From the NCBI GenBank assembly GCA_024711025.1, contig JANJTP010000039.1:62001-126000 (forward strand): DNA of 64,000 nucleotides, written 5' to 3'. The translations under genes were made by a program, and so were the position numbers. The stretch comes from Solirubrobacteraceae bacterium. GTDB lineage: Bacteria > Actinomycetota > Thermoleophilia > Solirubrobacterales > Solirubrobacteraceae. The notes below the pieces were generated by a model. That model ran no database searches and was not told where the DNA came from. It saw only the letters and a list, made by a program, of their open reading frames with translations. Numbering within the stretch: the first letter of the stretch is position 1; each line of letters begins with the position of its first letter. Shown here piece after piece: positions 1-64,000 of this stretch.

Positions 1-102
1 GATCGTGTCGCCCGGGTGCGCCTCCACCGAGCGCCCGTCGAAGCTGAACTTGATCCGCCGCGAGCGATCGATGCGCTCCCCCGGCTGCTGTGCGAGCCTC
101 AC
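1..102 (-). CDS. mgdC: Sarcosine oxidase / N-methylglutamate dehydrogenase alpha subunit, N-terminal fragment
   Basis: Only the first 34 codons lie in the window; the gene continues past the left edge. Read from GTG at 102, it contains RIDRSRRIKFSFDGRS followed by EAHPGDTI, the conserved lead-in of the SoxA alpha subunit of heterotetrameric sarcosine oxidases before the first FAD/NAD-binding region. The start overlaps the stop of the delta-subunit gene as GTGA, so the two are translationally coupled. In N-methylglutamate operons the alpha subunit (mgdC) follows delta (mgdB), as here. The alternative is an ordinary sarcosine oxidase; the neighbouring synthase genes favour N-methylglutamate dehydrogenase. 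The family assignment is firm; the exact substrate is inferred. Confidence 0.8.
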   Translation of the reverse strand, partial: MRLAQQPGERIDRSRRIKFSFDGRSVEAHPGDTI

Positions 103-380
103 GATGTCACCTCGTCGGCCGGCGGCGCATCGCCCGGGAGCGCCGTCCAGAAGACCTCTTGCGTACGGGTGTCGCGCTCGGCCAGGAACCACGACCGGCA
201 GCCGGAACGATGGCACCACCACTCGCGCTGGCGTCCCGCGACGTTGCGGCGGAAGTACACGTACGTGTTGAGCTCGCGCGGAGTCGGCCGCTCCGTCGGG
301 CGCTCCGTCACCTCGCCGCCGAAGGCGAAGTCGGTGACCTCACGAGTGCCACAGTTGGGGCAGGTCAGGACATACGACAT
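99..380 (-). CDS. mgdB: Sarcosine oxidase / N-methylglutamate dehydrogenase delta subunit
   Basis: This 93-residue protein is the small zinc-binding delta subunit (SoxD) of a heterotetrameric sarcosine-oxidase-type enzyme, which oxidatively demethylates an N-methyl amino acid and passes the methylene group to tetrahydrofolate. The zinc ligands of the family are recognisable as Cys7, Cys10, His57 and Cys61 (CPNC near the start and CHRSGC later). Length is normal for SoxD. It starts 3 nt after the stop of the FMN synthase subunit and overlaps the alpha-subunit start, so it belongs to one operon. The remaining subunits, beta and gamma, are not in the window. The substrate N-methylglutamate is inferred from the neighbours. 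Confidence 0.9.
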   Translation of the reverse strand: MSYVLTCPNCGTREVTDFAFGGEVTERPTERPTPRELNTYVYFRRNVAGRQREWWCHRSGCRSWFLAERDTRTQEVFWTALPGDAPPADEVTS

Positions 381-383
381 CTC

Positions 384-1736
384 TTACAGGTTCCCTCCGG
401 CTCCCGGGATCCACGAGGTCCCGGCGAGCGGAACTCGAGCCATCGCCGCGGCCTCGACAGTCAGCGCGACCATGTCCTCGGGCTCCAGGTTGTGCACGTG
501 CGACTTGCCGCACGCCCGTGCCAGCGTCTGCGTCTCGAGCACCATCGACCGCAGGTAGTTGGCGACCCGGCGTCCGCCCAGCTCGGGGTCGAGCCGGGCG
601 GCGAGCTCGTCGTCCTGCGTCGAGATGCCGGCCGGGTCGCGACCGTCCTGCCAGTCGTCGTAGTAGCCGGCCGCGGAGCCGAGCGCGCGGTACTCCTCGT
701 CGAGCTCCGGGCTGTTGTCCCCGAGCGCGATCAGCGCGGCGGTTCCGATCGACGCGGCGTCGGCGCCGAGCGCGAGGGCCTTGGCGACGTCCGCGCCGTT
801 GCGAATGCCGCCGGAGACGATGAGCTGCACCTCGCGGTGCATCCCGAGCTCCTGCAGCGAGGCGACGGCCTGGGGGATCGCGGCGAGGATCGGGATGCCG
901 ACGTGCTCGATGAACACGTCCTGCGTGGCCGCGGTGCCGCCCTGCATTCCGTCGAGGACGATCACGTCGGCGCCCGCCTTGACCGCGAGGGCGACGTCGA
1001 AGAAGGTCCGCGTCGCGCCGACCTTGACGAAGATCGGCTTCTCCCACTCGGTGATCTCGCGCAGCTCGGCGATCTTGATCTCGAGGTCGTCGGGGCCGGT
1101 CCAGTCCGGATGGCGGCACGCGCTGCGCTGGTCGATCCCCTGGGGCAGATCGCGCATCCCGGCGACGCGCTCGGAGATCTTCTGGCCGAGCAGCATCCCC
1201 CCGCCGCCCGGCTTGGCTCCCTGCCCGACCACGACCTCGATCGCGTCGGCGCGCCGCAGGTCGTCCGGGTTCATCCCGTAGCGCGAGGGCAGGACCTGGT
1301 AGACGAGCGTCTTCGAGTGGCCGCGCTCCTCGGGCGTCATGCCGCCGTCGCCGGTCGTCGTGCTCGTGCCCATCGCCGTCGCGCCGCGACCCAGCGCCTC
1401 CTTGGCCTGGGCGGAGAGCGCGCCGAAGCTCATGCCCGCGATCGTGACCGGGATGTCGAGGTGGAGCGGCTTCTTGGCGAACCGCGTGCCGAGCACGATG
1501 TCGGTCGCACACCGCTCGCGGTATCCCTCGAGCGGGTAGCGCGAGACGCTCGCACCGAGGAACAGCAGGTCGTCGAAGTGCGGGATCCGCCGCTTCGTGC
1601 CGCCGCCGCGGATGTCGTAGATGCCTTCGCGGGCGGCCCGCTGGATCTCCGCGATCGTGCGGCGATCGAATGTCGCCGACTCGCGCAGGCTCGGGCGCGG
1701 GGGCGGCGCGGTCAGGAACTCCTCGAGCTGGCTCAC
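384..1736 (-). CDS. mgsC: N-methylglutamate synthase FMN subunit (glutamate synthase-like)
   Basis: A 450-residue protein matching the FMN-binding (beta/alpha)8 domain of glutamate synthase large subunits as a stand-alone chain. Visible hallmarks are AGMSFGALS near residue 100, the glycine-rich KPGGGGMLLGQK and the phosphate-binding stretch IVSGGIRNGADVAKALALGA. In the N-methylglutamate pathway this chain, with the amidotransferase and GXGXG subunits, forms N-methylglutamate from glutamate and methylamine. It starts with GTG at 1736, 5 nt after the GXGXG gene. Being split into three genes, next to sox-like and glutamine-synthetase-like genes, it fits mgsC (also called glxD) better than a true gltB. 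Activity is inferred. Confidence 0.88.
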   Translation of the reverse strand: MSQLEEFLTAPPPRPSLRESATFDRRTIAEIQRAAREGIYDIRGGGTKRRIPHFDDLLFLGASVSRYPLEGYRERCATDIVLGTRFAKKPLHLDIPVTIAGMSFGALSAQAKEALGRGATAMGTSTTTGDGGMTPEERGHSKTLVYQVLPSRYGMNPDDLRRADAIEVVVGQGAKPGGGGMLLGQKISERVAGMRDLPQGIDQRSACRHPDWTGPDDLEIKIAELREITEWEKPIFVKVGATRTFFDVALAVKAGADVIVLDGMQGGTAATQDVFIEHVGIPILAAIPQAVASLQELGMHREVQLIVSGGIRNGADVAKALALGADAASIGTAALIALGDNSPELDEEYRALGSAAGYYDDWQDGRDPAGISTQDDELAARLDPELGGRRVANYLRSMVLETQTLARACGKSHVHNLEPEDMVALTVEAAAMARVPLAGTSWIPGAGGNL

Positions 1737-1741
1737 GACGC

Positions 1742-2455
1742 TCAGTACTCCCCGGCGTGGTCGATATCGAAGTTGTACAGGCGGCGCGCCGAGCCGTAAC
1801 GGCGGAAGTCCGCCGCGTCGACGCCGGAGACGCCGGCCCGCTCGAGCAGCTCGCGCACCTCGGCGAGATGCTGCTCGCCCATCTCCTTCTCGACGCAGTC
1901 CGCGCCGAGCCCCGCGACCGAGCCGCGCACGTAGAGGCGGGCCTCGTAGATCGAGTCGCCCAGCCCGTCGCCGGCGTCGCCGCAGACGACCATCCGGCCC
2001 GTCTGCGCGAGGAACGCGCCCATCGGCCCGATCGACCCCTGCACGACGACGTCGGTGCCCTTCAGGGAGATGCCGCAGCGCCCCGCCGCGTTGGAGCGGA
2101 TCACCAGCAGCCCGCCGCGTCCGGTGGCGCCCGCGGACTGGCTGGCGTTGCCCTCCACGACGACCGAGCCGGACATCATGTTCTCGGCGACGCCCGGACC
2201 GCAGTTGCCGACGATTCGCACGTCGGCGAGCTTGTTCATGCCGGCGCAGTAGTAGCCGGCGTGCCCGTCGACGACGACCTCGACGGGCACGTCGAGGCCG
2301 ACGGCGATGTTGTGGCGGCCGCGGGGGTTCGCGACGACGATCCGCTGCGGCTCGCCGTCCGCGCCGGTGAGGGCGTGCAGCCGGCTGTTGAGCTCTCGCA
2401 GGCTGGTCGCCGCGAGGTCGACGACCTCCGTCGTGGGGTCGCTTACGAGCGTCAC
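1742..2455 (-). CDS. mgsB: N-methylglutamate synthase GXGXG-domain subunit
   Basis: A 237-residue right-handed beta-helix protein equivalent to the C-terminal GXGXG domain of glutamate synthase. The repeated G-x-G-x-x-x pattern is visible in VGNCGPGVAENMMSGSVVVEG, GRGGLLVIRSNAAGRCG and the following repeats up to about residue 190. I chose GTG at 2455 because it overlaps the upstream amidotransferase stop as GTGA and has a GGAG element 8 nt upstream. An ATG at 2473 is the alternative. It is the structural subunit of the three-gene synthase and sits between the amidotransferase and FMN subunits. The family call is secure; the N-methylglutamate role comes from context. Confidence 0.86.
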   Translation of the reverse strand: MTLVSDPTTEVVDLAATSLRELNSRLHALTGADGEPQRIVVANPRGRHNIAVGLDVPVEVVVDGHAGYYCAGMNKLADVRIVGNCGPGVAENMMSGSVVVEGNASQSAGATGRGGLLVIRSNAAGRCGISLKGTDVVVQGSIGPMGAFLAQTGRMVVCGDAGDGLGDSIYEARLYVRGSVAGLGADCVEKEMGEQHLAEVRELLERAGVSGVDAADFRRYGSARRLYNFDIDHAGEY

Positions 2456-3357
2456 GCCGCCACCCGCTCCCATGTGTACACGCGCGCGGGCTCGGGCTCC
2501 CAGACGACGGCGTCCTCCGCCCCGGGGATCACGGCGATCGCGCGGTACTCGGTCGCGATCGCCACCCAGTCGTCGGTCTCGGCCATCACCGCCGGCTTGC
2601 AGGCGATCGGATCGCGCAGCACGGCGAAGCCGTCCGCCGTGCCGACGGCGAAGGTGTAGAAGCCGTCGAGATCCTCGAGGCAGCCGCTCAGCGCCTCCTC
2701 GAGGCCGGCGCCCTCGCGCATCCGCCACATCAGGTAGCCGGCTGCGACCTCGGAGTCGTTGTCGGTCTGGAACGTGACGCCCTCACGCCGCAGCTTGCGC
2801 CGCAGGGTGTTGTGGTTCGACAGCGACCCGTTGTGAACGAGGCACAGGTCGAGGCCGGTCGAGAACGGATGGGAGTGCTCGGTCGTGACGCGGCTCTCGG
2901 TCGCCATCCGCGTGTGCGCGATCGCGTGGCTCGCCGAGAGCTCGCTCAGGGTGAACCGGCGGACGAACTCGTCCGGGTGGCCCTTCTCCTTGTAGATCTC
3001 GATCGAGCGCCCCGCGCTCATCAGCCGTAGCTCGGGGCGATTGAGCGCCAGCCACTCGGTCACGGCCGCCGCCTCGGCGGGGACGTGGAAGGTGGCGTGG
3101 CTCGCCCGTACCGAGTGGGCGACCGGCCCGTCGAACGCGATGCCCAGCTCGTCGACGACCAGCCGCCAGTCGACGCCGGGGTCGGCGCTGTAGAGCGAGA
3201 CCTTGCTGTCCCCTTCGGGGACCGGCTCGCGGTAGAGGGCGATCCCGGCGCTGTCGGGTCCGCGGTCGCCGAGCTCGTGCATCATCAGCGCGATGCTCTC
3301 GCCGACGCGCTCGGCCGTCGCCCGGTTCTTGCTGTAGATGCCTGCGATGCCACACAT
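2452..3357 (-). CDS. mgsA: N-methylglutamate synthase, class II glutamine amidotransferase-like subunit
   Basis: A 301-residue Ntn-type glutamine amidotransferase domain. The start at 3357 gives Met-Cys-Gly-Ile-Ala, exposing the N-terminal Cys2 nucleophile after methionine removal. Other class II motifs are the RGPDSAG stretch near residue 35, HTRMATES and LVHNGSLSNH. Stand-alone amidotransferase genes followed by GXGXG and FMN genes are the mgsABC (glxBCD) arrangement. It is the first gene of the leftward operon and faces gmaS across about 200 bp. An in-frame extension to 3420 would bury the catalytic Cys and was rejected. Confidence 0.88.
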   Translation of the reverse strand: MCGIAGIYSKNRATAERVGESIALMMHELGDRGPDSAGIALYREPVPEGDSKVSLYSADPGVDWRLVVDELGIAFDGPVAHSVRASHATFHVPAEAAAVTEWLALNRPELRLMSAGRSIEIYKEKGHPDEFVRRFTLSELSASHAIAHTRMATESRVTTEHSHPFSTGLDLCLVHNGSLSNHNTLRRKLRREGVTFQTDNDSEVAAGYLMWRMREGAGLEEALSGCLEDLDGFYTFAVGTADGFAVLRDPIACKPAVMAETDDWVAIATEYRAIAVIPGAEDAVVWEPEPARVYTWERVAA

Positions 3358-3564
3358 GACGCTCTGCAGGCTAGGTGACGATGGTGGCCGTGCCCATGTC
3401 CGGGCATGGCACAATTCCACCTCGAGTGATGTGCCGTGCTCACAGCTCGAACGTCTCGCGGGCCCTGTTCCGTGTGGATCGTGGCGCCCGCCTCCATGTC
3501 ACGACCGCAACCTGTGTGCTCGCCAGCCATTGCGATCCGCTCCCCCGATCGAAACGATGCGCAC
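3358..3564. promoter_or_regulatory. Divergent promoter region between mgsA and gmaS
   Basis: This stretch of about 207 bp separates the leftward mgs/mgd operon from the rightward gmaS and must carry both promoters. It is less GC-biased than the flanking genes. I see no convincing paired -35/-10 box or long palindrome, so no operator is proposed. A GAF/PucR-type regulator encoded just after gmaS is a plausible controller. Confidence 0.45.
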
Positions 3565-4992
3565 ATGCCCGATAGCTCCTCAGCCGCCGTCGTCGTACCG
3601 TCCGGCGAGCGCGCTCCCAACGCTGTGGACGCCTCGGCCCTGGAACGGGTGAAAGACGAGGTCCGCGCGCGCGGGATCGAGTTCCTGTTCGCGCAGTTCG
3701 TCGACATGCACGGCAAGCCGTGCGCGAAGCTCGTGCCGGCGCGCGCGCTCGACTCGCTGATGCGCAGCGGCGCCGGGTTCGCCGGGTTCGCGGCGGGCGA
3801 CATCGGCCAGCGCCCTCACGACCCCGACCTCGAGGCGATGCCCGACCTGCGCAGCTTCACGCCGCTGCCCTGGCGCCCCGACATCGCCCGCCTGGCGTGT
3901 GACGTGCACGTCGCCGGGGAGCCTTGGCCGTATTGCCCGCGGACGATCCTGCGCAACCAGATCGCACGCGCTGCGGAGCTCGGCTACGAGCTGAAGATCG
4001 GCATCGAGCTCGAGTACTTCCTCGTGCGCCAGCTCCCTGACGGGTCGATCACCGTCGCCGACGAGCTCGACACGATGACGAAGCCCTGCTACGACATGCG
4101 CGCGATCACGCGCAGCCTCGACTTCGTCACCGACATCGCGCGTCATCTCGACGCGCTCGGCTGGGAGGGCACGGCGAACGACCACGAGGACGCCAACGGC
4201 CAGTTCGAGCACAACTTCGACTTCGCCGACGCGCTCACGACCTGCGACCGGGCGATCTTCTTCCGCTACATGGTCGAGGCCCTCGCCCAGGAGCGCGGCC
4301 TGCTCGCCACGTTCATGCCCAAGCCGTTCGCGAACCTGACAGGCAACGGCTGTCACATGCACATGAGCCTGTGGAAGGACGGCGTCAACGTCTTCGAGGC
4401 CGACCCCGACGACGACCCGCGGGGCCTGGGCCTGTCGCCGCTGGCCTACCGCTTCCTGGCCGGGCTCAAGCAGCACGCCAAGGCGTACATCGCCGTGACC
4501 GCCCCCACGGTCACTTCCTACAAGCGCCTCGTCGTGGGCGAGAACACCGTCGGCGGCGCGACGTGGGCGCCGGTCGACATCAGCTACGGGGCGAACAACC
4601 GCACGCAGATGCTGCGCATCCCCGGCCCCGGGCGGATCGAGGACCGCACGGTCGACGGCTCCTGCAACCCCTACCTGGGCGCGGCCGCGATCCTCGCCGC
4701 GGGGCTCGATGGCATCGAGCGCGGGCTCGAGCCCGGCGAGCCGACGAGCGAGCTGAACCTGCACGAGATCAGCGAGGCCGCACGGCGTGAGCTCGGCATC
4801 GAGCGCCTTCCCGCGAACCTGCTGGACGCGACGCGCGAGCTCGAGCGCAACGACGTCATGCGCGCGGCGCTCGGTCGCGGTCGTGGCGAGGACTACCTGG
4901 ACTACTTCGTGCGCGTCAAGCGCGGCGAGTGGGAGCAGTCCCACAACCAGATCACCAAGTGGGAGCTGGACCACTACCTGCAGCTCTACTAG
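3565..4992 (+). CDS. gmaS: Gamma-glutamylmethylamide synthetase-like glutamine synthetase family protein
   Basis: A 475-residue member of the glutamine synthetase superfamily. The N-terminal beta-grasp region contains FAQFVDMHGKPCAK. The catalytic domain has the metal-ligand segment GIELEYFL, NGQFEHNFDF, the GNGCHMHMS signature and NNRTQMLRIPGPGR near residue 350. GmaS ligates methylamine to glutamate with ATP, the entry step of the N-methylglutamate pathway. A housekeeping glutamine synthetase is less likely given the neighbours. ATG at 3565 is chosen because the upstream in-frame sequence is unconserved; the ribosome site is weak. It diverges from mgsABC and is followed 29 nt later by a regulator gene. 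Confidence 0.82.
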   Translation: MPDSSSAAVVVPSGERAPNAVDASALERVKDEVRARGIEFLFAQFVDMHGKPCAKLVPARALDSLMRSGAGFAGFAAGDIGQRPHDPDLEAMPDLRSFTPLPWRPDIARLACDVHVAGEPWPYCPRTILRNQIARAAELGYELKIGIELEYFLVRQLPDGSITVADELDTMTKPCYDMRAITRSLDFVTDIARHLDALGWEGTANDHEDANGQFEHNFDFADALTTCDRAIFFRYMVEALAQERGLLATFMPKPFANLTGNGCHMHMSLWKDGVNVFEADPDDDPRGLGLSPLAYRFLAGLKQHAKAYIAVTAPTVTSYKRLVVGENTVGGATWAPVDISYGANNRTQMLRIPGPGRIEDRTVDGSCNPYLGAAAILAAGLDGIERGLEPGEPTSELNLHEISEAARRELGIERLPANLLDATRELERNDVMRAALGRGRGEDYLDYFVRVKRGEWEQSHNQITKWELDHYLQLY

Positions 4993-5021
4993 GAGCCGGC
5001 GGCGGCCCGTACGATGCGGGC

Positions 5022-6755
5022 ATGAGAGCGAAGGAGGCACAGCAGGAGCACCCCTCCTCCGCCGCGACGGCCGGAAGCGACCTCGTCGCGCAGCTCGAGC
5101 GGGTCCGGCTCGAGAGCAACACCCTCTATCGGATCATCGGCGTGATCGGTCTCGCGCCCGAGGTGCCGCGGGTCCTGACCGGCGTCGTCGACCTCCTCAC
5201 GGAGGCAACCGACAGCCACGCCTGCTTCATCTACCTTCGCGAGGGCGACATCCTGCGCCTGCGAGCGGCCTCCGGCACCTTCGCGCATGTCGTCGGCCAG
5301 GTGCAGATCCCGGTCGGCGAGGGGCTGGTGGGCTGGGCCGTTCGCCATTCGCAGCCCGCGCTGGTCGCGCAGAACGCGCTGGACGACCCGCGGTTCCGCT
5401 ACGTGCCCGAGCTGCACGAGGAGCGCTTCCAGTCGATGGCCGCGGTTCCGATCCCGGCCCGCTCGGGCGAGCCGATCGGGGCCATCTCGCTGCACACCGT
5501 CGCACCCCACGAGCTCCACTCGGAGACCGTGACGTTCCTCGTGCACACCGCGAGCCTCGTGGCCGGCGCGATCGAGACCGCGCAGCTCCTCGAGGACGCC
5601 AAGCTGCGCGTCGACGCGCTGACGACGCTCTCGCAGATCTCGCAGCAGATCGCGGCCACCGAGCAGCGCGATGATCTCTACCTGATCGCAACCGACGGCG
5701 TGCGAGCGCTCCTGGCCTGCAAGGCCTGCCACCTCTACGAGGTCGACCCGGCCAGCGGCGACCTCGAGCTGGTGGCCTCGAGCCCCCAGGGGGCTAGCGC
5801 TCCCGCCCGTATGAGACGGGTCGTGGACGAGCCGGGCTGGCTCTCGGCCGCCGTCGCCTCCAGCGGGGAGCGGCTCGGGCTGCTGCGCGCGTCGCAGGAC
5901 GCCGGCGTGCGAACCGATGCCGACGTCGAGCTGCTCGGCGCGATCGCCGGCCAGGTCGCCGTCGCCCTGAAGCGCGCGGAGCTGATCGAGCGGCTGACCG
6001 AGGAGAACATCGTCCGCGAGCTGTTCGACGCGCTCGCGGCCGGCCGCGTGGACGTCGCCGAGGCCCGTGCGCGGGCGGCCCGCTTCGAGCTGGGTCGCGA
6101 GCACCTGGTCGTCCAGGTGGCCCCGGCGAGGCGATCGAGCGACGAGACGTCGTGGATCGAACGCGCCGGGCTCGTCGAGTCGGCACTTCGCCGGCTGGCC
6201 CCGGGCACGCTCGTCGACACCGGCGCCGAGGCGCTTCGCGCGATCGTTCCCGCCGGCCAGCGGGGCGGCGACGGCCTTGCGATCGACGAGGCGCTGCGCA
6301 CGATCGCGCGGTCGCGCGGAGTCGCCATCGGGCGCAGCGCGGCTCATCGCGGCGCGCAGTCGTCGACCAGGGCGGTCCACGAGGCCGGCGACGCGATCCT
6401 CGTGGCACATGCGCTGCATCCGGAGGGCGGCGCCATCCCCTACGAGGCCCTGGGCTCGTACCGGTACCTGGTCCACCTGTCGACCGACGCGATCCCGCCC
6501 GACAGCAGCCGCGCCGCGCTCGAGCGCCTGAGCGCGTACGACGAGCGGCGCCAGACCCAGCTCGTCGAGACCCTCGAGAGCTACCTCGAGCACCGCGGCA
6601 GCATCAGGGGAGCGGCCCGCGCCCTCCATGTGCACCCGAACACGGTCCGGCAGCGGCTGGACCGGATCGAGAAGCTCGCACAGATCGACCTCGACGCGGA
6701 GGACCTGCTGACGCTCGAGGTCGTCGTGAAGCTTGCCCGACTCGGCAAGCTCTGA
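5022..6755 (+). CDS. GAF-domain PucR/CdaR-type transcriptional regulator
   Basis: A 577-residue cytoplasmic regulator. A GAF domain spans about residues 35-185 (FIYLREGDILRLRAASG, then IPVGEGLVGWAVR) and a second, weaker GAF-like module follows to about 335. The C-terminus carries the PucR helix-turn-helix (RGSIRGAARALHVHPNTVR), typical of regulators of purine, amino acid and amine catabolism. It begins 29 nt after gmaS, so it may be co-transcribed and may regulate the N-methylglutamate genes; that link is inferred from position. The ligand is unknown. ATG at 5022 is preceded only by a weak ribosome site. Confidence 0.85.
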   Translation: MRAKEAQQEHPSSAATAGSDLVAQLERVRLESNTLYRIIGVIGLAPEVPRVLTGVVDLLTEATDSHACFIYLREGDILRLRAASGTFAHVVGQVQIPVGEGLVGWAVRHSQPALVAQNALDDPRFRYVPELHEERFQSMAAVPIPARSGEPIGAISLHTVAPHELHSETVTFLVHTASLVAGAIETAQLLEDAKLRVDALTTLSQISQQIAATEQRDDLYLIATDGVRALLACKACHLYEVDPASGDLELVASSPQGASAPARMRRVVDEPGWLSAAVASSGERLGLLRASQDAGVRTDADVELLGAIAGQVAVALKRAELIERLTEENIVRELFDALAAGRVDVAEARARAARFELGREHLVVQVAPARRSSDETSWIERAGLVESALRRLAPGTLVDTGAEALRAIVPAGQRGGDGLAIDEALRTIARSRGVAIGRSAAHRGAQSSTRAVHEAGDAILVAHALHPEGGAIPYEALGSYRYLVHLSTDAIPPDSSRAALERLSAYDERRQTQLVETLESYLEHRGSIRGAARALHVHPNTVRQRLDRIEKLAQIDLDAEDLLTLEVVVKLARLGKL

Positions 6756-6773
6756 CCGCGCCCCGGCGGGCGC
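6730..6773. terminator. Convergent hairpins between the PucR-type regulator and heme A synthase genes
   Basis: AGCTTGCC (6730-6737) pairs perfectly with GGCAAGCT (6744-6751) across a 6-nt loop at the end of the regulator gene. A second short stem, GCGCCC/GGGCGC (6758-6773), follows at once. Both lie where two convergent genes end. There is no T-tract, as is common in high-GC actinobacteria, so termination is inferred from position and symmetry. Confidence 0.4.
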
Positions 6774-6778
6774 CGCGT

Positions 6779-7762
6779 CTACGCGACGACCGGCGCGGCC
6801 CTCGCGGGAACGACCCTGGACTCGGGGACGGGGAGCAGCGCCAGCGCCGCGCCGATCAGTGCGGCCCACAGCAGCGTGCCGAGCGCGAGGTGGGCGACGA
6901 TCAGGCCGGGGTGCATGCCGAGCCACACGTTCAGCGCCCCGAGCAGCACCTGGGTGGTGAGCAGCGCGCCGGCGAGCGCCGGCCAGTACCCGGCGACCCC
7001 GTCGCGGACCGCGACCACCACGAACCAGACCACCGCCACGACCGCGAGCAGCATCAGGACGCGGTGCACCAGCTGGATGTCGACCAGCTCGCCGCTGCCG
7101 AACGGCAGCACGCCGCCGTTGCACGTCGGGAACTCCTTCCCGCAGGCCATGTGGGCGCCGCCCCCGGGATCGACCGTGCCGCGCTTCTCGGTGCCGGCGA
7201 CGACGCCGCCGGCGATGATCGTCGCGAGCACCAGCGTCGCGCCGGCCGCGACGAGCCGGACGGCGCCGCGCGGCAGCGCCGTCGCGGCGCCGTCGCCGCG
7301 CTCGGGGCGCGCAAGCCAGGTCAGCGTCATCAGCAGGGCCAGCAGCAGCATCGCCATCGCCAGGTGCGCCGCCACGAGCAGCTCCTCGAGCCCGTGCTCG
7401 ACGGTCAGCCCGCCGAGCAGCGCCTGGAGGAGGACGAGCACCACGCACACGACCGCCCCGTCGAGCAGCCGCTGATGCGCACGCAGATGGCGCACCGCCT
7501 GCCAGACGATCCCCGCGATCAGCACCGTCAGGACGATCGCCAGGAAGCGGTGCGTGTACTCGACGATCATCTTCGTATCGACGATCGGGATCAGCCGCCC
7601 GCCGCAGAGCGGCCAGCCGTGCGCGCCACTGCCGGCCGGCCCGCAGCCCAGCCCGGAGTCGCTCACGCGCACGATGCCGCCGACGACTGTCAGCAGGAAG
7701 GTCGCGGCGGCGGCGGCCGCCGTGAGCCGGCGAAAGCGCCGTAGGTGTGCTTGCTCGTTCAC
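6779..7762 (-). CDS. ctaA: Heme A synthase (COX15/CtaA family)
   Basis: A 327-residue integral membrane protein with about eight hydrophobic helices. It oxidises the C8 methyl group of heme O to the formyl group of heme A for cytochrome c oxidase. Heme-binding histidines are visible in EYTHR, AAHLAMA, LVHRVLM and AHLALG. Two cysteine pairs occur in the extracytoplasmic loops after helices 1 and 5 (CGPAGSGAHGWPLC and ACGKEFPTC), as in the Cys-pair CtaA class. GTG at 7762 is preferred because the 63 upstream in-frame residues are arginine-rich and lack membrane character. It stands alone between convergent and divergent neighbours. Confidence 0.9.
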   Translation of the reverse strand: MNEQAHLRRFRRLTAAAAAATFLLTVVGGIVRVSDSGLGCGPAGSGAHGWPLCGGRLIPIVDTKMIVEYTHRFLAIVLTVLIAGIVWQAVRHLRAHQRLLDGAVVCVVLVLLQALLGGLTVEHGLEELLVAAHLAMAMLLLALLMTLTWLARPERGDGAATALPRGAVRLVAAGATLVLATIIAGGVVAGTEKRGTVDPGGGAHMACGKEFPTCNGGVLPFGSGELVDIQLVHRVLMLLAVVAVVWFVVVAVRDGVAGYWPALAGALLTTQVLLGALNVWLGMHPGLIVAHLALGTLLWAALIGAALALLPVPESRVVPARAAPVVA

Positions 7763-7965
7763 GATCTGCGGATTGTTGCGGTCGCCCGTGCCGCGCCATC
7801 CGTGCGGACTACGGCCATGGGCGCGAAACACGCGTCGAATCGACCGGGCGTACCCGGACAGGCCGGAGCCGGTCATGATGAGACGATGAGCGTGAGCGCA
7901 CGCCCGTCCGGCGGGTCGACGCGCACGGGACCGGGGTCCCGTCGACCGCATGCGGAGCGAGCCCG

Positions 7966-10900
7966 ATGAGGACCGGAGAGCTCGACGAGACGCTGCTCGA
8001 GCCCGTCTGCGAGCGGCTGCGGGAGAGTCTGTCGGCCGACGAGGCCGAGCAGGCGACGCGATTCGTCCGCGAGTACTACCGGTGGGTGCCGCCCGAGGAC
8101 ATGGCGGAGCGGACCGCGCTCGACCTCTACGGCGCCGGCCTCGGCCACTTCAACTTCGCCCGCCGCCGCCTGCCGGGCGCCCCGAAGGTCCGCGTCTACA
8201 ACCCACGGTTCGAGGATCACGGCTGGCAGTCGCCGCACACAGTCGTCGAGGTCGTGACCGACGACATGCCGTTCCTCACCGACTCGATCGGGATGGAGCT
8301 CAGTCGCCGCGGCTTCGGCGTGCACGTGATCATCCACCCGGTGATGAACGTCCGCCGCGACGCCGATGGCCGGCTGCTGGCGGTGCTCGCGCCCCACGGC
8401 GAGCCGGACGACGGCCACGTCGTGGAGTCGGTGATCCACGCCGAGGTGGATCGCGAAACCGACGCAGCCGAGCTCGAGGCGCTCGGCGGGCACGTCCTGC
8501 GCGTGATCGGCGAGGTGCGCGCCGCCGTCGAAGACTGGGGCGCCATGCGCGGCAGGGCGGCCGAGATCGTCGCGGAGCTCGACTCCCGCCCGCCGCCGGT
8601 CGACCGCGAGGAGATCGCCGAGACGAAGGCGTTCCTCGACTGGCTGGCGCACGACCACTTCACCTTCCTCGGATACCGCGAGTACGAGCTGCTCGACGAC
8701 GACGACGACGGCCTGGGCCTGGCACCGATCGCCGGCTCGGGGCTCGGGATCCTGCGACATGCCCGCGAGGGGCGCTCGCAGCTCTTCGACCGGCTCCCGC
8801 CGAGCATCCGCGCGCTCGCGCGCGAGCCGTTCCTGCTCAACCTGACGAAGGCGAACTCGCGCGCGACCGTGCACCGACCGGCGCGCCTGGACTACATCGG
8901 CGTCAAGCGCTTCGACGCCGACGGACGCGTCGGCGGCGAGCGGCGGTTCCTCGGCCTCTACACGTCCGCCGCGTATCGCGCGAGCCCGCGCGAGATCCCG
9001 ATCGTGCGCCGGAAGGTCGAGACGTCGCTCGCTCGCGCCGCCTTCCCGCCCGGCAGCCACAACGAGAAGGCACTGCTCGAGATCCTCGAGTCCCACCCGC
9101 GCGACGAGCTCTTCCAGACGCCGGTCGACGAGCTGTTCGAGAGCGCGATGGCGATCCTCCATCTGGGGGATCGCCAGCGACTGCGCCTGCTCGTGCGCCG
9201 CGACCTGTTCGCCCGCTTCCTCTCGTGCCTGGTCTTCGTGCCCCGAGACCGGTTCAACACCGAGAACCGCAGACGCATCGAGCGGATCCTCGGCGAGGCG
9301 TTCCACGCCGTCAGCATCGACTACACGACGCGGGTCTCGGAGTCGGTGCTGGTGCGGCTGCACTACATGGTCTACACCGAGCCGGGCGGTGCGCTCACGC
9401 TCGACTACGACGTGGGCGAGATCGAGGCGCGCCTCGTCGCCGCAACCCGGGGGTGGACCGACGACCTCGAGGACGCGCTGATCGACGAGCACGGCGAGGA
9501 GGACGGCAAGGCCCTCCTGCGCCGCTACGGCGACGCGTTCCCGGCCGGCTACCGGGCGGACTGGGTGGCGCGGGCGGCGCTCGACGACATCAGGCGCATC
9601 GAGCTGGTCGCCGAGCGGGACGGGCTCGCGATGCACCTCTATCAGCCGCTCGAGGCCCCCGCGGGGGTGCTGCACGCGAAGCTCTTCCGGTCCTCCACGC
9701 CGCTGACGCTCTCCGACGTGCTGCCGGTGTTCGAGAACATGGGCGTCACGGTCGTGGACGAGCGCCCCTACGAGGTGACGCCGTCAGGACGCTCCCCGGT
9801 CTGGATCTACGACTTCAGCCTGGTGTACGCCGGCGACGACGAGCTCGCCGAGGACGAGTCGAGGGATGCCTTCCAGGACGCCTTCGTGCGGATCTGGAAC
9901 GGCCAGACCGAGAACGACGGATACAACCGGCTCGTGCTCGGTGCGCGGCTCACCTGGCGCGAGACGACGGTGCTGCGCGCGGTGGCCCGGTACCTGCGCC
10001 AGGCGGGATCGACGTTCAGCGACCAGTACGTCGAGCAGGCGATCCTCGCCCAACCCGAGATCGCGCGGATGCTCGTCGAGCTGTTCGCGGTGCGGTTCGA
10101 CCCGCGGGTCGCCGACCCCGAGATGGCGCGGCTCGCCGCGCGGCGGATCGAGCGGGCGATCGACGCCGTGGAAAGCCTCGACCGGGACCGCATCCTGCGC
10201 CAGTTCCTCGCGGTCATCGAGGCGATGCTGCGCACTAATCACTTCCAGCTCGATCACGACGGCCGGCCCAAGCCCCACCTCTCGTTCAAGCTCGATCCCG
10301 AGCGCATGCCGTGGCTGCCGCCGCCGCGGCCGCGGTTCGAGGTCTTCGTCTACTCGCCTCGCGTCGAGGGCGTCCACCTGCGGGGCGGCAAGGTCGCGCG
10401 GGGCGGGATCCGCTGGTCGGACCGGCGCGAGGACTTCCGCACCGAGGTCCTCGGCCTGATGAAGGCGCAGATGGTCAAGAACGCCGTGATCGTCCCCGTG
10501 GGCGCCAAGGGCGGCTTCGTCGTCAAGCGCCCGCCGGTCGGCAGGGAGGCGCTGGGGGACGAGGTGGTCGCGTGCTACCGCACGTTCATCCACGGACTGC
10601 TCGACCTGACCGACAACATCGCCGGTGGCGAGATCGTGCCGCCGAACGATCTCGTGCGCTACGACGACGACGACCCTTACCTCGTCGTCGCCGCCGACAA
10701 GGGCACGGCCTCGTTCTCGGACGTCGCGAACCAGATCGCCCGCGACCACGGGTTCTGGCTCGGCGACGCATTCGCCTCCGGCGGCTCGAGCGGCTACGAC
10801 CACAAGAAGATGGGCATCACGGCCCGCGGAGCGTGGGAGTCGGTCAAGCGCCACTTCCGCGAGCTGGGACGCGACGCCCAGGACGAGGACATCACCGTCG

Positions 10901-12795
10901 TCGGCATCGGCGACATGTCGGGCGACGTCTTCGGAAACGGGATGCTGCTCTCGCGCCGCATCCGGCTGATCGGCGCGTTCAACCACCGCGAGGTCTTCAT
11001 CGACCCCGACCCGGACCCCGAGGTGAGCTGGGAGGAGCGCAGGCGCCTGTTCGAGCTGCCGGGCTCGTCGTGGTCGGACTACAACCCCGGACGGCTGTCG
11101 CCCGGCGGCGGCGTCTACTCGCGGGACGCGAAGTCGGTCGAGCTCTCCGCGCAGGCACGCGAGGCGCTCGGCGTCGACACAGAGGCGATGACGCCCGGCG
11201 AGCTGATCCGCGCGCTGCTGCGGGCACCCGTCGACCTCCTCTGGAACGGTGGGATCGGCACCTACGTCAAGGCGGGCTCGGAGACCCACGCGGACGTCGG
11301 CGACAAGGCCAACGATACGCTGCGGGTGGACGCCGGCGAGCTGCGCTGCAGCGTGGTCGGCGAGGGCGGGAACCTCGGCCTGACCCAGCGCGCGCGCGTC
11401 GAGTACGCGCTCGGCGGCGGGCACCTGAATACCGATGCGATCGACAACTCGGCGGGCGTCGACTGCTCCGATCACGAGGTCAACATCAAGATCCTGCTCG
11501 ATGCGATCGTCGCCGACGGCGACATGACCGAGAAGCAGCGCGCCGTGCTGCTGGCGGACATGACCGACTCCGTGGCCGAGCTGGTGCTTGCCGACAACTA
11601 CGAGCAGGCCCAGGCGCTGAGCATGGCGGAGGCGCACGCACCGCTGATGATCGACGTGCACGCGCGGTTCATCCACAGCCTGGAGCAGGCGGGAAGGCTC
11701 GACCGCAATCTCGAAGCGCTGCCGAGCGACGAGGGCATCGCGGAGCGCAAGGCCGACCGCAGGGGGCTCACCCGGCCGGAGCTCGCGGTGCTGATCGCCC
11801 GCAGCAAGCTCGACCTCTACGCCGAGCTGCTCGACTCCGACGTCCTCGACGACCCGTTTCTCTCGGCCGAGCTCGAGCGCTACTTCCCGGCCGAGCTGCG
11901 GGCGCGATTCGCCGAGCGAATGCCCGCCCACCGGCTGCGGCGCGAGATCGTCGCGACCCAGGTCGTCAACAACATGGTCCATGGCGGCGGGGCCACATTC
12001 GCCTTCCGCGTGCGCGAGGAGACGGGCGCGGCGCTCGCGGACGTCGCGCGCGCGTACGCGATCGCCCGCGGGGTCTTCCGGATGCGCCCGCACTGGGCGG
12101 CAATCGAGGCGCTCGACTACCGAGTGGACGCGCGGACGCAGATATCGATGGTGCTGGAGAGTCGCGAGCTGATCGAGAGGGCGGCGCGCTGGCTCGTGCG
12201 CTACCGCCGCGGCCCTCAGTCGATCGCCGCAGTCGTCGACGCGTTCGCGCCCGGCGCCGAGGCACTTGCCGAGGCGCTGCCCGGGCTGCTCGATCCGACC
12301 GAGGCACGCGCGCTCGAGCAGCGCGTCGGCGAGCTGCGAGAAGCCGGCGTCCCCGGCGAGATCGCGCGGCGGTCGGCGGCGCTGGGCGAGCTCTTCTTCG
12401 CGCTCGACGTCGTGGAGATCGCCGGCGAGAGGGGGCTGAGCGTGGAGCAGGTCGCCGCCGTCCTGTTCCGGCTCGGCAGTCGGCTCGACCTGCACTGGCT
12501 CCGTGAGCGCATCCTCGAGCTCCCGCGGCACGACCGCTGGAGCGTGCTCGCCCGCGCGGCGCTCCGCGACGATCTGGGCGTCCTCCAGCGCGCCCTCACC
12601 GCAGAGGTGCTGGACGGTGGCCCGGCCGATGCCGACGCGGACGAGCAGATCAGCGCGTGGATCGCCACCAACCCCGCCGCCCAGCGCTGCCGCGGGACGC
12701 TCGAGGAGATTCGAGCGGGCCGCGTCTACGACCTGGCGACGCTGCCGGTCGCCGTTCGGGAGGTGCGCAACCTCATGCAGGCGCCGACGGCTTGA
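7966..12795 (+). CDS. gdh2: NAD-specific glutamate dehydrogenase, large (180 kDa) type
   Basis: A 1,609-residue protein, full length for the L-GDH180 class, which oxidatively deaminates glutamate to 2-oxoglutarate and ammonium using NAD. The long N-terminal region carries ACT-like regulatory modules (for example FLTDSIGMELSRRGFGVHV). The catalytic core begins near residue 805 with VARGGIRWSDRREDF and AVIVPVGAKGGFVVK, holding the conserved substrate-binding lysines. The Rossmann part follows with VVGIGDMSGDVFGNGML, and an alpha-helical C-terminal domain closes the protein. ATG at 7966 follows a GGAGCGAG element. It may disposes of glutamate from region 1, but the enzyme is general in nitrogen metabolism. 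Confidence 0.95.
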   Translation: MRTGELDETLLEPVCERLRESLSADEAEQATRFVREYYRWVPPEDMAERTALDLYGAGLGHFNFARRRLPGAPKVRVYNPRFEDHGWQSPHTVVEVVTDDMPFLTDSIGMELSRRGFGVHVIIHPVMNVRRDADGRLLAVLAPHGEPDDGHVVESVIHAEVDRETDAAELEALGGHVLRVIGEVRAAVEDWGAMRGRAAEIVAELDSRPPPVDREEIAETKAFLDWLAHDHFTFLGYREYELLDDDDDGLGLAPIAGSGLGILRHAREGRSQLFDRLPPSIRALAREPFLLNLTKANSRATVHRPARLDYIGVKRFDADGRVGGERRFLGLYTSAAYRASPREIPIVRRKVETSLARAAFPPGSHNEKALLEILESHPRDELFQTPVDELFESAMAILHLGDRQRLRLLVRRDLFARFLSCLVFVPRDRFNTENRRRIERILGEAFHAVSIDYTTRVSESVLVRLHYMVYTEPGGALTLDYDVGEIEARLVAATRGWTDDLEDALIDEHGEEDGKALLRRYGDAFPAGYRADWVARAALDDIRRIELVAERDGLAMHLYQPLEAPAGVLHAKLFRSSTPLTLSDVLPVFENMGVTVVDERPYEVTPSGRSPVWIYDFSLVYAGDDELAEDESRDAFQDAFVRIWNGQTENDGYNRLVLGARLTWRETTVLRAVARYLRQAGSTFSDQYVEQAILAQPEIARMLVELFAVRFDPRVADPEMARLAARRIERAIDAVESLDRDRILRQFLAVIEAMLRTNHFQLDHDGRPKPHLSFKLDPERMPWLPPPRPRFEVFVYSPRVEGVHLRGGKVARGGIRWSDRREDFRTEVLGLMKAQMVKNAVIVPVGAKGGFVVKRPPVGREALGDEVVACYRTFIHGLLDLTDNIAGGEIVPPNDLVRYDDDDPYLVVAADKGTASFSDVANQIARDHGFWLGDAFASGGSSGYDHKKMGITARGAWESVKRHFRELGRDAQDEDITVVGIGDMSGDVFGNGMLLSRRIRLIGAFNHREVFIDPDPDPEVSWEERRRLFELPGSSWSDYNPGRLSPGGGVYSRDAKSVELSAQAREALGVDTEAMTPGELIRALLRAPVDLLWNGGIGTYVKAGSETHADVGDKANDTLRVDAGELRCSVVGEGGNLGLTQRARVEYALGGGHLNTDAIDNSAGVDCSDHEVNIKILLDAIVADGDMTEKQRAVLLADMTDSVAELVLADNYEQAQALSMAEAHAPLMIDVHARFIHSLEQAGRLDRNLEALPSDEGIAERKADRRGLTRPELAVLIARSKLDLYAELLDSDVLDDPFLSAELERYFPAELRARFAERMPAHRLRREIVATQVVNNMVHGGGATFAFRVREETGAALADVARAYAIARGVFRMRPHWAAIEALDYRVDARTQISMVLESRELIERAARWLVRYRRGPQSIAAVVDAFAPGAEALAEALPGLLDPTEARALEQRVGELREAGVPGEIARRSAALGELFFALDVVEIAGERGLSVEQVAAVLFRLGSRLDLHWLRERILELPRHDRWSVLARAALRDDLGVLQRALTAEVLDGGPADADADEQISAWIATNPAAQRCRGTLEEIRAGRVYDLATLPVAVREVRNLMQAPTA

Positions 12796-12822
12796 GGTCG
12801 GGGCTGCGGCGCGGCGCCCGTC

Positions 12823-12851
12823 CTCGCGCGGTGGCCGGCGGCCGGCGCGAG
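12823..12851. terminator. GC-rich hairpin after glutamate dehydrogenase
   Basis: CTCGCGC (12823-12829) pairs with GCGCGAG (12845-12851), and further GC pairing is possible inside the loop. It lies 28 nt after the dehydrogenase stop and before the convergent tRNA gene, so it could serve either side. There is no T-tract. Confidence 0.35.
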
Positions 12852-12886
12852 ACGCGGCGGGGGCCCTGTGCGGCCGTCGTCCGAGG

Positions 12887-12961
12887 TGGGCGGTCCCGGG
12901 CTCGAACCGGGGACCTCCTGCTTGTAAGGCAGGCGCTCTGACCAGACTGAGCTAACCGCCC
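12887..12961 (-). tRNA. tRNA-Val (anticodon UAC)
   Basis: Read on the minus strand this gives a complete cloverleaf of 75 nt including the discriminator A. The acceptor stem GGGCGGT pairs with ACCGCCC; the D stem is GCTC/GAGC; the anticodon stem is CCTGC/GCAGG around loop CTTACAA, giving anticodon TAC for GUA valine codons; the T stem is CCCGG/CCGGG around TTCGAGC. The bases after the discriminator are CCT, so the 3' CCA is not encoded. It is a single tRNA; nothing nearby looks integrated into it. Confidence 0.96.
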
Positions 12962-13016
12962 GTGGGGAGAGGATGGCATGGGCGGGCCGAAGGTGCGCGC
13001 CCGGGCGACGGCGCGG

Positions 13017-14060
13017 TCAACGCTGCGGAGCCGGCCCGCAGCTCGCGCCGGGAGCGAAGGTCACGGGCAGCAGATCGCGAGGATCGCCGCCGAAGCGCAC
13101 CATCTCGAGAAGTATCTCCGCTGCGCGGCGGCCCATGCGGAAGGTGTCGCGATCGATCGTGGCGATCGGGGGCTGCAGGAACTCCGCAAGTGCCAGGTGG
13201 TCGCAGGTCACGAGCGAGAGCTGACCAGGAACCTCCAGGCCGCGGTCGCGGATGGTGCGCAGCACGCCGGTCAGGATCTGGTTGCCGCCGGCAATGATCG
13301 CCGTCGGCGCGTCATCGAGGTCGAGCAGCTCCCGGCTGGCGGTCCGACCGAACTCGGCGGTGAACGACTGGCAGCGCGGGATCGCCTCGACACCGCTTGC
13401 TGCGCAGGCCTCGAGCAGAGCTTGTGTGCGCGCGCGTGTGGGGCGAACGTCGAGCGAGCCTCCCACGAAGCCGATCCGCCGGTGGCCGAGCTCGGCGAGA
13501 TGGCTCACCGCCTGCTCGATCCCCGTCCGATGATCGGAGAGCACCGCCCCGAGGCCGTGGGCCTCGGGCAGCTCGCGATCGATCACCACGCAGGGAGCGT
13601 GGAAGCGCGAGAGTTCCTCGATCGTCGCGGTGTTCCGCTCGTTCGACACCGATAGCAAGAGCCCGTCGACCCTGCGCTGGTTCAGCAGGCGGATGTGCTC
13701 GACGTCGTGCTCGGACATGCCCCGCGAGTTGGTCACAAGCAACGAGTAGCCCGCTCCCTGCAGCGCCACCTCGGCACCGAGGACGATCTCGGAGAACAGC
13801 GGGTTCGAGATGTCGCCGACGACGAAGCCGATCGTCAGCGTTGCCCCGCGCCGCAGGCTTTGAGCGAGGAGATCCGGCTCGTAGCCCAGGTCGGCTACGG
13901 CCGTGAGCACCTTGTCCCGCATCCTGGGGCTGACGTCGGGGTGCTTGGAGAGGACCCGCGAAACCGATGAGACCGCGACGCCGGCACGCGCGGCAACCTG
14001 GCGCATGCTCGCCCTCGCGATCGGCGGCGATGCATCTCGCCGTTCGTCCCCCTCGTTCAT
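13017..14060 (-). CDS. LacI-family transcriptional regulator
   Basis: A 347-residue regulator. The helix-turn-helix is at about residues 19-40 (MRQVAARAGVAVSSVSRVL), followed by the hinge and a periplasmic-binding-protein-like sensor domain (TIGFVVGDISNPLFSEIV; HRRIGFVGGSLDVRPT). Such proteins usually repress carbohydrate catabolic genes and are relieved by a sugar-derived ligand. ATG at 14060 has GGAGGT 6 nt upstream. It lies 97 bp downstream of an enolase-superfamily gene on the same strand. LacI-type operators occur upstream of that gene and at two other promoters in the island, making this protein the obvious candidate regulator; the pairing is inferred. Confidence 0.92.
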   Translation of the reverse strand: MNEGDERRDASPPIARASMRQVAARAGVAVSSVSRVLSKHPDVSPRMRDKVLTAVADLGYEPDLLAQSLRRGATLTIGFVVGDISNPLFSEIVLGAEVALQGAGYSLLVTNSRGMSEHDVEHIRLLNQRRVDGLLLSVSNERNTATIEELSRFHAPCVVIDRELPEAHGLGAVLSDHRTGIEQAVSHLAELGHRRIGFVGGSLDVRPTRARTQALLEACAASGVEAIPRCQSFTAEFGRTASRELLDLDDAPTAIIAGGNQILTGVLRTIRDRGLEVPGQLSLVTCDHLALAEFLQPPIATIDRDTFRMGRRAAEILLEMVRFGGDPRDLLPVTFAPGASCGPAPQR

Positions 14061-14157
14061 TCTCCGACCTCCACAAGGCCTATGTACGCGGCGTCGTGAA
14101 GCTAGCAATCCGGTCCAGGTTCACGTGCCCGAGAGGCTTCGGAGCGAGCGCCTCGTC

Positions 14158-15312
14158 TCAGCGCAGCGCGTGGTCGACGCGATAGCGCTCGACGTAATCC
14201 TCATCGACCTCCCAGCCAAACCCAGGCCGGCTCGGAAGCTGAAGCTGGCCGTCCCTGAGCTTGGGGCGATTGGCTGGGAGGTTCCACCAGATCGGGTCAC
14301 GATCCGGGTGGAAGCACTCGACGAATGTCCCATGGGGGACCGATGCCAGCAGATGGCTGGCCACCTGCGGCTCCTCGTGGTGTGCCATCTCGACGTCGAA
14401 GGCCAGTGCCATCGCTGCGGCTCGGCGCCATTCCGTCGGCCCACCGGACCACGAGGCATCGAAGTTGCACACGTCGATCGCCCCCTCGACCATCAGGTCG
14501 CGACACCCTGCCGCAGACATCTCGCTCTGACCGGCGCAGACGGTGGTGCCCGTGAGGATGCGCACGTCGCGCATCGCCCGGCGATCGTTGCCCCAGCGGC
14601 AAGGCTCCTCGAGCCAACGCGGGTGGTGATCCTCGACCAGCCTCGCGAACCGCACAGCGTCTGAGAGCGCCCAACCCTGGTTGGCGTCGGCGCAGAGGAT
14701 GAAGTCCTCTCCGGCAACCTCGCGGGCTTGCGCAAAGCGCTTCGCGTCATCCTCAGGCGAGCGCCCGCCGACCTTGAACTTCATGCCGGCCATCCCCAGC
14801 TCGCGCAGCTGCTCGATCTCGTCGGGAATCTCCAAGTCGCCGTAGTAGCCGCCGATCGAGATCATCGGCAGCGACGATCGATAGCCGCCCCAGAGCCGCC
14901 AGAGCGGCTGCCCGAGAGCCTTACCGATCGCATCCCAGAGCGCCGAGTCGACGCAGGCCGATGCGACGAGGCCGAGGCGCCGGTCGCGCAAGATGTTGAA
15001 GGTCGCCGGGCGGGCCAGCTCCCAGCAGCGCTCGATGGCAAAGGCGTCCTGGCCGATCAGCGCGGGCGCGATCTCCTCCCGGATGATGGAGTCGATCTCG
15101 AACAGCGCATGGTCCTCGTCGCCGGCCCAGGCCTCGCCGACGATGCCCTCCTCGGTGTGGATCCTGCAGATGACCGTCGACCGATGGGTCATCTGATACT
15201 GACTGCCGCGATACACCTTGGGCAACGGCACGCGCAGCGGCACCGTCTCGACGGCGGCGATGGTCAGGGCACCCAAGCCCTGGCTTTCGGGTGATGTCGA
15301 ATTTCGACTCAC
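14158..15312 (-). CDS. Enolase-superfamily sugar-acid dehydratase-like protein (mandelate racemase subgroup)
   Basis: A 384-residue member of the mandelate racemase/muconate lactonizing group, whose acid-sugar members remove water after abstracting a proton alpha to a carboxylate. The KxK catalytic motif is intact (GMKFKVGG). Metal ligands are recognisable in LCADANQGW, WLEEPCRWG and CAGQSEMS, and a His-containing motif AHHEEP lies near the end of the barrel. GTG at 15312 has AAGGA 6-7 nt upstream. A tandem LacI-type operator lies just upstream of this ribosome site, and the LacI gene follows downstream, so the two probably form one autoregulated unit. The sugar acid is unknown. Confidence 0.88.
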   Translation of the reverse strand: MSRNSTSPESQGLGALTIAAVETVPLRVPLPKVYRGSQYQMTHRSTVICRIHTEEGIVGEAWAGDEDHALFEIDSIIREEIAPALIGQDAFAIERCWELARPATFNILRDRRLGLVASACVDSALWDAIGKALGQPLWRLWGGYRSSLPMISIGGYYGDLEIPDEIEQLRELGMAGMKFKVGGRSPEDDAKRFAQAREVAGEDFILCADANQGWALSDAVRFARLVEDHHPRWLEEPCRWGNDRRAMRDVRILTGTTVCAGQSEMSAAGCRDLMVEGAIDVCNFDASWSGGPTEWRRAAAMALAFDVEMAHHEEPQVASHLLASVPHGTFVECFHPDRDPIWWNLPANRPKLRDGQLQLPSRPGFGWEVDEDYVERYRVDHALR

Positions 15313-15329
15313 GACAGTCCTTCCACTGA

Positions 15330-15355
15330 CAAAACCGATTCCGGGATCGTTTGCA
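15330..15355. promoter_or_regulatory. Tandem LacI-type operator upstream of the enolase-superfamily gene
   Basis: Two CG-centred half-matches to the LacI/GalR consensus TGnAAnCGnTTnCA lie side by side with centres 12 bp apart: CAAAACCGATTCCG (15330-15343) and CGGGATCGTTTGCA (15342-15355). The inner 20 bp (15333-15352) is itself an imperfect palindrome. The arrangement recurs at 42104-42129 with 21 of 26 bases identical over 15331-15356 and 42105-42130. It lies 17-43 nt upstream of the GTG at 15312, where a promoter is expected. Confidence 0.6.
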
Positions 15356-15438
15356 GTCTACCGGATGCTCGCCCGCCCCCGTCTCGAGCGCCCATCGTCC
15401 GTTCGGCCGACGATGACCCGGGAGCGACGCGAACCACC

Positions 15439-16680
15439 TCAGACGACCAGCCGCAGCGGCGCCTCGAGGTTCGCCTTCACCTCGGCCAGGAAGCGGCCGG
15501 CGTCGGCGCCGTAGACGACGCGGTGATCGCACACGAGCGTGAGGGTCGTCATCGTGCGCACCGCGAGCGAGCCGTCCTCGAGCACGATCGCACGCCTGGC
15601 AACCTCACCCACGCCGAGGATCGCGGCCTGCGGCGGGTTGATCACGGGAGTGAAGCTGCCGACGCCGAACATGCCGAGGTTGGAGATCGTGAACGTGCCG
15701 CCGTCCAGCTCGGCGGCAGAGATGCTCCCGCTACGTGCTCGATCGACGAGCTCGCGCGAGAGCAACGCGATCGCTCCCAGCGAGAGACGATCGGCGTCCG
15801 TGATCGTCGGCACCAGGAGCAAATCGTCCGTCGCAACGGCGATGCCGACGTTGATCCGCTCGTAGAGCTCGATCGCATCGTCCCGGTAGGAGCTGTTGAG
15901 GTTGCGATGCTCTCGCAGGCCGCCCGCGACGGCCTTGACGACCATGTCGTTCAGCGAGGGATGGTCGGAAACCTCCTCCTTCAGCCGCCGGCGAAGCTCC
16001 ATCGCGGCGGTCATGTCCACGTCCATCGCGACCGAGAACTCCGGCACCGTCGCCTTGGCCTCGGCCATCCGGCGGGCGATCGTGCGCTGTGCGTTCGAGA
16101 GCGTACGACGGACCGAGGCGCCCTTCGCGGTCGACGCGGGCGAGGGGGTGGGGCGGACGGCATGCCCGTCGCCCACGACCGTCGGCTGCGCAGTCGCGAC
16201 ATCGCGCTTCAGAATCCGTCCGCGAGGCCCGCTGCCCGACAAAGTCACTAGATCGATCCCGAGGCGCGCGGCGAGTCGCCTCGCCACGGGCGAAGCCGAG
16301 GAGACCACCGCGCCATCACCGCCACCGCGGTTGGCCGTGGCGCCTGGCGCCGGTGGTGGGTCGTCGACCGCAACCCCGGTCGGCTTGCGCGACGGCGCTG
16401 ACGTCGGCTGTGACGCCTCACGCGACCCCACCTGCGCAGCATGAAGCTCGGCGATCAACCCGCCGACCTCCATCGTCGTTCCGGCCGGCGCGACGATCCG
16501 CAGGAAGCCTGCGTCGTCGGCCTCGTAGACCATGGTCGCCTTATCGGTCTCGATCTCGGCGAGCGCGGCCCCGCGTGAGATCTCCGCGCCGTCCGGCTGC
16601 AGCCAGGCGACGATCGTTCCCTCGACCATCGAGTCGGAGAGGCGTGGCATCGCCACACTGACGGCCGAGGATCCGGGCAT
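15439..16680 (-). CDS. 2-oxoacid dehydrogenase complex E2, dihydrolipoamide acyltransferase
   Basis: A 413-residue E2 component. A single lipoyl domain occupies residues 5-85 with the lipoylated lysine at Lys47 (EIETDKATM). A Pro/Ala-rich linker follows, then a peripheral subunit-binding domain at about 127-162 (SPVARRLAARLGIDL, GPRGRILKRDV), then the acyltransferase core. The active site reads DHRVVYGADAG, with Tyr in place of the usual Asp, a variant also found in plastid-type and some bacterial E2 enzymes. The start overlaps the E1beta stop as TGATG. It takes acyl groups from E1 to CoA. No E3 gene is in this window. Confidence 0.9.
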   Translation of the reverse strand: MPGSSAVSVAMPRLSDSMVEGTIVAWLQPDGAEISRGAALAEIETDKATMVYEADDAGFLRIVAPAGTTMEVGGLIAELHAAQVGSREASQPTSAPSRKPTGVAVDDPPPAPGATANRGGGDGAVVSSASPVARRLAARLGIDLVTLSGSGPRGRILKRDVATAQPTVVGDGHAVRPTPSPASTAKGASVRRTLSNAQRTIARRMAEAKATVPEFSVAMDVDMTAAMELRRRLKEEVSDHPSLNDMVVKAVAGGLREHRNLNSSYRDDAIELYERINVGIAVATDDLLLVPTITDADRLSLGAIALLSRELVDRARSGSISAAELDGGTFTISNLGMFGVGSFTPVINPPQAAILGVGEVARRAIVLEDGSLAVRTMTTLTLVCDHRVVYGADAGRFLAEVKANLEAPLRLVV

Positions 16681-17660
16681 CAGTAGGCCACCGTCCGGCG
16701 GATCGCCTCGGCGATCCGCTGTGAGTCCGGCAGCCAGGCCGACTCCAGGTTCGCGGCGTATGCAATCGGCGTCTCGTCACCGCGAACCACCAGCGGCGGC
16801 GCATCGAGTATCTCGAACGCTTGCTCCAGGACGGCCGCGACCAAGGTGGCGCCCCAGCTCCCGCCGAATGACGACTCCTGCACGACGACGAGGTGGTTTG
16901 TCCGCTCGATGCTCGCGAGGACCGCGTCGAGGTCAAGCGGCACCAGGGTCCGAAGATCGATGAGCTCGACCTCGATGCCCTCGCCCGCCAGTACCTGTGT
17001 CGCCTCGACCGCGCGGTGGCGCATGAGCTGCGTCGCAACCACCGTGACGTGCCCGCCTTGCCGCACGAGCTCGGCGCATCCGATCTCGGCACGGGCGTCG
17101 GCCGCCGCCCGCAACGGGCCCTTGATGTTGTAGAGGCCCTTGTGCTCGTAGTAAAGAACCGGATCGGGATCTCGGATCGCCGCGCGGATCAAGTCGTAGG
17201 CGTCGGCCGGAGTCCCGGGAACGACGATCTTGAGGCCGGGGATGTTGAGAAACCAGTTCTCGCCGGACTGCGAGTGCTGGGCGCCGAAGCCACCAGGCGA
17301 GCCGTTTGCCATCCGAACCGTTACGGGAAGGCTCGCCTGCCCGCCGGTCATGTAGCGGTACTTGGCCAGCTGGTTCGCGAGCCCATCGAAGCAAACACCT
17401 GCGAAGTCGGCAAACATGATCTCGGCGATCGGCCTCAGCCCCATGAGCGCCGCGCCGATCGCGGCCCCGACGATGGCCTGCTCGGAGATCGGCGTGTCAA
17501 GCACACGAGTGTCGCCGAAGCGCTCGCGCAGGCCCTCGGTCGCCTTGAACACGCCGCCTGCGGCCGCCACGTCCTCGCCGAACAGGAAGACCGAATCGTC
17601 TTCGGCCAGCGCGTCCGCAAGCCCCTGGGTGATCGCCTGCTTATAGGTCGTGGCTATCAC
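16680..17660 (-). CDS. 2-oxoacid (acetoin-type) dehydrogenase E1 beta subunit
   Basis: A 326-residue transketolase-like beta subunit of a thiamine-diphosphate E1 enzyme. It opens with TYKQAITQGLADALAEDD and FLFGEDV, contains the conserved MTGGQASLPVTVR and LYYEHKGLYN segments, and ends with the E1-beta C-terminal domain (TNHLVVVQESSFGGSWG). The length matches AcoB/BkdA2-type subunits. GTG at 17660 overlaps the E1alpha stop as GTGA, and its own stop overlaps the E2 start. It acts with the alpha subunit to decarboxylate a 2-oxoacid, or cleave an acetoin-like ketol, and reductively acylate E2. Which substrate is used cannot be told from sequence. Confidence 0.9.
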   Translation of the reverse strand: MIATTYKQAITQGLADALAEDDSVFLFGEDVAAAGGVFKATEGLRERFGDTRVLDTPISEQAIVGAAIGAALMGLRPIAEIMFADFAGVCFDGLANQLAKYRYMTGGQASLPVTVRMANGSPGGFGAQHSQSGENWFLNIPGLKIVVPGTPADAYDLIRAAIRDPDPVLYYEHKGLYNIKGPLRAAADARAEIGCAELVRQGGHVTVVATQLMRHRAVEATQVLAGEGIEVELIDLRTLVPLDLDAVLASIERTNHLVVVQESSFGGSWGATLVAAVLEQAFEILDAPPLVVRGDETPIAYAANLESAWLPDSQRIAEAIRRTVAY

Positions 17661-18652
17661 GATGCGTACACGTCCTCCAGCCGGGAGCCGAGCTCGGGCT
17701 CCGGCGATGCGGCCGCACGCTCGAGAGCAGCGGCAACTTCTTCCTCGGCCGAGGCGCGGATGGATGCGAGCGCATCGGCATCGACACCGGCCTCCGACAG
17801 CACTCGCTCGTAGACGACGATCGGATCACGCTCGAGCCACTGCTCGAGCTCGCCCTCCGGCCGGTACTTGGCGGGATCGGAACGCGAATGACCAACCTGC
17901 CGGTACGTCATCGCCTCGAGCAGCGTCGGCCCGTCGCCCGACCGGGCTCGCTCGACGGCCTCGATCGCCGTCGCACGGACCTGCTCTACATCGTTGCCGT
18001 CGATCCGAACGCCCGGCATGCCGTACGACGCGGCGCGTTCGGCGATCGTGTCCACCGGCGTCGTCGATGCATACGGCGAGTACTCCCCGTAGAGATTGTT
18101 CTCGCAGACGAACACCGCCGGCAGGCGCCAGATCCCGGCGAGGTTGAGCGCCTCGTGAAAGGCGCCGATGTTCGTCGAGCCCTCGCCGAAGAACGCAACG
18201 CCAACCGCGCCGGACTTGGTGTAGCGGGCAGCCAACGCGGCTCCGACAGTGATCGGCAAATGCGCGCCGACGATGGCATACGAGCCGAGCGCGCCGACGC
18301 GCAGGTCCGTGAGGTGCATCGAGCCGCCCTTGCCACGACAAAGGCCGTTTGCGCGACCAAGGATCTCGCCGAACGCCTCGTCGAGCGGGGCGCCCATCGC
18401 CAGCACCGCGCCGTGCCCACGATAGGTGCACGTCATCGTGTCGCCATCACGCAGCGCGGCGCAGACCCCGACCGGCACGGCTTCCTGGCCTTGGCCGAGG
18501 TGCGTTGTGCCGCGCACGAGCCCCTTGGTGAAGAGACGCTGCACCTCGTCCTCGAAAAAGCGGATCTCAAGCATTCGGCGCAGCAGCGCCAGACGATCGT
18601 CGATGGAGAGCTCGCCGTCGGCCCCGGGTGCGATCCCCGTCCTGGAAGTCAT
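17657..18652 (-). CDS. 2-oxoacid (acetoin-type) dehydrogenase E1 alpha subunit
   Basis: A 331-residue E1 alpha subunit. The thiamine diphosphate/Mg motif is GEGSTNIGAFHEALNLAG ending in ENNLYG, and the AcoA-like segments YRGHGAVLAMG and GKGGSMHLTD are present. Length and motifs resemble acetoin dehydrogenase alpha more than the longer branched-chain or pyruvate enzymes. It overlaps an upstream SDR gene as ATGA and the beta-subunit gene as GTGA, so the complex is made with polyol/sugar-oxidising enzymes. That suggests it processes the end product of that oxidation sequence. Confidence 0.9.
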   Translation of the reverse strand: MTSRTGIAPGADGELSIDDRLALLRRMLEIRFFEDEVQRLFTKGLVRGTTHLGQGQEAVPVGVCAALRDGDTMTCTYRGHGAVLAMGAPLDEAFGEILGRANGLCRGKGGSMHLTDLRVGALGSYAIVGAHLPITVGAALAARYTKSGAVGVAFFGEGSTNIGAFHEALNLAGIWRLPAVFVCENNLYGEYSPYASTTPVDTIAERAASYGMPGVRIDGNDVEQVRATAIEAVERARSGDGPTLLEAMTYRQVGHSRSDPAKYRPEGELEQWLERDPIVVYERVLSEAGVDADALASIRASAEEEVAAALERAAASPEPELGSRLEDVYAS

Positions 18653-19491
18653 CGTGCTCCTCCCTCTGCGGCGCCTGAGATCCGAGCCAGCCGAAGAGTG
18701 GCGGCTCCGGACTCGATCGAGTCACGCGGCTCACCGCAAGAGCTACGGATCGGAGTGCCTCCGGGAGACTTCGTCACCGCGTATCCTCCGTCGACGGGGA
18801 TCACCGCGCCGCTGACGTAGCCTGATGCGTCCGAGGCCAAGAACGCGCAGACCTCGCCGAGCTCCTCGGGCTCCCCGATCCGTCCGGCCGGGATCGCGGA
18901 CAGGGCAAGCTCGCCGTCGACGCAGTCGAGGAAGCTCGATCGCAGCCAGCCGGCGGCGACCACGTTCACCGTGATCCCATGCGGCGCCAGCTCGACCGCC
19001 GCGACCTGTGCGAGCGTTGCTGCCATCGCCCCTGCGAGCGCATGCGCAGTCGTTCGGGGGACCGCCCGCAGCGACGCCGCCGAGTTGACGATGATGAGCC
19101 GCCCCGGGGCACCGCGCCGCACGAGCTCACGACCGACCGCCTGACCCATCAGCAGCGGCCCCCTCGCGTCGACGGCGATCACCCGTCGCAGCTCGTCGGG
19201 CTCGACCGCGAGGAAGTCACCGACCCCTCGCCGATGGGCGTTGTGGACGAGCACGTCGACTGGCCCGAGCTCCTCGGTGATGCTCGCCACGAGCTCGCCG
19301 GCGGAGTGCGAGTCGGCCTGCTCGACGTCGAACCGCCGCGTGACGTGCCCAACGACGTCCCGATCACCCGCTGCCGCGTCGACGACCGCGACCCGCGCGC
19401 CATGAGCCGCGAGCACCGACGCGATGCCGCCGCCGATCTCACCGGCGCCGCCAACGACGACCGCCACCTTTCCTTCAAGCATCCCGCTCAT
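18649..19491 (-). CDS. SDR-fold protein lacking the catalytic Tyr and Lys
   Basis: A 280-residue protein with the short-chain dehydrogenase fold. The nucleotide-binding loop (VGGAGEIGGGIA), the active-site strand (IIVNSAAS) and the C-terminal GYVSGAVIPVDGGY are clear. The catalytic YxxxK is replaced: the aligned segment reads HALAG, so Tyr is His and Lys is Gly, and the NNAG motif reads HNAH. A roughly 35-residue tail after the usual end is also unusual. A normal SDR reaction is therefore doubtful; it may be a partner subunit for the intact SDR encoded just upstream, with which it overlaps as TGATG. The frame is clearly kept open between coupled genes. Confidence 0.85.
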   Translation of the reverse strand: MSGMLEGKVAVVVGGAGEIGGGIASVLAAHGARVAVVDAAAGDRDVVGHVTRRFDVEQADSHSAGELVASITEELGPVDVLVHNAHRRGVGDFLAVEPDELRRVIAVDARGPLLMGQAVGRELVRRGAPGRLIIVNSAASLRAVPRTTAHALAGAMAATLAQVAAVELAPHGITVNVVAAGWLRSSFLDCVDGELALSAIPAGRIGEPEELGEVCAFLASDASGYVSGAVIPVDGGYAVTKSPGGTPIRSSCGEPRDSIESGAATLRLARISGAAEGGAR

Positions 19492-20264
19492 CAGTGCTTC
19501 CCCACGACAAAGCCGCCATCGACGCGAAGGAACTCGCCGGTTATGTAATCGCCGTCCTCCGAGACGAGGAAGGTGACCGCCCGCCCGACCTCGCGGGGAT
19601 CGGCGGGACGACCGAGCGGAATCAGTGCAAGGGTGTTGCGAACGTCATCCTCGGTCTGCAGCGCAGGCGAGGCGTCATTGATGTGCGACTTGACCCAACC
19701 CGGACCGACGTGATTGACCGTGATGCCGTGCGGCGCCAGCTCGATCGCCGCGACATCGGCGAGCGCTCGGATCGCCGACTTGCTGGCTCCATACACCGCC
19801 ATCTGCGCGAAGGGCATCTGGACGTGGACGGAGCTGGTGAAGACGATCCGTCCCGGACGACCCGCCGCGATGAGCATCCGAGCGGCCGCCTGCGAGACGT
19901 TAAACGCCCCGATGACGTTGACGTCGACGACCTGGCGCCAGGCGTCATCCGTGATATCGAGGAACGGCTGCCAGCTAGCCACGCCGGCGTTCGAGCAGAC
20001 GATATCGGGGACGCCGAGCGTTCCCGCCGTGCGACGGAACATCTCATCCACGGCATCGCGCTCGGAGACATCGGCTTGGTGCCAGATCGCGCGGCGGCCC
20101 AGCGCGCCGACCTGCTCGACGAGCTCCAGGGCCTCGTCCTCGGCGCCGACGTCGTTGATGACGACGTCGGCGCCCTCTTCGGCTAGGCACGTCACGATCT
20201 CGCGACCGATGCCGCGCCTGCGCGCGGCACCGGTGACGAGAGCAACCTTTCCGGCGAGGCGCAC
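19491..20264 (-). CDS. Short-chain dehydrogenase/reductase
   Basis: A 257-residue classical SDR. It has the Rossmann motif TGAARRRGIG, CSNAGVA (variant of NNAG), the active-site serine in FTSSVHV and an intact YGASK. The C-terminus ITGEFLRVDGGF is typical of FabG-like sugar or polyol dehydrogenases using NAD(P). GTG at 20264 follows the zinc dehydrogenase stop by 3 nt, and the stop overlaps the next SDR start as TGATG. It probably oxidises a hydroxyl of the intermediate handled by this operon; the substrate is unknown. Confidence 0.9.
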   Translation of the reverse strand: MRLAGKVALVTGAARRRGIGREIVTCLAEEGADVVINDVGAEDEALELVEQVGALGRRAIWHQADVSERDAVDEMFRRTAGTLGVPDIVCSNAGVASWQPFLDITDDAWRQVVDVNVIGAFNVSQAAARMLIAAGRPGRIVFTSSVHVQMPFAQMAVYGASKSAIRALADVAAIELAPHGITVNHVGPGWVKSHINDASPALQTEDDVRNTLALIPLGRPADPREVGRAVTFLVSEDGDYITGEFLRVDGGFVVGKH

Positions 20265-20267
20265 GGA

Positions 20268-21329
20268 CTACTGGGCGATCCGCACGACGGTCTTGATCCC
20301 GTCGCCCTCACGAGAGATCACGCGGCGGATCGCACCCGGGAGGTCGTCGAGCGGAGCGCTGTGAGTGATGATCTTCGACGTGTCGACGAGCCCCTGCCGG
20401 AGGATGTCGATCGTGCGCGGCCACTGCCACGGATACCACAGCGAGAACTTGATCGTCTTGTCGGCGATCAAGCTGTTCAGCGTCGGCACACGCACATGGT
20501 CGTCGGGGCCCGTGACGCCCATGAAGACGACCGTCGCGCCCGGCGCGGAGATGCTCAGCGCCTCCTCGTGCGCCGCGATCGACCCGGTACCGACGATCAC
20601 ACGGTCCGCCAGACCACCGGTGCGCTCGACGAGCGCCTCCGCTAGGTCAGCCGCATAGTGCGGTGATGCGCTGTCCCCGGTGTTGATCACATGATCGGCG
20701 CCGAGCTCGGCGCCGACAGCGAGACGGTAGTCACGCGTTCCGATCAGCGTCACCGATGCGCCCTTGGCCTTCGCGAGCTGCACCATCGACAGGCCGACAG
20801 GCCCGGGACCGTAGATCGCCACACGCTGTGCCGGCCGGATGTCCGCCTTCTCGACGGCGTTGACTGCCGCGGCGAGCATCTCCACGAAGGCGGCCTGCTC
20901 GTCGCTCAGCGAATCCGGGACCTTGTACGCATGGGCGACGTTGGTGCGCGCGAACTGGGCGAACCCCCCGTTCGTCGTAACGCCTAGGACCGACAGCCCG
21001 GTGCAGAACTGGGGTGTTCCAGAGCGACAGGCGTCGCAGCGAGCGCAGCTCTGAATCGGGTTGACCGTCACCCGGTCGCCGACCGTCAGACCGCCGCCGA
21101 CCGCCCCCGCGCCGAGCTCGACGATCTTCCCGGAGAACTCGTGCCCGAGCACGAGCGGCCCCTTGCCATCAGCCGTCCCGACCGGGCTGCGCCCGAGGAA
21201 GTACTCGACGTCCGAGCCGCAGATCCCGCAGGCGGCGACCTCGACGATCATGTCGTCGTGACCGGGCTTGGGGTCGTCGACCTCCTCGACCCTGATGTCC
21301 TCGGCCTCGTAGAAGACTGCTGCCTTCAT
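20268..21329 (-). CDS. Zinc-dependent alcohol/polyol dehydrogenase (MDR family)
   Basis: A 353-residue medium-chain dehydrogenase resembling sorbitol/threonine dehydrogenases. Catalytic zinc ligands are Cys37 (CGICGSD), His63 and Glu64 (GHEFSG). The four structural zinc cysteines are spaced as C-x2-C-x2-C-x7-C (CARCDACRSGTPQFC). The NAD-binding loop is YGPGPVGLSMV. It would oxidise a secondary alcohol of a sugar or polyol to a ketone. ATG at 21329 follows a GGGAG element. It sits 18 nt after a TIM-barrel isomerase gene and 3 nt before an SDR gene in the same operon. Confidence 0.9.
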   Translation of the reverse strand: MKAAVFYEAEDIRVEEVDDPKPGHDDMIVEVAACGICGSDVEYFLGRSPVGTADGKGPLVLGHEFSGKIVELGAGAVGGGLTVGDRVTVNPIQSCARCDACRSGTPQFCTGLSVLGVTTNGGFAQFARTNVAHAYKVPDSLSDEQAAFVEMLAAAVNAVEKADIRPAQRVAIYGPGPVGLSMVQLAKAKGASVTLIGTRDYRLAVGAELGADHVINTGDSASPHYAADLAEALVERTGGLADRVIVGTGSIAAHEEALSISAPGATVVFMGVTGPDDHVRVPTLNSLIADKTIKFSLWYPWQWPRTIDILRQGLVDTSKIITHSAPLDDLPGAIRRVISREGDGIKTVVRIAQ

Positions 21330-21347
21330 GGTGTCTTCTCCCCTCTC

Positions 21348-22301
21348 TCAGGCCGTCACGGTCGCGGACGACTTACCGGGCCGGACGTGGCGGTCGAGAG
21401 CGTCCTCGAGCCACAGCTTGCCGTCCCACGTATCGGCCCACGTCTCGCTGGACATGGGGATGGCGTCGACCGACCACCACTCGCCCTCGTAGCCCGCGTC
21501 GAGCAGTGCCGGGATCAGCGCGTCGAAGTCGACGTTGCCCTTGCCGAAGCCGAGGTGCGTGCCGAAGGCGTTCTGCCACGTGTTGTTGTCGCTGTCGCAC
21601 AGATGGACGTGGCCGATCCGCCCGTGGAGCTTGGAGAGCAGCTCCAGCTGGCCGCCCTCGAGCTTCTCGACAGGCTGGACTTGATTGTGACCGAGCACGA
21701 CGCCGGCGACGATGTGACCGACGTCGTACATCAGCTTGAAGTTGTCGTGATCGACGTCGTCGAACATTCGGACGATCTCCGACGGCTTCACAAAGACCTG
21801 GCCGGTCTCGTATTCCCAGAGCATCTGGACGCCCTCACGCGCACCGCGCTCCGCATGATCGCGGAAGGTCGAGACGACGCGATCCCAGACGCGCTCGTAG
21901 TCGGCGTCCCGCGGCAGCGGGCCGAAGTCGCCGGGGTCGACGCGCATCGCGGTGATCCCGGTGTCGACGCAGAACTGCAGGTGCGCGTCGAAGAAGCGTC
22001 GGTACTCGGCGAGTACCTCGTCGGAGCCGGTAGCCCAGGGCAGACGTCCGAAGTCGCCGTACGGGCCGGGCGCGTAGCCGGCGATCTCGAGGTCGTACGA
22101 GGCGACGAGGTCGACGAGCTTGCGCCGGCTGGCGGCATCGGGGTAGCGCTCGACCGTAGCGTGGTCGAAGAATCCGGCCAGCTCGATGCCGTCGTACTCG
22201 AAGGCCGAGAAGACCTTGAGCACCTGCTCCAACGACGGCATCGGATCCATGCCGAACGCCACGCACCACGAGCCGCGGCTGATCTTTGCGCTTCGAGACA
22301 T
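21348..22301 (-). CDS. Sugar phosphate isomerase/epimerase-type TIM-barrel protein
   Basis: A 317-residue AP-endonuclease-2/xylose-isomerase-like barrel. Metal-binding positions of the family are seen as the Glu in LWEYETG, the Asp-His pair in YDVGHIV and the His in HVHLCDSD. Members isomerise or epimerise sugars, or dehydrate inosose (IolE). ATG at 22301 is supported by AGGAGG 6 nt upstream. It lies 47 nt downstream of an SDR gene and 18 nt before the zinc dehydrogenase. Reaction and substrate cannot be assigned. Confidence 0.87.
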   Translation of the reverse strand: MSRSAKISRGSWCVAFGMDPMPSLEQVLKVFSAFEYDGIELAGFFDHATVERYPDAASRRKLVDLVASYDLEIAGYAPGPYGDFGRLPWATGSDEVLAEYRRFFDAHLQFCVDTGITAMRVDPGDFGPLPRDADYERVWDRVVSTFRDHAERGAREGVQMLWEYETGQVFVKPSEIVRMFDDVDHDNFKLMYDVGHIVAGVVLGHNQVQPVEKLEGGQLELLSKLHGRIGHVHLCDSDNNTWQNAFGTHLGFGKGNVDFDALIPALLDAGYEGEWWSVDAIPMSSETWADTWDGKLWLEDALDRHVRPGKSSATVTA

Positions 22302-22348
22302 CCAAGACCTCCTGTTAGTTGGGCGTTTTGGGTTAGCGGGGCGGACCG

Positions 22349-23095
22349 CTAGTCCATGTGGAGCCCGCCGTTCACATCCAGCTGGACGCCGTTGACGAAC
22401 GACGCCGCGGTGGATGAGAGAAAGACGATCACCGACGCGATCTCCTCCGGCTGGGCGCTGCGTCGAAGTGGGGTGGCGCCGATCGCGCTCGCAACCTCGG
22501 ACGGCGGGCGGTCCGCGATCATCGGGGTTTCGACCAGGCCCGGGCTGACGCAGTTGACGTTGATCCCGTGCGGACCCGCGTAGCGCGCGAGCGAACGCGT
22601 CAGACCGGCGACTGCCGCCTTCGATGTCGAGTACGACGCGCCGGCACTCAATCCGCCGGTGCGCCCCGCGACAGACCCGATGTTGACAATGCTGCCGGCC
22701 TGCCTGGGCACCATCGCGGCGAGAGCCGCCCTGGCGACCTGAAATGTCGTGGTGACGTTGGCCTCCTGGATGCGACGCCACTCATCGGCGCCCATGTCCG
22801 GCAATGCGGTGGCGTGGTAGACGCCCGCTGTGTTGACGACGATGTCGACGCGACCGAAGCGGGCCACCGCGGCGCCGATCAGCTCGTCGGCGACGCCATC
22901 TCGCGTGAGATCGTCGGCAAAGGCGACGGCCTGCGTGCCCGGGACCAAGCCGGCGACGGCGGCGAGTCGATCGGGAGCGAGATCGGCGAGGACGAGCCGA
23001 GCGTCCTCTTGAGCATACGCCCGTGCGCAGGCCGTCCCGATGCCGCCGGCGGCACCGGTGATCACAACGACGCTGTCAGTCAGGCCAAGATCCAT
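22349..23095 (-). CDS. Short-chain dehydrogenase/reductase
   Basis: A 248-residue classical SDR: TGAAGGIG cofactor loop, VNTAGVY, active-site serine in NIGSVAG, YSTSK catalytic pair and FVNGVQLDVNGG at the end. It is the first gene of an eight-gene leftward operon running to the E2 gene at 15439. ATG at 23095 gives the expected N-terminus but has no Shine-Dalgarno sequence. Instead a LacI-type operator sits directly against the start codon, so the message may be leaderless or the start may differ. It probably oxidises or reduces a sugar-derived alcohol. Confidence 0.88.
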   Translation of the reverse strand: MDLGLTDSVVVITGAAGGIGTACARAYAQEDARLVLADLAPDRLAAVAGLVPGTQAVAFADDLTRDGVADELIGAAVARFGRVDIVVNTAGVYHATALPDMGADEWRRIQEANVTTTFQVARAALAAMVPRQAGSIVNIGSVAGRTGGLSAGASYSTSKAAVAGLTRSLARYAGPHGINVNCVSPGLVETPMIADRPPSEVASAIGATPLRRSAQPEEIASVIVFLSSTAASFVNGVQLDVNGGLHMD

Positions 23096-23109
23096 TGGAA
23101 TCGTTGCCA
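23096..23109. promoter_or_regulatory. LacI-type operator next to the SDR start at 23095
   Basis: TGGAATCGTTGCCA matches the LacI/GalR consensus TGnAAnCGnTTnCA at all but one fixed position. It abuts the start codon of the minus-strand SDR. An overlapping inverted repeat ATCGTT-N6-AACGAT (23100-23117) is an alternative reading of the same dyad. A second, better operator lies 142 bp away at the other end of this divergent promoter. Confidence 0.5.
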
Positions 23110-23237
23110 GGAACGATATCGGCGGTTGCGTCACGAAGTCAAGCGATCCGGTCGCGGTAGGCGACGAGGAGCCGCGGCACAGCGACCAGGTCCCCGCCCG
23201 CAGGCTCACAAGCTCGCTTGACGACCCGAGGCCGATC

Positions 23238-23251
23238 TGGAACCGTTTCCA
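23238..23251. promoter_or_regulatory. LacI-type operator upstream of the metallo-beta-lactamase-fold gene
   Basis: TGGAACCGTTTCCA fits TGnAAnCGnTTnCA at every fixed position and is an imperfect palindrome (12 of 14 bases symmetric). It ends 2 nt before the ATG at 23254 in the divergent intergenic region. It shares the core GGrAyCGkTTsCA with sites at 15343 and 42117, and almost fully with 23097. Confidence 0.62.
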
Positions 23252-23253
23252 AC

Positions 23254-24207
23254 ATGGCGGTGATCACCCAGGTGGCAGACCGGACCTTCCGTGTCGAATC
23301 GACGCTCGGTCGGCGGCGTATCGCTCAATGGCTCGTGCTCGGCAGCGAGCGCATCGCGCTGATCGACACCGGCGTCGCCGGCATGATCGAGGGGCAGATC
23401 GTCGGCGCGCTGCGCGAGCTCGGCCACGACATCGGCGACGTGGCTGAGGTTCTCGTCTCCCACGCCGACGTCGACCACTACGGGGGCAATGCCGAGATCC
23501 GACGGCTCGCCCCCCGAGCGACGATCCGGTCCCACCCAAGCGACCGCCCGCTGATCGAGAGCTGGGCGACGATATTCGCGCAGCGCTACGGCTGGTATCG
23601 GCACTTCGGCCTCGACTACGACGCCGCGACGCACGCCTGGCTGCACGACGCGTCAGGCCCGGACGTACCACTGGACGGGACGATCGCGGCAGGCGATCGC
23701 GTCGAGCTCGGGGGGGTCGCGCTCGAGATCATCGACCTGCCTGGTCACTCCGCGGGACACCTGGGCTTCTGGCTTGAACGCGACCGCGTGCTGATCAGCG
23801 TCGACGCGGTGCTCGAGCGTGGGCTCTACGACATCGACGGGACGCTCATCAGCCCGCCACCGTACGTTACGGCGAGCGGCTACCGAACGACGCTCGACCG
23901 CGTCGCCGGCCTGGCTCCGTCGCGGCTCGAGACGGCGCACTACCCCGAGATCCGCGACGACGCGGTCGATGCTTTTGTCGACGCGTCGCGCCGCTTCGCA
24001 GACAGGCTGGAGGAGGTCATCGCCGGCCAGCTCGGTGACGACGCCCGCTCGATCGCCGAGCTGACCGCCGTGGCCGACCGCGAGCTCGGTCCCTTCTCGG
24101 AGATGAGCAACGAGCTCGCGCGATCGGTCGCCGCACACCTCGAAGACCTCGAGTGCCGCGGCCTGGCGCGATCGGTCGGCGATCAGCCGCGCTGGCTCGC
24201 TGCCTGA
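23254..24207 (+). CDS. Metallo-beta-lactamase-fold hydrolase
   Basis: A 317-residue MBL-fold protein. The metal motif reads SHADVDHYGG (HxDxDH, with Asp where the second His is usual), followed by the third-ligand region DLPGHSAGHLGF and a further Asp in ISVDAVLERG. A helical C-terminal domain of about 100 residues follows (RRFADRLEEVIAGQL), as in glyoxalase-II or LACTB2-like hydrolases. No partner gene is on this strand; it diverges from the SDR/E1-E2 operon and shares its regulated promoter. It may hydrolyse a lactone or thioester, but no specific role is visible. The start at 23254 lacks a ribosome site; a TTG at 23218 is the alternative. Confidence 0.85.
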   Translation: MAVITQVADRTFRVESTLGRRRIAQWLVLGSERIALIDTGVAGMIEGQIVGALRELGHDIGDVAEVLVSHADVDHYGGNAEIRRLAPRATIRSHPSDRPLIESWATIFAQRYGWYRHFGLDYDAATHAWLHDASGPDVPLDGTIAAGDRVELGGVALEIIDLPGHSAGHLGFWLERDRVLISVDAVLERGLYDIDGTLISPPPYVTASGYRTTLDRVAGLAPSRLETAHYPEIRDDAVDAFVDASRRFADRLEEVIAGQLGDDARSIAELTAVADRELGPFSEMSNELARSVAAHLEDLECRGLARSVGDQPRWLAA

Positions 24208-24210
24208 CAG

Positions 24211-24280
24211 CCGGCCCGACAAGGCTCGCCGGGCCGGCGGAGGCGGGCGAGGGGGGCGGGCATCCAGTGGGATGCCCGCC
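24211..24280. terminator. Double hairpin between convergent genes
   Basis: Two strong stems fill the convergent gap. CCGGCCCG (24211-24218) pairs with CGGGCCGG (24230-24237). GGCGGGCATCC (24255-24265) pairs perfectly with GGATGCCCGCC (24270-24280) around a 4-nt loop. The second has eleven unbroken pairs and is likely a bidirectional terminator for the MBL gene and the aldehyde dehydrogenase operon. Confidence 0.7.
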
Positions 24281-24294
24281 CTCTCACCGATAGC

Positions 24295-25746
24295 TCACGA
24301 GAGCCTTGCGTCGAGGTAGACCGTCTTCGACTGCGTGAAGAACTCGCGAGCCGCCCCCATCTCCTTCGGCCCCAGCGACGAGTGGCGAGCGCCTCCGAAC
24401 GGCAGATGCGACTCCCCGCCGGTCGGCCCTTTGTTCACGTGCACCATGCCCGTGCCTATCCGCCGCGCGAAGTCGACGGCACGCCCGACATCACGTGTGA
24501 AGACCGCGCCGGAGAGGCCATAGGTCGTGGCGTTGGCCAGCTCGACGGCATGATCGTAGTCAGCCGCGTCCTGCACGGCGAGCACCGGCCCGAAGACCTC
24601 TTCGTGGGCGAGCTGCATCCCAGGGAGAACGCCGGTGACGAGCGCCGGGGCCATGAACAGTCCGTCGGCCAGCTCGCCTCCGTCGAGGCGCTCGCCCCCT
24701 CGAACCTCGCATCCCTCGGCTTCGGCGCGAGCCACGCTCGCCAGCACTTCCTCCAGCCCGGCCGGATCACATAGCGGCCCGACGTCGACGCCGTCGCGCT
24801 CCCCGGGGCCGACCGTCAGATCGCGCCGTGCCGCCTCCAGGCGCTCGATCAGCTCGTCGCGCACCGCGGGCACTGCGATGATGCGCCGAGCAGCCGTGCA
24901 GCGCTGCCCGCTCGTCCCGTAGGCGGCCGCGACGATGTGATCGACGGCGAGGGCCAGATCGGCGTCGTCACAGACGACGACGGGGTTCGAGCCGCCCATC
25001 TCGCACTGGGCTTTCGCGCCCCGCGCCGCAAGGCGCTGGGCGATCTCAAGGCCGACCGCCGTGGAGCCGGTAAACGACACGGCGGCGACCTCGGGGTGCT
25101 CGACGATCGCCGTGCCGACGACGCTGCCCGAGCCGGTCACGAAGTTGAGCACGCCGTCCGGCAGCCCCGCATCCTGGTAGCAGCGGACCAGCTCCTCCGC
25201 GCAGCGCGCCGTCAGATCGGAGGCCTTGAGCACGGCCGTGTTGCCGTGCAGGAGCGCCGAGGCGATCTTCCAGTTGGGGATGTTGAGCGGGAAGTTCCAG
25301 GGTGTGAGCAGCCCTACCACGCCCAGCGGCTCGAGGGTCGTCAGCGCCACGAGGCCGGCCTCGGATGGCGCCGTGATGCCCGTCATGTGGCCGCCCTGGC
25401 CACTCATCCACTCGCAGAAGTCGATCACGCGAGCGACCTCGCCACGCGCCTCCGCCAGCGGCTTGCCCTGCTCCGCGGTCATGAGCCGCGCGAGATCCTC
25501 TCGACGCTCGTCGATCACCGCGGCGACCCTCAGCAGCAGCTTTCCGCGTGCAAGTGGCGACGTTCGCGCCCAGCCGTCCCGCGCGGCGATTGCCGCCGTG
25601 ATCGCGGAGTCGACGAGCGCGCCACCGGAGCGCGGCACCTCGGCGAGCACCTCTGACCAGCGAGCCGGGTTGCGATCGAGCGAGCGCTCGGCCGCCTCGT
25701 CAACAACCCAGCGGCCTCCGATGAGGCTCTGGACCACATGTGTCAT
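24295..25746 (-). CDS. Aldehyde dehydrogenase, 2-oxoglutarate semialdehyde dehydrogenase-like
   Basis: A 483-residue NAD(P)-dependent aldehyde dehydrogenase. The catalytic cysteine is in SGQRCTAA (near residue 283), the general-base glutamate in CEMGGSNP, and TPWNFPLNIP and SFTGSTAVG form the cofactor site. The C-terminal substrate segment GESHLPFGG resembles 2-oxoglutarate semialdehyde dehydrogenases. The neighbours agree: a DapA-like gene 4 nt upstream and an enolase-superfamily gene before it form the usual trio of non-phosphorylative (Weimberg-like) sugar-acid routes. ATG at 25746 is preceded by AGGAGCGTGAAGGA. The exact aldehyde is inferred. Confidence 0.88.
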   Translation of the reverse strand: MTHVVQSLIGGRWVVDEAAERSLDRNPARWSEVLAEVPRSGGALVDSAITAAIAARDGWARTSPLARGKLLLRVAAVIDERREDLARLMTAEQGKPLAEARGEVARVIDFCEWMSGQGGHMTGITAPSEAGLVALTTLEPLGVVGLLTPWNFPLNIPNWKIASALLHGNTAVLKASDLTARCAEELVRCYQDAGLPDGVLNFVTGSGSVVGTAIVEHPEVAAVSFTGSTAVGLEIAQRLAARGAKAQCEMGGSNPVVVCDDADLALAVDHIVAAAYGTSGQRCTAARRIIAVPAVRDELIERLEAARRDLTVGPGERDGVDVGPLCDPAGLEEVLASVARAEAEGCEVRGGERLDGGELADGLFMAPALVTGVLPGMQLAHEEVFGPVLAVQDAADYDHAVELANATTYGLSGAVFTRDVGRAVDFARRIGTGMVHVNKGPTGGESHLPFGGARHSSLGPKEMGAAREFFTQSKTVYLDARLS

Positions 25747-25750
25747 TCCT

Positions 25751-26629
25751 TCACGCTCCTCTCCCGAAACGTGCTGCGATCTCCGCCGCTTGGGCGACTG
25801 CATCCGGCACAGCCGGTGCGGGCGCACGCAGCAGCGCCGTGTCGATCAGGCCGCGGCGAGCCAGCAACGTCTTGCGCAGCAGCAGGCCGACAGCCGGCTG
25901 CGCCTCCCACACCAAAGCCGGGAGTGCATCGACATAGCGGCTTCGCGCCGACTCCCAGTCGCCGCTCGCGGCGTCGGCGACGATCGCGGCCAACGCCTCC
26001 GGAAACGCGAAGCCGGTCATCGTCCCGCGTGCCCCGGCACGGAGCTCCCAGAGAAGCCAGAGGCCGCCGAGGCCGCCGAGCTGGGCCACATTCGGCGCGA
26101 GCCCGGAGAACTCGGCGATCTTCGCCGGCGTCGGCGGATCCTCGGCCTTAACCGCACGAACGCTCGAGACCTCACGTGCCGCCGCTGCGAGGACGTCCGC
26201 CGCGACGCGCGGATGGCCGCTGGCCGGGTAGTCCTGCAGCACGACGTCAAGCCCGGACGCAGCACTCGCGACGACCTCGAGGTGACTGCGCAGGCGGTCG
26301 ACTTCCGGCGGTACGGCGAGCATCAACGCGGCGGCGCCGGCCTGTGCCGCGCGCGCGGCACGCGCGGCGGCCACACGGGTATCCGGGTCGCTGACGCCGA
26401 CGACCACCGGGACACGACCGCCGACGACCTCGAGGACCGTGTCGAGCACTAGATCGCGCTCGTGGTCGTCGAGATGTGCGGCCTCGCCGTTGACGCCGAG
26501 CGCGGTCAGCCCTCGCGCGCCGGCGCCAACCGCGAACTCGACCAAGCGACGCAGTGACTGAGCGTCGACGCGGCCGTCGACGTCGAACGGCGTCACCAGG
26601 ACGTGGAAGAGGCCCTCGTACAGGATCAC
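25751..26629 (-). CDS. DapA/NAL-family aldolase or dehydratase
   Basis: A 292-residue class I (Schiff-base) lyase of the dihydrodipicolinate synthase superfamily. The carboxylate-binding motif is GVNGEAAHL (variant of GTTGE), the conserved Tyr is in LQDYPASG, and the Schiff-base Lys is in VRAVKAEDPPTP. In sugar-acid pathways this family includes 2-keto-3-deoxy acid aldolases and dehydratases. Coupling to the enolase-superfamily gene (GTGA) and the aldehyde dehydrogenase makes a keto-deoxy-acid dehydratase/aldolase role more likely than lysine synthesis. GTG start at 26629. Confidence 0.88.
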   Translation of the reverse strand: MILYEGLFHVLVTPFDVDGRVDAQSLRRLVEFAVGAGARGLTALGVNGEAAHLDDHERDLVLDTVLEVVGGRVPVVVGVSDPDTRVAAARAARAAQAGAAALMLAVPPEVDRLRSHLEVVASAASGLDVVLQDYPASGHPRVAADVLAAAAREVSSVRAVKAEDPPTPAKIAEFSGLAPNVAQLGGLGGLWLLWELRAGARGTMTGFAFPEALAAIVADAASGDWESARSRYVDALPALVWEAQPAVGLLLRKTLLARRGLIDTALLRAPAPAVPDAVAQAAEIAARFGRGA

Positions 26630-27846
26630 GACGTGAGCCTGAAGTCGCGCGCTGCACGATCGGCGAGCACCTCCGCGGCCGTGCCGACGGCCGGCCGCCC
26701 GCCCGCGGAGATGCCGAGCTCGCCGTTGTAGCGATGCGCGACGACGAACTCACGGTCGAGCGTGAGACCCAGCCCGGGTGCGGTGGGCACCTCGACGAAG
26801 CCGTCGACCGGTCGGATCGCCTCCGCGACCAGCTCAGTCATCAGCGGGTTGTAGGTCCTGTCGAGCTCGAGGATGATCGTGTTCGAGGTGGCAGCCATCA
26901 CATGGAGGTTCGCCATCACGGTGAAGGCGTCGGAGAACGTGTGTGGCGCGCTGTAGGCGTGGTGAGCTGCCGCCAGGTCGGCGATGCGCTTGGCCTCGCT
27001 GATCCCGCCACATCGCGACGCGTCCGGCTGGACCACGTCCACGGCGCGCTCGGTGATGAACGGGAGGAAGTCCCACCGCGTATACAGGTTCTCGCCCGTG
27101 GCGACGCGAGTGTCGAGCGCCTCGGCGAGCTGCCGGTGACCGGCTACATCGTCGATCGGGATCGGCTCTTCGAAGAAGAGGACGTTGTACTGCTCCAGTT
27201 CGCGCCCGACGCGAAGCGCGAGCGCGGCCGAGTAGTTCTGATTGGCGTCGACCATGATGTCAACATCGGGGCCGACCTCGTCACGGATCGCCGCCAGGCA
27301 CCCGAGGTCGCGACCCACGTCGACGCCGATCTTGAGCTTGACCGCCCCGAAGCCCTCGTCGAGGAACTCGCGCGCGGTTGCGGCGGCCTCGGCCGGGGTG
27401 GACCAGTAGATCGACGAGCCGTAAGCAGGGGCACGACGCATCGTGGGCCCACCGAGCAACGCATGGACCGGAAGACCCGCAACCTTGCCCTTGATGTCCC
27501 AGAGGGCGATGTCAATCGCCGACAGCAGCGCCACGCCCATCCCGCGGTGCCCGAGCACCCGTGTGACGATGCCGTAGTAGATGTCGTTCCACAGCGTCTC
27601 GATCTCGGCCGCGCTGCGACCTTTGAGCATCGGCGAGATGGCGTGCTCGACGAGCGAGCGCACAACGAACAGGTCGACGGACGCCGATCCGAACGAACAC
27701 GGGCCGATCCCCGAAATGCCCTCGTCCGTCTCGATCTCGACCAGAGCAGCCTGGCGTGCGAGCTTGAGGCCCGCGCCGGAGCGAACCCGCTGCTCCTCGG
27801 GAATTGGGCAGTGGATGAGGTGGGTCTTCAGGCCCGAGATGCGCAA
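26626..27846 (-). CDS. Enolase-superfamily dehydratase-like protein (mandelate racemase subgroup)
   Basis: A 406-residue enolase-superfamily protein with intact KxK (VKLKIGV), metal ligands in MVDANQNY, FFEEPIP and ATGENLYT, and the distal His in SAPHTFSD. Length and motifs fit acid-sugar dehydratases such as gluconate/galactonate types. I chose TTG at 27846 because GGAG lies 5 nt upstream and the family N-terminus (RISGLKTHLIHCP) begins there. ATG at 27906 would add 20 arginine-rich residues. It overlaps the DapA-like gene and diverges from an SDR gene. Expected product: a 2-keto-3-deoxy sugar acid. Confidence 0.85.
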   Translation of the reverse strand: MRISGLKTHLIHCPIPEEQRVRSGAGLKLARQAALVEIETDEGISGIGPCSFGSASVDLFVVRSLVEHAISPMLKGRSAAEIETLWNDIYYGIVTRVLGHRGMGVALLSAIDIALWDIKGKVAGLPVHALLGGPTMRRAPAYGSSIYWSTPAEAAATAREFLDEGFGAVKLKIGVDVGRDLGCLAAIRDEVGPDVDIMVDANQNYSAALALRVGRELEQYNVLFFEEPIPIDDVAGHRQLAEALDTRVATGENLYTRWDFLPFITERAVDVVQPDASRCGGISEAKRIADLAAAHHAYSAPHTFSDAFTVMANLHVMAATSNTIILELDRTYNPLMTELVAEAIRPVDGFVEVPTAPGLGLTLDREFVVAHRYNGELGISAGGRPAVGTAAEVLADRAARDFRLTS

Positions 27847-27952
27847 GACGTCTCCCGTTCGGTCTGGTGCTCGAAGCCGGGAGCGCGCCCGGCGCGCTGA
27901 GAACATATCATTCCGAACACCTGCTGCTCTGAACAGCCCGAAAGGAAACCCT
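27847..27952. promoter_or_regulatory. Divergent promoter region between enolase-superfamily and SDR genes
   Basis: About 106 bp between divergent starts. It contains CTGCTCTGAACA (27924-27935), a 12-mer repeated at 34325-34336 upstream of the Gfo/Idh gene, and a nearby second GAACA at 27916. No LacI-type operator is seen here. A FadR-type regulator encoded at 28849-29607 is a possible reader of this element. Confidence 0.35.
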
Positions 27953-28735
27953 ATGCAGATCCGCTTCGACGACACGGTGGCCGTCGTCACCGGCGCAGCC
28001 GGTGGAATCGGCTCGGCTATCGCCTCTGCGCTAGCCGAGGCCGGGGCGACGGTGGCCCTGATCGATGTCGAGGGGAGCCGCCTTGCCGCCATAGAGAAGG
28101 TCGGCTCGCCGTATGTTGCGGATGTCACCGATCCGGCGGGCCTGGAGTCCGCGTTCGCGGCGATCGAGAGTGATCTCGGGCCGGTCGGCGTGCTCGTCAA
28201 TAACTGCGGCATCCAGTCGCGCAAGCTCGGCAGGCCGTTTACCAACCAAGACCGAGACGATTGGGAGCGCGTGCTGTCGGTGAACACGATCGGCACGTTC
28301 CTCCCTTCGCGCACCGCCGCGCCGGGCATGCTGCAGCGCGGGCGCGGCACGATCGTCAACGTGGCGTCCGTGTCGGGGCGCACGGGGTTCCAGACGGACC
28401 CCGCCTACAGCGCCTCGAAGGCCGCGGTCCTCAACCTGACGCAGACGATGGCGCGCGACCTAGCTCCCGCCGTGCGCGTCAACGCCGTCTGTCCCGGGAT
28501 GGTCTACACGCCCTTCTACGAGGCGCAGTACGCCGCCGGCAAGGCGGCCGGAACGGCCGGCGACGCGGACAGCCCGATCGCCTATTTCGAGCAGAAGGCC
28601 GCAAGCCTGATACCGATTGGCCGTGGGCAGCAGCCGGGCGACATCGCCGCCGCGGTCGCGTTCCTCGCAAGCGACCTGGCCGCCAACATCACCGGCCAGG
28701 CGCTAAACGTCGACGGCGGCCTCGTCATGTCCTAG
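27953..28735 (+). CDS. Short-chain dehydrogenase/reductase
   Basis: A 260-residue classical SDR with TGAAGGIGSA, VNNCGIQ (NNAG variant), the serine in NVASVSG, YSASK and NITGQALNVDGG. ATG at 27953 is well supported by AAGGAAA 6 nt upstream. It diverges from the enolase/DapA/aldehyde dehydrogenase operon and probably supplies the first oxidation (sugar to lactone or acid, or alcohol to ketone) of the same pathway. It resembles L-fucose/L-rhamnose/gluconate-type dehydrogenases in general features, but no substrate can be assigned. Confidence 0.9.
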   Translation: MQIRFDDTVAVVTGAAGGIGSAIASALAEAGATVALIDVEGSRLAAIEKVGSPYVADVTDPAGLESAFAAIESDLGPVGVLVNNCGIQSRKLGRPFTNQDRDDWERVLSVNTIGTFLPSRTAAPGMLQRGRGTIVNVASVSGRTGFQTDPAYSASKAAVLNLTQTMARDLAPAVRVNAVCPGMVYTPFYEAQYAAGKAAGTAGDADSPIAYFEQKAASLIPIGRGQQPGDIAAAVAFLASDLAANITGQALNVDGGLVMS

Positions 28736-28815
28736 GGGCAAGGGCGACGGCCGCGGGGCCAACGATTGCCGCGGGCACGACGACCGCCGCGACTTTCCGT
28801 CCACGGGCGGCTCGG

Positions 28816-28838
28816 CGCGTCGCCAACCCGGCGACGCG
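28816..28838. terminator. Hairpin between convergent SDR and FadR-type regulator genes
   Basis: CGCGTCGCC (28816-28824) pairs perfectly with GGCGACGCG (28830-28838) around a 5-nt loop, in the 113-bp gap between convergent genes. A T-run is absent. It is a plausible bidirectional terminator. Confidence 0.5.
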
Positions 28839-28848
28839 GCCCCGTCCG

Positions 28849-29607
28849 TCACAGCTGGGCCGTGGCGGGGCCCAGCACGAACTGACGATGGCGTGCCATG
28901 ATCTCCAACAGCACCGCGCGAGCACGATCGCCATCGCCAGCCTCGATCCGGTCGACGAGCTCGCGATGCGACTCGAGGCTGAACCGCAGATCGCCGACCT
29001 CGTGCGCGGCATGCTCGGAGCTAATCTCCATGCTCTCCTTGAGCAGCAGCGCGAACTGTTGCAGGGCCGCCAGGAGGAACGGGTTGTCCGCGGCCTGCGC
29101 GATCGCCAGGTGCATCTCCAGGTCGGCCTCCGCATAGGCGTGTGAGTCACCGACCGCCGACTCCATTCGCCCGAGCGCCTCGCGCATCCGTACGACGTGC
29201 TCGTCGCGCGCGCGCGATGCGGCCAGCGCGACCAGCGCGAGCTCGAGCACTTGGCGGGCCTCGATCGCCTGCTCAGTCTCCCGTCGACTACGCGGCTCGC
29301 GCAGCGCATGCAGGGCAAACGCCTCCGATGCCCCTTCGACGACGAACGTCCCCCGCCCGGCACGGACCTCGAGCAGGCCGGCGCTGGCAAGCATGCTTAT
29401 CGCCTCGCGCACCGAGCTCATCCCGACGGAGAAGCTCTCTGCGAGCTCGCGGTGGCCCGGCAGCTTCCCGCGCAGGCGCCCCTCGATGATCTCGGTGCGC
29501 AGCTGCTCGGCGATGCGCTCGGAGAGGTTCGTGCGGCGCATCGGCTTCCACAGGGGCGTTGCAGCCGACGTCTCGGCTGCCTGCTCGGACGGAATCGAAG
29601 TGCTCAT
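28849..29607 (-). CDS. FadR-type GntR transcriptional regulator
   Basis: A 252-residue GntR regulator with an FCD domain. The winged helix is at about residues 30-90 (LPGHRELAESFSVGMSSVREAISML, then RAGRGTFV). The FCD part holds the metal-coordinating Asp/His pattern (ADLEMHLAIAQAADN; SLESHRELVDRIEAGD). Such proteins control sugar-acid and carboxylate catabolism, often responding to a pathway intermediate. It follows the SDR at 29650 by 42 bp on the same strand and is probably the last gene of the 34.3-28.8 kb operon. ATG at 29607 lacks a clear ribosome site; TTG at 29619 is an alternative. Confidence 0.88.
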   Translation of the reverse strand: MSTSIPSEQAAETSAATPLWKPMRRTNLSERIAEQLRTEIIEGRLRGKLPGHRELAESFSVGMSSVREAISMLASAGLLEVRAGRGTFVVEGASEAFALHALREPRSRRETEQAIEARQVLELALVALAASRARDEHVVRMREALGRMESAVGDSHAYAEADLEMHLAIAQAADNPFLLAALQQFALLLKESMEISSEHAAHEVGDLRFSLESHRELVDRIEAGDGDRARAVLLEIMARHRQFVLGPATAQL

Positions 29608-29649
29608 GGCGGTTGGCAAGGAAGGGTGATCTCGGTTGGGCGGGCCGGC

Positions 29650-30420
29650 TCACGGAACCGCGGTCACCAGCCCCCCGTCGACCTGCATCGAAATGCCGCT
29701 GACATATGATGCCGCTGGAGACAGCAGGAAAGCGGCCACCCGACCCAGCTCGCGCGGATCACCATAGCGCCCCATCGGGATCGCGCTCTGCGCCTTCTCG
29801 CGCTGCTCGTCGACTGGGATGCCAGCCGCGCGCGCGCGGCCGAGATCGAGCTCCCGCACCCGGTCGGTGTCGAAGCGCCCCGGCGCGATGCTGTTGACGC
29901 GGACCTGTGGGGCAAGGTCGCGCGCCAGTGCCTTGACCAGGGCGGCGATCCCCGGGCGCAAGGCATTGGAGGTATCGAGCCCCGGAATCGGCTGGCGTAC
30001 CGACGAGGATGTGACCCAAAGGACCGAAGCCGGATGGTGGAACGTCGGCACCAGCTCGCGTAGCAGCCGCAGCGGGCCGCCGAGGAGCAGCTGGTAGGCG
30101 AGCAGCCACTGCTCGTCACCGACCGACAGCGCCGCCCCGGCCGGCGGTCCGCCGGAGCTGATCAGGATCCCGTCAAGCCGACCGAGCTCCCGCTCGACCG
30201 CCTCGCGGGCCAGTAGCGGCGCCTCCGGCAGAGCGACGTCGAGGCACACCGAGCCGGCGCCGGCCCCCATCTCGCTCGCCGCCCGGCGCGCACGATCCGG
30301 GTCACGGCCGGCGACGAGCACCCGGGCGCCCTCGCTGAGCAGCTCCTCGGCCACGGCTCGGCCAAGGCCACGGGTCGCACCGAGCACCAGGAATGCCCGA
30401 CCACCGAGATCGAGATTCAA
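29650..30420 (-). CDS. Atypical SDR with SNxxR in place of YxxxK
   Basis: A 256-residue SDR-family oxidoreductase. The cofactor loop is LGATRGLGRAV and the C-terminus SYVSGISMQVDGG is classical. The catalytic segment reads SNALR, so the Tyr/Lys pair is Ser/Arg. An SDR subgroup with SNxxR, annotated as FabG-like, is known, so this may be a functional variant rather than decay. TTG at 30420 is preferred: it overlaps the DUF4432 stop as TTGA and has GGAG 6 nt upstream. ATG at 30453 would overlap the previous gene by 37 nt. Confidence 0.82.
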   Translation of the reverse strand: MNLDLGGRAFLVLGATRGLGRAVAEELLSEGARVLVAGRDPDRARRAASEMGAGAGSVCLDVALPEAPLLAREAVERELGRLDGILISSGGPPAGAALSVGDEQWLLAYQLLLGGPLRLLRELVPTFHHPASVLWVTSSSVRQPIPGLDTSNALRPGIAALVKALARDLAPQVRVNSIAPGRFDTDRVRELDLGRARAAGIPVDEQREKAQSAIPMGRYGDPRELGRVAAFLLSPAASYVSGISMQVDGGLVTAVP

Positions 30421-31559
30421 TCTTCGCTCCTGTCCATGACGTCTTCCCTCCACTCGATACGCCCGCGCGCCGCGTCAAGATCCTCGGCACCGTGCAGCAG
30501 CCGTAGCCGCAGGTCGTACTCGCGGCTCTCCCCCGGCTCGAGGACCACCAGTCGGCCCGCCTCACGCGCCGCTTGGCGGCCGTCCAGCTCGAGGTTCCCC
30601 GGCTCGAGCCCGACGACGTAGTGACCCTCGTTCATCACCCGCCATTGAAAGAGGCGCGGCGTCGCCGCAAGGTCGAACGCAACCTCGAGTCCCGCGGCGC
30701 GGCCGTCGCCGATATCCGCGTTGAGCACCGCCGCACGTCCAAGCCCGTCAGCGGCCGTCCGCGGCGAGTGCTCCCAGACCTGCTCCGCGACCCCACGACT
30801 CGGGGCCGTGACCCGGCGCCAGTCGACTCCCTCGGCCTCGACAGTCGCCCGCCGCGGCTCGCCGACCGCGGCGGCGACGATGGCGCCCGGCGCCAGAATC
30901 GGCCAGCCCACGTTGACGTGATAGAGGATCATGTGCGGTGTCGGAGCGAAGCCGTCATTGCGCACGCGGTCCCGGACGCGGATCTCGCGCGCGCCGACCT
31001 CGGCCTCGATTCGACGCTCGAGTGTGAGGACCTCACCGAAGACGTTTGCCTGGCGCACGTCCCCTGCGACGTAGACGACGGGGCTCGGGGCGTCGAGATC
31101 GAGGCCGTACGCGGTCAGTCGCGCCGGCGTCGTCGAGAGGCGGCCGTGAAGCGGGAAGTGCTCGGTCTTCCTTCCCGGGTAGTTGAAGTAGGAGACGTCA
31201 TCCTCGGCCGGCCCCAGCGTGTGCTCCAGGCCGCAGGTCGTCATCAGCCCGCCGAAGAACGTCCGGAAGGGGTTCCACCCATGCGGATCAGCGAACCAGG
31301 GTGCCGCGATCCCGGTCGGCGACATCCATGCGATCGGAATGCCGCGCACGTGTGCCTGACCGATGTCGAGCGCCCGCTCGACGATGACCTCGAACTCGAT
31401 CTCGCCGGTCCGCAGGCGGACGAAGCGCGTTCCCCGCTCCGACCCATCGTCGCGGCGCAGCAGCTCGGCGCCCATGAGCTGCTCGGGTCGACCGGCGACA
31501 CGCCGCAGCGCTTCACGGTCGAGCCCCGTGGCAAACGAGCGCTTAGCGCAACCGCTCAC
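30417..31559 (-). CDS. DUF4432 family protein (aldose 1-epimerase-like fold)
   Basis: A 380-residue protein matching the DUF4432 group, a beta-sandwich family related to galactose mutarotases. Recognisable segments are WMSPTGIAAPWFADPHGWNPFRTFFGG, of which the tryptophan/glycine-rich part is most telling, then TTCGLEHTLG, EHFPLHGRLS and ILYHVNVGWP. The His and Glu residues in these correspond to the sugar-binding face. It may mutarotate or epimerise the imported sugar. GTG at 31559 overlaps the upstream SDR stop as GTGA. No enzymatic activity of the family is established firmly enough to name one. Confidence 0.8.
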   Translation of the reverse strand: MSGCAKRSFATGLDREALRRVAGRPEQLMGAELLRRDDGSERGTRFVRLRTGEIEFEVIVERALDIGQAHVRGIPIAWMSPTGIAAPWFADPHGWNPFRTFFGGLMTTCGLEHTLGPAEDDVSYFNYPGRKTEHFPLHGRLSTTPARLTAYGLDLDAPSPVVYVAGDVRQANVFGEVLTLERRIEAEVGAREIRVRDRVRNDGFAPTPHMILYHVNVGWPILAPGAIVAAAVGEPRRATVEAEGVDWRRVTAPSRGVAEQVWEHSPRTAADGLGRAAVLNADIGDGRAAGLEVAFDLAATPRLFQWRVMNEGHYVVGLEPGNLELDGRQAAREAGRLVVLEPGESREYDLRLRLLHGAEDLDAARGRIEWREDVMDRSED

Positions 31560-32311
31560 CAGTGCGCCCAGCCGCCGTCAACCTCGACCATCTGCCCGGT
31601 GATGAACCCCGCGCGGTCGCTGGCCAGGAACGCAACGACGTCTGCGAGCTCATCCGGCGTCCCGCGGCGCTTGAGGCATTGCTGATCGATGACGAACCGA
31701 CTGTAGCCCTCGGGATCGGGGTGGATCGTCTCTCCGCCCGTCGGGAATGCGCCCGGCGCCACGGTGTTGACGCGGACGTTGTGCACCCCAACCTCGCGCG
31801 CGAGCGCCCGCGTGAAGCCGACCATCCCCCCCTTCGAGGTGACATACGGAAGGATCTTCGCCATGCCGATGAGGAAGGTAATCGATCCGATGTTCACGAT
31901 CGAGCCACCGGCGCGCTCGATCATCGCGGGGACGGCCGCACGCGCCATCACGTAGAGCGAGCGGAGGTTCGTCGCGAGGACGTTGTCGAACTCGGCGATC
32001 TCGTATCGGTCCCACTCCTTGGAGGGATAGATCGCCGCGTTGTTGACGACCACATCCAGCCCGCCGAAGCGGTCGACGGCCGTCTTCACCACCCCATCGG
32101 CAAAGTCCGGGCGAGAGACGTCGGCCACATGGCCGACGATCTCTCCATGCTCAGACAGCCGATCGACAAGGGCCGCGTTGCGCTCAGCGTTGCGATCCAC
32201 CGCGACTGCCCGTGCGCCCTCCTGCAGCAGACGGACGAGCATCGCCTCGCCCAGCCCACCGCCGGCGCCGCCCGTTACGACGGCGACCTTGCCGTCGAGC
32301 CCCAGATCCAT
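31556..32311 (-). CDS. Short-chain dehydrogenase/reductase
   Basis: A 251-residue SDR with TGGAGGGLGEA, VNNAAIY, the serine in NIGSITF and YVTSK. The end FITGQMVEVDGGW is typical. It lies 4 nt after a TIM-barrel gene and overlaps the DUF4432 gene, placing it in the middle of a sugar-processing operon. ATG at 32311 is chosen from family alignment; its ribosome site is weak, consistent with coupling to the gene upstream. Confidence 0.88.
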   Translation of the reverse strand: MDLGLDGKVAVVTGGAGGGLGEAMLVRLLQEGARAVAVDRNAERNAALVDRLSEHGEIVGHVADVSRPDFADGVVKTAVDRFGGLDVVVNNAAIYPSKEWDRYEIAEFDNVLATNLRSLYVMARAAVPAMIERAGGSIVNIGSITFLIGMAKILPYVTSKGGMVGFTRALAREVGVHNVRVNTVAPGAFPTGGETIHPDPEGYSRFVIDQQCLKRRGTPDELADVVAFLASDRAGFITGQMVEVDGGWAHW

Positions 32312-32315
32312 GCGG

Positions 32316-33146
32316 TCAGCGAACCCCGAGCTCGTCCATGATCGCCGCCGTCTCGCGGTAGGCCTCCTCGACCCACTCGACGATCCGATCCGGGTCGGGG
32401 GAGTACTCGAGCTCGATCGAGACCGTCCCGTCCTCGAAGCCGCCATCCTCGACGATCGCCCGCAAGTAGTCCTTGATGGGGGTCACGCCGCGACCGGTCG
32501 GCAGATCGCCATGAACCTTGCCATCGCAGTCGGAGAGGTGGATGTGACCGATCATCCCGCTCAGCTCGCGCACGTCGTCGATCGAGGCGCCAGAGAGGTG
32601 CAGGTGTGAGATGTCGGCGTTCGCACGCACACGCGGATGGTCGACATCCTCGATGAAGCGACGCAGCTCGTGCACGTCCTTGACAAGTGCCTGAGAGAAG
32701 GGCTCGAGCTCGATCACGAGGTCGACCCCACGCTGCTCGGCGTCGCGGCCCAGCGTCTTGAGATTATCGACGGCGATGTTCCAGATATCCGCATTGCTGA
32801 AGACCTCGCCGTCCCAGAAGTACTCGCCGATGACCACCAGGACGTTACGCCCGTTGAGCGCCACGCACTGGTCCATGTAGGCCCTGGCGCGATCGAGAGC
32901 GAAGCGCGTGACCGACGGGTTGAAGTCGACGAGCCCGAAGTTGACCGAGACACACGAGCGTATCGGCAGGTCGATCTCCTCAGAGGTCGCGCGAATCAGG
33001 CTGCGCTGAGAGTCATCAATGTCAAGCGGGTCTTCGAAAATGTCGTAGGTATCGAAGCCGATCTCCTTGGCCTTACGCATACCCTCTTCGAGGCCCACGC
33101 CACTGCCGCCCCACGCAGAGCTGATTATCCCGAGCTCCAAAGCCAT
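32316..33146 (-). CDS. Sugar phosphate isomerase/epimerase-type TIM-barrel protein
   Basis: A 276-residue xylose-isomerase-like barrel close in type to D-tagatose/D-psicose 3-epimerases and inosose-processing enzymes. Metal-ligand positions appear as Glu in LVIELEPFS, the Asp/His in ANADISHLHL, His in HIHLSDCDG and Glu in VSIELEY. It probably interconverts keto-sugars or their derivatives. It follows the Gfo/Idh gene by 47 nt and precedes an SDR by 4 nt. Confidence 0.86.
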   Translation of the reverse strand: MALELGIISSAWGGSGVGLEEGMRKAKEIGFDTYDIFEDPLDIDDSQRSLIRATSEEIDLPIRSCVSVNFGLVDFNPSVTRFALDRARAYMDQCVALNGRNVLVVIGEYFWDGEVFSNADIWNIAVDNLKTLGRDAEQRGVDLVIELEPFSQALVKDVHELRRFIEDVDHPRVRANADISHLHLSGASIDDVRELSGMIGHIHLSDCDGKVHGDLPTGRGVTPIKDYLRAIVEDGGFEDGTVSIELEYSPDPDRIVEWVEEAYRETAAIMDELGVR

Positions 33147-33193
33147 TCGTTGCCCTCCGTATCCCTATCTAGCTCTTGGTCAAATGGTTACGG

Positions 33194-34312
33194 TCAGGCG
33201 GGCTGGGTCGTCCGCCCGATGATCTCGTCAAGTGTGACGAGGCGCCGCTCGGCGAGCGACCGATAGCCGGCCTCGACAAGCGCCATCGTCGTCAGGTTGT
33301 CCTCAGCGGGGAGCGCGAGCGGCTCACCCTGCAGCGCCCCGAGCAGCTGCCCCATCGTTCCCTGGAACGCGTCCGGAAACCAGACCTCCGGCCAGCGCGG
33401 CTCCATGACGTAGCCGGGCTGACGCTTGGTCGAGAACCTCAGCGTGCTCGGCCGACGCTCAGGATAAGACGGCCAGCCGATCGTGCCCCAGGCAAGCCCG
33501 TCGAGGCCCTCGACACGCCACTTGATGTAGACGTCCCCCTCGCTCCCCTCGCGAACCGGCCCGGTCCAGACGTCGTCCCATGCGGCAGCGCGCATGCCGT
33601 CGGCGTACTCGAGGACGTAGAGGCAGATCCCATCGACATGGTCGAAGTCGGTACGCGGATCGCTGCGCGCGCTTACATATATCCCTTCGGGGTCTCCGAA
33701 GAGGTGGCGAAAGATGTCGATGTGGTGGATCGACATGTTCTGCAGCGTCAGGCGATCCCCGCCGCGCAGGAAATCCTGCCAGTGCGGGATCGCTCGCATC
33801 TCGATCGTCGCCAGGACGGGCTCGCCGAGAACGCCACGGTCGAGCAGCGTCTTGAGCGCGCGCATCGACTGGTCGTAACGCATGTTCTGGTTGACCGAGA
33901 GCAGCGGCCCGCCCTCGCAGCTCTCGACCGCGCGGAGCGCCGATTCGTAGTCGGCCGCGAGCGGCTTCTGGGCGAGGATCCCCTTGATATGGGGGCGCCG
34001 GGCGGCCTCGGCGATGATCTCCGGCTGCTGGTCGGGCGGGAACGCGATGTCGATGACCTCGAGCCGCTCGTCGTCGAGCAGCTCGCGCCAGGTTGCGTGC
34101 GTACGTGGGATGCCGTGGCGCTCGGCGACGACCTGCGCATTGCGCGGGGTGCGCGACGCGATCGCCTCGACGTTGAAGCCGGCGTCCTTGTAGGCGACGA
34201 GCTGGATATCCGCCGCGATGAAACCGGCGCCGATGATGCCGATCGGCGCGTCGCGCGATTCCGGAAGGCGCGGAAGATGCTCCAGCTCGAGGTCGACGCT
34301 GCTAGCGGTCAC
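33194..34312 (-). CDS. Gfo/Idh/MocA-family oxidoreductase
   Basis: A 372-residue NAD(P)-dependent oxidoreductase. The Rossmann motif is GIIGAGFIAADIQ and the family EKP motif appears as AQKPLA. The alpha/beta C-terminal domain carries the substrate-binding segment SIHHIDIFRHLFGDP. Members oxidise hydroxyls of sugars, inositols and sugar acids. GTG at 34312 has GGAG 7 nt upstream. It starts 95 bp downstream of the ABC transporter genes and could have its own promoter in that gap. Confidence 0.9.
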   Translation of the reverse strand: MTASSVDLELEHLPRLPESRDAPIGIIGAGFIAADIQLVAYKDAGFNVEAIASRTPRNAQVVAERHGIPRTHATWRELLDDERLEVIDIAFPPDQQPEIIAEAARRPHIKGILAQKPLAADYESALRAVESCEGGPLLSVNQNMRYDQSMRALKTLLDRGVLGEPVLATIEMRAIPHWQDFLRGGDRLTLQNMSIHHIDIFRHLFGDPEGIYVSARSDPRTDFDHVDGICLYVLEYADGMRAAAWDDVWTGPVREGSEGDVYIKWRVEGLDGLAWGTIGWPSYPERRPSTLRFSTKRQPGYVMEPRWPEVWFPDAFQGTMGQLLGALQGEPLALPAEDNLTTMALVEAGYRSLAERRLVTLDEIIGRTTQPA

Positions 34313-34407
34313 TCGTCTTCTCCACTGCTCTGAACATCATTATCACTGATGAGCGGATCATATAGGGGGTCCGCATGTGAACGCAAGGGGCGAGCGTCGG
34401 CCGGCAA
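34313..34407. promoter_or_regulatory. Probable promoter region between ABC transporter and Gfo/Idh genes
   Basis: The largest gap in this 12-kb leftward gene series. It is AT-richer than the surroundings and contains CATCATTATCACTGATG, an inverted repeat of CATCA/TGATG, plus GCGGA...TCCGC arms (from 34351) around a TCATAT stretch. CTGCTCTGAACA at 34325-34336 repeats an element at 27924-27935. It may be an internal promoter controlled by the FadR-type regulator encoded downstream. Confidence 0.4.
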
Positions 34408-35559
34408 CTACCTAGGCGAGCCGACGCCGACGTCCTCGACCAGGGTCAGATCGCTGCGACCGGCAGCGTGGTAGAGCGCCTCGCCGTCCTCGACGAACAC
34501 GTGCACGCGCGAGAGGTCGATCTGGAGGCCGACGAGGTCATCGGGGGCGACCGCCGTTCCCGGCGGCTCGATTGCCTTGACGATCCGGCCGTCGAACTCG
34601 ACGTCGACGACAACCTCCCCCCCGAGCGGCTCGACCGCCACCACGCGCGCGGTCGGGAGCGAACGAGCAGGGGGCACAATCGAGATGTCCTCGGGGCGAG
34701 CCCCGAGCACGAGCCGCTGCCCCTGGGCGTTGACCACGCCCTCCAGGGCGGGGCCTGGCGGCCCGGCCAGCGAGAAGCCCGGCGCCTGCAGCCGCAGCTC
34801 GCCGTCGACGACCCGGATCTCGATGGGGAGCAGATTCATCGGCGGCGTCCCGACGATCCGCGAGACGTACGTGCTCGCGGGGCGGTCGTAGACCACCCGC
34901 GGCGGCGCCACCTGAAGCACACGACCACTCTCGAGCACACACACGCGATCGGCCATGCTCATCGCCTCGACCTGGTCGTTGGTGACGTAGACCAGCGTCC
35001 GCCCGAGCTCGCGCTGCAGGTGCTTGAGCTCGGCGCGCATCCGAATTCGCAGCAGCGCGTCGAGCGCGGACAGTGGCTCGTCGAACAGAAAGACTCGCGG
35101 CGTGCGCACCAGAGCGCGGCCGATCGCGACCCGCTGGCGCTCCCCGCCCGATAGCTGGGCGGGGCGACGCGAGAGCAGCTTCTCGATTCCCAGCGTTCGC
35201 GCCGCCTGCTCGACGCGTCGGCGCTCCTCGTCGCGGCCGGGACGATCCTTGCGCTGACGCAGTGGGAACGCGAGGTTGTCGTAGACGGTCTTGTCCGGAT
35301 AGAGCGCCAGGTTCTGGAAGACGATCGCGATGTCACGCGCGGCCGGCGCGAGGTCGGTGACGTCGCGGCCACCGATCGACACCGTGCCTTCGTCCGGGGG
35401 CTCGAGCCCAACGATCGTCCGCAGCAGCGTCGACTTGCCCGACGACGGCGGGCCGAGCACGCAGAAGAACTCCCCGTCGGAGATGTCCAGATCGACACCG
35501 TCGAGCGCGGTCCGCCCGCCGAACCGGCGGGCGACGCCCCGCAGCGTGACGTCAGCCAT
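34408..35559 (-). CDS. CUT1-type ABC importer ATPase with non-canonical H-loop
   Basis: A 383-residue MalK/UgpC-type ATPase. The Walker A is GPPSSGKST, the Q-loop VFQNLALYP, the signature is canonical (LSGGERQRVAIGRAL) and Walker B is FLFDEP. The switch histidine is replaced: the usual THDQ reads TNDQ. The C-terminal OB-fold regulatory domain is present (LGARPEDISIVPP). It overlaps a second ATPase gene by 8 nt, and the two together would make a heterodimer with one complete ATP site. It energises the transporter formed by the permeases at 36655-38570. Confidence 0.9.
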   Translation of the reverse strand: MADVTLRGVARRFGGRTALDGVDLDISDGEFFCVLGPPSSGKSTLLRTIVGLEPPDEGTVSIGGRDVTDLAPAARDIAIVFQNLALYPDKTVYDNLAFPLRQRKDRPGRDEERRRVEQAARTLGIEKLLSRRPAQLSGGERQRVAIGRALVRTPRVFLFDEPLSALDALLRIRMRAELKHLQRELGRTLVYVTNDQVEAMSMADRVCVLESGRVLQVAPPRVVYDRPASTYVSRIVGTPPMNLLPIEIRVVDGELRLQAPGFSLAGPPGPALEGVVNAQGQRLVLGARPEDISIVPPARSLPTARVVAVEPLGGEVVVDVEFDGRIVKAIEPPGTAVAPDDLVGLQIDLSRVHVFVEDGEALYHAAGRSDLTLVEDVGVGSPR

Positions 35560-36655
35560 GATCGCCTCCTAGCGTGCGCCCCGTCGCGTCGTCGAAGAGG
35601 TGAATCCGGCTGCGCTCGAATCGCACGCCGACGCAGTCGCCGATTCGCGGCTCGTCGGAGGGGCGTACGACGACGCGAAGCTCCCGCTCGCCGTCACCGA
35701 CGTGAACGACCGTCCTCGGGCCGAGCGGCTCGATCAGCCGCACCTCGCCGCGTAGGTCGTGCCGCCCGGTCGTCGCATCAACCACCTCGACGTGCTCCGG
35801 GCGGATTCCGAAGGTGAGCGCCCCATCGGGCCCGCCAGCCATCTGCACCGCCGGAAGCTCGATCGCGGCCCCCGGGGCACCGGCGAGCAGCACCGCCGGT
35901 CGACCGTCCACCGCGCCGATCCGCGCCGGCAGGAAGTTCATCGTGAGCGAGCCCACGAACTCCGCCACGAAGCGGTTGACCGGAGCGTTGTACACCTCGT
36001 CGGGCGACCCGTACTGCTGCAGCTCCCCGTTGTTCATAATCGCGATGCGCTCGGCCATCGACATCGCCTCGACCTGGTCATGGGTCACGTAGACCATCGT
36101 CTGCCCAAGCTCTCGCTGGAGTCGCTTGAGCTCAGCGCGCATGTACGTCCGAAAGGCCGCATCGAGGTTCGAGAACGGCTCGTCCAATAGGAAGATGTCC
36201 GGTTTCACCACCATGCTGCGGCCGATCGCCACCTTCTGGAGATCGTTGACCGACAGCTCCTTCACCGATCTCTCAAGGACTCCACCGAGCTGCAGGAGCC
36301 GGGCGACGTTGTGCACCTCCTCGACGATCTCGTCGGAGGGCACGTCGCGGACGCGCAACCCAAAGGCGATGTTCTCGAAGGCGCTCAGGTGCGTGAAGAT
36401 GGCGTAGCTCTGGAAGACAAAGCCGACGTTCCGCTCGCCGGCCGGCAGGCGCGTCACGTCGCTGCCGTCGAACCGCAGCTCACCCTCCGAGGGCGTCTCG
36501 AGGCCCGCGATCATGTTCATCGTCGTGGTCTTGCCGCAGCCCGACGGACCAAGCAGCGCGGTAAACGTCCCGTCCTCGATGACGAGATCGAGCCGCTCGA
36601 CGGCGGTGACGTCGCCGAAGCGCTTCGAGAGCCCGTTCAGCTCGATCCTCGCCAT
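35552..36655 (-). CDS. CUT1-type ABC importer ATPase with degenerate signature motif
   Basis: A 367-residue MalK/UgpC-type ATPase with canonical Walker A (GPSGCGKTTT), Q-loop (VFQSYAIFTHL), Walker B (IFLLDEP) and switch histidine (VTHDQ). The ABC signature is degenerate, reading LSVNDLQKVAIGRS instead of LSGGQ. This is complementary to the neighbouring ATPase, which has an intact signature but lacks the H-loop His. The C-terminal regulatory domain is present (FGIRPEHVEVV). Its start overlaps the permease stop as TGATG. Paired distinct ATPases are known in rhizobial GlpS/GlpT glycerol importers; the cargo here is unknown. Confidence 0.9.
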   Translation of the reverse strand: MARIELNGLSKRFGDVTAVERLDLVIEDGTFTALLGPSGCGKTTTMNMIAGLETPSEGELRFDGSDVTRLPAGERNVGFVFQSYAIFTHLSAFENIAFGLRVRDVPSDEIVEEVHNVARLLQLGGVLERSVKELSVNDLQKVAIGRSMVVKPDIFLLDEPFSNLDAAFRTYMRAELKRLQRELGQTMVYVTHDQVEAMSMAERIAIMNNGELQQYGSPDEVYNAPVNRFVAEFVGSLTMNFLPARIGAVDGRPAVLLAGAPGAAIELPAVQMAGGPDGALTFGIRPEHVEVVDATTGRHDLRGEVRLIEPLGPRTVVHVGDGERELRVVVRPSDEPRIGDCVGVRFERSRIHLFDDATGRTLGGDHG

Positions 36656-37542
36656 CAGCGCTTCACCGCCCCAAACGTCAGGCCTCGCACGAGGTGGCGC
36701 TGGATCAGGATCGAGAGCAGCACCGGAGGAATGATGAGGATCAAGCCGAGAGCAGCCTGCGAGCCGTACTCCTGACCGGTGGCCGCCGACTGGATCTGAC
36801 TCAGGAAGACCGGTGCGGTGTGCACGCGTTGGCTGGTCAGTACGAGCGCAATCAGGAAGTCGGACCAGTTGAGGATGAACACGAACAGCGCGGTCGTCGC
36901 AAGCCCGCCTCGCACAAGCGGGAGAACGGCCTTGCGGAATGCCCCGAGCTCCGAGCAGCCGTCGACGATCGCCGCCTCGCGTATCTCACGGGGCACCTCG
37001 TCGAAGAAGCTGCGCATCAGCCAGACGACGAACGGGAACGTGATCGCCGCGTAGATGATCACCAGCCCGGGGAGCGTGTCGAACAGCTTCAGGTAGGTCC
37101 ACAGGAAGAGGACCGGGATGATGATCGCGATCGGCGGAAACATCCGCAGCTGCAGGATCTGGAACGGCAGGACCTTGCCGCCGGCGCCGAAGCGCGAGAT
37201 CCCGTATGCGGTGGAGGTTCCGATGACCAGCGCGAGCGCGGTCCCACCGACCGACGCGACCAGGCTGTTGAGGATCGGGGTCAGCGCGTCGATCGGCGTC
37301 GAGATGAGGAATGACAATCCCGAGTCGCCGGTAGCGGAGCCGCCAAAGATCCGTCGGAAGTTCCCGAACGTCCAGTCGTGCGGCAGCCAGAAGATCTGCC
37401 CCTCCGTCGGCGCCCACTCCTGCTGGGGCTTGAACGCCATCGTGACAAGCCAGTAAACGGGGAAGAGGAAGACCACCAGCGTGGCGGCGACGGCACCCAA
37501 GCGCAGGATCACGCCTGCGCGTCGCTTTGCGAGGGCACTCAT
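36655..37542 (-). CDS. CUT1 sugar ABC transporter permease (MalG-like)
   Basis: A 295-residue inner-membrane permease with about six transmembrane helices. The EAA loop that contacts the ATPase is REIREAAIVDGCSELGAFRK, followed by the conserved LPL. A start at 37542 overlaps the upstream permease stop as ATGA. The N-terminus VVFLFPVYWLVTMAFKP is characteristic of MalG-type partners. It pairs with the MalF-like permease to form the translocation channel. Confidence 0.92.
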   Translation of the reverse strand: MSALAKRRAGVILRLGAVAATLVVFLFPVYWLVTMAFKPQQEWAPTEGQIFWLPHDWTFGNFRRIFGGSATGDSGLSFLISTPIDALTPILNSLVASVGGTALALVIGTSTAYGISRFGAGGKVLPFQILQLRMFPPIAIIIPVLFLWTYLKLFDTLPGLVIIYAAITFPFVVWLMRSFFDEVPREIREAAIVDGCSELGAFRKAVLPLVRGGLATTALFVFILNWSDFLIALVLTSQRVHTAPVFLSQIQSAATGQEYGSQAALGLILIIPPVLLSILIQRHLVRGLTFGAVKR

Positions 37543-38570
37543 GTCTGAGCCTCCTGAACCCGCTCTAGCGAGCGCACGGCGCGTGCGGCCGCAAGGCTGA
37601 CGACGATCATTACGACGATCGCCAGAGCCGCGACGTAGCTCCACTGGTCGCTGAGAAAGGCGTCGCGATAGAGCTTGACGGAGATCGTCGAGCTGGCTTC
37701 GCCCGGGCCCCCCTTCGTCATGAGCCAAGCCGAGTCGAAGAGCTTGAACGCCTCCATCGCCCGGAGGATCAGCGCGATTAGGATGATCGGCTTGATGATC
37801 GGCAGGACGATCCGTCGGAAGATCTGCGCCCACGAGGCTCCGAGGATCTGGGCCGCCTTCACCTGATCATCGGGCACGGCCAGCAGACCGGCGAGCAGGA
37901 TCAGGAACATGAAGGGCGTCCACTGCCAGACGTCGGCGAGGACGACCGCGATCGGCGCCAGCGTCGGGTCGCTCAGCCAACGCAGCTCGACGTTGCCGGG
38001 GACGACCGCCGAGAGGATGCCGTTGACGGGCCCGTTGCTCTGCAGCAGCAGGAAGAAGATGAAGCCCGCAACGGCCGGCGTGATCATCATCGGGATGAGC
38101 ATCAGGACGCTGCCGACACGGTGCATTGGGAAGCGACTCATGAAGAGCAGGGCGATCCCAAGGCCGAGAGCGAACTCGAGGCCGACCGCGACGCCGGTCA
38201 TGAGGACGGTCCGGATGAAGGCCGACAGGAAGCTGGCGCCGAAGACGCCGTCGTAGTTGCTCAGCCACGACCAGACGCGAAACGCCTCGTACCAGTCGTA
38301 GCCGGTGCTAGGCGACCAACGAGTGAAGCTGATGTACAGCGCGACGAGGGCGGGGAACGTGACAAGCCCGATCAGCATCACCTGCCCGGGCAGCACCAGC
38401 CGCCGCCCCAGGCGCTCGTTGGCACGCCGCGCGCGCGCCGCGCCCGGTGAGCCACCGGCGGGCGCCGGTCCCGCGACGCCGCCGTCCCCACCCTCCCCGG
38501 CGACGGGCGCCGGGGAGGGAAGGCTCGGTGACGTCACGGCCTCGGTCGTAGACAAAGGCTCGCCGCTCAT
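37539..38570 (-). CDS. CUT1 sugar ABC transporter permease (MalF-like)
   Basis: A 343-residue permease with six or so membrane helices after a 50-residue Pro/Gly/Ala-rich cytoplasmic leader. The EAA-type loop reads KAAQILGASWAQIFRR followed by IVLPII. ATG at 38570 overlaps the binding-protein stop as TGATG and is preferred over ATG at 38603, which lies inside that gene. The low-complexity leader (SPSLPSPAPVAGEGGDGG) is unusual for the family. It forms the channel with the next permease. Confidence 0.9.
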   Translation of the reverse strand: MSGEPLSTTEAVTSPSLPSPAPVAGEGGDGGVAGPAPAGGSPGAARARRANERLGRRLVLPGQVMLIGLVTFPALVALYISFTRWSPSTGYDWYEAFRVWSWLSNYDGVFGASFLSAFIRTVLMTGVAVGLEFALGLGIALLFMSRFPMHRVGSVLMLIPMMITPAVAGFIFFLLLQSNGPVNGILSAVVPGNVELRWLSDPTLAPIAVVLADVWQWTPFMFLILLAGLLAVPDDQVKAAQILGASWAQIFRRIVLPIIKPIILIALILRAMEAFKLFDSAWLMTKGGPGEASSTISVKLYRDAFLSDQWSYVAALAIVVMIVVSLAAARAVRSLERVQEAQT

Positions 38571-40261
38571 CAGACGGTGGTCGTATCCGCCTTCGTCGGC
38601 CATGCCGGCCGCTGTGCCTTCCAGGCGGCAACCTGCTTGTCGCGGCCGAGCTTGTCGGTCGTCTTGTCCCAGGCCTTGGCGACCTCCTCGAGCGCCTTCT
38701 CTGGCGAGGACTGGCCCGAAAGCGCCTTCTGGAGGTTCACGTCAAGGGCCTGGATGTACTCGTTCGCCCCGGCGAGACCCGCGATCGATGGGGCCGTGCC
38801 CGGGATGATCCCCTTGAGCGCCTCGATCGTGCGCGGTGTATAGCTCTCGCTCACCAGCGGATCCTCCAGACACGCGATCTTGCACGGATCCTGATAGCCG
38901 CCCGGGTTGGCCGTGAGCCACGTGTAGATCGGCCCGCTGGCGACCCACTGCAGGAAGACGTAGGCAGCCTCGTGGTACTTCGAGGGCGAAAACGCATTGA
39001 CGGCGCTCGCCTGGTTGAAGTAGATGCTGGAGTGGCGGACGATGGTTCCGCCCACGTCCCAGCCGGGCGCGTTGAATGCCTGGGTGACGGCCCCGGAGTC
39101 CTTGGGATCCAGCGGGCTGCCCTTCTTCATGAACTTCGTGAGGTTGTTGAACGAGTTCGACATCGCGGCGCCGCGCTTGCCCCAGTTCGCGTACTGCTGC
39201 TCCCAGGTCCAGCTGAGGGCGTCCTTCGAGCCGAACTTCGTCGTCTCGACGAGGTGCTTGAGCGCCTTGACGCCCTCCTCGCCGGCGATCAGCGGGCGCA
39301 TCTCGTCGTCCCAGTACATCTGGACCGGGTTCCCGGTTGAGCTGTAGCGGGTGACGAAGTTGATCCAGCCCCACGCCGGTGCGCGCAGATCGGTTGAGCC
39401 AAGCAGGCCCTGGTCCGGCCGATGGAAGAACTCGGCCATGTCGCGTTGCTGGCTCCAGGTCTGCGGGTATTTCAGGTCGTACCCGTACTTGGCCTTGAAG
39501 TCGCGCTGCTCCTTGGCGTCCTCGAACAGATCGCGCCGGCCGATCCACATGTTGAAGTCGCCATCCGAGGCAACGGCGTAGGGCTTGCCGTTGTAGTAGT
39601 TGAAGAGGTGCGTTATCTGCTCACCGCCGGCGTAGCCCCACTTGGGGTCGTTCCAGTCGGGCTGGTGGCGGTCGACGTACTCGCTCAGGTCGAGCAGGAG
39701 GCCTGCCTCGGCAAGGTCGCCGACATCGGCCATGCCGAGCAGGGCGATGTTGAGCGAGCCGTCCTTCGTGGCGGCCTGCTGCGTCGCCTTTGCGTAAGCC
39801 TGGGCGGGATCGATCGAGACGAACTTGATCTTGATCCCAGTCTCCTCCTCCCAGACGTCGACGACGCTCTTGGCGCCTTTCGGGAAGGGCTGCGTGTAGT
39901 TGCCCACCGAGCCTGCGTACATGCCGACGACGAGCGTGTCCGGAGCCTTGCCCTCGGCCTTGAGCTTCTTCGCGGCCTCGACCGCACGGCCTGGCGCGGA
40001 GTCGGCGGTGTACTGGTAGCGCTCGGCGCCGTCCCAGCCCTTGGGCCCTCCCTTCGAGCCGCTGGCGGGAGCCGGCGTGGTGGCGGCACCGGTGGGGGTC
40101 TTGTCGTTGGCGTCGTCGCCGCATGCGGCCAGGGCGAGCGTCAGCCCACCCGTGCCCAAGGCCGCCAAGGCCCCACGCCGGGTCATCGTGGCACCGGTCG
40201 ACGACGTCTCGGCAGGCTCCGAGGGCGCACCCTCGGCAAGCTTGCGAATCAGTTGAAGCAC
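38570..40261 (-). CDS. ABC transporter substrate-binding lipoprotein, Tat-type signal
   Basis: A 563-residue family 1 solute-binding protein, longer than usual and similar in size to GlpV of glycerol importers. The signal region reads MTRRGALAALG then LALAACGDD, i.e. twin arginines and a lipobox, so it is probably exported folded and lipid-anchored. GTG at 40261 is chosen because AAAGGAGG lies 4 nt upstream; this places 25 residues before the twin-arginine segment. ATG at 40186 is the alternative but has no ribosome site. It is first of the five transporter genes, 19 bp after a TIM-barrel gene. The ligand is unknown. Confidence 0.9.
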   Translation of the reverse strand: MLQLIRKLAEGAPSEPAETSSTGATMTRRGALAALGTGGLTLALAACGDDANDKTPTGAATTPAPASGSKGGPKGWDGAERYQYTADSAPGRAVEAAKKLKAEGKAPDTLVVGMYAGSVGNYTQPFPKGAKSVVDVWEEETGIKIKFVSIDPAQAYAKATQQAATKDGSLNIALLGMADVGDLAEAGLLLDLSEYVDRHQPDWNDPKWGYAGGEQITHLFNYYNGKPYAVASDGDFNMWIGRRDLFEDAKEQRDFKAKYGYDLKYPQTWSQQRDMAEFFHRPDQGLLGSTDLRAPAWGWINFVTRYSSTGNPVQMYWDDEMRPLIAGEEGVKALKHLVETTKFGSKDALSWTWEQQYANWGKRGAAMSNSFNNLTKFMKKGSPLDPKDSGAVTQAFNAPGWDVGGTIVRHSSIYFNQASAVNAFSPSKYHEAAYVFLQWVASGPIYTWLTANPGGYQDPCKIACLEDPLVSESYTPRTIEALKGIIPGTAPSIAGLAGANEYIQALDVNLQKALSGQSSPEKALEEVAKAWDKTTDKLGRDKQVAAWKAQRPAWPTKADTTTV

Positions 40262-40280
40262 CTCTCCTCCTTTATGCGGT

Positions 40281-41177
40281 CTACTGCTTGTTGGATTGAC
40301 CACCGACTGGGGTGAGCAGGCCTTCCGCGGCACGCGCGAAGCCCTCGGCACAGGCTCGGGCAACGTCGTGGGGGTCCTGCTTCCAGAGGGAGTCGGGGTA
40401 GTCGGCGACTCCGAGCGAGCCGTCGTCCGAGAAGATCTCGCAGTCGTAGTGACCTCGATAGCCGGCGGCCTCGCACGCGGCGACCCATGGGGCGAGATCG
40501 GTGGCGCCGCTGCCGGGGACACGACGATCGGCCCACGAGCGCCCGTCAACAGCGCGATCGCTCACATGGACGGCGGCAATCCGCGGCCCCGCGGCGCGTA
40601 GTCGATCGTGGATCTCGGGGTCCGTGTCGGCGAGGTGGAACGAGTCGACCAGCAGCCCGATGTTGTCGTCGCCGATCGCGTCGAGCAGCGTGAGGGCATC
40701 GGGGATGTTCCAGACCAGCGACCAGCTCTCGTGGTCGTCACGGTGGATCGGCTCGAGCGCGAGGCGGACACCCTCGGATTTCGCGACCTCGTTGACCTGC
40801 GCCAGCCCGTCGACGGCGATCTCGCGCGCCTCCGCGGCAGCTAGCCCCTGACGAGGACCGGTCAGGATCGCGATTGACTCCGGGCCCAGCTGCGCCAGGA
40901 GGCGGACGCTCTCCTTCAGGCCACGCACACGCTCGGCGGGCTCCTCGGGCCCAGGGAAGAGGACGAGTGGCAAGGGGGAGAGCAGCGCGGGAAGGCAGAT
41001 CGTCGCTCGCAGCCCCTCAGCGTCGAGGCGACGCCGCAGCGCCGCGATGTCGGGCCGCTCACCGAGCAACGCCTCGGCGACTCCCATTCCCGTCGCGCCA
41101 CTCGCCGCGACGGCCTCGACCTGCTTGTCGATGGGCGTCGTGAAGAGCGTGAAGTTGCAGATCGAGAAACGACTCAT
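40281..41177 (-). CDS. Sugar phosphate isomerase/epimerase-type TIM-barrel protein
   Basis: A 298-residue xylose-isomerase-like barrel. Metal-ligand positions are Glu in LALEPIHRDD, Asp/His in LLVDSFHLAD, His in AVHVSDR and Glu in YDCEIFSDD. It resembles inosose dehydratase/hydroxypyruvate-isomerase-type proteins. ATG at 41177 has GGGAG about 6 nt upstream; ATG at 41201 would add eight residues. It leads the operon containing the CUT1 importer, so it probably acts on the imported compound. Confidence 0.86.
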   Translation of the reverse strand: MSRFSICNFTLFTTPIDKQVEAVAASGATGMGVAEALLGERPDIAALRRRLDAEGLRATICLPALLSPLPLVLFPGPEEPAERVRGLKESVRLLAQLGPESIAILTGPRQGLAAAEAREIAVDGLAQVNEVAKSEGVRLALEPIHRDDHESWSLVWNIPDALTLLDAIGDDNIGLLVDSFHLADTDPEIHDRLRAAGPRIAAVHVSDRAVDGRSWADRRVPGSGATDLAPWVAACEAAGYRGHYDCEIFSDDGSLGVADYPDSLWKQDPHDVARACAEGFARAAEGLLTPVGGQSNKQ

Positions 41178-41414
41178 GGGCGACTCCCGGAGCTCGGTCA
41201 CTGGTGGTGGGGCTTCTGAGGACGAGGCCTTGTGAACCTAACGGCAGGTGTTCTGAAAAGCAACTGTTGTGATGTTAGGAGTATGTGGTTACGGTTGGCG
41301 CCATGAACGATCGGTGCGAAGGAGGCGTTGCCGACAGCGCAAAGCAAGGCGCGGTCACCCGTCACCGAGAGGTCGTCGCCGCACGCCGCGCACCGACACG
41401 TGGGGGACCTGGCG
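41178..41414. promoter_or_regulatory. Divergent intergenic region upstream of the importer operon
   Basis: This 237-bp stretch separates the leftward importer operon from a rightward SDR-like gene. It is locally AT-richer around 41250-41290 (GTGTTCTGAAAAGC, CAACTGTTGTGATG), where the importer promoter is probable. No match to the LacI-type operator is visible, so this operon may be controlled differently. Confidence 0.4.
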
Positions 41415-42041
41415 ATGAGCGCTGGTGACTGCGCGCTGGTGACGGCCGCCGGCCACGGAGTCGGGCGTGCGTGCGCCGAGGCGCTGCGCGACGAGTCGAT
41501 CGATCTGTACCTGGTCGATGCCGACCACAACCGGGTGGAGGCGGCCGCGGAGCGACTGGACGCGCACGCGATCACATCCACGCTCGCGGACGCAGGCGAG
41601 GCCGAGAGCTGCGTCGCCACGGTCCTCACGGCGCGATCTCGGCTCGACATCCTCGTGCACGTCCTGGCGACGCCGGCCGCCATATCGCTTGCGGACGTCT
41701 CGGCGCGAGAGTGGCGCGAGCAGGTCGAGGCGCCCCTGGCGGTGACGCTGTTCCTCAGCCGTGCGGCGCTACGAGCGATGAGCGTGAGGCCCGGCGGACA
41801 GGTGCTCCTGGTTGCGCCTTGGGCAGCCGTCGATGGACCAGCGGCGGGCCCGCTCGTGACTGTCGTCGACACCGCCCTGCACGCACTGACACGCGAGCTC
41901 GCCCCACTCGCGGACGAGCTCGAGGCCACGCTGCGGCTCGTGACCCCGCACGGCCTCGAGCCGTGCTCGAGCGACGCGAACCGGGCATCGACACCAGCCG
42001 AGGCAGCGGTCATCAGCGCGCTGCTCGCGACGACCGCTTGA
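41415..42041 (+). CDS. Short SDR-like protein without catalytic residues
   Basis: A 208-residue protein with SDR architecture but no catalytic motifs. The start (CALVTAAGHGVGRACAEAL) resembles the cofactor loop, with Ala for the first Gly. The NNAG region reads VHVLATPA, the catalytic Ser position is Ala (LLVAPWAA), and the YxxxK position reads VTVVD. It also stops about 40 residues short of a normal SDR, without the VDGG end. ATG at 41415 has GGGGGA nearby. It could be a pseudoenzyme partner or a decaying copy; codon use stays like the neighbours and the frame is open. Confidence 0.7.
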   Translation: MSAGDCALVTAAGHGVGRACAEALRDESIDLYLVDADHNRVEAAAERLDAHAITSTLADAGEAESCVATVLTARSRLDILVHVLATPAAISLADVSAREWREQVEAPLAVTLFLSRAALRAMSVRPGGQVLLVAPWAAVDGPAAGPLVTVVDTALHALTRELAPLADELEATLRLVTPHGLEPCSSDANRASTPAEAAVISALLATTA

Positions 42042-42166
42042 GGCACCGCGACAGCAGGTGATGGCAATTGCATGTGGATCGCCGGGGGCAATAGCATGAG
42101 TCCTGAAACCGATCCCGGAACCGGTTGCAGGCGCAGCAAAGTAGCTCGCAGCGAAGAAAGGAAGAC
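42042..42166. promoter_or_regulatory. Promoter region of the 42.2-44.3 kb operon
   Basis: Noncoding stretch after the SDR-like gene. It contains an 8-bp palindrome GCAATTGC (42064-42071) and then the tandem LacI-type operator at 42104-42129. The first ribosome site of the operon (AAAGGA) follows at about 42157. Together with the small ORF below, this accounts for the roughly 355 bp between recognisable SDR genes. Confidence 0.45.
42104..42129. promoter_or_regulatory. Tandem LacI-type operator upstream of the SDR/enolase operon
   Basis: TGAAACCGATCCCG (42104-42117) and CGGAACCGGTTGCA (42116-42129) are two overlapping matches to TGnAAnCGnTTnCA with CG centres 12 bp apart, the same geometry as at 15330-15355. 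AACCG...CGGTT at 42107-42126 is a 20-bp imperfect palindrome (16 of 20 symmetric). It sits about 38 nt upstream of the first start codon of the operon. Confidence 0.65.
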
Positions 42167-42400
42167 GTGACCGAAACTGCCTCACACGGACATCTCGAAA
42201 GGCCTGGCTCAGCCGCCTGCCCAAGCGGCGCGCACTCGCCGCCCGAGCTGCGCCGGTCGCTCGCGGCCGCGACCGATGACCACCCGTACGATGTCGAGGC
42301 AGCCCGGCTCGAGTGCCTGCTCGACATGGCAGATCCCTCACCGGCTCGTGCGCGCGCGAGCACTCGAGGTCCCTCACCGCGCGCAAGGAGGCCATCGTGA
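42167..42400 (+). CDS. Small hypothetical protein, translationally coupled to the following SDR
   Basis: A possible 77-residue protein of unknown function. GTG at 42167 has AAAGGA 4 nt upstream, and the stop overlaps the GTG of the next gene as GTGA, the coupling style used throughout this island. The middle segment (HPYDVEAARLECLLDMAD) could be helical; the tail is Ala/Arg/Pro/Ser-rich and low in complexity. No signal peptide or membrane segment is seen. It could be a real small protein, a leader ORF that sets translation of the SDR, or chance coding. I do not recognise it. Confidence 0.42.
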   Translation: MTETASHGHLERPGSAACPSGAHSPPELRRSLAAATDDHPYDVEAARLECLLDMADPSPARARASTRGPSPRARRPS

Positions 42401-43155
42401 CGCACCGCGCGGGAGCCGTAGCCGTGATCGGCGGTGGCGGGGGCATCGGGCAGGCGATCGCCCGAAGGCTCGTCGCAGAAGGGCGGCCGGTTGCGATCAT
42501 CGACGTCGACGGCGACGCGGCGGCCCGTAGCGCCATCCTCGCCGGAGCATCTGCGCGGGCGATCACGCTCGACGGCAGGGACGAGAGAGCCTTCGCCTCT
42601 GCGCTCGACGCCGCGATCTCCGAGCTCGGCGCGATCTCGGGCCTCGTGAACGCACAGGGCATGACGCTCGCCCGCCAGGCGCTCGATATGACCGACGACG
42701 AGTTTCGCTCGGTGCTCGACGTCAATCTCGTCAGCGTCTTCAGCGCCTCGCGCGCGGCGGCCGCGCGAATGGGCGCCGGCGGCGCGATCGTCAACATCTC
42801 CTCGATCGCCGCACGCACGCCGAACATGAGCCGAGCCGCCTACGCGGCGAGCAAGGCCGGCGTCGAGGGACTGACCCGCGCCCTGGCATTCGAGTGGGCA
42901 GCGCGCGGAATTCGCGTGGCGGCGATCGCGGCCGGCTACACGGACACGCCGTTCATTCGCCATGCCATCGCCGACGGCTTCCTCGAGCAACGGCAGGTCG
43001 AGGCGCGCACCCCGCTCGGCCGGATGGCGCAGCCGGCGCAGATCGCCAGCGTCGCATCCTTCCTGCTCGGGCCCGATGCGTCGTACATCACCGGCGCCGT
43101 GGTCGATGCCGACGGCGGCTGGCTCGTTCAGGGCTTGGGGCTCCCCGGCTCATGA
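42397..43155 (+). CDS. Short-chain dehydrogenase/reductase
   Basis: A 252-residue SDR. The cofactor loop is GGGGGIGQAIA, the NNAG position reads VNAQGM, the serine lies in NISSIAA, YAASK is intact, and YITGAVVDADGGW ends the fold. GTG at 42397 has AAGGAGG 5 nt upstream. Its stop overlaps the enolase-superfamily start as ATGA. The operon is preceded by a tandem LacI-type operator, so it likely belongs to the regulon of the 13-kb LacI protein. The substrate is probably a sugar or sugar acid. Confidence 0.9.
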   Translation: MTHRAGAVAVIGGGGGIGQAIARRLVAEGRPVAIIDVDGDAAARSAILAGASARAITLDGRDERAFASALDAAISELGAISGLVNAQGMTLARQALDMTDDEFRSVLDVNLVSVFSASRAAAARMGAGGAIVNISSIAARTPNMSRAAYAASKAGVEGLTRALAFEWAARGIRVAAIAAGYTDTPFIRHAIADGFLEQRQVEARTPLGRMAQPAQIASVASFLLGPDASYITGAVVDADGGWLVQGLGLPGS

Positions 43156-44276
43156 CCGCACTTGACCCGATCGACCGGATCGACGCTCTCGAGCTCACGG
43201 TGCCGCTCGCTGACCCACTGCGACTGGGGCCGCTCACGATCACCAAGCGCCGCTACGCCGTCGTACGCGTACACACGCACGACGGGCTCACGGGAATCGC
43301 CTATGCACTGACGCGCGACGCCCCCGTGACCCAGGCCGTGGCGATGCTTGCGCCGCTGCTACGCGGTCGTGACGCAGATCTCATCGCCGCACGCCACCAC
43401 GACTGCGTGCGCGCGACCGCCGCCGCCGGTCGCGTCGGCGTCGTCATGCGCGCGATCGCACTTGTCGACATCGCCCTCTGGGACATCAAGGCCCAGCGCG
43501 CCGGGCTGCCGCTCTGGCGACTGCTCGGCGGCGCTCAGCGCGAGACGCAGCTGATGCTGGTGGCCGGCTACCCCCGGGACGATCTCGCGCCGGAGGCGCT
43601 GGCCGAGCGCGTCGCCGCTTACGCCCACGACGGCCACGGTCTTCTCAAGATCGCTCGGGCTCACGACCAGAGCCGGATGCGCACGATCCTCGACAGGCTC
43701 ACATCGAGCTCGCTCCCGCCGACCGCCCGGCTCGTCATCGACTGCGCCTGGTGCTACGAGAGCGTCGGCGATGCCGAACATGAAATCGCCGCGTGGCCCG
43801 ACGTCCCGTTGGAGTGGCTGGAGGACCCGATGCCGCCCGAGGACGTCCGGGCGATCGTACGATTGCGGGAGCGCCTCGGCGTCCCGCTCGGCGTGGGAGA
43901 CGAGCTCAGCGACCCGAACACGCATCGCGAGCTGGTGCGCTGCGGTGCGGTCGACGTTCTGCGCGTCGACGTCGCCAACCTGGGAGTGACGGGCGCGCTG
44001 CACGTCTGCGCGCTCGCCGCAGCCGAGCGCGTGCCCGTGTCTTTCCACGTCTACCCGGAGATCGCCGTCCACCTGGCGGCCGCCATGACGCAGCGCGCGA
44101 TCGTCGAGAGCTTCGACCCCCTGGACAACCCGTTCGACCCGACGCACAGCTTCGTCCGCGGCGGCCCCGTGATCGAACCCGGCGTCGCGCTTGCCCCCGA
44201 GCTGCCCGGCCTCGGCTTCTCGATCGACGAAGAGCGACTGACGGCCCTGGGATGCGGCGCCGTGAGCGATCCGTGA
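43152..44276 (+). CDS. Enolase-superfamily protein with altered KxK motif
   Basis: A 374-residue enolase-superfamily protein of the mandelate racemase group. Metal ligands are present in VIDCAWCY, WLEDPMP and GVGDELSD, and the distal His in VSFHVYPE with Asp in LRVDVANLG. The motif normally KxK reads LLKIAR, so the second Lys, the usual acid/base on that strand, is Ala. It may therefore use only the His/Asp dyad, as some dehydratases do, or be impaired. ATG at 43152 overlaps the SDR stop. It ends 23 bp before a convergent GntR gene. Confidence 0.87.
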   Translation: MTALDPIDRIDALELTVPLADPLRLGPLTITKRRYAVVRVHTHDGLTGIAYALTRDAPVTQAVAMLAPLLRGRDADLIAARHHDCVRATAAAGRVGVVMRAIALVDIALWDIKAQRAGLPLWRLLGGAQRETQLMLVAGYPRDDLAPEALAERVAAYAHDGHGLLKIARAHDQSRMRTILDRLTSSSLPPTARLVIDCAWCYESVGDAEHEIAAWPDVPLEWLEDPMPPEDVRAIVRLRERLGVPLGVGDELSDPNTHRELVRCGAVDVLRVDVANLGVTGALHVCALAAAERVPVSFHVYPEIAVHLAAAMTQRAIVESFDPLDNPFDPTHSFVRGGPVIEPGVALAPELPGLGFSIDEERLTALGCGAVSDP

Positions 44277-44299
44277 GCGTCGTGCCACGAGGCCAACCC

Positions 44300-45085
44300 T
44301 CACCCCTCCACCAGCTCGGCCCAGACCAGCGGGGCGTCAGCGGCGCGGCCGCCCTCCTGCTCGAGCAGCAGGAGGGCCGTGCTGACGAGGTGGGCCTTCA
44401 TCGCCGCTCCGGCGGCGGCCGGATCGCGCGCGCGCAGCGCGGCGAGGATCGCCTCGTGCTCGGCGACGATCGCCTCCAGTGAGCGGCTGCGGCCGGCGGT
44501 CGATACGCCGCTGGTGACGACAAGGTCGCGCAGTGAGTCGACGTAGTCGGCGAGCCGCTGGTTGCCCGACGCCTCGTTGACCGCGCGATGGAAGAGCCGG
44601 TCGTGGCGCATCGTCAGCGGCTCGTCGCCCGCGGTGGCCGCGGTGGCCATCGCCATCAGCTCACGCTCGAGCGCACGGTCGACCGGCGGTGTCGCGAGCT
44701 GCGCGGCGCGGCGCGCGGCCGGCACCTCGAGCAGCAGCCGCAGCGCGAGGATCTCCTCGAGCCCGTGGATCGAGGTCTGCAGGATCCGCACTCCGCGGTT
44801 GCGCTCGAAGCGCACCATGCCCGTGCGCGCGAGGTCGATCAGCGCCTCGCGGACAGGGGTGCGAGAGACCCCGAAGGCGTCGGCGAGACGCTGGACCGAG
44901 TGCAGGGCCCCCGGCGCGAGGTCGCCGTCGATGATCGCCGAGCGGACGGCCTCGCGGACCTGCTCGGTGATGCTGCGATCCGGCCTGATCTCCCTGAACG
45001 ACGCGCCGCTCACCGACTCCTCGCTGCTGATCGATTGCTCACGCGAGACGCGCACCGAGCGCCGCGCTCCCACGCCCGCCGTCAC
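44300..45085 (-). CDS. GntR-family regulator (FadR/FCD type)
   Basis: A 261-residue regulator. After a 35-residue leader, the winged helix runs over about 40-100 (LHSVQRLADAFGVSRTPVREAL, of which SVSRTPVREAL-type residues are the recognition helix) and an FCD ligand domain follows (HDRLFHRAVNEASGNQR; EHEAILAALRARD). It is last in a leftward operon with a TIM barrel, aminotransferase and thiamine-diphosphate enzyme, which it may control. GTG at 45085 lies 9 nt after the stop of the damaged oxidoreductase gene; no strong ribosome site is visible. Confidence 0.88.
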   Translation of the reverse strand: MTAGVGARRSVRVSREQSISSEESVSGASFREIRPDRSITEQVREAVRSAIIDGDLAPGALHSVQRLADAFGVSRTPVREALIDLARTGMVRFERNRGVRILQTSIHGLEEILALRLLLEVPAARRAAQLATPPVDRALERELMAMATAATAGDEPLTMRHDRLFHRAVNEASGNQRLADYVDSLRDLVVTSGVSTAGRSRSLEAIVAEHEAILAALRARDPAAAGAAMKAHLVSTALLLLEQEGGRAADAPLVWAELVEG

Positions 45086-45094
45086 CGGCCGGGC

Positions 45095-45861
45095 TCAACC
45101 GCCCAGCACGACGCGCTCGCCGGCACGCGCCGAACCATACGCGGCCTCCACGAGCGCCAGGACCTCCCGCCCCTCGACCGGCCCCTGCGGCGGACGCTCG
45201 CCGCGCGCGATCGCCTCGACCGCGGCTCGCACGGACGCACGGACCGAGTCGTCCCAGCTCCCCCGCGCGGGATCGTCCACCCAGGCCCCGCCGCGTGCAC
45301 CGGGCCACCGAGTGCGCGCAGCAAATAGAGACGGTGCGCGCCGGCGTCGATCAGCAAGCCGCCGCCGGCCTTCGCCGGATCGGAGCGCCAGGTCCCGTAG
45401 CGCCCGCCGATCGCCAGCCGCGCGCGCAGCATCCGCAGCTCGCCCAGAACGCCGCGCTCGATCAGCTCGGCGAGCCGCCGGTGGGGCTCGTAGTGGAGCT
45501 GGTTGTGTGAGACGGCGACAAGCCGTCCGGCGCGCTCGGCCGCGGCGGTGATCTCGTCGCACTCGGCGACGCTGATCGCCATCGGCTTCTCGAGCAGGAC
45601 ATGGCAGCCGGCCTCGATCGCCCGCAGCGCGACCGGCCGGTGCAGGTGGTGGGGCAGGCAGACGTCCAGCAGATCGAGGGCGGCGCCCGACAGCATCGTC
45701 TCGAGATCGTCGTAGGCGGCGCACGCTCCGGCTGCGCTGCGCTCGGCGAGCGCGCGGTCGAGGTCGCAGACCGCGACGAGCTCCGCGCCGCGCGCGGCGC
45801 GCAGCGCCGGCAGGTGGTATTGGCCGATCTCGCCGAGGCCGATGATCCCGGCGCGGATCAC
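45095..45861 (-). pseudogene. Gfo/Idh/MocA oxidoreductase, internal deletion and frameshift
   Basis: The N-terminal half is normal: GTG at 45861, Rossmann motif GIIGLGEIGQYHL, VLLEKPMAISVAE and GGGLLIDAGAHRLYLLRALGGP. Near 45285 the family sequence jumps to the extreme C-terminal segment in another frame (DDSVRASVRAAVEAIARGE to ARAGERVVLGG, stop at 45095). About 80-110 residues of the sheet domain are missing, and the remaining 767 nt are not a multiple of three. The first frame instead runs on to 45082 as arginine-rich sequence. The gene is probably dead unless the assembly is wrong. Its start overlaps the TIM-barrel stop as GTGA, so it was once part of this operon. Confidence 0.8.
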
Positions 45862-46805
45862 GGCTGCGCCCGGCGCTCTGCCGCGACCGCCGGCGGCGCT
45901 GCCGTCGGCCGAGACCCGTCGGTCGGGGAAGCCGAGACCGGGGCCTCCGATCGGGGGATGCCACCGGCCCGCGCACCGACGACCCGCGCTCCCTCGACCA
46001 GCGCCCGGGCCTGCTCGGCGGCGAGACGCGCCGCCGCGTCGGGATCGGCGCCCAGCACGCGCTCGTAGTACCCGTACGCCTCGTACTCGATCGACAGGGC
46101 GCCGTCGTAGCCGACCTCGTCGAGCGCCGCGAGCAGCGCGTCCCATGGCACGAGCCCCTCGCCGAGCTGGCAGAAGATGAAGTCGCGGCCCTCGAGCCCG
46201 GGCCGCCCGAAGGCGTCCTTGAGGTGTACGTGGGCCAGCCGCGCCGCATGCTCACGCACGAAGCCGGGGATGTCGTCGCCGGTCATCACGAAGTGGCTCG
46301 GGTCGAACGTCAGCGCCACCGGCACGGCGTCGAGGACGCGGCGCGCACCGGCCGCGTCCGCGGCGAGCGTGCCCCAGCACGGCTCGAAGCCGACCCGCAC
46401 GCCGAGCGGCTCGGCCACGGCGCAGATTCGCTCGAGCCCGCCGAGCGCGATCGACCAGGCCTCCTCGTCGTCGCGTGCGACGGCGAGGGCTCCGGGCTCC
46501 CAGAGGTTGGGCCCGGCGACCACGTCGACGATCGGAATCTCCAGCTCGTGCGCACGATGCAGCGCGGCGATCGTCGTCTCGACGGCGACCACGCCACCGC
46601 CGACGAGATCCTGCTGGCAGGCAAGCGCACACGCCGGCAGCGCGAGCCCGGCGCCGAGATCGTCGAGCTGCGCCATCGTCCACTCGACGGCGTCGTAGCC
46701 GATAGTCGCGAGGCTCTCGGCGACGCGGGCGGCCGGGCGGCCCTCGTAGCCGAGGGCGGCGATGAACGCCAGCCGGCGGACAGGATGTGGCGGGCGGCCG
46801 ATCAC
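45858..46805 (-). CDS. Sugar phosphate isomerase/epimerase-type TIM-barrel protein
   Basis: A 315-residue xylose-isomerase-like barrel. Metal-ligand positions are Glu in VGFEPCWG, Asp/His in TFDPSHFVM, His in HVHLKDAFG and Glu in LSIEYEAYG. The final 35 or so residues (SEAPVSASPTDGSRPTAAPP) are low-complexity, lie beyond the barrel and run over the start of the damaged oxidoreductase gene. GTG at 46805 overlaps the aminotransferase stop as GTGA. Inositol- or hydroxypyruvate-type isomerisation is possible; no substrate can be named. Confidence 0.86.
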   Translation of the reverse strand: MIGRPPHPVRRLAFIAALGYEGRPAARVAESLATIGYDAVEWTMAQLDDLGAGLALPACALACQQDLVGGGVVAVETTIAALHRAHELEIPIVDVVAGPNLWEPGALAVARDDEEAWSIALGGLERICAVAEPLGVRVGFEPCWGTLAADAAGARRVLDAVPVALTFDPSHFVMTGDDIPGFVREHAARLAHVHLKDAFGRPGLEGRDFIFCQLGEGLVPWDALLAALDEVGYDGALSIEYEAYGYYERVLGADPDAAARLAAEQARALVEGARVVGARAGGIPRSEAPVSASPTDGSRPTAAPPAVAAERRAQP

Positions 46806-48142
46806 GCCGCCGCCTCCACCCGCGCCAGCGCCCGGCCGAAGATCGTCGCCATCTCGTCGATCTCGTCGGCGGTCACGTTGACCGCCGGCTTGAACTTGAT
46901 GACGTTGCCGTTCGATCCCCATACCGGGCCGCTCTTGCCGACCATCAGCCCCAGATCGAGGCAGGCAGCCATCACCTGGTCCGTCTCGGTCCACGCCTCC
47001 TCCTTGGTCGCACGGTCGCGGACGAGCTCGACGCCGATCATCAGCCCCTCGCCGCGGACGTCGCCGATCAGTCTCGAGCCCTCTGCGATCTCCTCCAGGC
47101 GGCTCATCAGCAGCGCACCCATCCGCTCGCTGTTGGCGGGCAGGTCGTCGCGGACCATGACCTCGAGCATCGCGAGCGCCGCGGCACATGCGACGGGGTT
47201 GCCGGCCTGCGTGAAGCCGTACTCCCAGGGCAGCAGCTCGGAGTACTCGGGCACCGCGATCGTTGCCGAAAGCGGCAGCCCGCCGCCGAGCGCCTTGCCG
47301 AGGATGATCATCTCCGGCTCGACGCCGTGCCGCTCGGAGGCGTACATCGGGCCGCAGCGGCAGAGCGCCCCCTGGACCTCGTCGACGATCAGCGGCACGT
47401 CGTGCGAGCGGCAGATCTCGTGCGCGCGCTTCAGGTAGCCCTCGGGTGCCGGCACCATGGAGCCGTTGGCCTGCAGCGGCTCGACGATGAACCCGGCGGG
47501 CCCGTTGAGGTGGCCGCGGCCGAGCGCGAAGTCGACGAGATCGGCGCACGCCAGGTCGCAGCTCTCGCGCTGCAGGCCGAGCGGACAGCGGTAGCAGTTG
47601 TACGTCGGCACACGCATCTGGCGCGGCAGGTAGCGGTCGAGGCCCTGGTTGGCACCCTCGACCATCCCCGGGTGGACGTACGTCAGCCCGATCGTCGCGA
47701 ACGTCCGCCCGTGGAACGCGGCGTCGAGGCAGACGAAGTCGCTGCCACCGGTCGCCCGCATCGCCAGGTGCATCGCGCCCTCGACGGCCGCGCCGCCGGA
47801 GAGCGCGTAGAGCACCTTCTGCAGCCGACCGGGCGCGAGCTCGGCGAGCCGCTTGGCGAGCGCGGTGCGCGCCTCGCTCTCGAACACCGGCGAGACGTAG
47901 TCGATCGTGTCGAGCTGCTCGAGGATCGCCTGCCTGACCTCCGGATGGCGGAAGCCGAGGTTGAGCACCCACTCGGCGGAGATCGCGTCGATGTACTCGC
48001 GCCCGTCGGCGTCGCGCACGCGCACTCCCTGGCCCTCGACGAGCGCGAGGTCGACGTCGCCCATGCACTTCAGGACGTACGCGTCGGACTCGGCGCGCAG
48101 TCGGCGCGACGCGGTGCCCGCGGGCAGCTCTTCCGTGCTCAT
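46802..48142 (-). CDS. Class III aminotransferase
   Basis: A 446-residue pyridoxal-phosphate enzyme of the omega-aminotransferase class. The Schiff-base lysine is in IILGKALGGGLPLSA and the cofactor Asp in LIVDEVQGA; GAAVEGAMHLA is the phosphate site. A cysteine-rich insertion (YNCYRCPLGLQRESCDLAC) is seen in GabT-like members. It could transaminate 4-aminobutyrate, beta-alanine or a similar omega-amine. It follows a thiamine-diphosphate enzyme by 24 nt and precedes a TIM barrel. Substrate is not determinable. Confidence 0.9.
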   Translation of the reverse strand: MSTEELPAGTASRRLRAESDAYVLKCMGDVDLALVEGQGVRVRDADGREYIDAISAEWVLNLGFRHPEVRQAILEQLDTIDYVSPVFESEARTALAKRLAELAPGRLQKVLYALSGGAAVEGAMHLAMRATGGSDFVCLDAAFHGRTFATIGLTYVHPGMVEGANQGLDRYLPRQMRVPTYNCYRCPLGLQRESCDLACADLVDFALGRGHLNGPAGFIVEPLQANGSMVPAPEGYLKRAHEICRSHDVPLIVDEVQGALCRCGPMYASERHGVEPEMIILGKALGGGLPLSATIAVPEYSELLPWEYGFTQAGNPVACAAALAMLEVMVRDDLPANSERMGALLMSRLEEIAEGSRLIGDVRGEGLMIGVELVRDRATKEEAWTETDQVMAACLDLGLMVGKSGPVWGSNGNVIKFKPAVNVTADEIDEMATIFGRALARVEAAA

Positions 48143-48166
48143 CTGCTCTTCGTCCTCTCTCGCCGA

Positions 48167-49921
48167 TCAGCCGAGGTAGGCCGGCCTGGGCAGGTCCCAG
48201 TGCCCGGCGTTGATGTTCTCCGTGTCGACCGGCTTGCGCGACAGGTCGAACTCGACGAGGTACGGCCCGCCGGACGCGTACGCGCGACTCATCGCCGGGC
48301 CGACCTCGCCGGCCTGTGTGACGCGCTCGGCCTCGCAGTTGAACGCCTTCGCGATCGCGACGAAGTCGACAGGCATCAGCCGGTCGCCGCGGCGAGCGCG
48401 GAACTCGACCGAGAAGGCGCGCTCCTCACCGAACATCCCGCGCTGGAAGTCGCGGATCGAAAGCCAGCCGGTGTTGTTCAGGCAGGCGATCACGATCGGC
48501 AGGCCGAGCTCGGCGGCCAGCGCGAGCTCCTGGATCGTCTGCTGCAGGTCGCCGTCGCCGGCGAAGCCGACGACGGGCCGGTCCGGCTGGGCGAGCTTCG
48601 CGCCGATCGCCGCGGGCAGCGTGAAGCCCATCGTCGAATAGCCGCCGGGGGAGATCCAGGTGCGCGGCTCGTAGCAGAGGAACTCCTGGAAGGCCTGGAT
48701 CTGCGGGTGGCCTGCCGATGCGATCGCGATCGTCTCGCGCGGCGAGACCTCGCGAACCTCGTGCAGCACTCGGCTCATCGAGAGGGCGTCCGTCCAGCGC
48801 CCGCGGATCGCCTCGTGCCAGCGGCGCTTCTGCTCGGCGATCTCCGCGCGATACGCCTCGCGCACCGCCGGCGTGGCCCCGCCGCGGTCGACCAGCGCGT
48901 CGAGCAGGTCGGCGAGGCCGGAGCGTGCGTCGCAGACCGCGCCGACCTCGGTCGGGTAGTTCTTGCCGATCTCGCGCGGGTCGATGTCGAGGTGGACGAT
49001 CGTCGTCCCGGGCGTGAACGACTGGCCGGGCGCGTACGAGGAGCAGGTCTGCTCGGCGAAGCGAGTCCCGACGGCGAGGATCACGTCGGCCTCGCGAGTC
49101 ATGTGGTTGCCGCAGAGCGTCCCGTTGGAGCCGGTGTGCTCCGCCGCCAGCGGATGGTCCTCGGGGAAGGCGCCCTTGCCCATCATCGTCGCGACGACGG
49201 CCGCGTCGAGGCGCTCGGCGACCGCGCGCAGCTCCGCGGCAGCCTCGGCGTGCAGGCAGCCGCCGCCCGCGAGGATCACCGGGCGCTCGGCGGCGAGCAG
49301 GACCTCGGCAGCGCGGTCGATCGCATCGGCGTCGGGGCGCACGCGGTTGGTCGCCGCCCGCCGGGAACGCGGGTCGGGCAGCGCCGTCTCGACCGCCTGT
49401 GCCTGCACGTCCATCGGCAGCTCGATGTGCACGGGGCCGGGTCGGCCGGTCAGGGCGCTGTTGAAGGCTCGCGGCAGCACGTCGGCGAGCAGGTCCGTGC
49501 GCTGCACGTTCCATGCGCGCTTGACCAGTGGGCGCATCGCGTCGGGGAACGTGTTGTCGCTCGCCCCGTGCTCGAGCTCCTGCAGGACGCCGCGGCCGAG
49601 CATGTACGTCTGCGGCCCGCCGGTGAAGGCGATCAGCGGGATCGAGTCGCTGAACGCGGTGGCGAGGCCGACCGCCTGGTTGACCGAGCCCGGACCGATC
49701 GACGTCATCGTCGCCAGCGGGCCGCCGCCGGCGCGGAAGTGCGCGTCGGCGATGTGCGTCGCGGCCTGCTCGTGTCGGGGCGCGATCACCGAGATGCGAT
49801 CGGCGCGGTCCTTGAACGCGTCGAACAGCGCCATGTCGCCATGGCCCGGGATGCCGCAGACATAGGGCACTCCCTCGGCGATCAGGTACTCCGCGACGAT
49901 CTCGCCACCGGTCATCGACAT
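48167..49921 (-). CDS. Thiamine-diphosphate-dependent enzyme, acetolactate synthase family
   Basis: A 584-residue three-domain enzyme. The cofactor-activating glutamate is Glu51 (APRHEQAATH). The central FAD/nucleotide-like domain follows, and the thiamine diphosphate/Mg motif near residue 450 reads GDGDLQQ ending in CLNN. Glyoxylate carboligase lacks the equivalent glutamate, so that identity is unlikely. It is first in a leftward operon with aminotransferase and isomerase genes, and probably condenses or decarboxylates a 2-oxoacid made by transamination. ATG at 49921 has AAGGAGG 10 nt upstream. Confidence 0.88.
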   Translation of the reverse strand: MSMTGGEIVAEYLIAEGVPYVCGIPGHGDMALFDAFKDRADRISVIAPRHEQAATHIADAHFRAGGGPLATMTSIGPGSVNQAVGLATAFSDSIPLIAFTGGPQTYMLGRGVLQELEHGASDNTFPDAMRPLVKRAWNVQRTDLLADVLPRAFNSALTGRPGPVHIELPMDVQAQAVETALPDPRSRRAATNRVRPDADAIDRAAEVLLAAERPVILAGGGCLHAEAAAELRAVAERLDAAVVATMMGKGAFPEDHPLAAEHTGSNGTLCGNHMTREADVILAVGTRFAEQTCSSYAPGQSFTPGTTIVHLDIDPREIGKNYPTEVGAVCDARSGLADLLDALVDRGGATPAVREAYRAEIAEQKRRWHEAIRGRWTDALSMSRVLHEVREVSPRETIAIASAGHPQIQAFQEFLCYEPRTWISPGGYSTMGFTLPAAIGAKLAQPDRPVVGFAGDGDLQQTIQELALAAELGLPIVIACLNNTGWLSIRDFQRGMFGEERAFSVEFRARRGDRLMPVDFVAIAKAFNCEAERVTQAGEVGPAMSRAYASGGPYLVEFDLSRKPVDTENINAGHWDLPRPAYLG

Positions 49922-49962
49922 CTCGATCCAGCCTCCTTCGGCCGCCGCCCAGCGGCCTGTAG

Positions 49963-49973
49963 CATGTTACATG
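49963..49973. promoter_or_regulatory. CATGTnACATG palindrome in a divergent promoter
   Basis: CATGTTACATG is a perfect 11-bp inverted repeat around a central T, placed at the start of the FAD dehydrogenase gene and 41 nt from the divergent thiamine-diphosphate enzyme start. Its GT/AC core resembles sites of FCD-type GntR proteins, one of which is encoded at 44300-45085. Binding is inferred. Confidence 0.4.
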
Positions 49974-51466
49974 TGATTAGCAAGGATTCCCTCCCGGGCG
50001 ACGAGCCCTCGCATCGTGGCCGAGCCGCGACCGACGCAGCCAGCGACGTCGGCGGCCTCCCCTCGCGCGAGCAGCTCCTCGGCGCGCTCGCGGCGATCGT
50101 CGGCGAGCGCGAGGCGCTCCCCGGCGACTCGCCCTCCGCGCGCTACGCGCTGAGCGACGCCACCGCGCCTCGCGGCATCGTCGGGACCGCCGACGCCGTC
50201 GTGGCGCCGGCGAGCGCCGGCGAGGTCGCGGCCGTGATGGCCTGGTGCTACGAGCGGGGCGTCGCGCTCGTCGCGCGCGGCGGCGGCACCGGGCTCGCGG
50301 GCGGCGCGGTGCCGGCGGGCGGCGTCGTCGTCGACCTGCGCCGCATGGACAGCCTGCTGGCGATCGAGCCGGAGCTGTGGCGGATGCACGTCCAGGCCGG
50401 GATGACGACGGCGAACGTCCAGCGCCTCGCGCGCGAGAGCGGGCTGCTCTTCCCACCCGACCCGGGCGCCGCGGAGTCCTCGACGATCGGCGGCAACATC
50501 GCGACGAACGCCGGCGGGCCGCACGCCTTCAAGTACGGCGTCACGGGACGCTGGGTGACCGGCATCGAGGCGGTCGTTCCCCCGGGCCGCGTCGTGCGCC
50601 TCGGCGGGACGCTGCGCAAGGACGCCGCCGGCTACGACCTCGCCGCGCTGCTCGTCGGCTCCGAGGGAACGCTCGGCATCGTGACGGCGGCGTGGCTGCG
50701 CCTCGTCCCGGCGCCGGAGGTCACCATCCCGGTCGTCGCCGGCTTCCCCAGCGCGCGCGCCGGGTGCGCCGCCGTCGCCGCGGTCATGGGCTCCGGGATC
50801 CAGGCGGCGGCGCTCGACTACCTCGACGCCGGTGCGCTCTCGGCCGCCGCCGCCGGATTCCCCGGCGGGCTGCCGGACGGAACCGGCTTCGCGCTCGTCG
50901 CGGAGGCCGACGGCGGCGTCGCGGAGGCGGAGGCGGTCGCGCGGGAGCTGGAGGAGGCCCTCGGCGAGCACGCGACGTTCGTGCGGCGCATGGGCGATCG
51001 CACCGCCGTCCGCAAGCTGTGGGCCTGGCGCGACGGCGTCGCGATCGCGGTCGCGGCAAGGCGGGGAGCCAAGGCCTCCGAGGACGTCGTCGTCCCGGTC
51101 GAGCGACTCGGCGAGGCGGTCGAGCAGACCGTCGAGATCGGCCGGCGCCACCGCCTGGAGGCCTGTTCCTGGGGGCACGCGGGCGACGGCAACCTGCACG
51201 CGACGTTCCTCGTCGACCCGCACGATCCCGCCGAGCTCGAGCGGGCCGCTCGAGCCGAGCAGGAGCTGTTCGCGATGGCGGTGGCGCTCGGCGGCTCGGT
51301 CAGCGGCGAGCACGGGCTGGGATCGCTGAAGAGCGGCACGCTCGCCCGCTACTGGGATGCCGAGGCGCTCGTGCTTCACGACGGCCTCAAGCGGCTGTTC
51401 GACCCCCGCGGGCTGATGAACCCAGGCAAGAAGCTCGCCGTCTCCGCGCCCGCGCCGCCCGACTAG
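49964..51466 (+). CDS. GlcD-like FAD-dependent D-2-hydroxyacid dehydrogenase
   Basis: A 500-residue FAD-linked oxidase of the GlcD/D-lactate dehydrogenase type. The PCMH FAD domain covers about residues 70-250 (VARGGGTGLAGGAV, GNIATNAGG, GVTGRWVTGIEAV, LLVGSEGTLGIVT). The C-terminal cap has the conserved SWGHAGDGNLHATF and SGEHGLGSLK. It oxidises a D-2-hydroxyacid such as glycolate or D-lactate, passing electrons to the respiratory chain. ATG at 49964 is the first in-frame start; GTG at 49973 is an alternative, and neither has a good ribosome site. It diverges from the thiamine-diphosphate enzyme operon. Its stop overlaps the convergent methyltransferase stop within CTAG. Confidence 0.88.
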   Translation: MLHVISKDSLPGDEPSHRGRAATDAASDVGGLPSREQLLGALAAIVGEREALPGDSPSARYALSDATAPRGIVGTADAVVAPASAGEVAAVMAWCYERGVALVARGGGTGLAGGAVPAGGVVVDLRRMDSLLAIEPELWRMHVQAGMTTANVQRLARESGLLFPPDPGAAESSTIGGNIATNAGGPHAFKYGVTGRWVTGIEAVVPPGRVVRLGGTLRKDAAGYDLAALLVGSEGTLGIVTAAWLRLVPAPEVTIPVVAGFPSARAGCAAVAAVMGSGIQAAALDYLDAGALSAAAAGFPGGLPDGTGFALVAEADGGVAEAEAVARELEEALGEHATFVRRMGDRTAVRKLWAWRDGVAIAVAARRGAKASEDVVVPVERLGEAVEQTVEIGRRHRLEACSWGHAGDGNLHATFLVDPHDPAELERAARAEQELFAMAVALGGSVSGEHGLGSLKSGTLARYWDAEALVLHDGLKRLFDPRGLMNPGKKLAVSAPAPPD

Positions 51467-52461
51467 CGGGCGCGCCCCCGGACGACCGCGATCGGGCCGG
51501 CCCCGGAACGCACCTCGACGCCCTGCAGGCCGACCTCCTCGAGCCAGCCCGACAGCTCGCCGGCCGTGTACGCCGCGCCGCCCTCGTTCTCGACGAGCAT
51601 CATCACGGCGAAGAGAACGACGTCCGGCGGACCGTCGCGATCCTCGTCCAGCACCCATTCGTACAAGAGCAACGTGCCGCCCGGAGCGAGCAGGCCGGCG
51701 GCCTCCCGCACCAGCCGTCGGCAGACGCCGGGCGGATGGTCGTGGAGGATGTTCGCCAGCAGCACGACGTCCCAGCTCTCGCCATCCGGACGGCCGAAGC
51801 GCGGAAGCTCCAGGTCGCCGGCGACGAACGGGAGCTCCGGGTGGCGCACGCGCGCCACCCGCTCGACCGCCGGCAGGTCGAGCACCGTCGCCTCGAGCCC
51901 GGGGACGGCCGCGACGAGGTTCGCCGCGTGCGAGCCGGCACCGCCGCCGACGTCGAGCAGTCGGCCGCCGCGCTCCAGACCGGCGAGCGCCGGCAGCCCG
52001 CCCCCGAAGCGCGCCGCGAGGTCGTCGAGCGCCCCGAGGAAGCGCTCGGATTGGCCGGGGTCTCGCGCCAGCCGCTCTCGCCACGGCGCGATCCGTGCGT
52101 GACCGTCGCGCACCGCGTCCTCGAGCCCCAACCAGGCCTTGTAGAAGAACCACTCCTTCTCGACGATCGTCGCCAGCGTGCCCGGGTGGTCGCTCGCCAG
52201 CTCGGCGGCGCCGTCCGCCAGGCGATGGCCGTCGCCCTCGCGCACGGCGAGCCCGAGGGCGACCATCGCGCCCAGCAGCTTGCGCACCGACGGGGCGTGC
52301 AGGCCGCGCTCGGCGGCGATCTCCTCGACGTGGCGGGGCCCGTGCGCGATCGCGTCGGCGACGCCCGTGCGAACCGCCGCGGCGAGGATCGCCGAGTGCT
52401 GGTAGGCGGTCAGCAGGCCGAGGCAGTCGACCGGAGCCGAGGTCGGTGCGGCCGGGCTCAT
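51463..52461 (-). CDS. SAM-dependent O-methyltransferase-like protein
   Basis: A 332-residue protein with the two-domain plan of the plant-type O-methyltransferase family: an N-terminal helical dimerisation/winged-helix part (TAYQHSAILAAAVRTGVADAIA) and a SAM-binding domain with motif I LLDVGGGAGSH, then VVLLANILHDHP with the usual catalytic His region. It is the last gene of the 64-51 kb operon and overlaps the FAD oxidoreductase stop as ATGA. Its acceptor could be a hydroxylated heterocycle, but demethylation-type or regulatory roles cannot be excluded. Confidence 0.86.
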   Translation of the reverse strand: MSPAAPTSAPVDCLGLLTAYQHSAILAAAVRTGVADAIAHGPRHVEEIAAERGLHAPSVRKLLGAMVALGLAVREGDGHRLADGAAELASDHPGTLATIVEKEWFFYKAWLGLEDAVRDGHARIAPWRERLARDPGQSERFLGALDDLAARFGGGLPALAGLERGGRLLDVGGGAGSHAANLVAAVPGLEATVLDLPAVERVARVRHPELPFVAGDLELPRFGRPDGESWDVVLLANILHDHPPGVCRRLVREAAGLLAPGGTLLLYEWVLDEDRDGPPDVVLFAVMMLVENEGGAAYTAGELSGWLEEVGLQGVEVRSGAGPIAVVRGRAR

Positions 52462-54095
52462 GCCGCGCTCCTCAGCGAGCGCACGGCGCGCGCCGCGTCG
52501 CGCAGCATCGCGAGCTGCTCGCGGGCCCGCTGCGCCGCGGGGCGGCGCGGCGCCAGGCCGAGCGCCTGGAGGGCGACGCGTGCGCTGTTGCGCCCCGGCA
52601 CGCCGGTGATGCCGCCGCCGGGGTGCGTCCCGGCGCCGGTCAGGAAGAGGTTCTCGACCGGCGTGCGGTAGCGCGCGAGGCTCGGCGAGGGGCGGAAGGC
52701 CAGCAGCTGGTCCAGGCTCATCTCGATCTGGTTGGGGTTGGCGTGGGAGCTTCCGTGGCGCGCGACCCACTCGCGCGGTCCGGTCAGGCGGCGCGAGACC
52801 ACGTCGAGGCGCGTGCCGAGCGCCCGCTCGGCCGTCGCCCAGAGGTGGTCGGCGGCGCGCTCGAGGCGCGCCTCGTCCCACGGGCCGTCGGTGGGGTGCC
52901 AGGGGACGAACGTCGACAGCCAGATCACCGCCTGTCCCTCGCGCGGCGCCCAGCCGGGCTCGAGCGTCGAGGGGAACGCGATCATCGCCGGCCCGCGCGG
53001 CGCCAGCTCGCCGAGCTGGATCGCGGCGAACGCCCGCTCGATGTCGCTCGTCGTGTTCGCCGACAGCATGAACGATCGCTCGAAGCCGGCCGGGCCCGGG
53101 ATCTGCGGCATCCGCGAGAGCACCGCGTCGACCTTCAGCTCGGAGACGTTGCGCCGGCCGACGTGCATCCGGTCCAGCTCGGCGCGCAGCGCCGCCGTCG
53201 GCGCGCTGCCGGCCATCAGGCCGTCGAACAGCCGGCGGGCGTCGATCGCGCTGACGACGGCGCGGCGCGCGTCGATCCGCTCGCCGCCGGCGACGACCGC
53301 GACGGCGCGGCCGCCGACGAGCTCGACTCGCTCCGCCGGAGCGCCGCAGCGCAGCTCACCGCCGTGCGCCTCCAGGCAGCGCACGAGCGCCTCGATCGTC
53401 GCCCGCGACCCGCCGGCCGGCCGGGCCGCCGGCGTGCCGTGACCGCCGGCCAGCATCAGCGCGCCGGCGCCGGTTCCGGGATCCGCCGGGGACTGCTGCG
53501 AATGGGCCGCCCAGTGGGCCATCGGACCCTGCAGGCGCTCGTCACGGAAGACGCCGCGCAGCAGCGCCGACGCCGATCCGAAGAGCGCCTGAAGCAGGCG
53601 CTGTCCCTCGGCGCCGAGCGCCGTCTCCGACAGCGCGGCCAGCTCGCGCAGCGTCGGCGGCGGGCCGGCCTCCGTTTGGCTGAGCACGTTCGCGGCGGCC
53701 GACGCCCAGCCGGCGAACCGCCGGTAGCGCTCGGCCTCCTCGGCACCGACGACCGGCTCGAGCAGCTCCAGCGTGCGCTCGAGCGAGCTGTGGAAGGCAA
53801 GCGCGGAGCCGTCGTCGCACGGCGCGAGGGTCACCTCGTCGCGCAGGTGGAAGCGAAGGCCGAAGCGCGACTCCAGCTCGAGGTCCGCGGCGACGCCGCT
53901 CCCCCGGATGCCGCCGTGCTCGTAGCCGCCCAGCTCGAGTCGCCCGCCCTCGGGCGTGTCGACGGTGTGGATGCAGCCGCCGGGCGTCTCCGACGCCTCG
54001 ACGACGACGACCGAGAGGCCGGCGCGGGCCAGGTAGGCGGCGCACGCCAGGCCGTTGTGGCCGGCCCCGATGACGACGATGTCGGTCGAGCTCAC
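52458..54095 (-). CDS. FAD-dependent oxidoreductase, phytoene desaturase-like family
   Basis: A 545-residue flavoprotein. The dinucleotide fold is at the N-terminus (VVIGAGHNGLACAAYLARAG, then VVVEASETPGGC), and the C-terminal FAD-contact segment reads LFLTGAGTHPGGGITG. This family includes carotenoid desaturases, but related soluble members occur in catabolic operons and no carotenoid gene is nearby. GTG at 54095 overlaps the amidohydrolase stop as GTGA. In this operon it may dehydrogenate a ring or amine intermediate. The substrate is unknown. Confidence 0.87.
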   Translation of the reverse strand: MSSTDIVVIGAGHNGLACAAYLARAGLSVVVVEASETPGGCIHTVDTPEGGRLELGGYEHGGIRGSGVAADLELESRFGLRFHLRDEVTLAPCDDGSALAFHSSLERTLELLEPVVGAEEAERYRRFAGWASAAANVLSQTEAGPPPTLRELAALSETALGAEGQRLLQALFGSASALLRGVFRDERLQGPMAHWAAHSQQSPADPGTGAGALMLAGGHGTPAARPAGGSRATIEALVRCLEAHGGELRCGAPAERVELVGGRAVAVVAGGERIDARRAVVSAIDARRLFDGLMAGSAPTAALRAELDRMHVGRRNVSELKVDAVLSRMPQIPGPAGFERSFMLSANTTSDIERAFAAIQLGELAPRGPAMIAFPSTLEPGWAPREGQAVIWLSTFVPWHPTDGPWDEARLERAADHLWATAERALGTRLDVVSRRLTGPREWVARHGSSHANPNQIEMSLDQLLAFRPSPSLARYRTPVENLFLTGAGTHPGGGITGVPGRNSARVALQALGLAPRRPAAQRAREQLAMLRDAARAVRSLRSAA

Positions 54096-55501
54096 GTCAG
54101 GAGACCCCCGGCCGGGATCTCGCAGTCATCGAGCCGTCCCGGCCCGGCGAGGACCGACTCGTCGCTGATTCCCGCCCGGCGGACCAGGTCGGCTCCGAGC
54201 TCGCGCGCCCGGGCGGCGAGCGCGGCGACGTCGTGGCCCACCAGCCGGCCACCTTCTACGCGCAGGACCCCGTCGACCCAGACGTGCGAGACGCAGCGCG
54301 CCGTGGCGCAGTAGACGACCTGCTGCCAGGGGTCGTGGATCGTCGCCAGCTCCGGCGTGTTGCCGTCGAGCAGCACGACGTCGGCGCGCTTGCCCGGCTC
54401 CAGCGAGCCGACCAGGCGCTCCAGTCCAAGCGCCCGGGCACCCTCGATCGTCGCCAGGCGCAGCACGTCGTGCCCGGTGATCGCGTCGGCGCGCAGGGCG
54501 GCGATCTTGTGCAGCATGCCGGTCGCCTTGAGGACGCCGAAGTAGTCCTGGTTGTCGTTCGAGGCGGATCCGTCGGTGCCGAGGCCGACCCTGACCCCCT
54601 CGCGGCGTAGCCGGGCGAGCGGCATGACGCCGGAGGCGAGGATCATGTTCGCGACCGGATTGTGCGACGCGGCGACGTCCTTGGAGGCGAGCAGGCCGAT
54701 ATCGCGCTCCGAGCACCAGATGCAGTGACCGGCGATGACCTCGTGGTCGAGCAGCCCCTCGCGACCGCAGTGCTCGATGGTCGTCGCGCCGTGGCGATGG
54801 CGTGACGCCGTCACCTCCTCGCGAACCTCGGCAAGGTGCGTGTGGACCGCCCAGCCGTGATCCCGGCAGGCCTGCACCGAGAGGCGGAAGAGCTCGTCGG
54901 TCACGCCGAGCACCGTCCCGATCCCGAGCCGGAAGCCGACCAGCGGCTCGCCGGCGAGCCGGTCGGCGAGCGCCTCGTGCTCGGCCATGAACACGGCTTC
55001 GGGCGGCGCGCCGCAATAGAGGTTCTCGACGCCGAACGAGACGATCCCCCGCAGCCCCAGCTCGATCAGCCCGTCGGCCGCGCCGAGCGTCGCGAGCGAG
55101 CCCGGGTTGCGGTGGCAGCACATGTCGTTGACCGTGGTGATGCCGGAGAGCAGCATCTCTGCGCCCTTCAGCAGCGCGCCGACGCGCACGTCCTCGCGCG
55201 TCGTCACCGCGCCGCACGGCTCGATCACCCGCGCCGCCCACTCCCAGAGCGAGCCGGTCTCGGCCATCCCGGGGATCAGGCCCTCGGTGAGGTGGGTGTG
55301 CGCGTTGACGAAGCCCGGCAGCACGATGCCGTGGCCGTCGCCGACGACCTCGACGGCGGGATGCGCGGCGCGCAGCTCGTCGAACGGGCCGACGGCGTCC
55401 ACGGCGCCGTCCTCGAACAGCACCGCGCCATCGGGGATCGCCTCGGCGCCCGGCGCCATCGCCAGCACCCACGCGCCGCGCACCAGGGTCGCGCCGCTCA
55501 C
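54092..55501 (-). CDS. Amidohydrolase, cytosine deaminase/chlorohydrolase (TRZ/ATZ) group
   Basis: A 469-residue metal-dependent hydrolase. Metal ligands are His68 and His70 (NAHTH), a later His in AVHTHLAE, His in IAGHCIWC and Asp in GLGTDGSASND, the pattern of S-adenosylhomocysteine/cytosine deaminases and atrazine-type hydrolases. It would deaminate or dechlorinate a nitrogen heterocycle. GTG at 55501 has AGGAGG 5 nt upstream and overlaps the permease stop. Adjacency to a THI5/NMT1-type importer supports a pyrimidine- or triazine-like substrate, by inference. Confidence 0.9.
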   Translation of the reverse strand: MSGATLVRGAWVLAMAPGAEAIPDGAVLFEDGAVDAVGPFDELRAAHPAVEVVGDGHGIVLPGFVNAHTHLTEGLIPGMAETGSLWEWAARVIEPCGAVTTREDVRVGALLKGAEMLLSGITTVNDMCCHRNPGSLATLGAADGLIELGLRGIVSFGVENLYCGAPPEAVFMAEHEALADRLAGEPLVGFRLGIGTVLGVTDELFRLSVQACRDHGWAVHTHLAEVREEVTASRHRHGATTIEHCGREGLLDHEVIAGHCIWCSERDIGLLASKDVAASHNPVANMILASGVMPLARLRREGVRVGLGTDGSASNDNQDYFGVLKATGMLHKIAALRADAITGHDVLRLATIEGARALGLERLVGSLEPGKRADVVLLDGNTPELATIHDPWQQVVYCATARCVSHVWVDGVLRVEGGRLVGHDVAALAARARELGADLVRRAGISDESVLAGPGRLDDCEIPAGGLLT

Positions 55502-56373
55502 GATGCCTCCTCGTCGCCGTCGTCGGCGCGACGCGCCTCGTGGTACCACGGCAGGGCGAGCCGCTCGACCAGGCTGACCAGCGCGAACAGGCCGATGCCG
55601 ATCAGCGCCAGGACGAAGATCGCGGCGAACATCTCGGTCGTCGCGGTCTGGTTGTTCAGCGTGAGGATCAGGTAGCCGAGTCCCTCGGACGACCCGACCC
55701 ACTCGGCGAAGACCGCGCCGATGACCGACAGCGCAGCGGCGATCTTCAGCCCGGAGAACACGAACGGCAGCGACGCGGGAAGCTGCGCCGTGCGGAACCG
55801 CCGCCAACGGCCGGCGCCCAGGGTCCTCAGCAGGTTGGTCAGCTCGGGATCGGTCGACCGCAGCCCGTCGATCGTGTTGACCGCGATCGGGAAGAAGCTC
55901 ACCAGCGCGATCACGATCACCTTGGGGCGCATGTCGAAGCCGGTCCAGATGACGATGATCGGCGCGATCGCGGGGATCGGCACCATCTGCGAGGCGACGA
56001 GCCACGGGTACACGGCCCGCTCGACGACCCGCGAGGTGGCGATCGGGATCGCAAGCGCGACGCCGAGGACGATCGCGCCGACATAGCCGACGGCGATCTC
56101 CTTCATCGTCACCAGCGCGTTCTCCCAGAGCAGCGACCGCTCCTGCCACAGGGCCTCGAGGATCTGCGTCGGCTTCGGCAGCGAGGACTCCTTGATCCCC
56201 GTGACGACGACGAGCAGCTCCCAGAGGGCGAGCACGAAGATCGCGAACAGCAGCGGCGGCAGGACCCTGCCGGCCAGGTGGCGGCCATGCGCGTGGCGAC
56301 CGGATGGCGGCACGGGGCTCGCCGCCTCCGTCGTCGCTTCATCGGCCTGCGCGCCCAACGGGACGGTGGACAT
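55498..56373 (-). CDS. ABC transporter permease (SsuC/TauC/ThiX type)
   Basis: A 291-residue membrane protein with about six helices. The BPD_transp_1 loop is LLRTLGAGRWRRFRTAQLPASLPFVFSGLK. A 35-residue Ala/Pro/His-rich cytoplasmic leader precedes the first helix. It works with the ATPase and binding protein encoded immediately upstream. Start overlaps the ATPase stop as TGATG. Confidence 0.91.
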   Translation of the reverse strand: MSTVPLGAQADEATTEAASPVPPSGRHAHGRHLAGRVLPPLLFAIFVLALWELLVVVTGIKESSLPKPTQILEALWQERSLLWENALVTMKEIAVGYVGAIVLGVALAIPIATSRVVERAVYPWLVASQMVPIPAIAPIIVIWTGFDMRPKVIVIALVSFFPIAVNTIDGLRSTDPELTNLLRTLGAGRWRRFRTAQLPASLPFVFSGLKIAAALSVIGAVFAEWVGSSEGLGYLILTLNNQTATTEMFAAIFVLALIGIGLFALVSLVERLALPWYHEARRADDGDEEAS

Positions 56374-57182
56374 CAGACGTGAGCCCCCTGTGCCTCGAGC
56401 TGCCGCGTCGCCGCCTCGTGCAGCGGTCGCAGCAGCCGCGCCTTGAGCTCGACGAACTCCGGTGAGGCGATCATCGCGAACGTCCGCGGCCTGGGCAGCG
56501 GGACGTCCACGCAGAGCTGCATCCGGCCCGGGCGGCCGGACATGACGTAGACGCGGTCGGAGAGATAGACGGCCTCTTCCACGTCGTGCGTGATGAACAG
56601 GATCGTCTTGCGGTCGGCCTGCCAGATCTCCAGCAGCCACTCCTGCATCGCCTGGCGCGTCAGCGCGTCGAGCGCGCCGAACGGCTCGTCGAGCAACATG
56701 ATCTCGCGGCCCGCGAGGAAGGTCCGCAGCAGCGCCGCCCGCTGGCGCATGCCCCCGGACAGGTTCGTCGGCCAGCGGCGCTCGAACCCCGCGAGGCCGA
56801 AGCGGGCGATCCGCTCCTTCGCCCGCCGGCGCGCCTCGCGGCGCTTCACGCCGTTCATCTCGAGGCCGAGCGTCACGTTGTCGAGCACCGAGCGCCACGG
56901 CATCAGCAGGTCCTTCTGCGGCATGTAGCCGACCTTGCCCAGCAGCTCCTGCGGCCGGCGGCCGCCGAGCAGCACCTCACCGCTCGACGGCCGGACGAGG
57001 CCGGCGAGGATGTTGAAGAGCGTCGACTTGCCGCAGCCGCTCGGGCCGACGATCGAGACGAACTCCCCCGCCGCGAGCCGCAGGTCGACGCCCTCCAGGG
57101 CGACGACCCGCTCACGGCCCGCGGCGGCGGGGAACGCCTTGACGAGGCCCTCGACCTCGAGCTTGGCGTGCGATCCGGTCAC
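56373..57182 (-). CDS. ABC transporter ATPase (SsuB/TauB/ThiZ type)
   Basis: A 269-residue ATPase with canonical motifs: Walker A GPSGCGKST, Q-loop MPQKDLLMPW, signature LSGGMRQRAALLR, Walker B IMLLDEP and switch FITHDVEEAV. The Q-loop Pro-Gln-Lys-Asp pattern is typical of sulfonate/nitrate/taurine/thiamine-precursor importers. GTG at 57182 overlaps the binding-protein stop as GTGA. Confidence 0.93.
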   Translation of the reverse strand: MTGSHAKLEVEGLVKAFPAAAGRERVVALEGVDLRLAAGEFVSIVGPSGCGKSTLFNILAGLVRPSSGEVLLGGRRPQELLGKVGYMPQKDLLMPWRSVLDNVTLGLEMNGVKRREARRRAKERIARFGLAGFERRWPTNLSGGMRQRAALLRTFLAGREIMLLDEPFGALDALTRQAMQEWLLEIWQADRKTILFITHDVEEAVYLSDRVYVMSGRPGRMQLCVDVPLPRPRTFAMIASPEFVELKARLLRPLHEAATRQLEAQGAHV

Positions 57183-58246
57183 TGGCTCGGCAGGAGCTCG
57201 TTCGTGCCGAAGCGCTCGGGGGCGATCGGCTGCTTGATCAGCTTCGCCGCGACGAGGAACTCCGAGAGCTTTGCGATCTCGGCGCTCTCGATCACGCCGT
57301 ATGCCGGCGCGTCGGCCTTGAAGAGCGGCATGTAGGCGTCGAGCTGCGCCTGGGTGATGCCCTTCTTCAGCGTCTTGTTCTCGGCGAGCAGGTCCGTGAG
57401 ACCCTGCTGCGGATCGGCGAGCACGTCGTCGTAGCCACGGACGGTCGCGTCGACGAACGCCTTCATCAGCGGCGCGTTGGAAGCGATCTTGTCCTCGGTC
57501 GAGAAGACCACCAGGCCCGGGTAGCGCGGACCGCCGTGCTCGTCGAACTTGAACGTGTTCGTCGGCGTGCCGTCCTGCTCGACCTGCACCCCGTCGGCGG
57601 GGTAGAAGCCGACGAACCCCTTGACCTTGCCGTTCTCGAGGTTCTGGACGCCGTTGAAGCCGATCGTGACCTTCTTGACCTTGGCCGGGTCGCCGCCTGC
57701 GTTCTCGACGATCGTGTCGAGGATCGCGGTGTCCGACGGGACGCCGGTGATCCCGACCTGCTGGCCCTCGAGCTGCTTGGGGTCGGTGATGCCGTCCTCC
57801 TTTCGGGTGATGATCCCGCCCAGGGGACGCTGCGTCACGGCCATGATCGCCGTCGCGCCGCGGCCGGCGTCGATCTGCCCGGCGACGTCGATCCCGTCGG
57901 CGATGCCGAAGTCGGCCTTGCCGGCGTCGATCAGCTTCAGCGTGTCGGCCGTCGAGGTCGGCTGGATGATCCGCAGCTCGATGTTGTTGTCCGCGTAGTA
58001 GCCGGCAGCCACCGCGCGGTAGATGCCGGCGTGGACCGCGTTCGGCAGGAAGTCGAGGACGAGCGTCGCCTTCGTCTTCTCCGGGAGCTTCGCGCCGGCC
58101 GCGGCCGGCTCGGTCGTCGCCGTAGCCGTCGCGGCCGATCCGCCGTCGCCGTCGTCGTCGCCGCCGCCGCACGCCGCGACGACGAGCGCCAGCGCCGCCG
58201 CGAGGGCGAGCGCGAGCAGGAATCGGATGTTGGCCCTGGGCCTCAT
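57179..58246 (-). CDS. THI5/NMT1-type substrate-binding lipoprotein
   Basis: A 355-residue binding protein. A lipoprotein signal occupies residues 1-26 (LALVVAACGGG, lipobox VAAC) and is followed by an Asp/Thr/Ala-rich linker. The mature start DFLPNAVHAGIYRAVAAGYY and GKADFGIADG are typical of the NMT1/THI5-like group that binds pyrimidine precursors, riboflavin or related heterocycles. ATG at 58246 has GGAGG 5 nt upstream and overlaps the aldolase-family stop. This protein gives the best clue that the operon imports a small nitrogen heterocycle. Confidence 0.9.
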   Translation of the reverse strand: MRPRANIRFLLALALAAALALVVAACGGGDDDGDGGSAATATATTEPAAAGAKLPEKTKATLVLDFLPNAVHAGIYRAVAAGYYADNNIELRIIQPTSTADTLKLIDAGKADFGIADGIDVAGQIDAGRGATAIMAVTQRPLGGIITRKEDGITDPKQLEGQQVGITGVPSDTAILDTIVENAGGDPAKVKKVTIGFNGVQNLENGKVKGFVGFYPADGVQVEQDGTPTNTFKFDEHGGPRYPGLVVFSTEDKIASNAPLMKAFVDATVRGYDDVLADPQQGLTDLLAENKTLKKGITQAQLDAYMPLFKADAPAYGVIESAEIAKLSEFLVAAKLIKQPIAPERFGTNELLPSQ

Positions 58247-59007
58247 CCATGCCTCCGATCGAGTGGTTTGCTCATCGTGCGCTCCGCCGGAGCGCTGGTG
58301 GAGGTGGTCGCTGACCCGTCGCCGTCCTCCCACGACGACGGGCTGTCCGGCTGAAGGTCCTGATCGCCGTGGCGCAGCGCGAGCCAGCGCCACGCGCGCG
58401 CCGCCTCGGCCTCGACGTGGCGGCCGCGACGGCTCATCTCGTCGCGAGCGAGCGGGCGGGCGGTGCCGCTCGCCGTCGCAATCGCCGCCCGCTCCTCCAG
58501 GTAGTGCGCCCGGACCGCCGCCCGCTCGAGCGTCGCCGCGGTCGCGACGGCGCCGTTGGCGCGCAGCAACAGGCAGTCGGCCGCGCCGAGGTCGCGCACC
58601 GCGGCCGCGCCGGCCGCCTCGTCGGCGACCAGGTCGAAGCCGTCGTGCAGCGCCAGCTCGCCGGCCAACATCCCAAGTCCGTGGCAGAGCGGTGGCAGCT
58701 CGCCGCGCGCCGCCCACGCCGCGGCGTGTGGCGAGTGGGTGCGGCAGATGGCACCGACGTCGGGCCGCGCGCGATAGATCGCGGCGTGCAGCGGCGCCTC
58801 CAGCGGCCGCGCTGCGGGGTCGCCCGCGATCACCCGGCCGTCGCCGTCGAGCGCGAGCACGTCGCCCGAGCGGGCGGCGGCCAGCGGCGGCGTGGTCGGC
58901 GTCATCAGGAAGCCCCCGGGCACACGTGCCGAGACGTGGCCGAACGCCTCGACCAGGCCGTCGCGGGCGAGCAGGCGGGCGATCGCGGCGACGGCGCCGT
59001 GGCTCAC
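58243..59007 (-). CDS. Class II aldolase/adducin-family protein
   Basis: A 254-residue class II aldolase-like domain (fuculose-phosphate aldolase fold). GHVSAR, the metal-binding His pair in RTHSPHAAAW, and the distal His in RAHYLEERAA are present. Members are zinc-dependent aldolases or decarboxylases. A 35-residue disordered tail (SSWEDGDGSATTSTSAPAE) extends into the start of the binding-protein gene. GTG at 59007 overlaps the DUF1989 stop as GTGA. A retro-aldol or decarboxylation late in the pathway is plausible. Confidence 0.86.
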   Translation of the reverse strand: MSHGAVAAIARLLARDGLVEAFGHVSARVPGGFLMTPTTPPLAAARSGDVLALDGDGRVIAGDPAARPLEAPLHAAIYRARPDVGAICRTHSPHAAAWAARGELPPLCHGLGMLAGELALHDGFDLVADEAAGAAAVRDLGAADCLLLRANGAVATAATLERAAVRAHYLEERAAIATASGTARPLARDEMSRRGRHVEAEAARAWRWLALRHGDQDLQPDSPSSWEDGDGSATTSTSAPAERTMSKPLDRRHG

Positions 59008-59642
59008 TCGGGCCTCCACACGCGCAGCGCCATCGACGTCGGGTCGAAGTCGTTGCACGGGCTGAGGTCCTGCGGGCAGGCGACGAGCCCCACGACGAGG
59101 TCCTCGAGCACGAGCATGTCGATCGCGGCGCCGGCCACTTGCTCGGGCCGACGCGTCTCGATCCGCCCCTCGGAGGTCACGACGTTGTGCATGAAGATGT
59201 TGGCGGCGAGCTCGCCGCGGATGCGCTCGTCGAGGCCGGCCTCGACGGCGCCGCGCTGCAGCGAGTCGCGGCAGTTGGCGTGATCGTGGATGCCGTAGTC
59301 GACGCTGTAGCGCTCGGCGTCGCAGCACGGGACGACGAAGTCGTGCGTCCCCACGTCGTCGCGCTCGATCTCGAGCAGCGGCGTGCGGTGGTTCGAATAG
59401 AGCCGGTCGCCGACCTGCGGGATCAGCTTCGTCAGGCACGAGCAGGTGTGCGCCGGCGAGAGGTACTCGGAGCGGTCGCCGGCGCGGAAGGCGACGAAGT
59501 CGCCGACCTGGTGGCCCTCGACGTCGACGATCTGCAGGATCCGGCCCGCCGGCACCTCGAGGAATCTCGCCTCGCGGGCGGGCACGAAGAGGTCGGTCTC
59601 CAGGACGGCGGCGCCGTCCCGCGGCGCGCGCGGCTCGCTCAT
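59004..59642 (-). CDS. DUF1989 (urea carboxylase-associated) family protein
   Basis: A 212-residue protein of the DUF1989 family. Conserved stretches are GRILQIVDVEGHQVGDF, HTCSCLTKL, HDFVVPCCDAERY and HDHANCRDS near the middle. Family members accompany urea carboxylase/guanidine genes, and a heterodimer of such proteins acts as carboxyguanidine deiminase, so a C-N hydrolysis role is reasonable. Here there is a single copy and no urea carboxylase in view. ATG at 59642 overlaps the aldehyde dehydrogenase stop as TGATG. Confidence 0.87.
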   Translation of the reverse strand: MSEPRAPRDGAAVLETDLFVPAREARFLEVPAGRILQIVDVEGHQVGDFVAFRAGDRSEYLSPAHTCSCLTKLIPQVGDRLYSNHRTPLLEIERDDVGTHDFVVPCCDAERYSVDYGIHDHANCRDSLQRGAVEAGLDERIRGELAANIFMHNVVTSEGRIETRRPEQVAGAAIDMLVLEDLVVGLVACPQDLSPCNDFDPTSMALRVWRPE

Positions 59643-61060
59643 CAGAGTCCCTCCAGCTCGGGTCGCGGCGCCCGGAAGCGCCGCAGGACGATCGTCTTCT
59701 CGCGGGTCAGCTCGTGCAGCGTGTAGCCGAGCCCCTCGCGGCCGGCCCCGGACAGCTTCGTGCCGCCGAACGGGATGATCGGCGGCCGGTAGTTGTCCGT
59801 CCCGTTGATGACGACGCCGCCGGCATCGAGCCGCTCGGCCGTCGCCAGCGCCAGCTGCATGTCGGCGGTGAAGACGCTGGCCATCAGGCCGAAGCTCGAC
59901 CCGTTGGCGACCTCGACCGCCTCGCGTACCCCGTCGACGGGGACGAGCACGAACGTCGGGCCGAAGATCTCCTCGTCGCGGGCGACGGCGGCGCTCGCGG
60001 GGGTGCCGGCGAGCAGCACGGGATCGAAGTAGGCGCCGTCGGCAGCGCCCGCGCCGGCGGCCAGCGTCGCCCCCTCGGCGAGGGCTCGCGCGACCTGGCC
60101 GGCGACGCGCTCCGCGGCCGCCGCCGAGACGAGCGGGCCGACGGTCGTCGCGGCGTCGGTCGCCGGCCCCACGACCTGGCGGGCGACGGCCGCGGCGAGC
60201 CGCTCGGCGAGCTCGTCGTGCAGCGTCCGGTCGACCAGGATCCGCTTGCTGGCCGAGCAGGCCTGGCCGTTCATCAGCAGGCGCCCGTAGACGAGCTCGC
60301 GCTCGACGAGCTCGAGATCGGCGTCCGGGAGCACGATCGCCGCGTTGTTGCCGCCGAGCTCGAGGTGCAGTCGCCGCAGCCGCGGAGCCGCCGCCTTCGC
60401 GACGGCGATCCCCGCGCCGGTCGAGCCGGTGAGCGAGATGGCGTCGACGCGCTCGTCACCGGCGAGCGCCGCGCCGACCTCACGGCCGCCGTGGACCAGC
60501 GCCAGCGCATCGGCCGGCACGCCGGCCTGGACGAGCGCCGCGTGGAAGCGGGCGACGACGAGCGGGTCCTCCTCGGGCGCCTTGCAGACGACGACGTTGC
60601 CGCCGACGAGCGCGGCCGCGCACTTCTCGACGAACAGCTCGACCGGGAAGTTGAAGGGCAGGATCGCGGCGACGACGCCGAGCGGCTCGCGGCGCGTGAA
60701 CGCCAGGTCGGTCTCCGTCCCGTGCTGGCCCTCGGTCGGCAGGACCTCCCCGCCGACCCGTCGGCCGACGCGGGCGTTGGCGCGCATGAAGTCGATCGAG
60801 ACGCGGACCTCGAACTGCGCCTGCGCGAGCGGCTTGCCGGACTCCGCCGCCAGCAGCCGCCCGAGCTCCTCGCGCTCGGGCCACAGCAGGTCGGCGGCCG
60901 CCTCGAGCAGGTCCGCCCGCTCGGCCAGCGGCGTCGACCGCCAGGCGGGCAGCGCGGCGCGAGCGCGACCGACCGCGCGAGCGACCTCCTCGACGCCCGC
61001 CGGGCGGACCTCGCCGAGCGACTTGCCGCCGAGCGGCCCGCGGATCGCCGTCGCGCTCAC
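59642..61060 (-). CDS. Aldehyde dehydrogenase
   Basis: A 472-residue NAD(P)-dependent aldehyde dehydrogenase. The catalytic Cys is in NGQACSAS, the general-base Glu in LELGGNN, and ILPFNFPVELF and SLTGSTGAG line the cofactor site. It resembles lactaldehyde/glyceraldehyde-type members. It is coupled upstream to an enamidase-like hydrolase (GTGA), whose known relatives release an aldehyde, so oxidation of that aldehyde to an acid is the likely role. GTG start at 61060. Confidence 0.9.
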   Translation of the reverse strand: MSATAIRGPLGGKSLGEVRPAGVEEVARAVGRARAALPAWRSTPLAERADLLEAAADLLWPEREELGRLLAAESGKPLAQAQFEVRVSIDFMRANARVGRRVGGEVLPTEGQHGTETDLAFTRREPLGVVAAILPFNFPVELFVEKCAAALVGGNVVVCKAPEEDPLVVARFHAALVQAGVPADALALVHGGREVGAALAGDERVDAISLTGSTGAGIAVAKAAAPRLRRLHLELGGNNAAIVLPDADLELVERELVYGRLLMNGQACSASKRILVDRTLHDELAERLAAAVARQVVGPATDAATTVGPLVSAAAAERVAGQVARALAEGATLAAGAGAADGAYFDPVLLAGTPASAAVARDEEIFGPTFVLVPVDGVREAVEVANGSSFGLMASVFTADMQLALATAERLDAGGVVINGTDNYRPPIIPFGGTKLSGAGREGLGYTLHELTREKTIVLRRFRAPRPELEGL

Positions 61061-62238
61061 GCCGCCGCCCCCCTCACGAGCCTGGCCTCACGTGCCGGTG
61101 CCGGCGAGTTGCGCGAGCGGAGCGCCCGCAGCTCGCCGTCGATCACGACCCCCGCGATGCCCGGGATGTCGCCGCGCTCGATCGCCGCGAGCGGATCGCT
61201 CGCGACGCCGCCGAGCGGCGGCTGGAGCAGCACGACGTCGGCCGGGCGGCCGACGTCGAGCACGCCCTCCGGGCGGCGCAGCACCCGCGCGTTGCCGGCG
61301 CCGGCCATCGAGATCGCGTCGGTCGCGGCGATCGACGCGAGCGAGCTCAGCTCGGTCACCGTCTTGATCATCCCCAGCGGCATCACGCCGGTCCCGGTCG
61401 GCGTGTCGGTCGCCAGCACGATCCGGTCGAGCGCGCCGCGCTCGCTCGCCAGCTCCAGGATCCGCAGGCTGGAGCGCAGGTTGCCCGCCTGGACGAGCTG
61501 GATCGCGCCCGGCGCCTCGAACAGCCCCTCGAGGTCCTCGTCGGGCAGCGACGTCGGCCCGCCGTTGGCGTGGCCGATGATGTCGCAGCCGAGGGCCAGC
61601 ACGTCCTCGATCGTCACCGGGCTGGAGCCGGGGATCGAGGCGCCGCCGGTGTGGTTCATCACGACCATCCCGGCCGCCTGGGCGGCGCGGACGAGCGGCG
61701 CCGCGTCGCCCTGACGCTCGAAGGCGCCGAAGCCGACCTTTGCCAGGCCGACGCCGCGCTCGGCCAGCCAGCCGAAGTCCTCGGGCTCCAGGCACGGCTC
61801 GACGATCACCGAGCCGCCGAGCACCTTCACGCCGCCGGGCCGGAAGCGGTCGAAGGCGCGCTGGGCGGCGATCGCCAGCGCCTTGACGCCCTCGCGGTCG
61901 CTCGGCCGCCCTGGCAGGTGCACCTCCGAGGCGGACATCATCATGCTGACGCCGCCGTGCATCGAGGACTCGATCCAGCCGAGCGCCGACTGGCGCGGCG
62001 TCCAGTCGCCGAACACGACGTGCGCGTGGCTGTCGATCAGCCCCGGGATCGCCACGGCGCCGGCCGCGTCGACGACGACGTCGCCGTCACCCGCGGCGTC
62101 GAGCGCTGCGATCAGCCCGTCCTCGCAGCGCAACGCGCCGACCGGGCGCACGGCCTCGCCGAGGCGCCCGCTGACCAGGCCGGCGAGGTTGACGATCTCC
62201 AGCGATCCCATCAGGTGCCGACTCGACGCAGCGCTCAC
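61057..62238 (-). CDS. Enamidase-like amidohydrolase
   Basis: A 393-residue amidohydrolase. SHAHVVFGDWTPRQ, GGVSMMMSASEVHLPGRP, MNHTGGASIPGSSP and IIGHANGGPTSLPD match the enamidase group, whose known member in nicotinate fermentation hydrolyses a cyclic enamide to an aldehyde acid plus ammonium. Metal ligands are the HAH pair, a later His in NHTGG and Asp in LATDTPTG. GTG at 62238 is chosen because it overlaps the AA_synth stop as GTGA; ATG at 62211 is an alternative. The actual substrate is unknown. Confidence 0.84.
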   Translation of the reverse strand: MSAASSRHLMGSLEIVNLAGLVSGRLGEAVRPVGALRCEDGLIAALDAAGDGDVVVDAAGAVAIPGLIDSHAHVVFGDWTPRQSALGWIESSMHGGVSMMMSASEVHLPGRPSDREGVKALAIAAQRAFDRFRPGGVKVLGGSVIVEPCLEPEDFGWLAERGVGLAKVGFGAFERQGDAAPLVRAAQAAGMVVMNHTGGASIPGSSPVTIEDVLALGCDIIGHANGGPTSLPDEDLEGLFEAPGAIQLVQAGNLRSSLRILELASERGALDRIVLATDTPTGTGVMPLGMIKTVTELSSLASIAATDAISMAGAGNARVLRRPEGVLDVGRPADVVLLQPPLGGVASDPLAAIERGDIPGIAGVVIDGELRALRSRNSPAPAREARLVRGAAA

Positions 62239-62804
62239 CGCTCGGCGAGCGCCTGCTCCTTCGTCTTCCCGCCGAGCCGCGCGTGGAGGCGTCCCCGCGA
62301 GGCGACGGCGACGACGAGCACGATCTCGTCCGGCGCCGGAGCGTCGGGGATCGTCAGCGTCACCGCGTCGTAATGCGAGCGGACCCACACCTCGTCCTTG
62401 AAGCACAGCGGCACGTCGACCGAGGCGCCGGGCGCGCAGCGCTTGGAGACGGACGGCAGCCACGCGGTGGCCCCGCCGATCGCCACGCGGAAGGCGTCGC
62501 CGAAGACGCTGGTCTTGATCGCCACGGCGTGCTCCTGCTCGCCGGCGGTGCCGACGAGCGAGGCCTTGCCGTAGCTCTCGACCGGCGCGCCGAGTGCCTG
62601 CGCCGCCTGCGCACCGAGCAGCGCGCCGAGCTCGGCGCTCGGCTCGACGATCTCGGAGAGGTCCTCGCTGAACGGGCGCCCCACGTAGGGGTTGCGGACG
62701 ATCGCCGACGCCGCGGCCTTGCGCAGCGGCGGGTCGCCGGCACGGCCGCCGTCGATCCGGATCTCCTCGGCATACGTGACGACCTTGCGGATCTCGAGGC
62801 TCAT
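62235..62804 (-). CDS. AA_synth (DUF1185) family protein
   Basis: A 189-residue protein of the amino acid synthesis family (DUF1185). Typical segments are MSLEIRKVVTYAEEI, AASAIVRNPYVGRPFSEDL and YGKASLVGTAGEQEHAVAI. Homologues occur in catabolic operons with amidohydrolases and isochorismatase-like amidases; their reaction is not established. ATG at 62804 overlaps the isochorismatase-family stop as ATGA. I assign no function. Confidence 0.85.
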   Translation of the reverse strand: MSLEIRKVVTYAEEIRIDGGRAGDPPLRKAAASAIVRNPYVGRPFSEDLSEIVEPSAELGALLGAQAAQALGAPVESYGKASLVGTAGEQEHAVAIKTSVFGDAFRVAIGGATAWLPSVSKRCAPGASVDVPLCFKDEVWVRSHYDAVTLTIPDAPAPDEIVLVVAVASRGRLHARLGGKTKEQALAER

Positions 62805-63559
62805 GCCGCGCTCCCCTCGGCGACGAAGTTCGGCTCGCCGGTAGGCGTGTTCTCGCCGCACGGGCGCCTCGGGAGCGATCGCAGGTAGGCGATGACGTCG
62901 TCGGTCGACTTGACGTCGCCGTACTTCATCTGGATGTCGAAGAGGTTGACCTTGTGGGAGAGCTCGCCGCGGTCCCACACGCACTCCTCCGGCACGATCG
63001 AGCGGAAGTTGTACTGCGCCGCATCGACCGCGGTGGCACGGACGCAGCCGCTCGTCGTCGTACCCGTGGTGATGACGGTGTCGGCACCGAGGTAGACGAG
63101 GTGGTTGAGGAGCTGGGTGCCCAGGAAGGCGCTCGGCTTGTCCTTGACGAAGACGACGTCCTGCGGCTGCGGCGCGATCTCGTCGACGATCTCGTTGCCG
63201 AGCGAGCCCTTGACGTCGCTCGCCTCGGCCGAGCGATGGCTCTTCCAGTTCCACGCGCCCTGGTCGAAGCCGTCGACCCGGCGATCCATGCCGGTGTAGA
63301 AGATCGGCACCTGCTGCTCGCGGGCGACCTCGATCAGCCGCCGCAGATGCGCGACGCCCTCCCAGCCGCGCTCGCCGCACGAGTAGCGCCAGCGCTTGAT
63401 CGACTCGAGGATCGGCTCCGGCCTGTCGCCGACGAAGTTGTAGATCACGTCGACCACGAGCAGGACCGGCCGCTTGCCGAAGCCGGCGTCGCGCCCCCAC
63501 CCGGCCGCCTCGTAGACCTCGCGGTCGCGCTGCGGGAGGACGTCGTCCCAGACCGCCAT
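62801..63559 (-). CDS. Isochorismatase-family amidase (N-carbamoylsarcosine amidase-like)
   Basis: A 252-residue cysteine hydrolase with the family triad Asp37 (LLVVDVIYN), Lys141 (DKPSAF) and nucleophile Cys172 (TTTSGCVRATAVD). Relatives cleave carbamoyl or amide groups, e.g. N-carbamoylsarcosine or maleamate, releasing ammonium. It begins 2 nt after the hydantoinase-like gene and overlaps AA_synth. Ring opening by a hydantoinase followed by carbamoyl hydrolysis is the classical order, which supports this role by context. Confidence 0.88.
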   Translation of the reverse strand: MAVWDDVLPQRDREVYEAAGWGRDAGFGKRPVLLVVDVIYNFVGDRPEPILESIKRWRYSCGERGWEGVAHLRRLIEVAREQQVPIFYTGMDRRVDGFDQGAWNWKSHRSAEASDVKGSLGNEIVDEIAPQPQDVVFVKDKPSAFLGTQLLNHLVYLGADTVITTGTTTSGCVRATAVDAAQYNFRSIVPEECVWDRGELSHKVNLFDIQMKYGDVKSTDDVIAYLRSLPRRPCGENTPTGEPNFVAEGSAA

Positions 63560-63561
63560 CG

Positions 63562-64000
63562 CTATGCCTCCACCGTCGTCGTGAGCGGCACCAGCGCCTG
63601 GCCTGGGACGCGCCGCAGATACTCGCCGTCCGCCTGGCTGCCGATCAGCTCCGGCTTCGGGGCGCCGGGCTCCCAGCGCGACATCTGCTTGCCGCGCAGG
63701 AACGTCGCCTCGTTCCAGCCGTGGATCGTGTGCCCGTCGAGGACGCTCCAGCCGCTGCGGGTCAGGACCATGTCGTTGCTGACCGTCACCTCGCGGTCGA
63801 GGTCCAGAACCACGAGGTCGGCGTCGGCGCCCACCTCGATGCAGCCCTTCTTGGGGTACAGGCCGAAGATCCGGGCCGGGTTCTCGCAGGCGACCTGGAC
63901 GAGGCGCTCGAGCGTCAGCTTGCCCTGGTGAACGCCTTCGAGCAGGACCGGCAGCAGCATCTCCACGCGCGAGGTGAAGCCGGTCTTGAGCTCCCAGATG
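63562..64000 (-). CDS. Hydantoinase/dihydroorotase-like amidohydrolase, C-terminal fragment
   Basis: The C-terminal 145 codons of a cyclic amidohydrolase; the rest lies beyond the right edge. At the edge the frame reads IWELKTGFTSR, continuing VEMLLPVLLEGV, then ACENPARIFGLYPKKG and GADADLVVLD, the hallmark end of dihydropyrimidinase/hydantoinase/dihydroorotase proteins. It ends with TAG at 63564-63562. It is the most upstream gene visible of the operon. Whether it opens a hydantoin, dihydropyrimidine or other ring cannot be decided without the N-terminal half. Confidence 0.86.
   Translation of the reverse strand, partial: IWELKTGFTSRVEMLLPVLLEGVHQGKLTLERLVQVACENPARIFGLYPKKGCIEVGADADLVVLDLDREVTVSNDMVLTRSGWSVLDGHTIHGWNEATFLRGKQMSRWEPGAPKPELIGSQADGEYLRRVPGQALVPLTTTVEA

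Follow-up and report, generated by a model that had tools for sequence, protein, structure and literature searches.

Tandem LacI-type operators with a 12-bp spacing near putative sugar-acid catabolic genes of a Solirubrobacteraceae bacterium and around the genes of LacI orthologs

We have analyzed a stretch of 64,000 nucleotides (hereafter the window, 70.6% GC) from the 3.14 Mb genome, in 72 contigs, of a Solirubrobacteraceae bacterium. The genes near the operators described here form a cluster of the sugar-acid type, with dehydratase-like genes of the enolase superfamily, short-chain dehydrogenases, E1/E2 oxo-acid dehydrogenase genes and an ABC transporter, and the regulators encoded in it are two of the GntR/FCD type (28849-29619 and 44300-45085) and one of the LacI family. 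In a comparison of ten cluster proteins with NCBIfam none reached the cut-off of any listed family. The features that concern us are listed below, and the consensus matches given refer to the repeated 12-bp unit GGAANCGNTTCC, which was derived from the promoters of LacI orthologs.

13017-14060, minus strand: LacI-family repressor gene (PF00356 and PF13377), proposed reader of the operators
14158-15312, minus strand: MRa, enolase-superfamily gene, sugar-acid dehydratase-like (PF13378 and PF02746; below every listed NCBIfam cut-off)
15331-15354, no strand assigned: tandem operator, AAAACCGATTCC (15331-15342) and GGGATCGTTTGC (15343-15354), 8/10 and 8/10 matches
22349-23095, minus strand: short-chain dehydrogenase gene (PF13561), behind the 23097 operator
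23097-23120, no strand assigned: tandem operator, GGAATCGTTGCC (23097-23108) and the weaker AGGAACGATATC (23109-23120), 9/10 and 6/10 matches, spacing 12
23239-23250, no strand assigned: single perfect unit, GGAACCGTTTCC, 10/10 matches, without a listed 12-bp partner, 3 bp before the ATG at 23254
23254-24207, plus strand: metallo-beta-lactamase-fold gene (PF00753), behind the 23239 unit
42105-42128, no strand assigned: tandem operator, GAAACCGATCCC (42105-42116) and GGAACCGGTTGC (42117-42128), 8/10 and 9/10 matches
42397-43155, plus strand: short-chain dehydrogenase gene (PF13561), downstream of the 42105 operator
43152-44276, plus strand: enolase-superfamily dehydratase-like gene (PF13378 and PF02746), overlapping the end of the short-chain dehydrogenase gene

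MRa is located upstream of lacI on the same strand, and the two possibly form one operon. For the start of lacI we chose an ATG by eye; the frame itself opens at 14108.

The initial annotation had described two loci, at 42104-42129 (TGAAACCGATCCCGGAACCGGTTGCA) and 15330-15355 (CAAAACCGATTCCGGGATCGTTTGCA), each with two CG-centred LacI-type units whose centres are exactly 12 bp apart and whose 14-mers overlap by 2 bp, and we found precisely this geometry at both. The identity between the two 26-mers, given there as 21 of 26 bases, came to 20 of 26 on recounting. Both are imperfect palindromes, the one at 42104 in 20 of its 26 bases (10 of 13 pairs) and the one at 15330 in 16 of 26 (8 of 13 pairs). 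The contrast that had been drawn with "single" sites at 23 kb does not hold, as the 23097 unit is paired at +12 and only the one at 23239 is single.

Regarding their positions, the 15331 operator sits 18 bp before the start codon of MRa, and a -10-like TAGACT (15360-15355, minus strand) directly adjoins it. The 23097 operator is 1 bp from the ATG of the short-chain dehydrogenase gene 22349-23095. From the 42105 operator there are 38 bp to the GTG at 42167 of a short open frame and 268 bp to the start of the short-chain dehydrogenase gene at 42397, and a sigma-70 scan of 41950-42450 found nothing. This short frame (region 42125-42400), located between the operator and the dehydrogenase gene, has a stop that overlaps the start of the latter; its GTG is preceded by a purine-rich stretch. 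The frame is a candidate small protein or leader. In the region 23093-23256, where the operators are 1 and 3 bp from the ATGs of divergent genes, no ribosome-binding site was obvious by eye, and leaderless transcripts are possible.

A 20-bp composite made from the 42105 and 15331 sites was used as a search pattern. In the window, allowing up to 3 mismatches, it gave 7 matches for 1.18 expected, a number reached by 1 of 100 shuffles. Over the whole genome, with up to 2 mismatches, there were 2 forward and 3 reverse matches, at both sites and one other place. The composite alone is weak evidence, because the same pattern read backwards, our control, had 5 and 4 matches in the same genome, thus equalling or exceeding it, and as an uninformative pattern it was dropped. 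An exact scan of 151 genomes, the own one included, matched in 3 of them, the own genome and two others.

We have examined the spacing in a sample of 17 loci, the window plus 16 loci around LacI orthologs (47-56% identity), counting as a pair any two units that together reach 15 or more of 20 matches, with no fewer than 6 for either unit. At 12 bp we found 30 pairs vs. 0-7 at each other spacing from 7 to 40, and 12 Markov-resampled versions of all the loci gave 1-5 pairs at 12 bp. When CG was required in both units, 23 pairs remained at 12 bp, 3 at 11, none at 13 and 14, and 0-4 at the remaining spacings from 8 to 40. In the same way, 26 of the 47 strong units (at least 9/10 matches) had a partner of at least 6/10 at 12 bp to either side, and at each spacing from 13 to 40 this number was 0-6 (in this count the window was represented by 12001-46000). 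The matches at 13 bp in these core loci, six in all, are 12-bp arrays read one base off. This peak in the relatives strongly supports the 12-bp tandem pattern, and the arrangement that had been noticed at two promoters of the window is conserved in other genomes as well.

At least one 12-bp pair was present in 12 of the 17 loci, and one with CG in both units in 10, although these loci are not independent, since L053-L055 come from one genus, L045/L046 and L049/L052 are two loci from each of two genera, L050 and L051 belong to one genome and L037/L038 are near copies (labels with L denote loci). In the other 5 of the 17 loci no 12-bp pair was found at the threshold. The sole 12-bp pair of L036 and of L048 has one unit without CG, and so has a fourth window pair at threshold, at 31253, which judging from its sequence is probably due to chance. 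Pairs at 11 bp with CG in both units appeared in L049, L055 (this one inside a gene) and L064. Besides, L046 carries at 454-489 a triple array with 12-bp pitch (GGTAACGTACCC GGAAACGTTTCC GGGTGCGATTCC), and a second, weaker triple array was found in L055.

We have also scanned all 256 CG-centred arms. Over all sequence GGAA was not among the top entries listed, owing to the high scores that CG-rich arms reach wherever the spacing is a multiple of 3. In masked non-coding sequence GGAA at 12 bp topped all the arms that do not themselves contain CG, with a mask that was crude, 14 of the 30 pairs being called coding since frames were extended to the longest start. Arms of the same composition, taken as controls, gave at 12 bp 11 pairs (GAGA), 0 (AGGA), 3 (AAGG), 21 (GAAG) and 1 (AGAG).

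Outside this core we applied the same pair test to a distant set of 11 loci, in which LacI is at most 47% identical, and obtained 3 pairs at 12 bp and 6 at 13, of which four have a CG in each unit; the line between the two sets is arbitrary, with L056-L058 (46-47% identity and the same helix motif) counted as distant and L051 (47%) as core. Two of these loci (L058:13175 and L061:6927), from two genomes of one genus with LacI proteins only 44-47% identical, hold 12-bp pairs, GAAACCGATCCCGGGATCGTTGTC and a near reverse complement of it, that are very like the one at 42105. In L059 (8159) and L062 (5583, the same as L023 1443) there are good CG-centred pairs at 13 bp, with one spacer base, and therefore the spacing may differ between related LacI groups, as far as the sequences indicate.

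The idea of 12 bp as a general LacI rule in the class was discarded after a survey of 49 LacI upstream regions (37 of 40 places plus 13 other loci minus one duplicate, the three places left out being the window's own lacI and two core orthologs). At the lower threshold 12 bp, with 6 pairs, was equalled by 33 bp, also with 6, and 27 bp had 5; at the higher thresholds there were 1 and 0 pairs at 12 bp and 2 at 14 bp. The convincing 12-bp cases are GCAA-type operators (L029, L032 and L086). L033 and L035 have upstream of lacI 14-bp tandem operators of the GCAAGCGCTTGC type, and many of the 49 surveyed regions gave no pair.

As to the protein that reads the operators, the LacI encoded at 13017-14060 has the recognition helix SSVSR and the hinge LAQSLRRG, a hinge that we take to be LacI-like. 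The SSVSR helix is shared by all 20 aligned orthologs, the window included, and the relatives in L036-L038, from three named actinobacterial draft genomes, are 48-55% identical. The units have the central CG and inverted half-sites of LacI-family operators, with CG in both units in 23 of the 30 pairs, and the lacI gene with its conserved helix is linked to them. Perfect copies of the unit are found in L036, L045, L046, L048, L050, L053 and L055, and once in the window (23239). Of the 16 ortholog loci, 10 contain a homolog of MRa besides lacI (55-76% identity over the aligned parts). In L053 and L055, of one genus, a TAGGCT directly adjoins a 12-bp pair at the promoter of MRa, comparable to the TAGACT of the window. 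One other LacI gene was detected in the own genome at the threshold used (contig C23, L070); upstream of it there are two CCAAAACGCTTTGG sites 36 bp apart. On the grounds of this linkage and co-occurrence of the motif we assign the operators to the cluster LacI, of which GGAANCGNTTCC is probably the operator.

How two units so close together could be bound is the point missing from the first reading, since the two inner DNA-binding domains would, in complexes of the canonical LacI type, have to contend for almost identical bases. We have compared the half-sites in 26 of the 30 pairs, leaving out four in which one unit has no CG (L048 8138, L054 5588, L036 2869 and window 31253) but retaining three other pairs of which the same is true. 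The inner half-sites averaged 4.13 consensus matches of 5 vs. 3.88 for the outer ones (4.10 vs. 3.87 in all 30 pairs and 4.11 vs. 3.91 in the 23 whose units both contain CG), and no difference was significant; these half-site tests and the strength tests were repeated on both of the latter sets with the same outcome. Unit scores were unequal in 29 of the 30 pairs, and in 23 of them the weaker unit had 6-7/10 (the floor of the threshold is 6). Within a pair the units resemble each other about as much as they resemble those of other pairs (26 of the 30 were compared), with the exception of base 5, identical between paired units in 11 of 26 vs. 7.0 expected, and recent duplication is thus unlikely as the source of the spacing.

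That a weak unit should be maintained at so precise a distance is understandable if its partner assists in its binding. This favours two LacI dimers sitting side by side cooperatively, which would explain both the weak partner and the exact distance, and of the two options offered in the initial annotation, two dimers or one extended 20-bp palindrome, the former is the one that we retain, given the equal half-sites, the isolated perfect units and the triple arrays. We thus picture the cluster LacI as controlling the surrounding sugar-acid catabolic genes, with two dimers that would occupy the 26-mer together, cooperatively, at a fixed 12-bp pitch. The 15331 pair lies between the -10-like hexamer and the start codon and the 23-kb operators are 1-3 bp from start codons, positions from which a bound repressor would block transcription, and a ligand, probably a sugar acid, would release the repressor and allow transcription. 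We infer in this way that this LacI reads the operators, that the two dimers are bound simultaneously and that they act by repression, and the whole model of tandem GGAANCGNTTCC pairs read by the 13017-14060 LacI as cooperative, repressing dimers with a 12-bp pitch is, from the sequences, somewhat on the probable side in our judgement. More tentatively, and with rather less confidence, we suggest that the dimers might pack every 12 bp, up to three of them, sharing one major-groove turn on bent or unwound DNA, and that such an array might be the normal repressing complex.

The alternative that survives best, although we consider it unlikely, is that the two units are alternative registers, bound by one dimer at a time, the second unit only raising the local affinity or slowing escape. 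The crowding of inner half-sites in the known complexes, as described in the relevant passages of Ravcheev et al. (PMC4052901), speaks for it, yet alternative registers need no single spacing, and 12 bp is far above 11, 13 and 14; besides, the weak partners of 23 of the 30 pairs would contribute little occupancy. Clearly less probable is a single dimer reading an extended palindrome of 24-26 bp, be it LacI binding in an atypical way or a different factor, for instance one of the GntR/FCD regulators. The 26-mers are palindromic about their midpoint and both GntR/FCD genes are nearby, but perfect units occur isolated in the window and in relatives, L046 has the triple array, and the bases at the midpoint vary (CG in 14, CA in 9, TG in 2 and AG in 1 of 26 pairs). 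Reading of such a palindrome at its ends only is also unlikely because inner and outer half-sites are similarly conserved, and a factor other than LacI is at odds with a motif that was discovered via lacI orthologs.

Slightly more doubtful again is a CytR-like protein with flexible headpieces, in which a single LacI dimer would use half-sites whose distance may vary and which may belong to different units. According to the passages of PMC3454398 on its sites, CytR recognizes direct repeats as well as inverted repeats with spacers of 10-13 bp. It is the best NCBIfam match of our LacI, but far under the cut-off (183 vs. 436 bits), and the spacing fixed at 12 bp rather than relaxed, the perfect CG-centred units and the hinge LAQSLRRG all go against this reading. 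Finally, chance or tandem duplication in high-GC sequence is very improbable, since, although for some motifs codon periodicity raises the counts at spacings that are multiples of 3 and GAAG, one of the five control arms, reached 21 pairs at 12 bp, GAAG is high throughout coding sequence (mean of 7.3 pairs per spacing) and the other four arms gave 0-11, GGAA had its 30 pairs at 12 bp and none at 15, 21 and 30 (1-5 in resampled loci at 12 bp), and the units are not near-identical copies.

The favoured arrangement of side-by-side dimers poses a packing problem, 12 bp being less than the distance that two such proteins are supposed to need. The passages of the 2014 report (PMC4052901) that deal with close sites give no structural explanation, and one published elsewhere may have escaped our search. 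The present ortholog group, with 12 bp fixed at many promoters, is a clean test system with one type of protein, and it offers single, double and triple operators together with natural spacing variants, 11 bp within the group and 13 and 14 bp in other LacI groups.

Among known systems the closest is the class described by Ravcheev et al. (2014; PMC4052901), whose passages on site spacing report peaks between LacI-family sites at 13, 22 and 32 bp and overlapping sites about 13 bp apart before 110 operons, gntKU among them. According to the same passages, known structures imply strongly overlapping contacts for two dimers at such a distance of about 13 bp, and a binding mode with partly unwound DNA was proposed. 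As in that class, to judge from those passages, there are here two overlapping or abutting palindromes before catabolic operons, conserved in some ortholog groups and with an unexplained mechanism, our pairs being two sites upstream of one operon conserved among orthologs (30 pairs, 12 of 17 loci). The difference lies in the sharp 12 bp (no pairs with CG in both units at 13 bp vs. 23 at 12 bp in the 17 loci), in the dehydratase-linked LacI group and in the triple arrays, compared with the 13-bp peak given there. At gntKU of E. coli K-12, where GntR binds the operators according to PMC4052901, there are likewise two CG-type palindromic 12-mers in tandem, but we measured 13 bp from start to start, with one spacer base, and the half-site sequence and the regulator are others.

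CytR, as presented in the parts of PMC3454398 cited here, is also a LacI-family protein with unusual half-site arrangements and differs in its variable spacing and its partnership with CRP; our LacI scored under the curated CytR cut-off, and its sharp 12-bp peak contrasts with a relaxed half-site spacing. The actinobacterial operators of the MalR/AcrC type are LacI-family repeats too, inverted and direct, but with the half-site CTTGCAG, and the passages of PMC5526262 on these operators state no 12-bp rule. Close tandem LacI-family sites were therefore already known (PMC4052901), and what is new is an ortholog group that keeps sharply to 12 bp and in which triple arrays occasionally appear.
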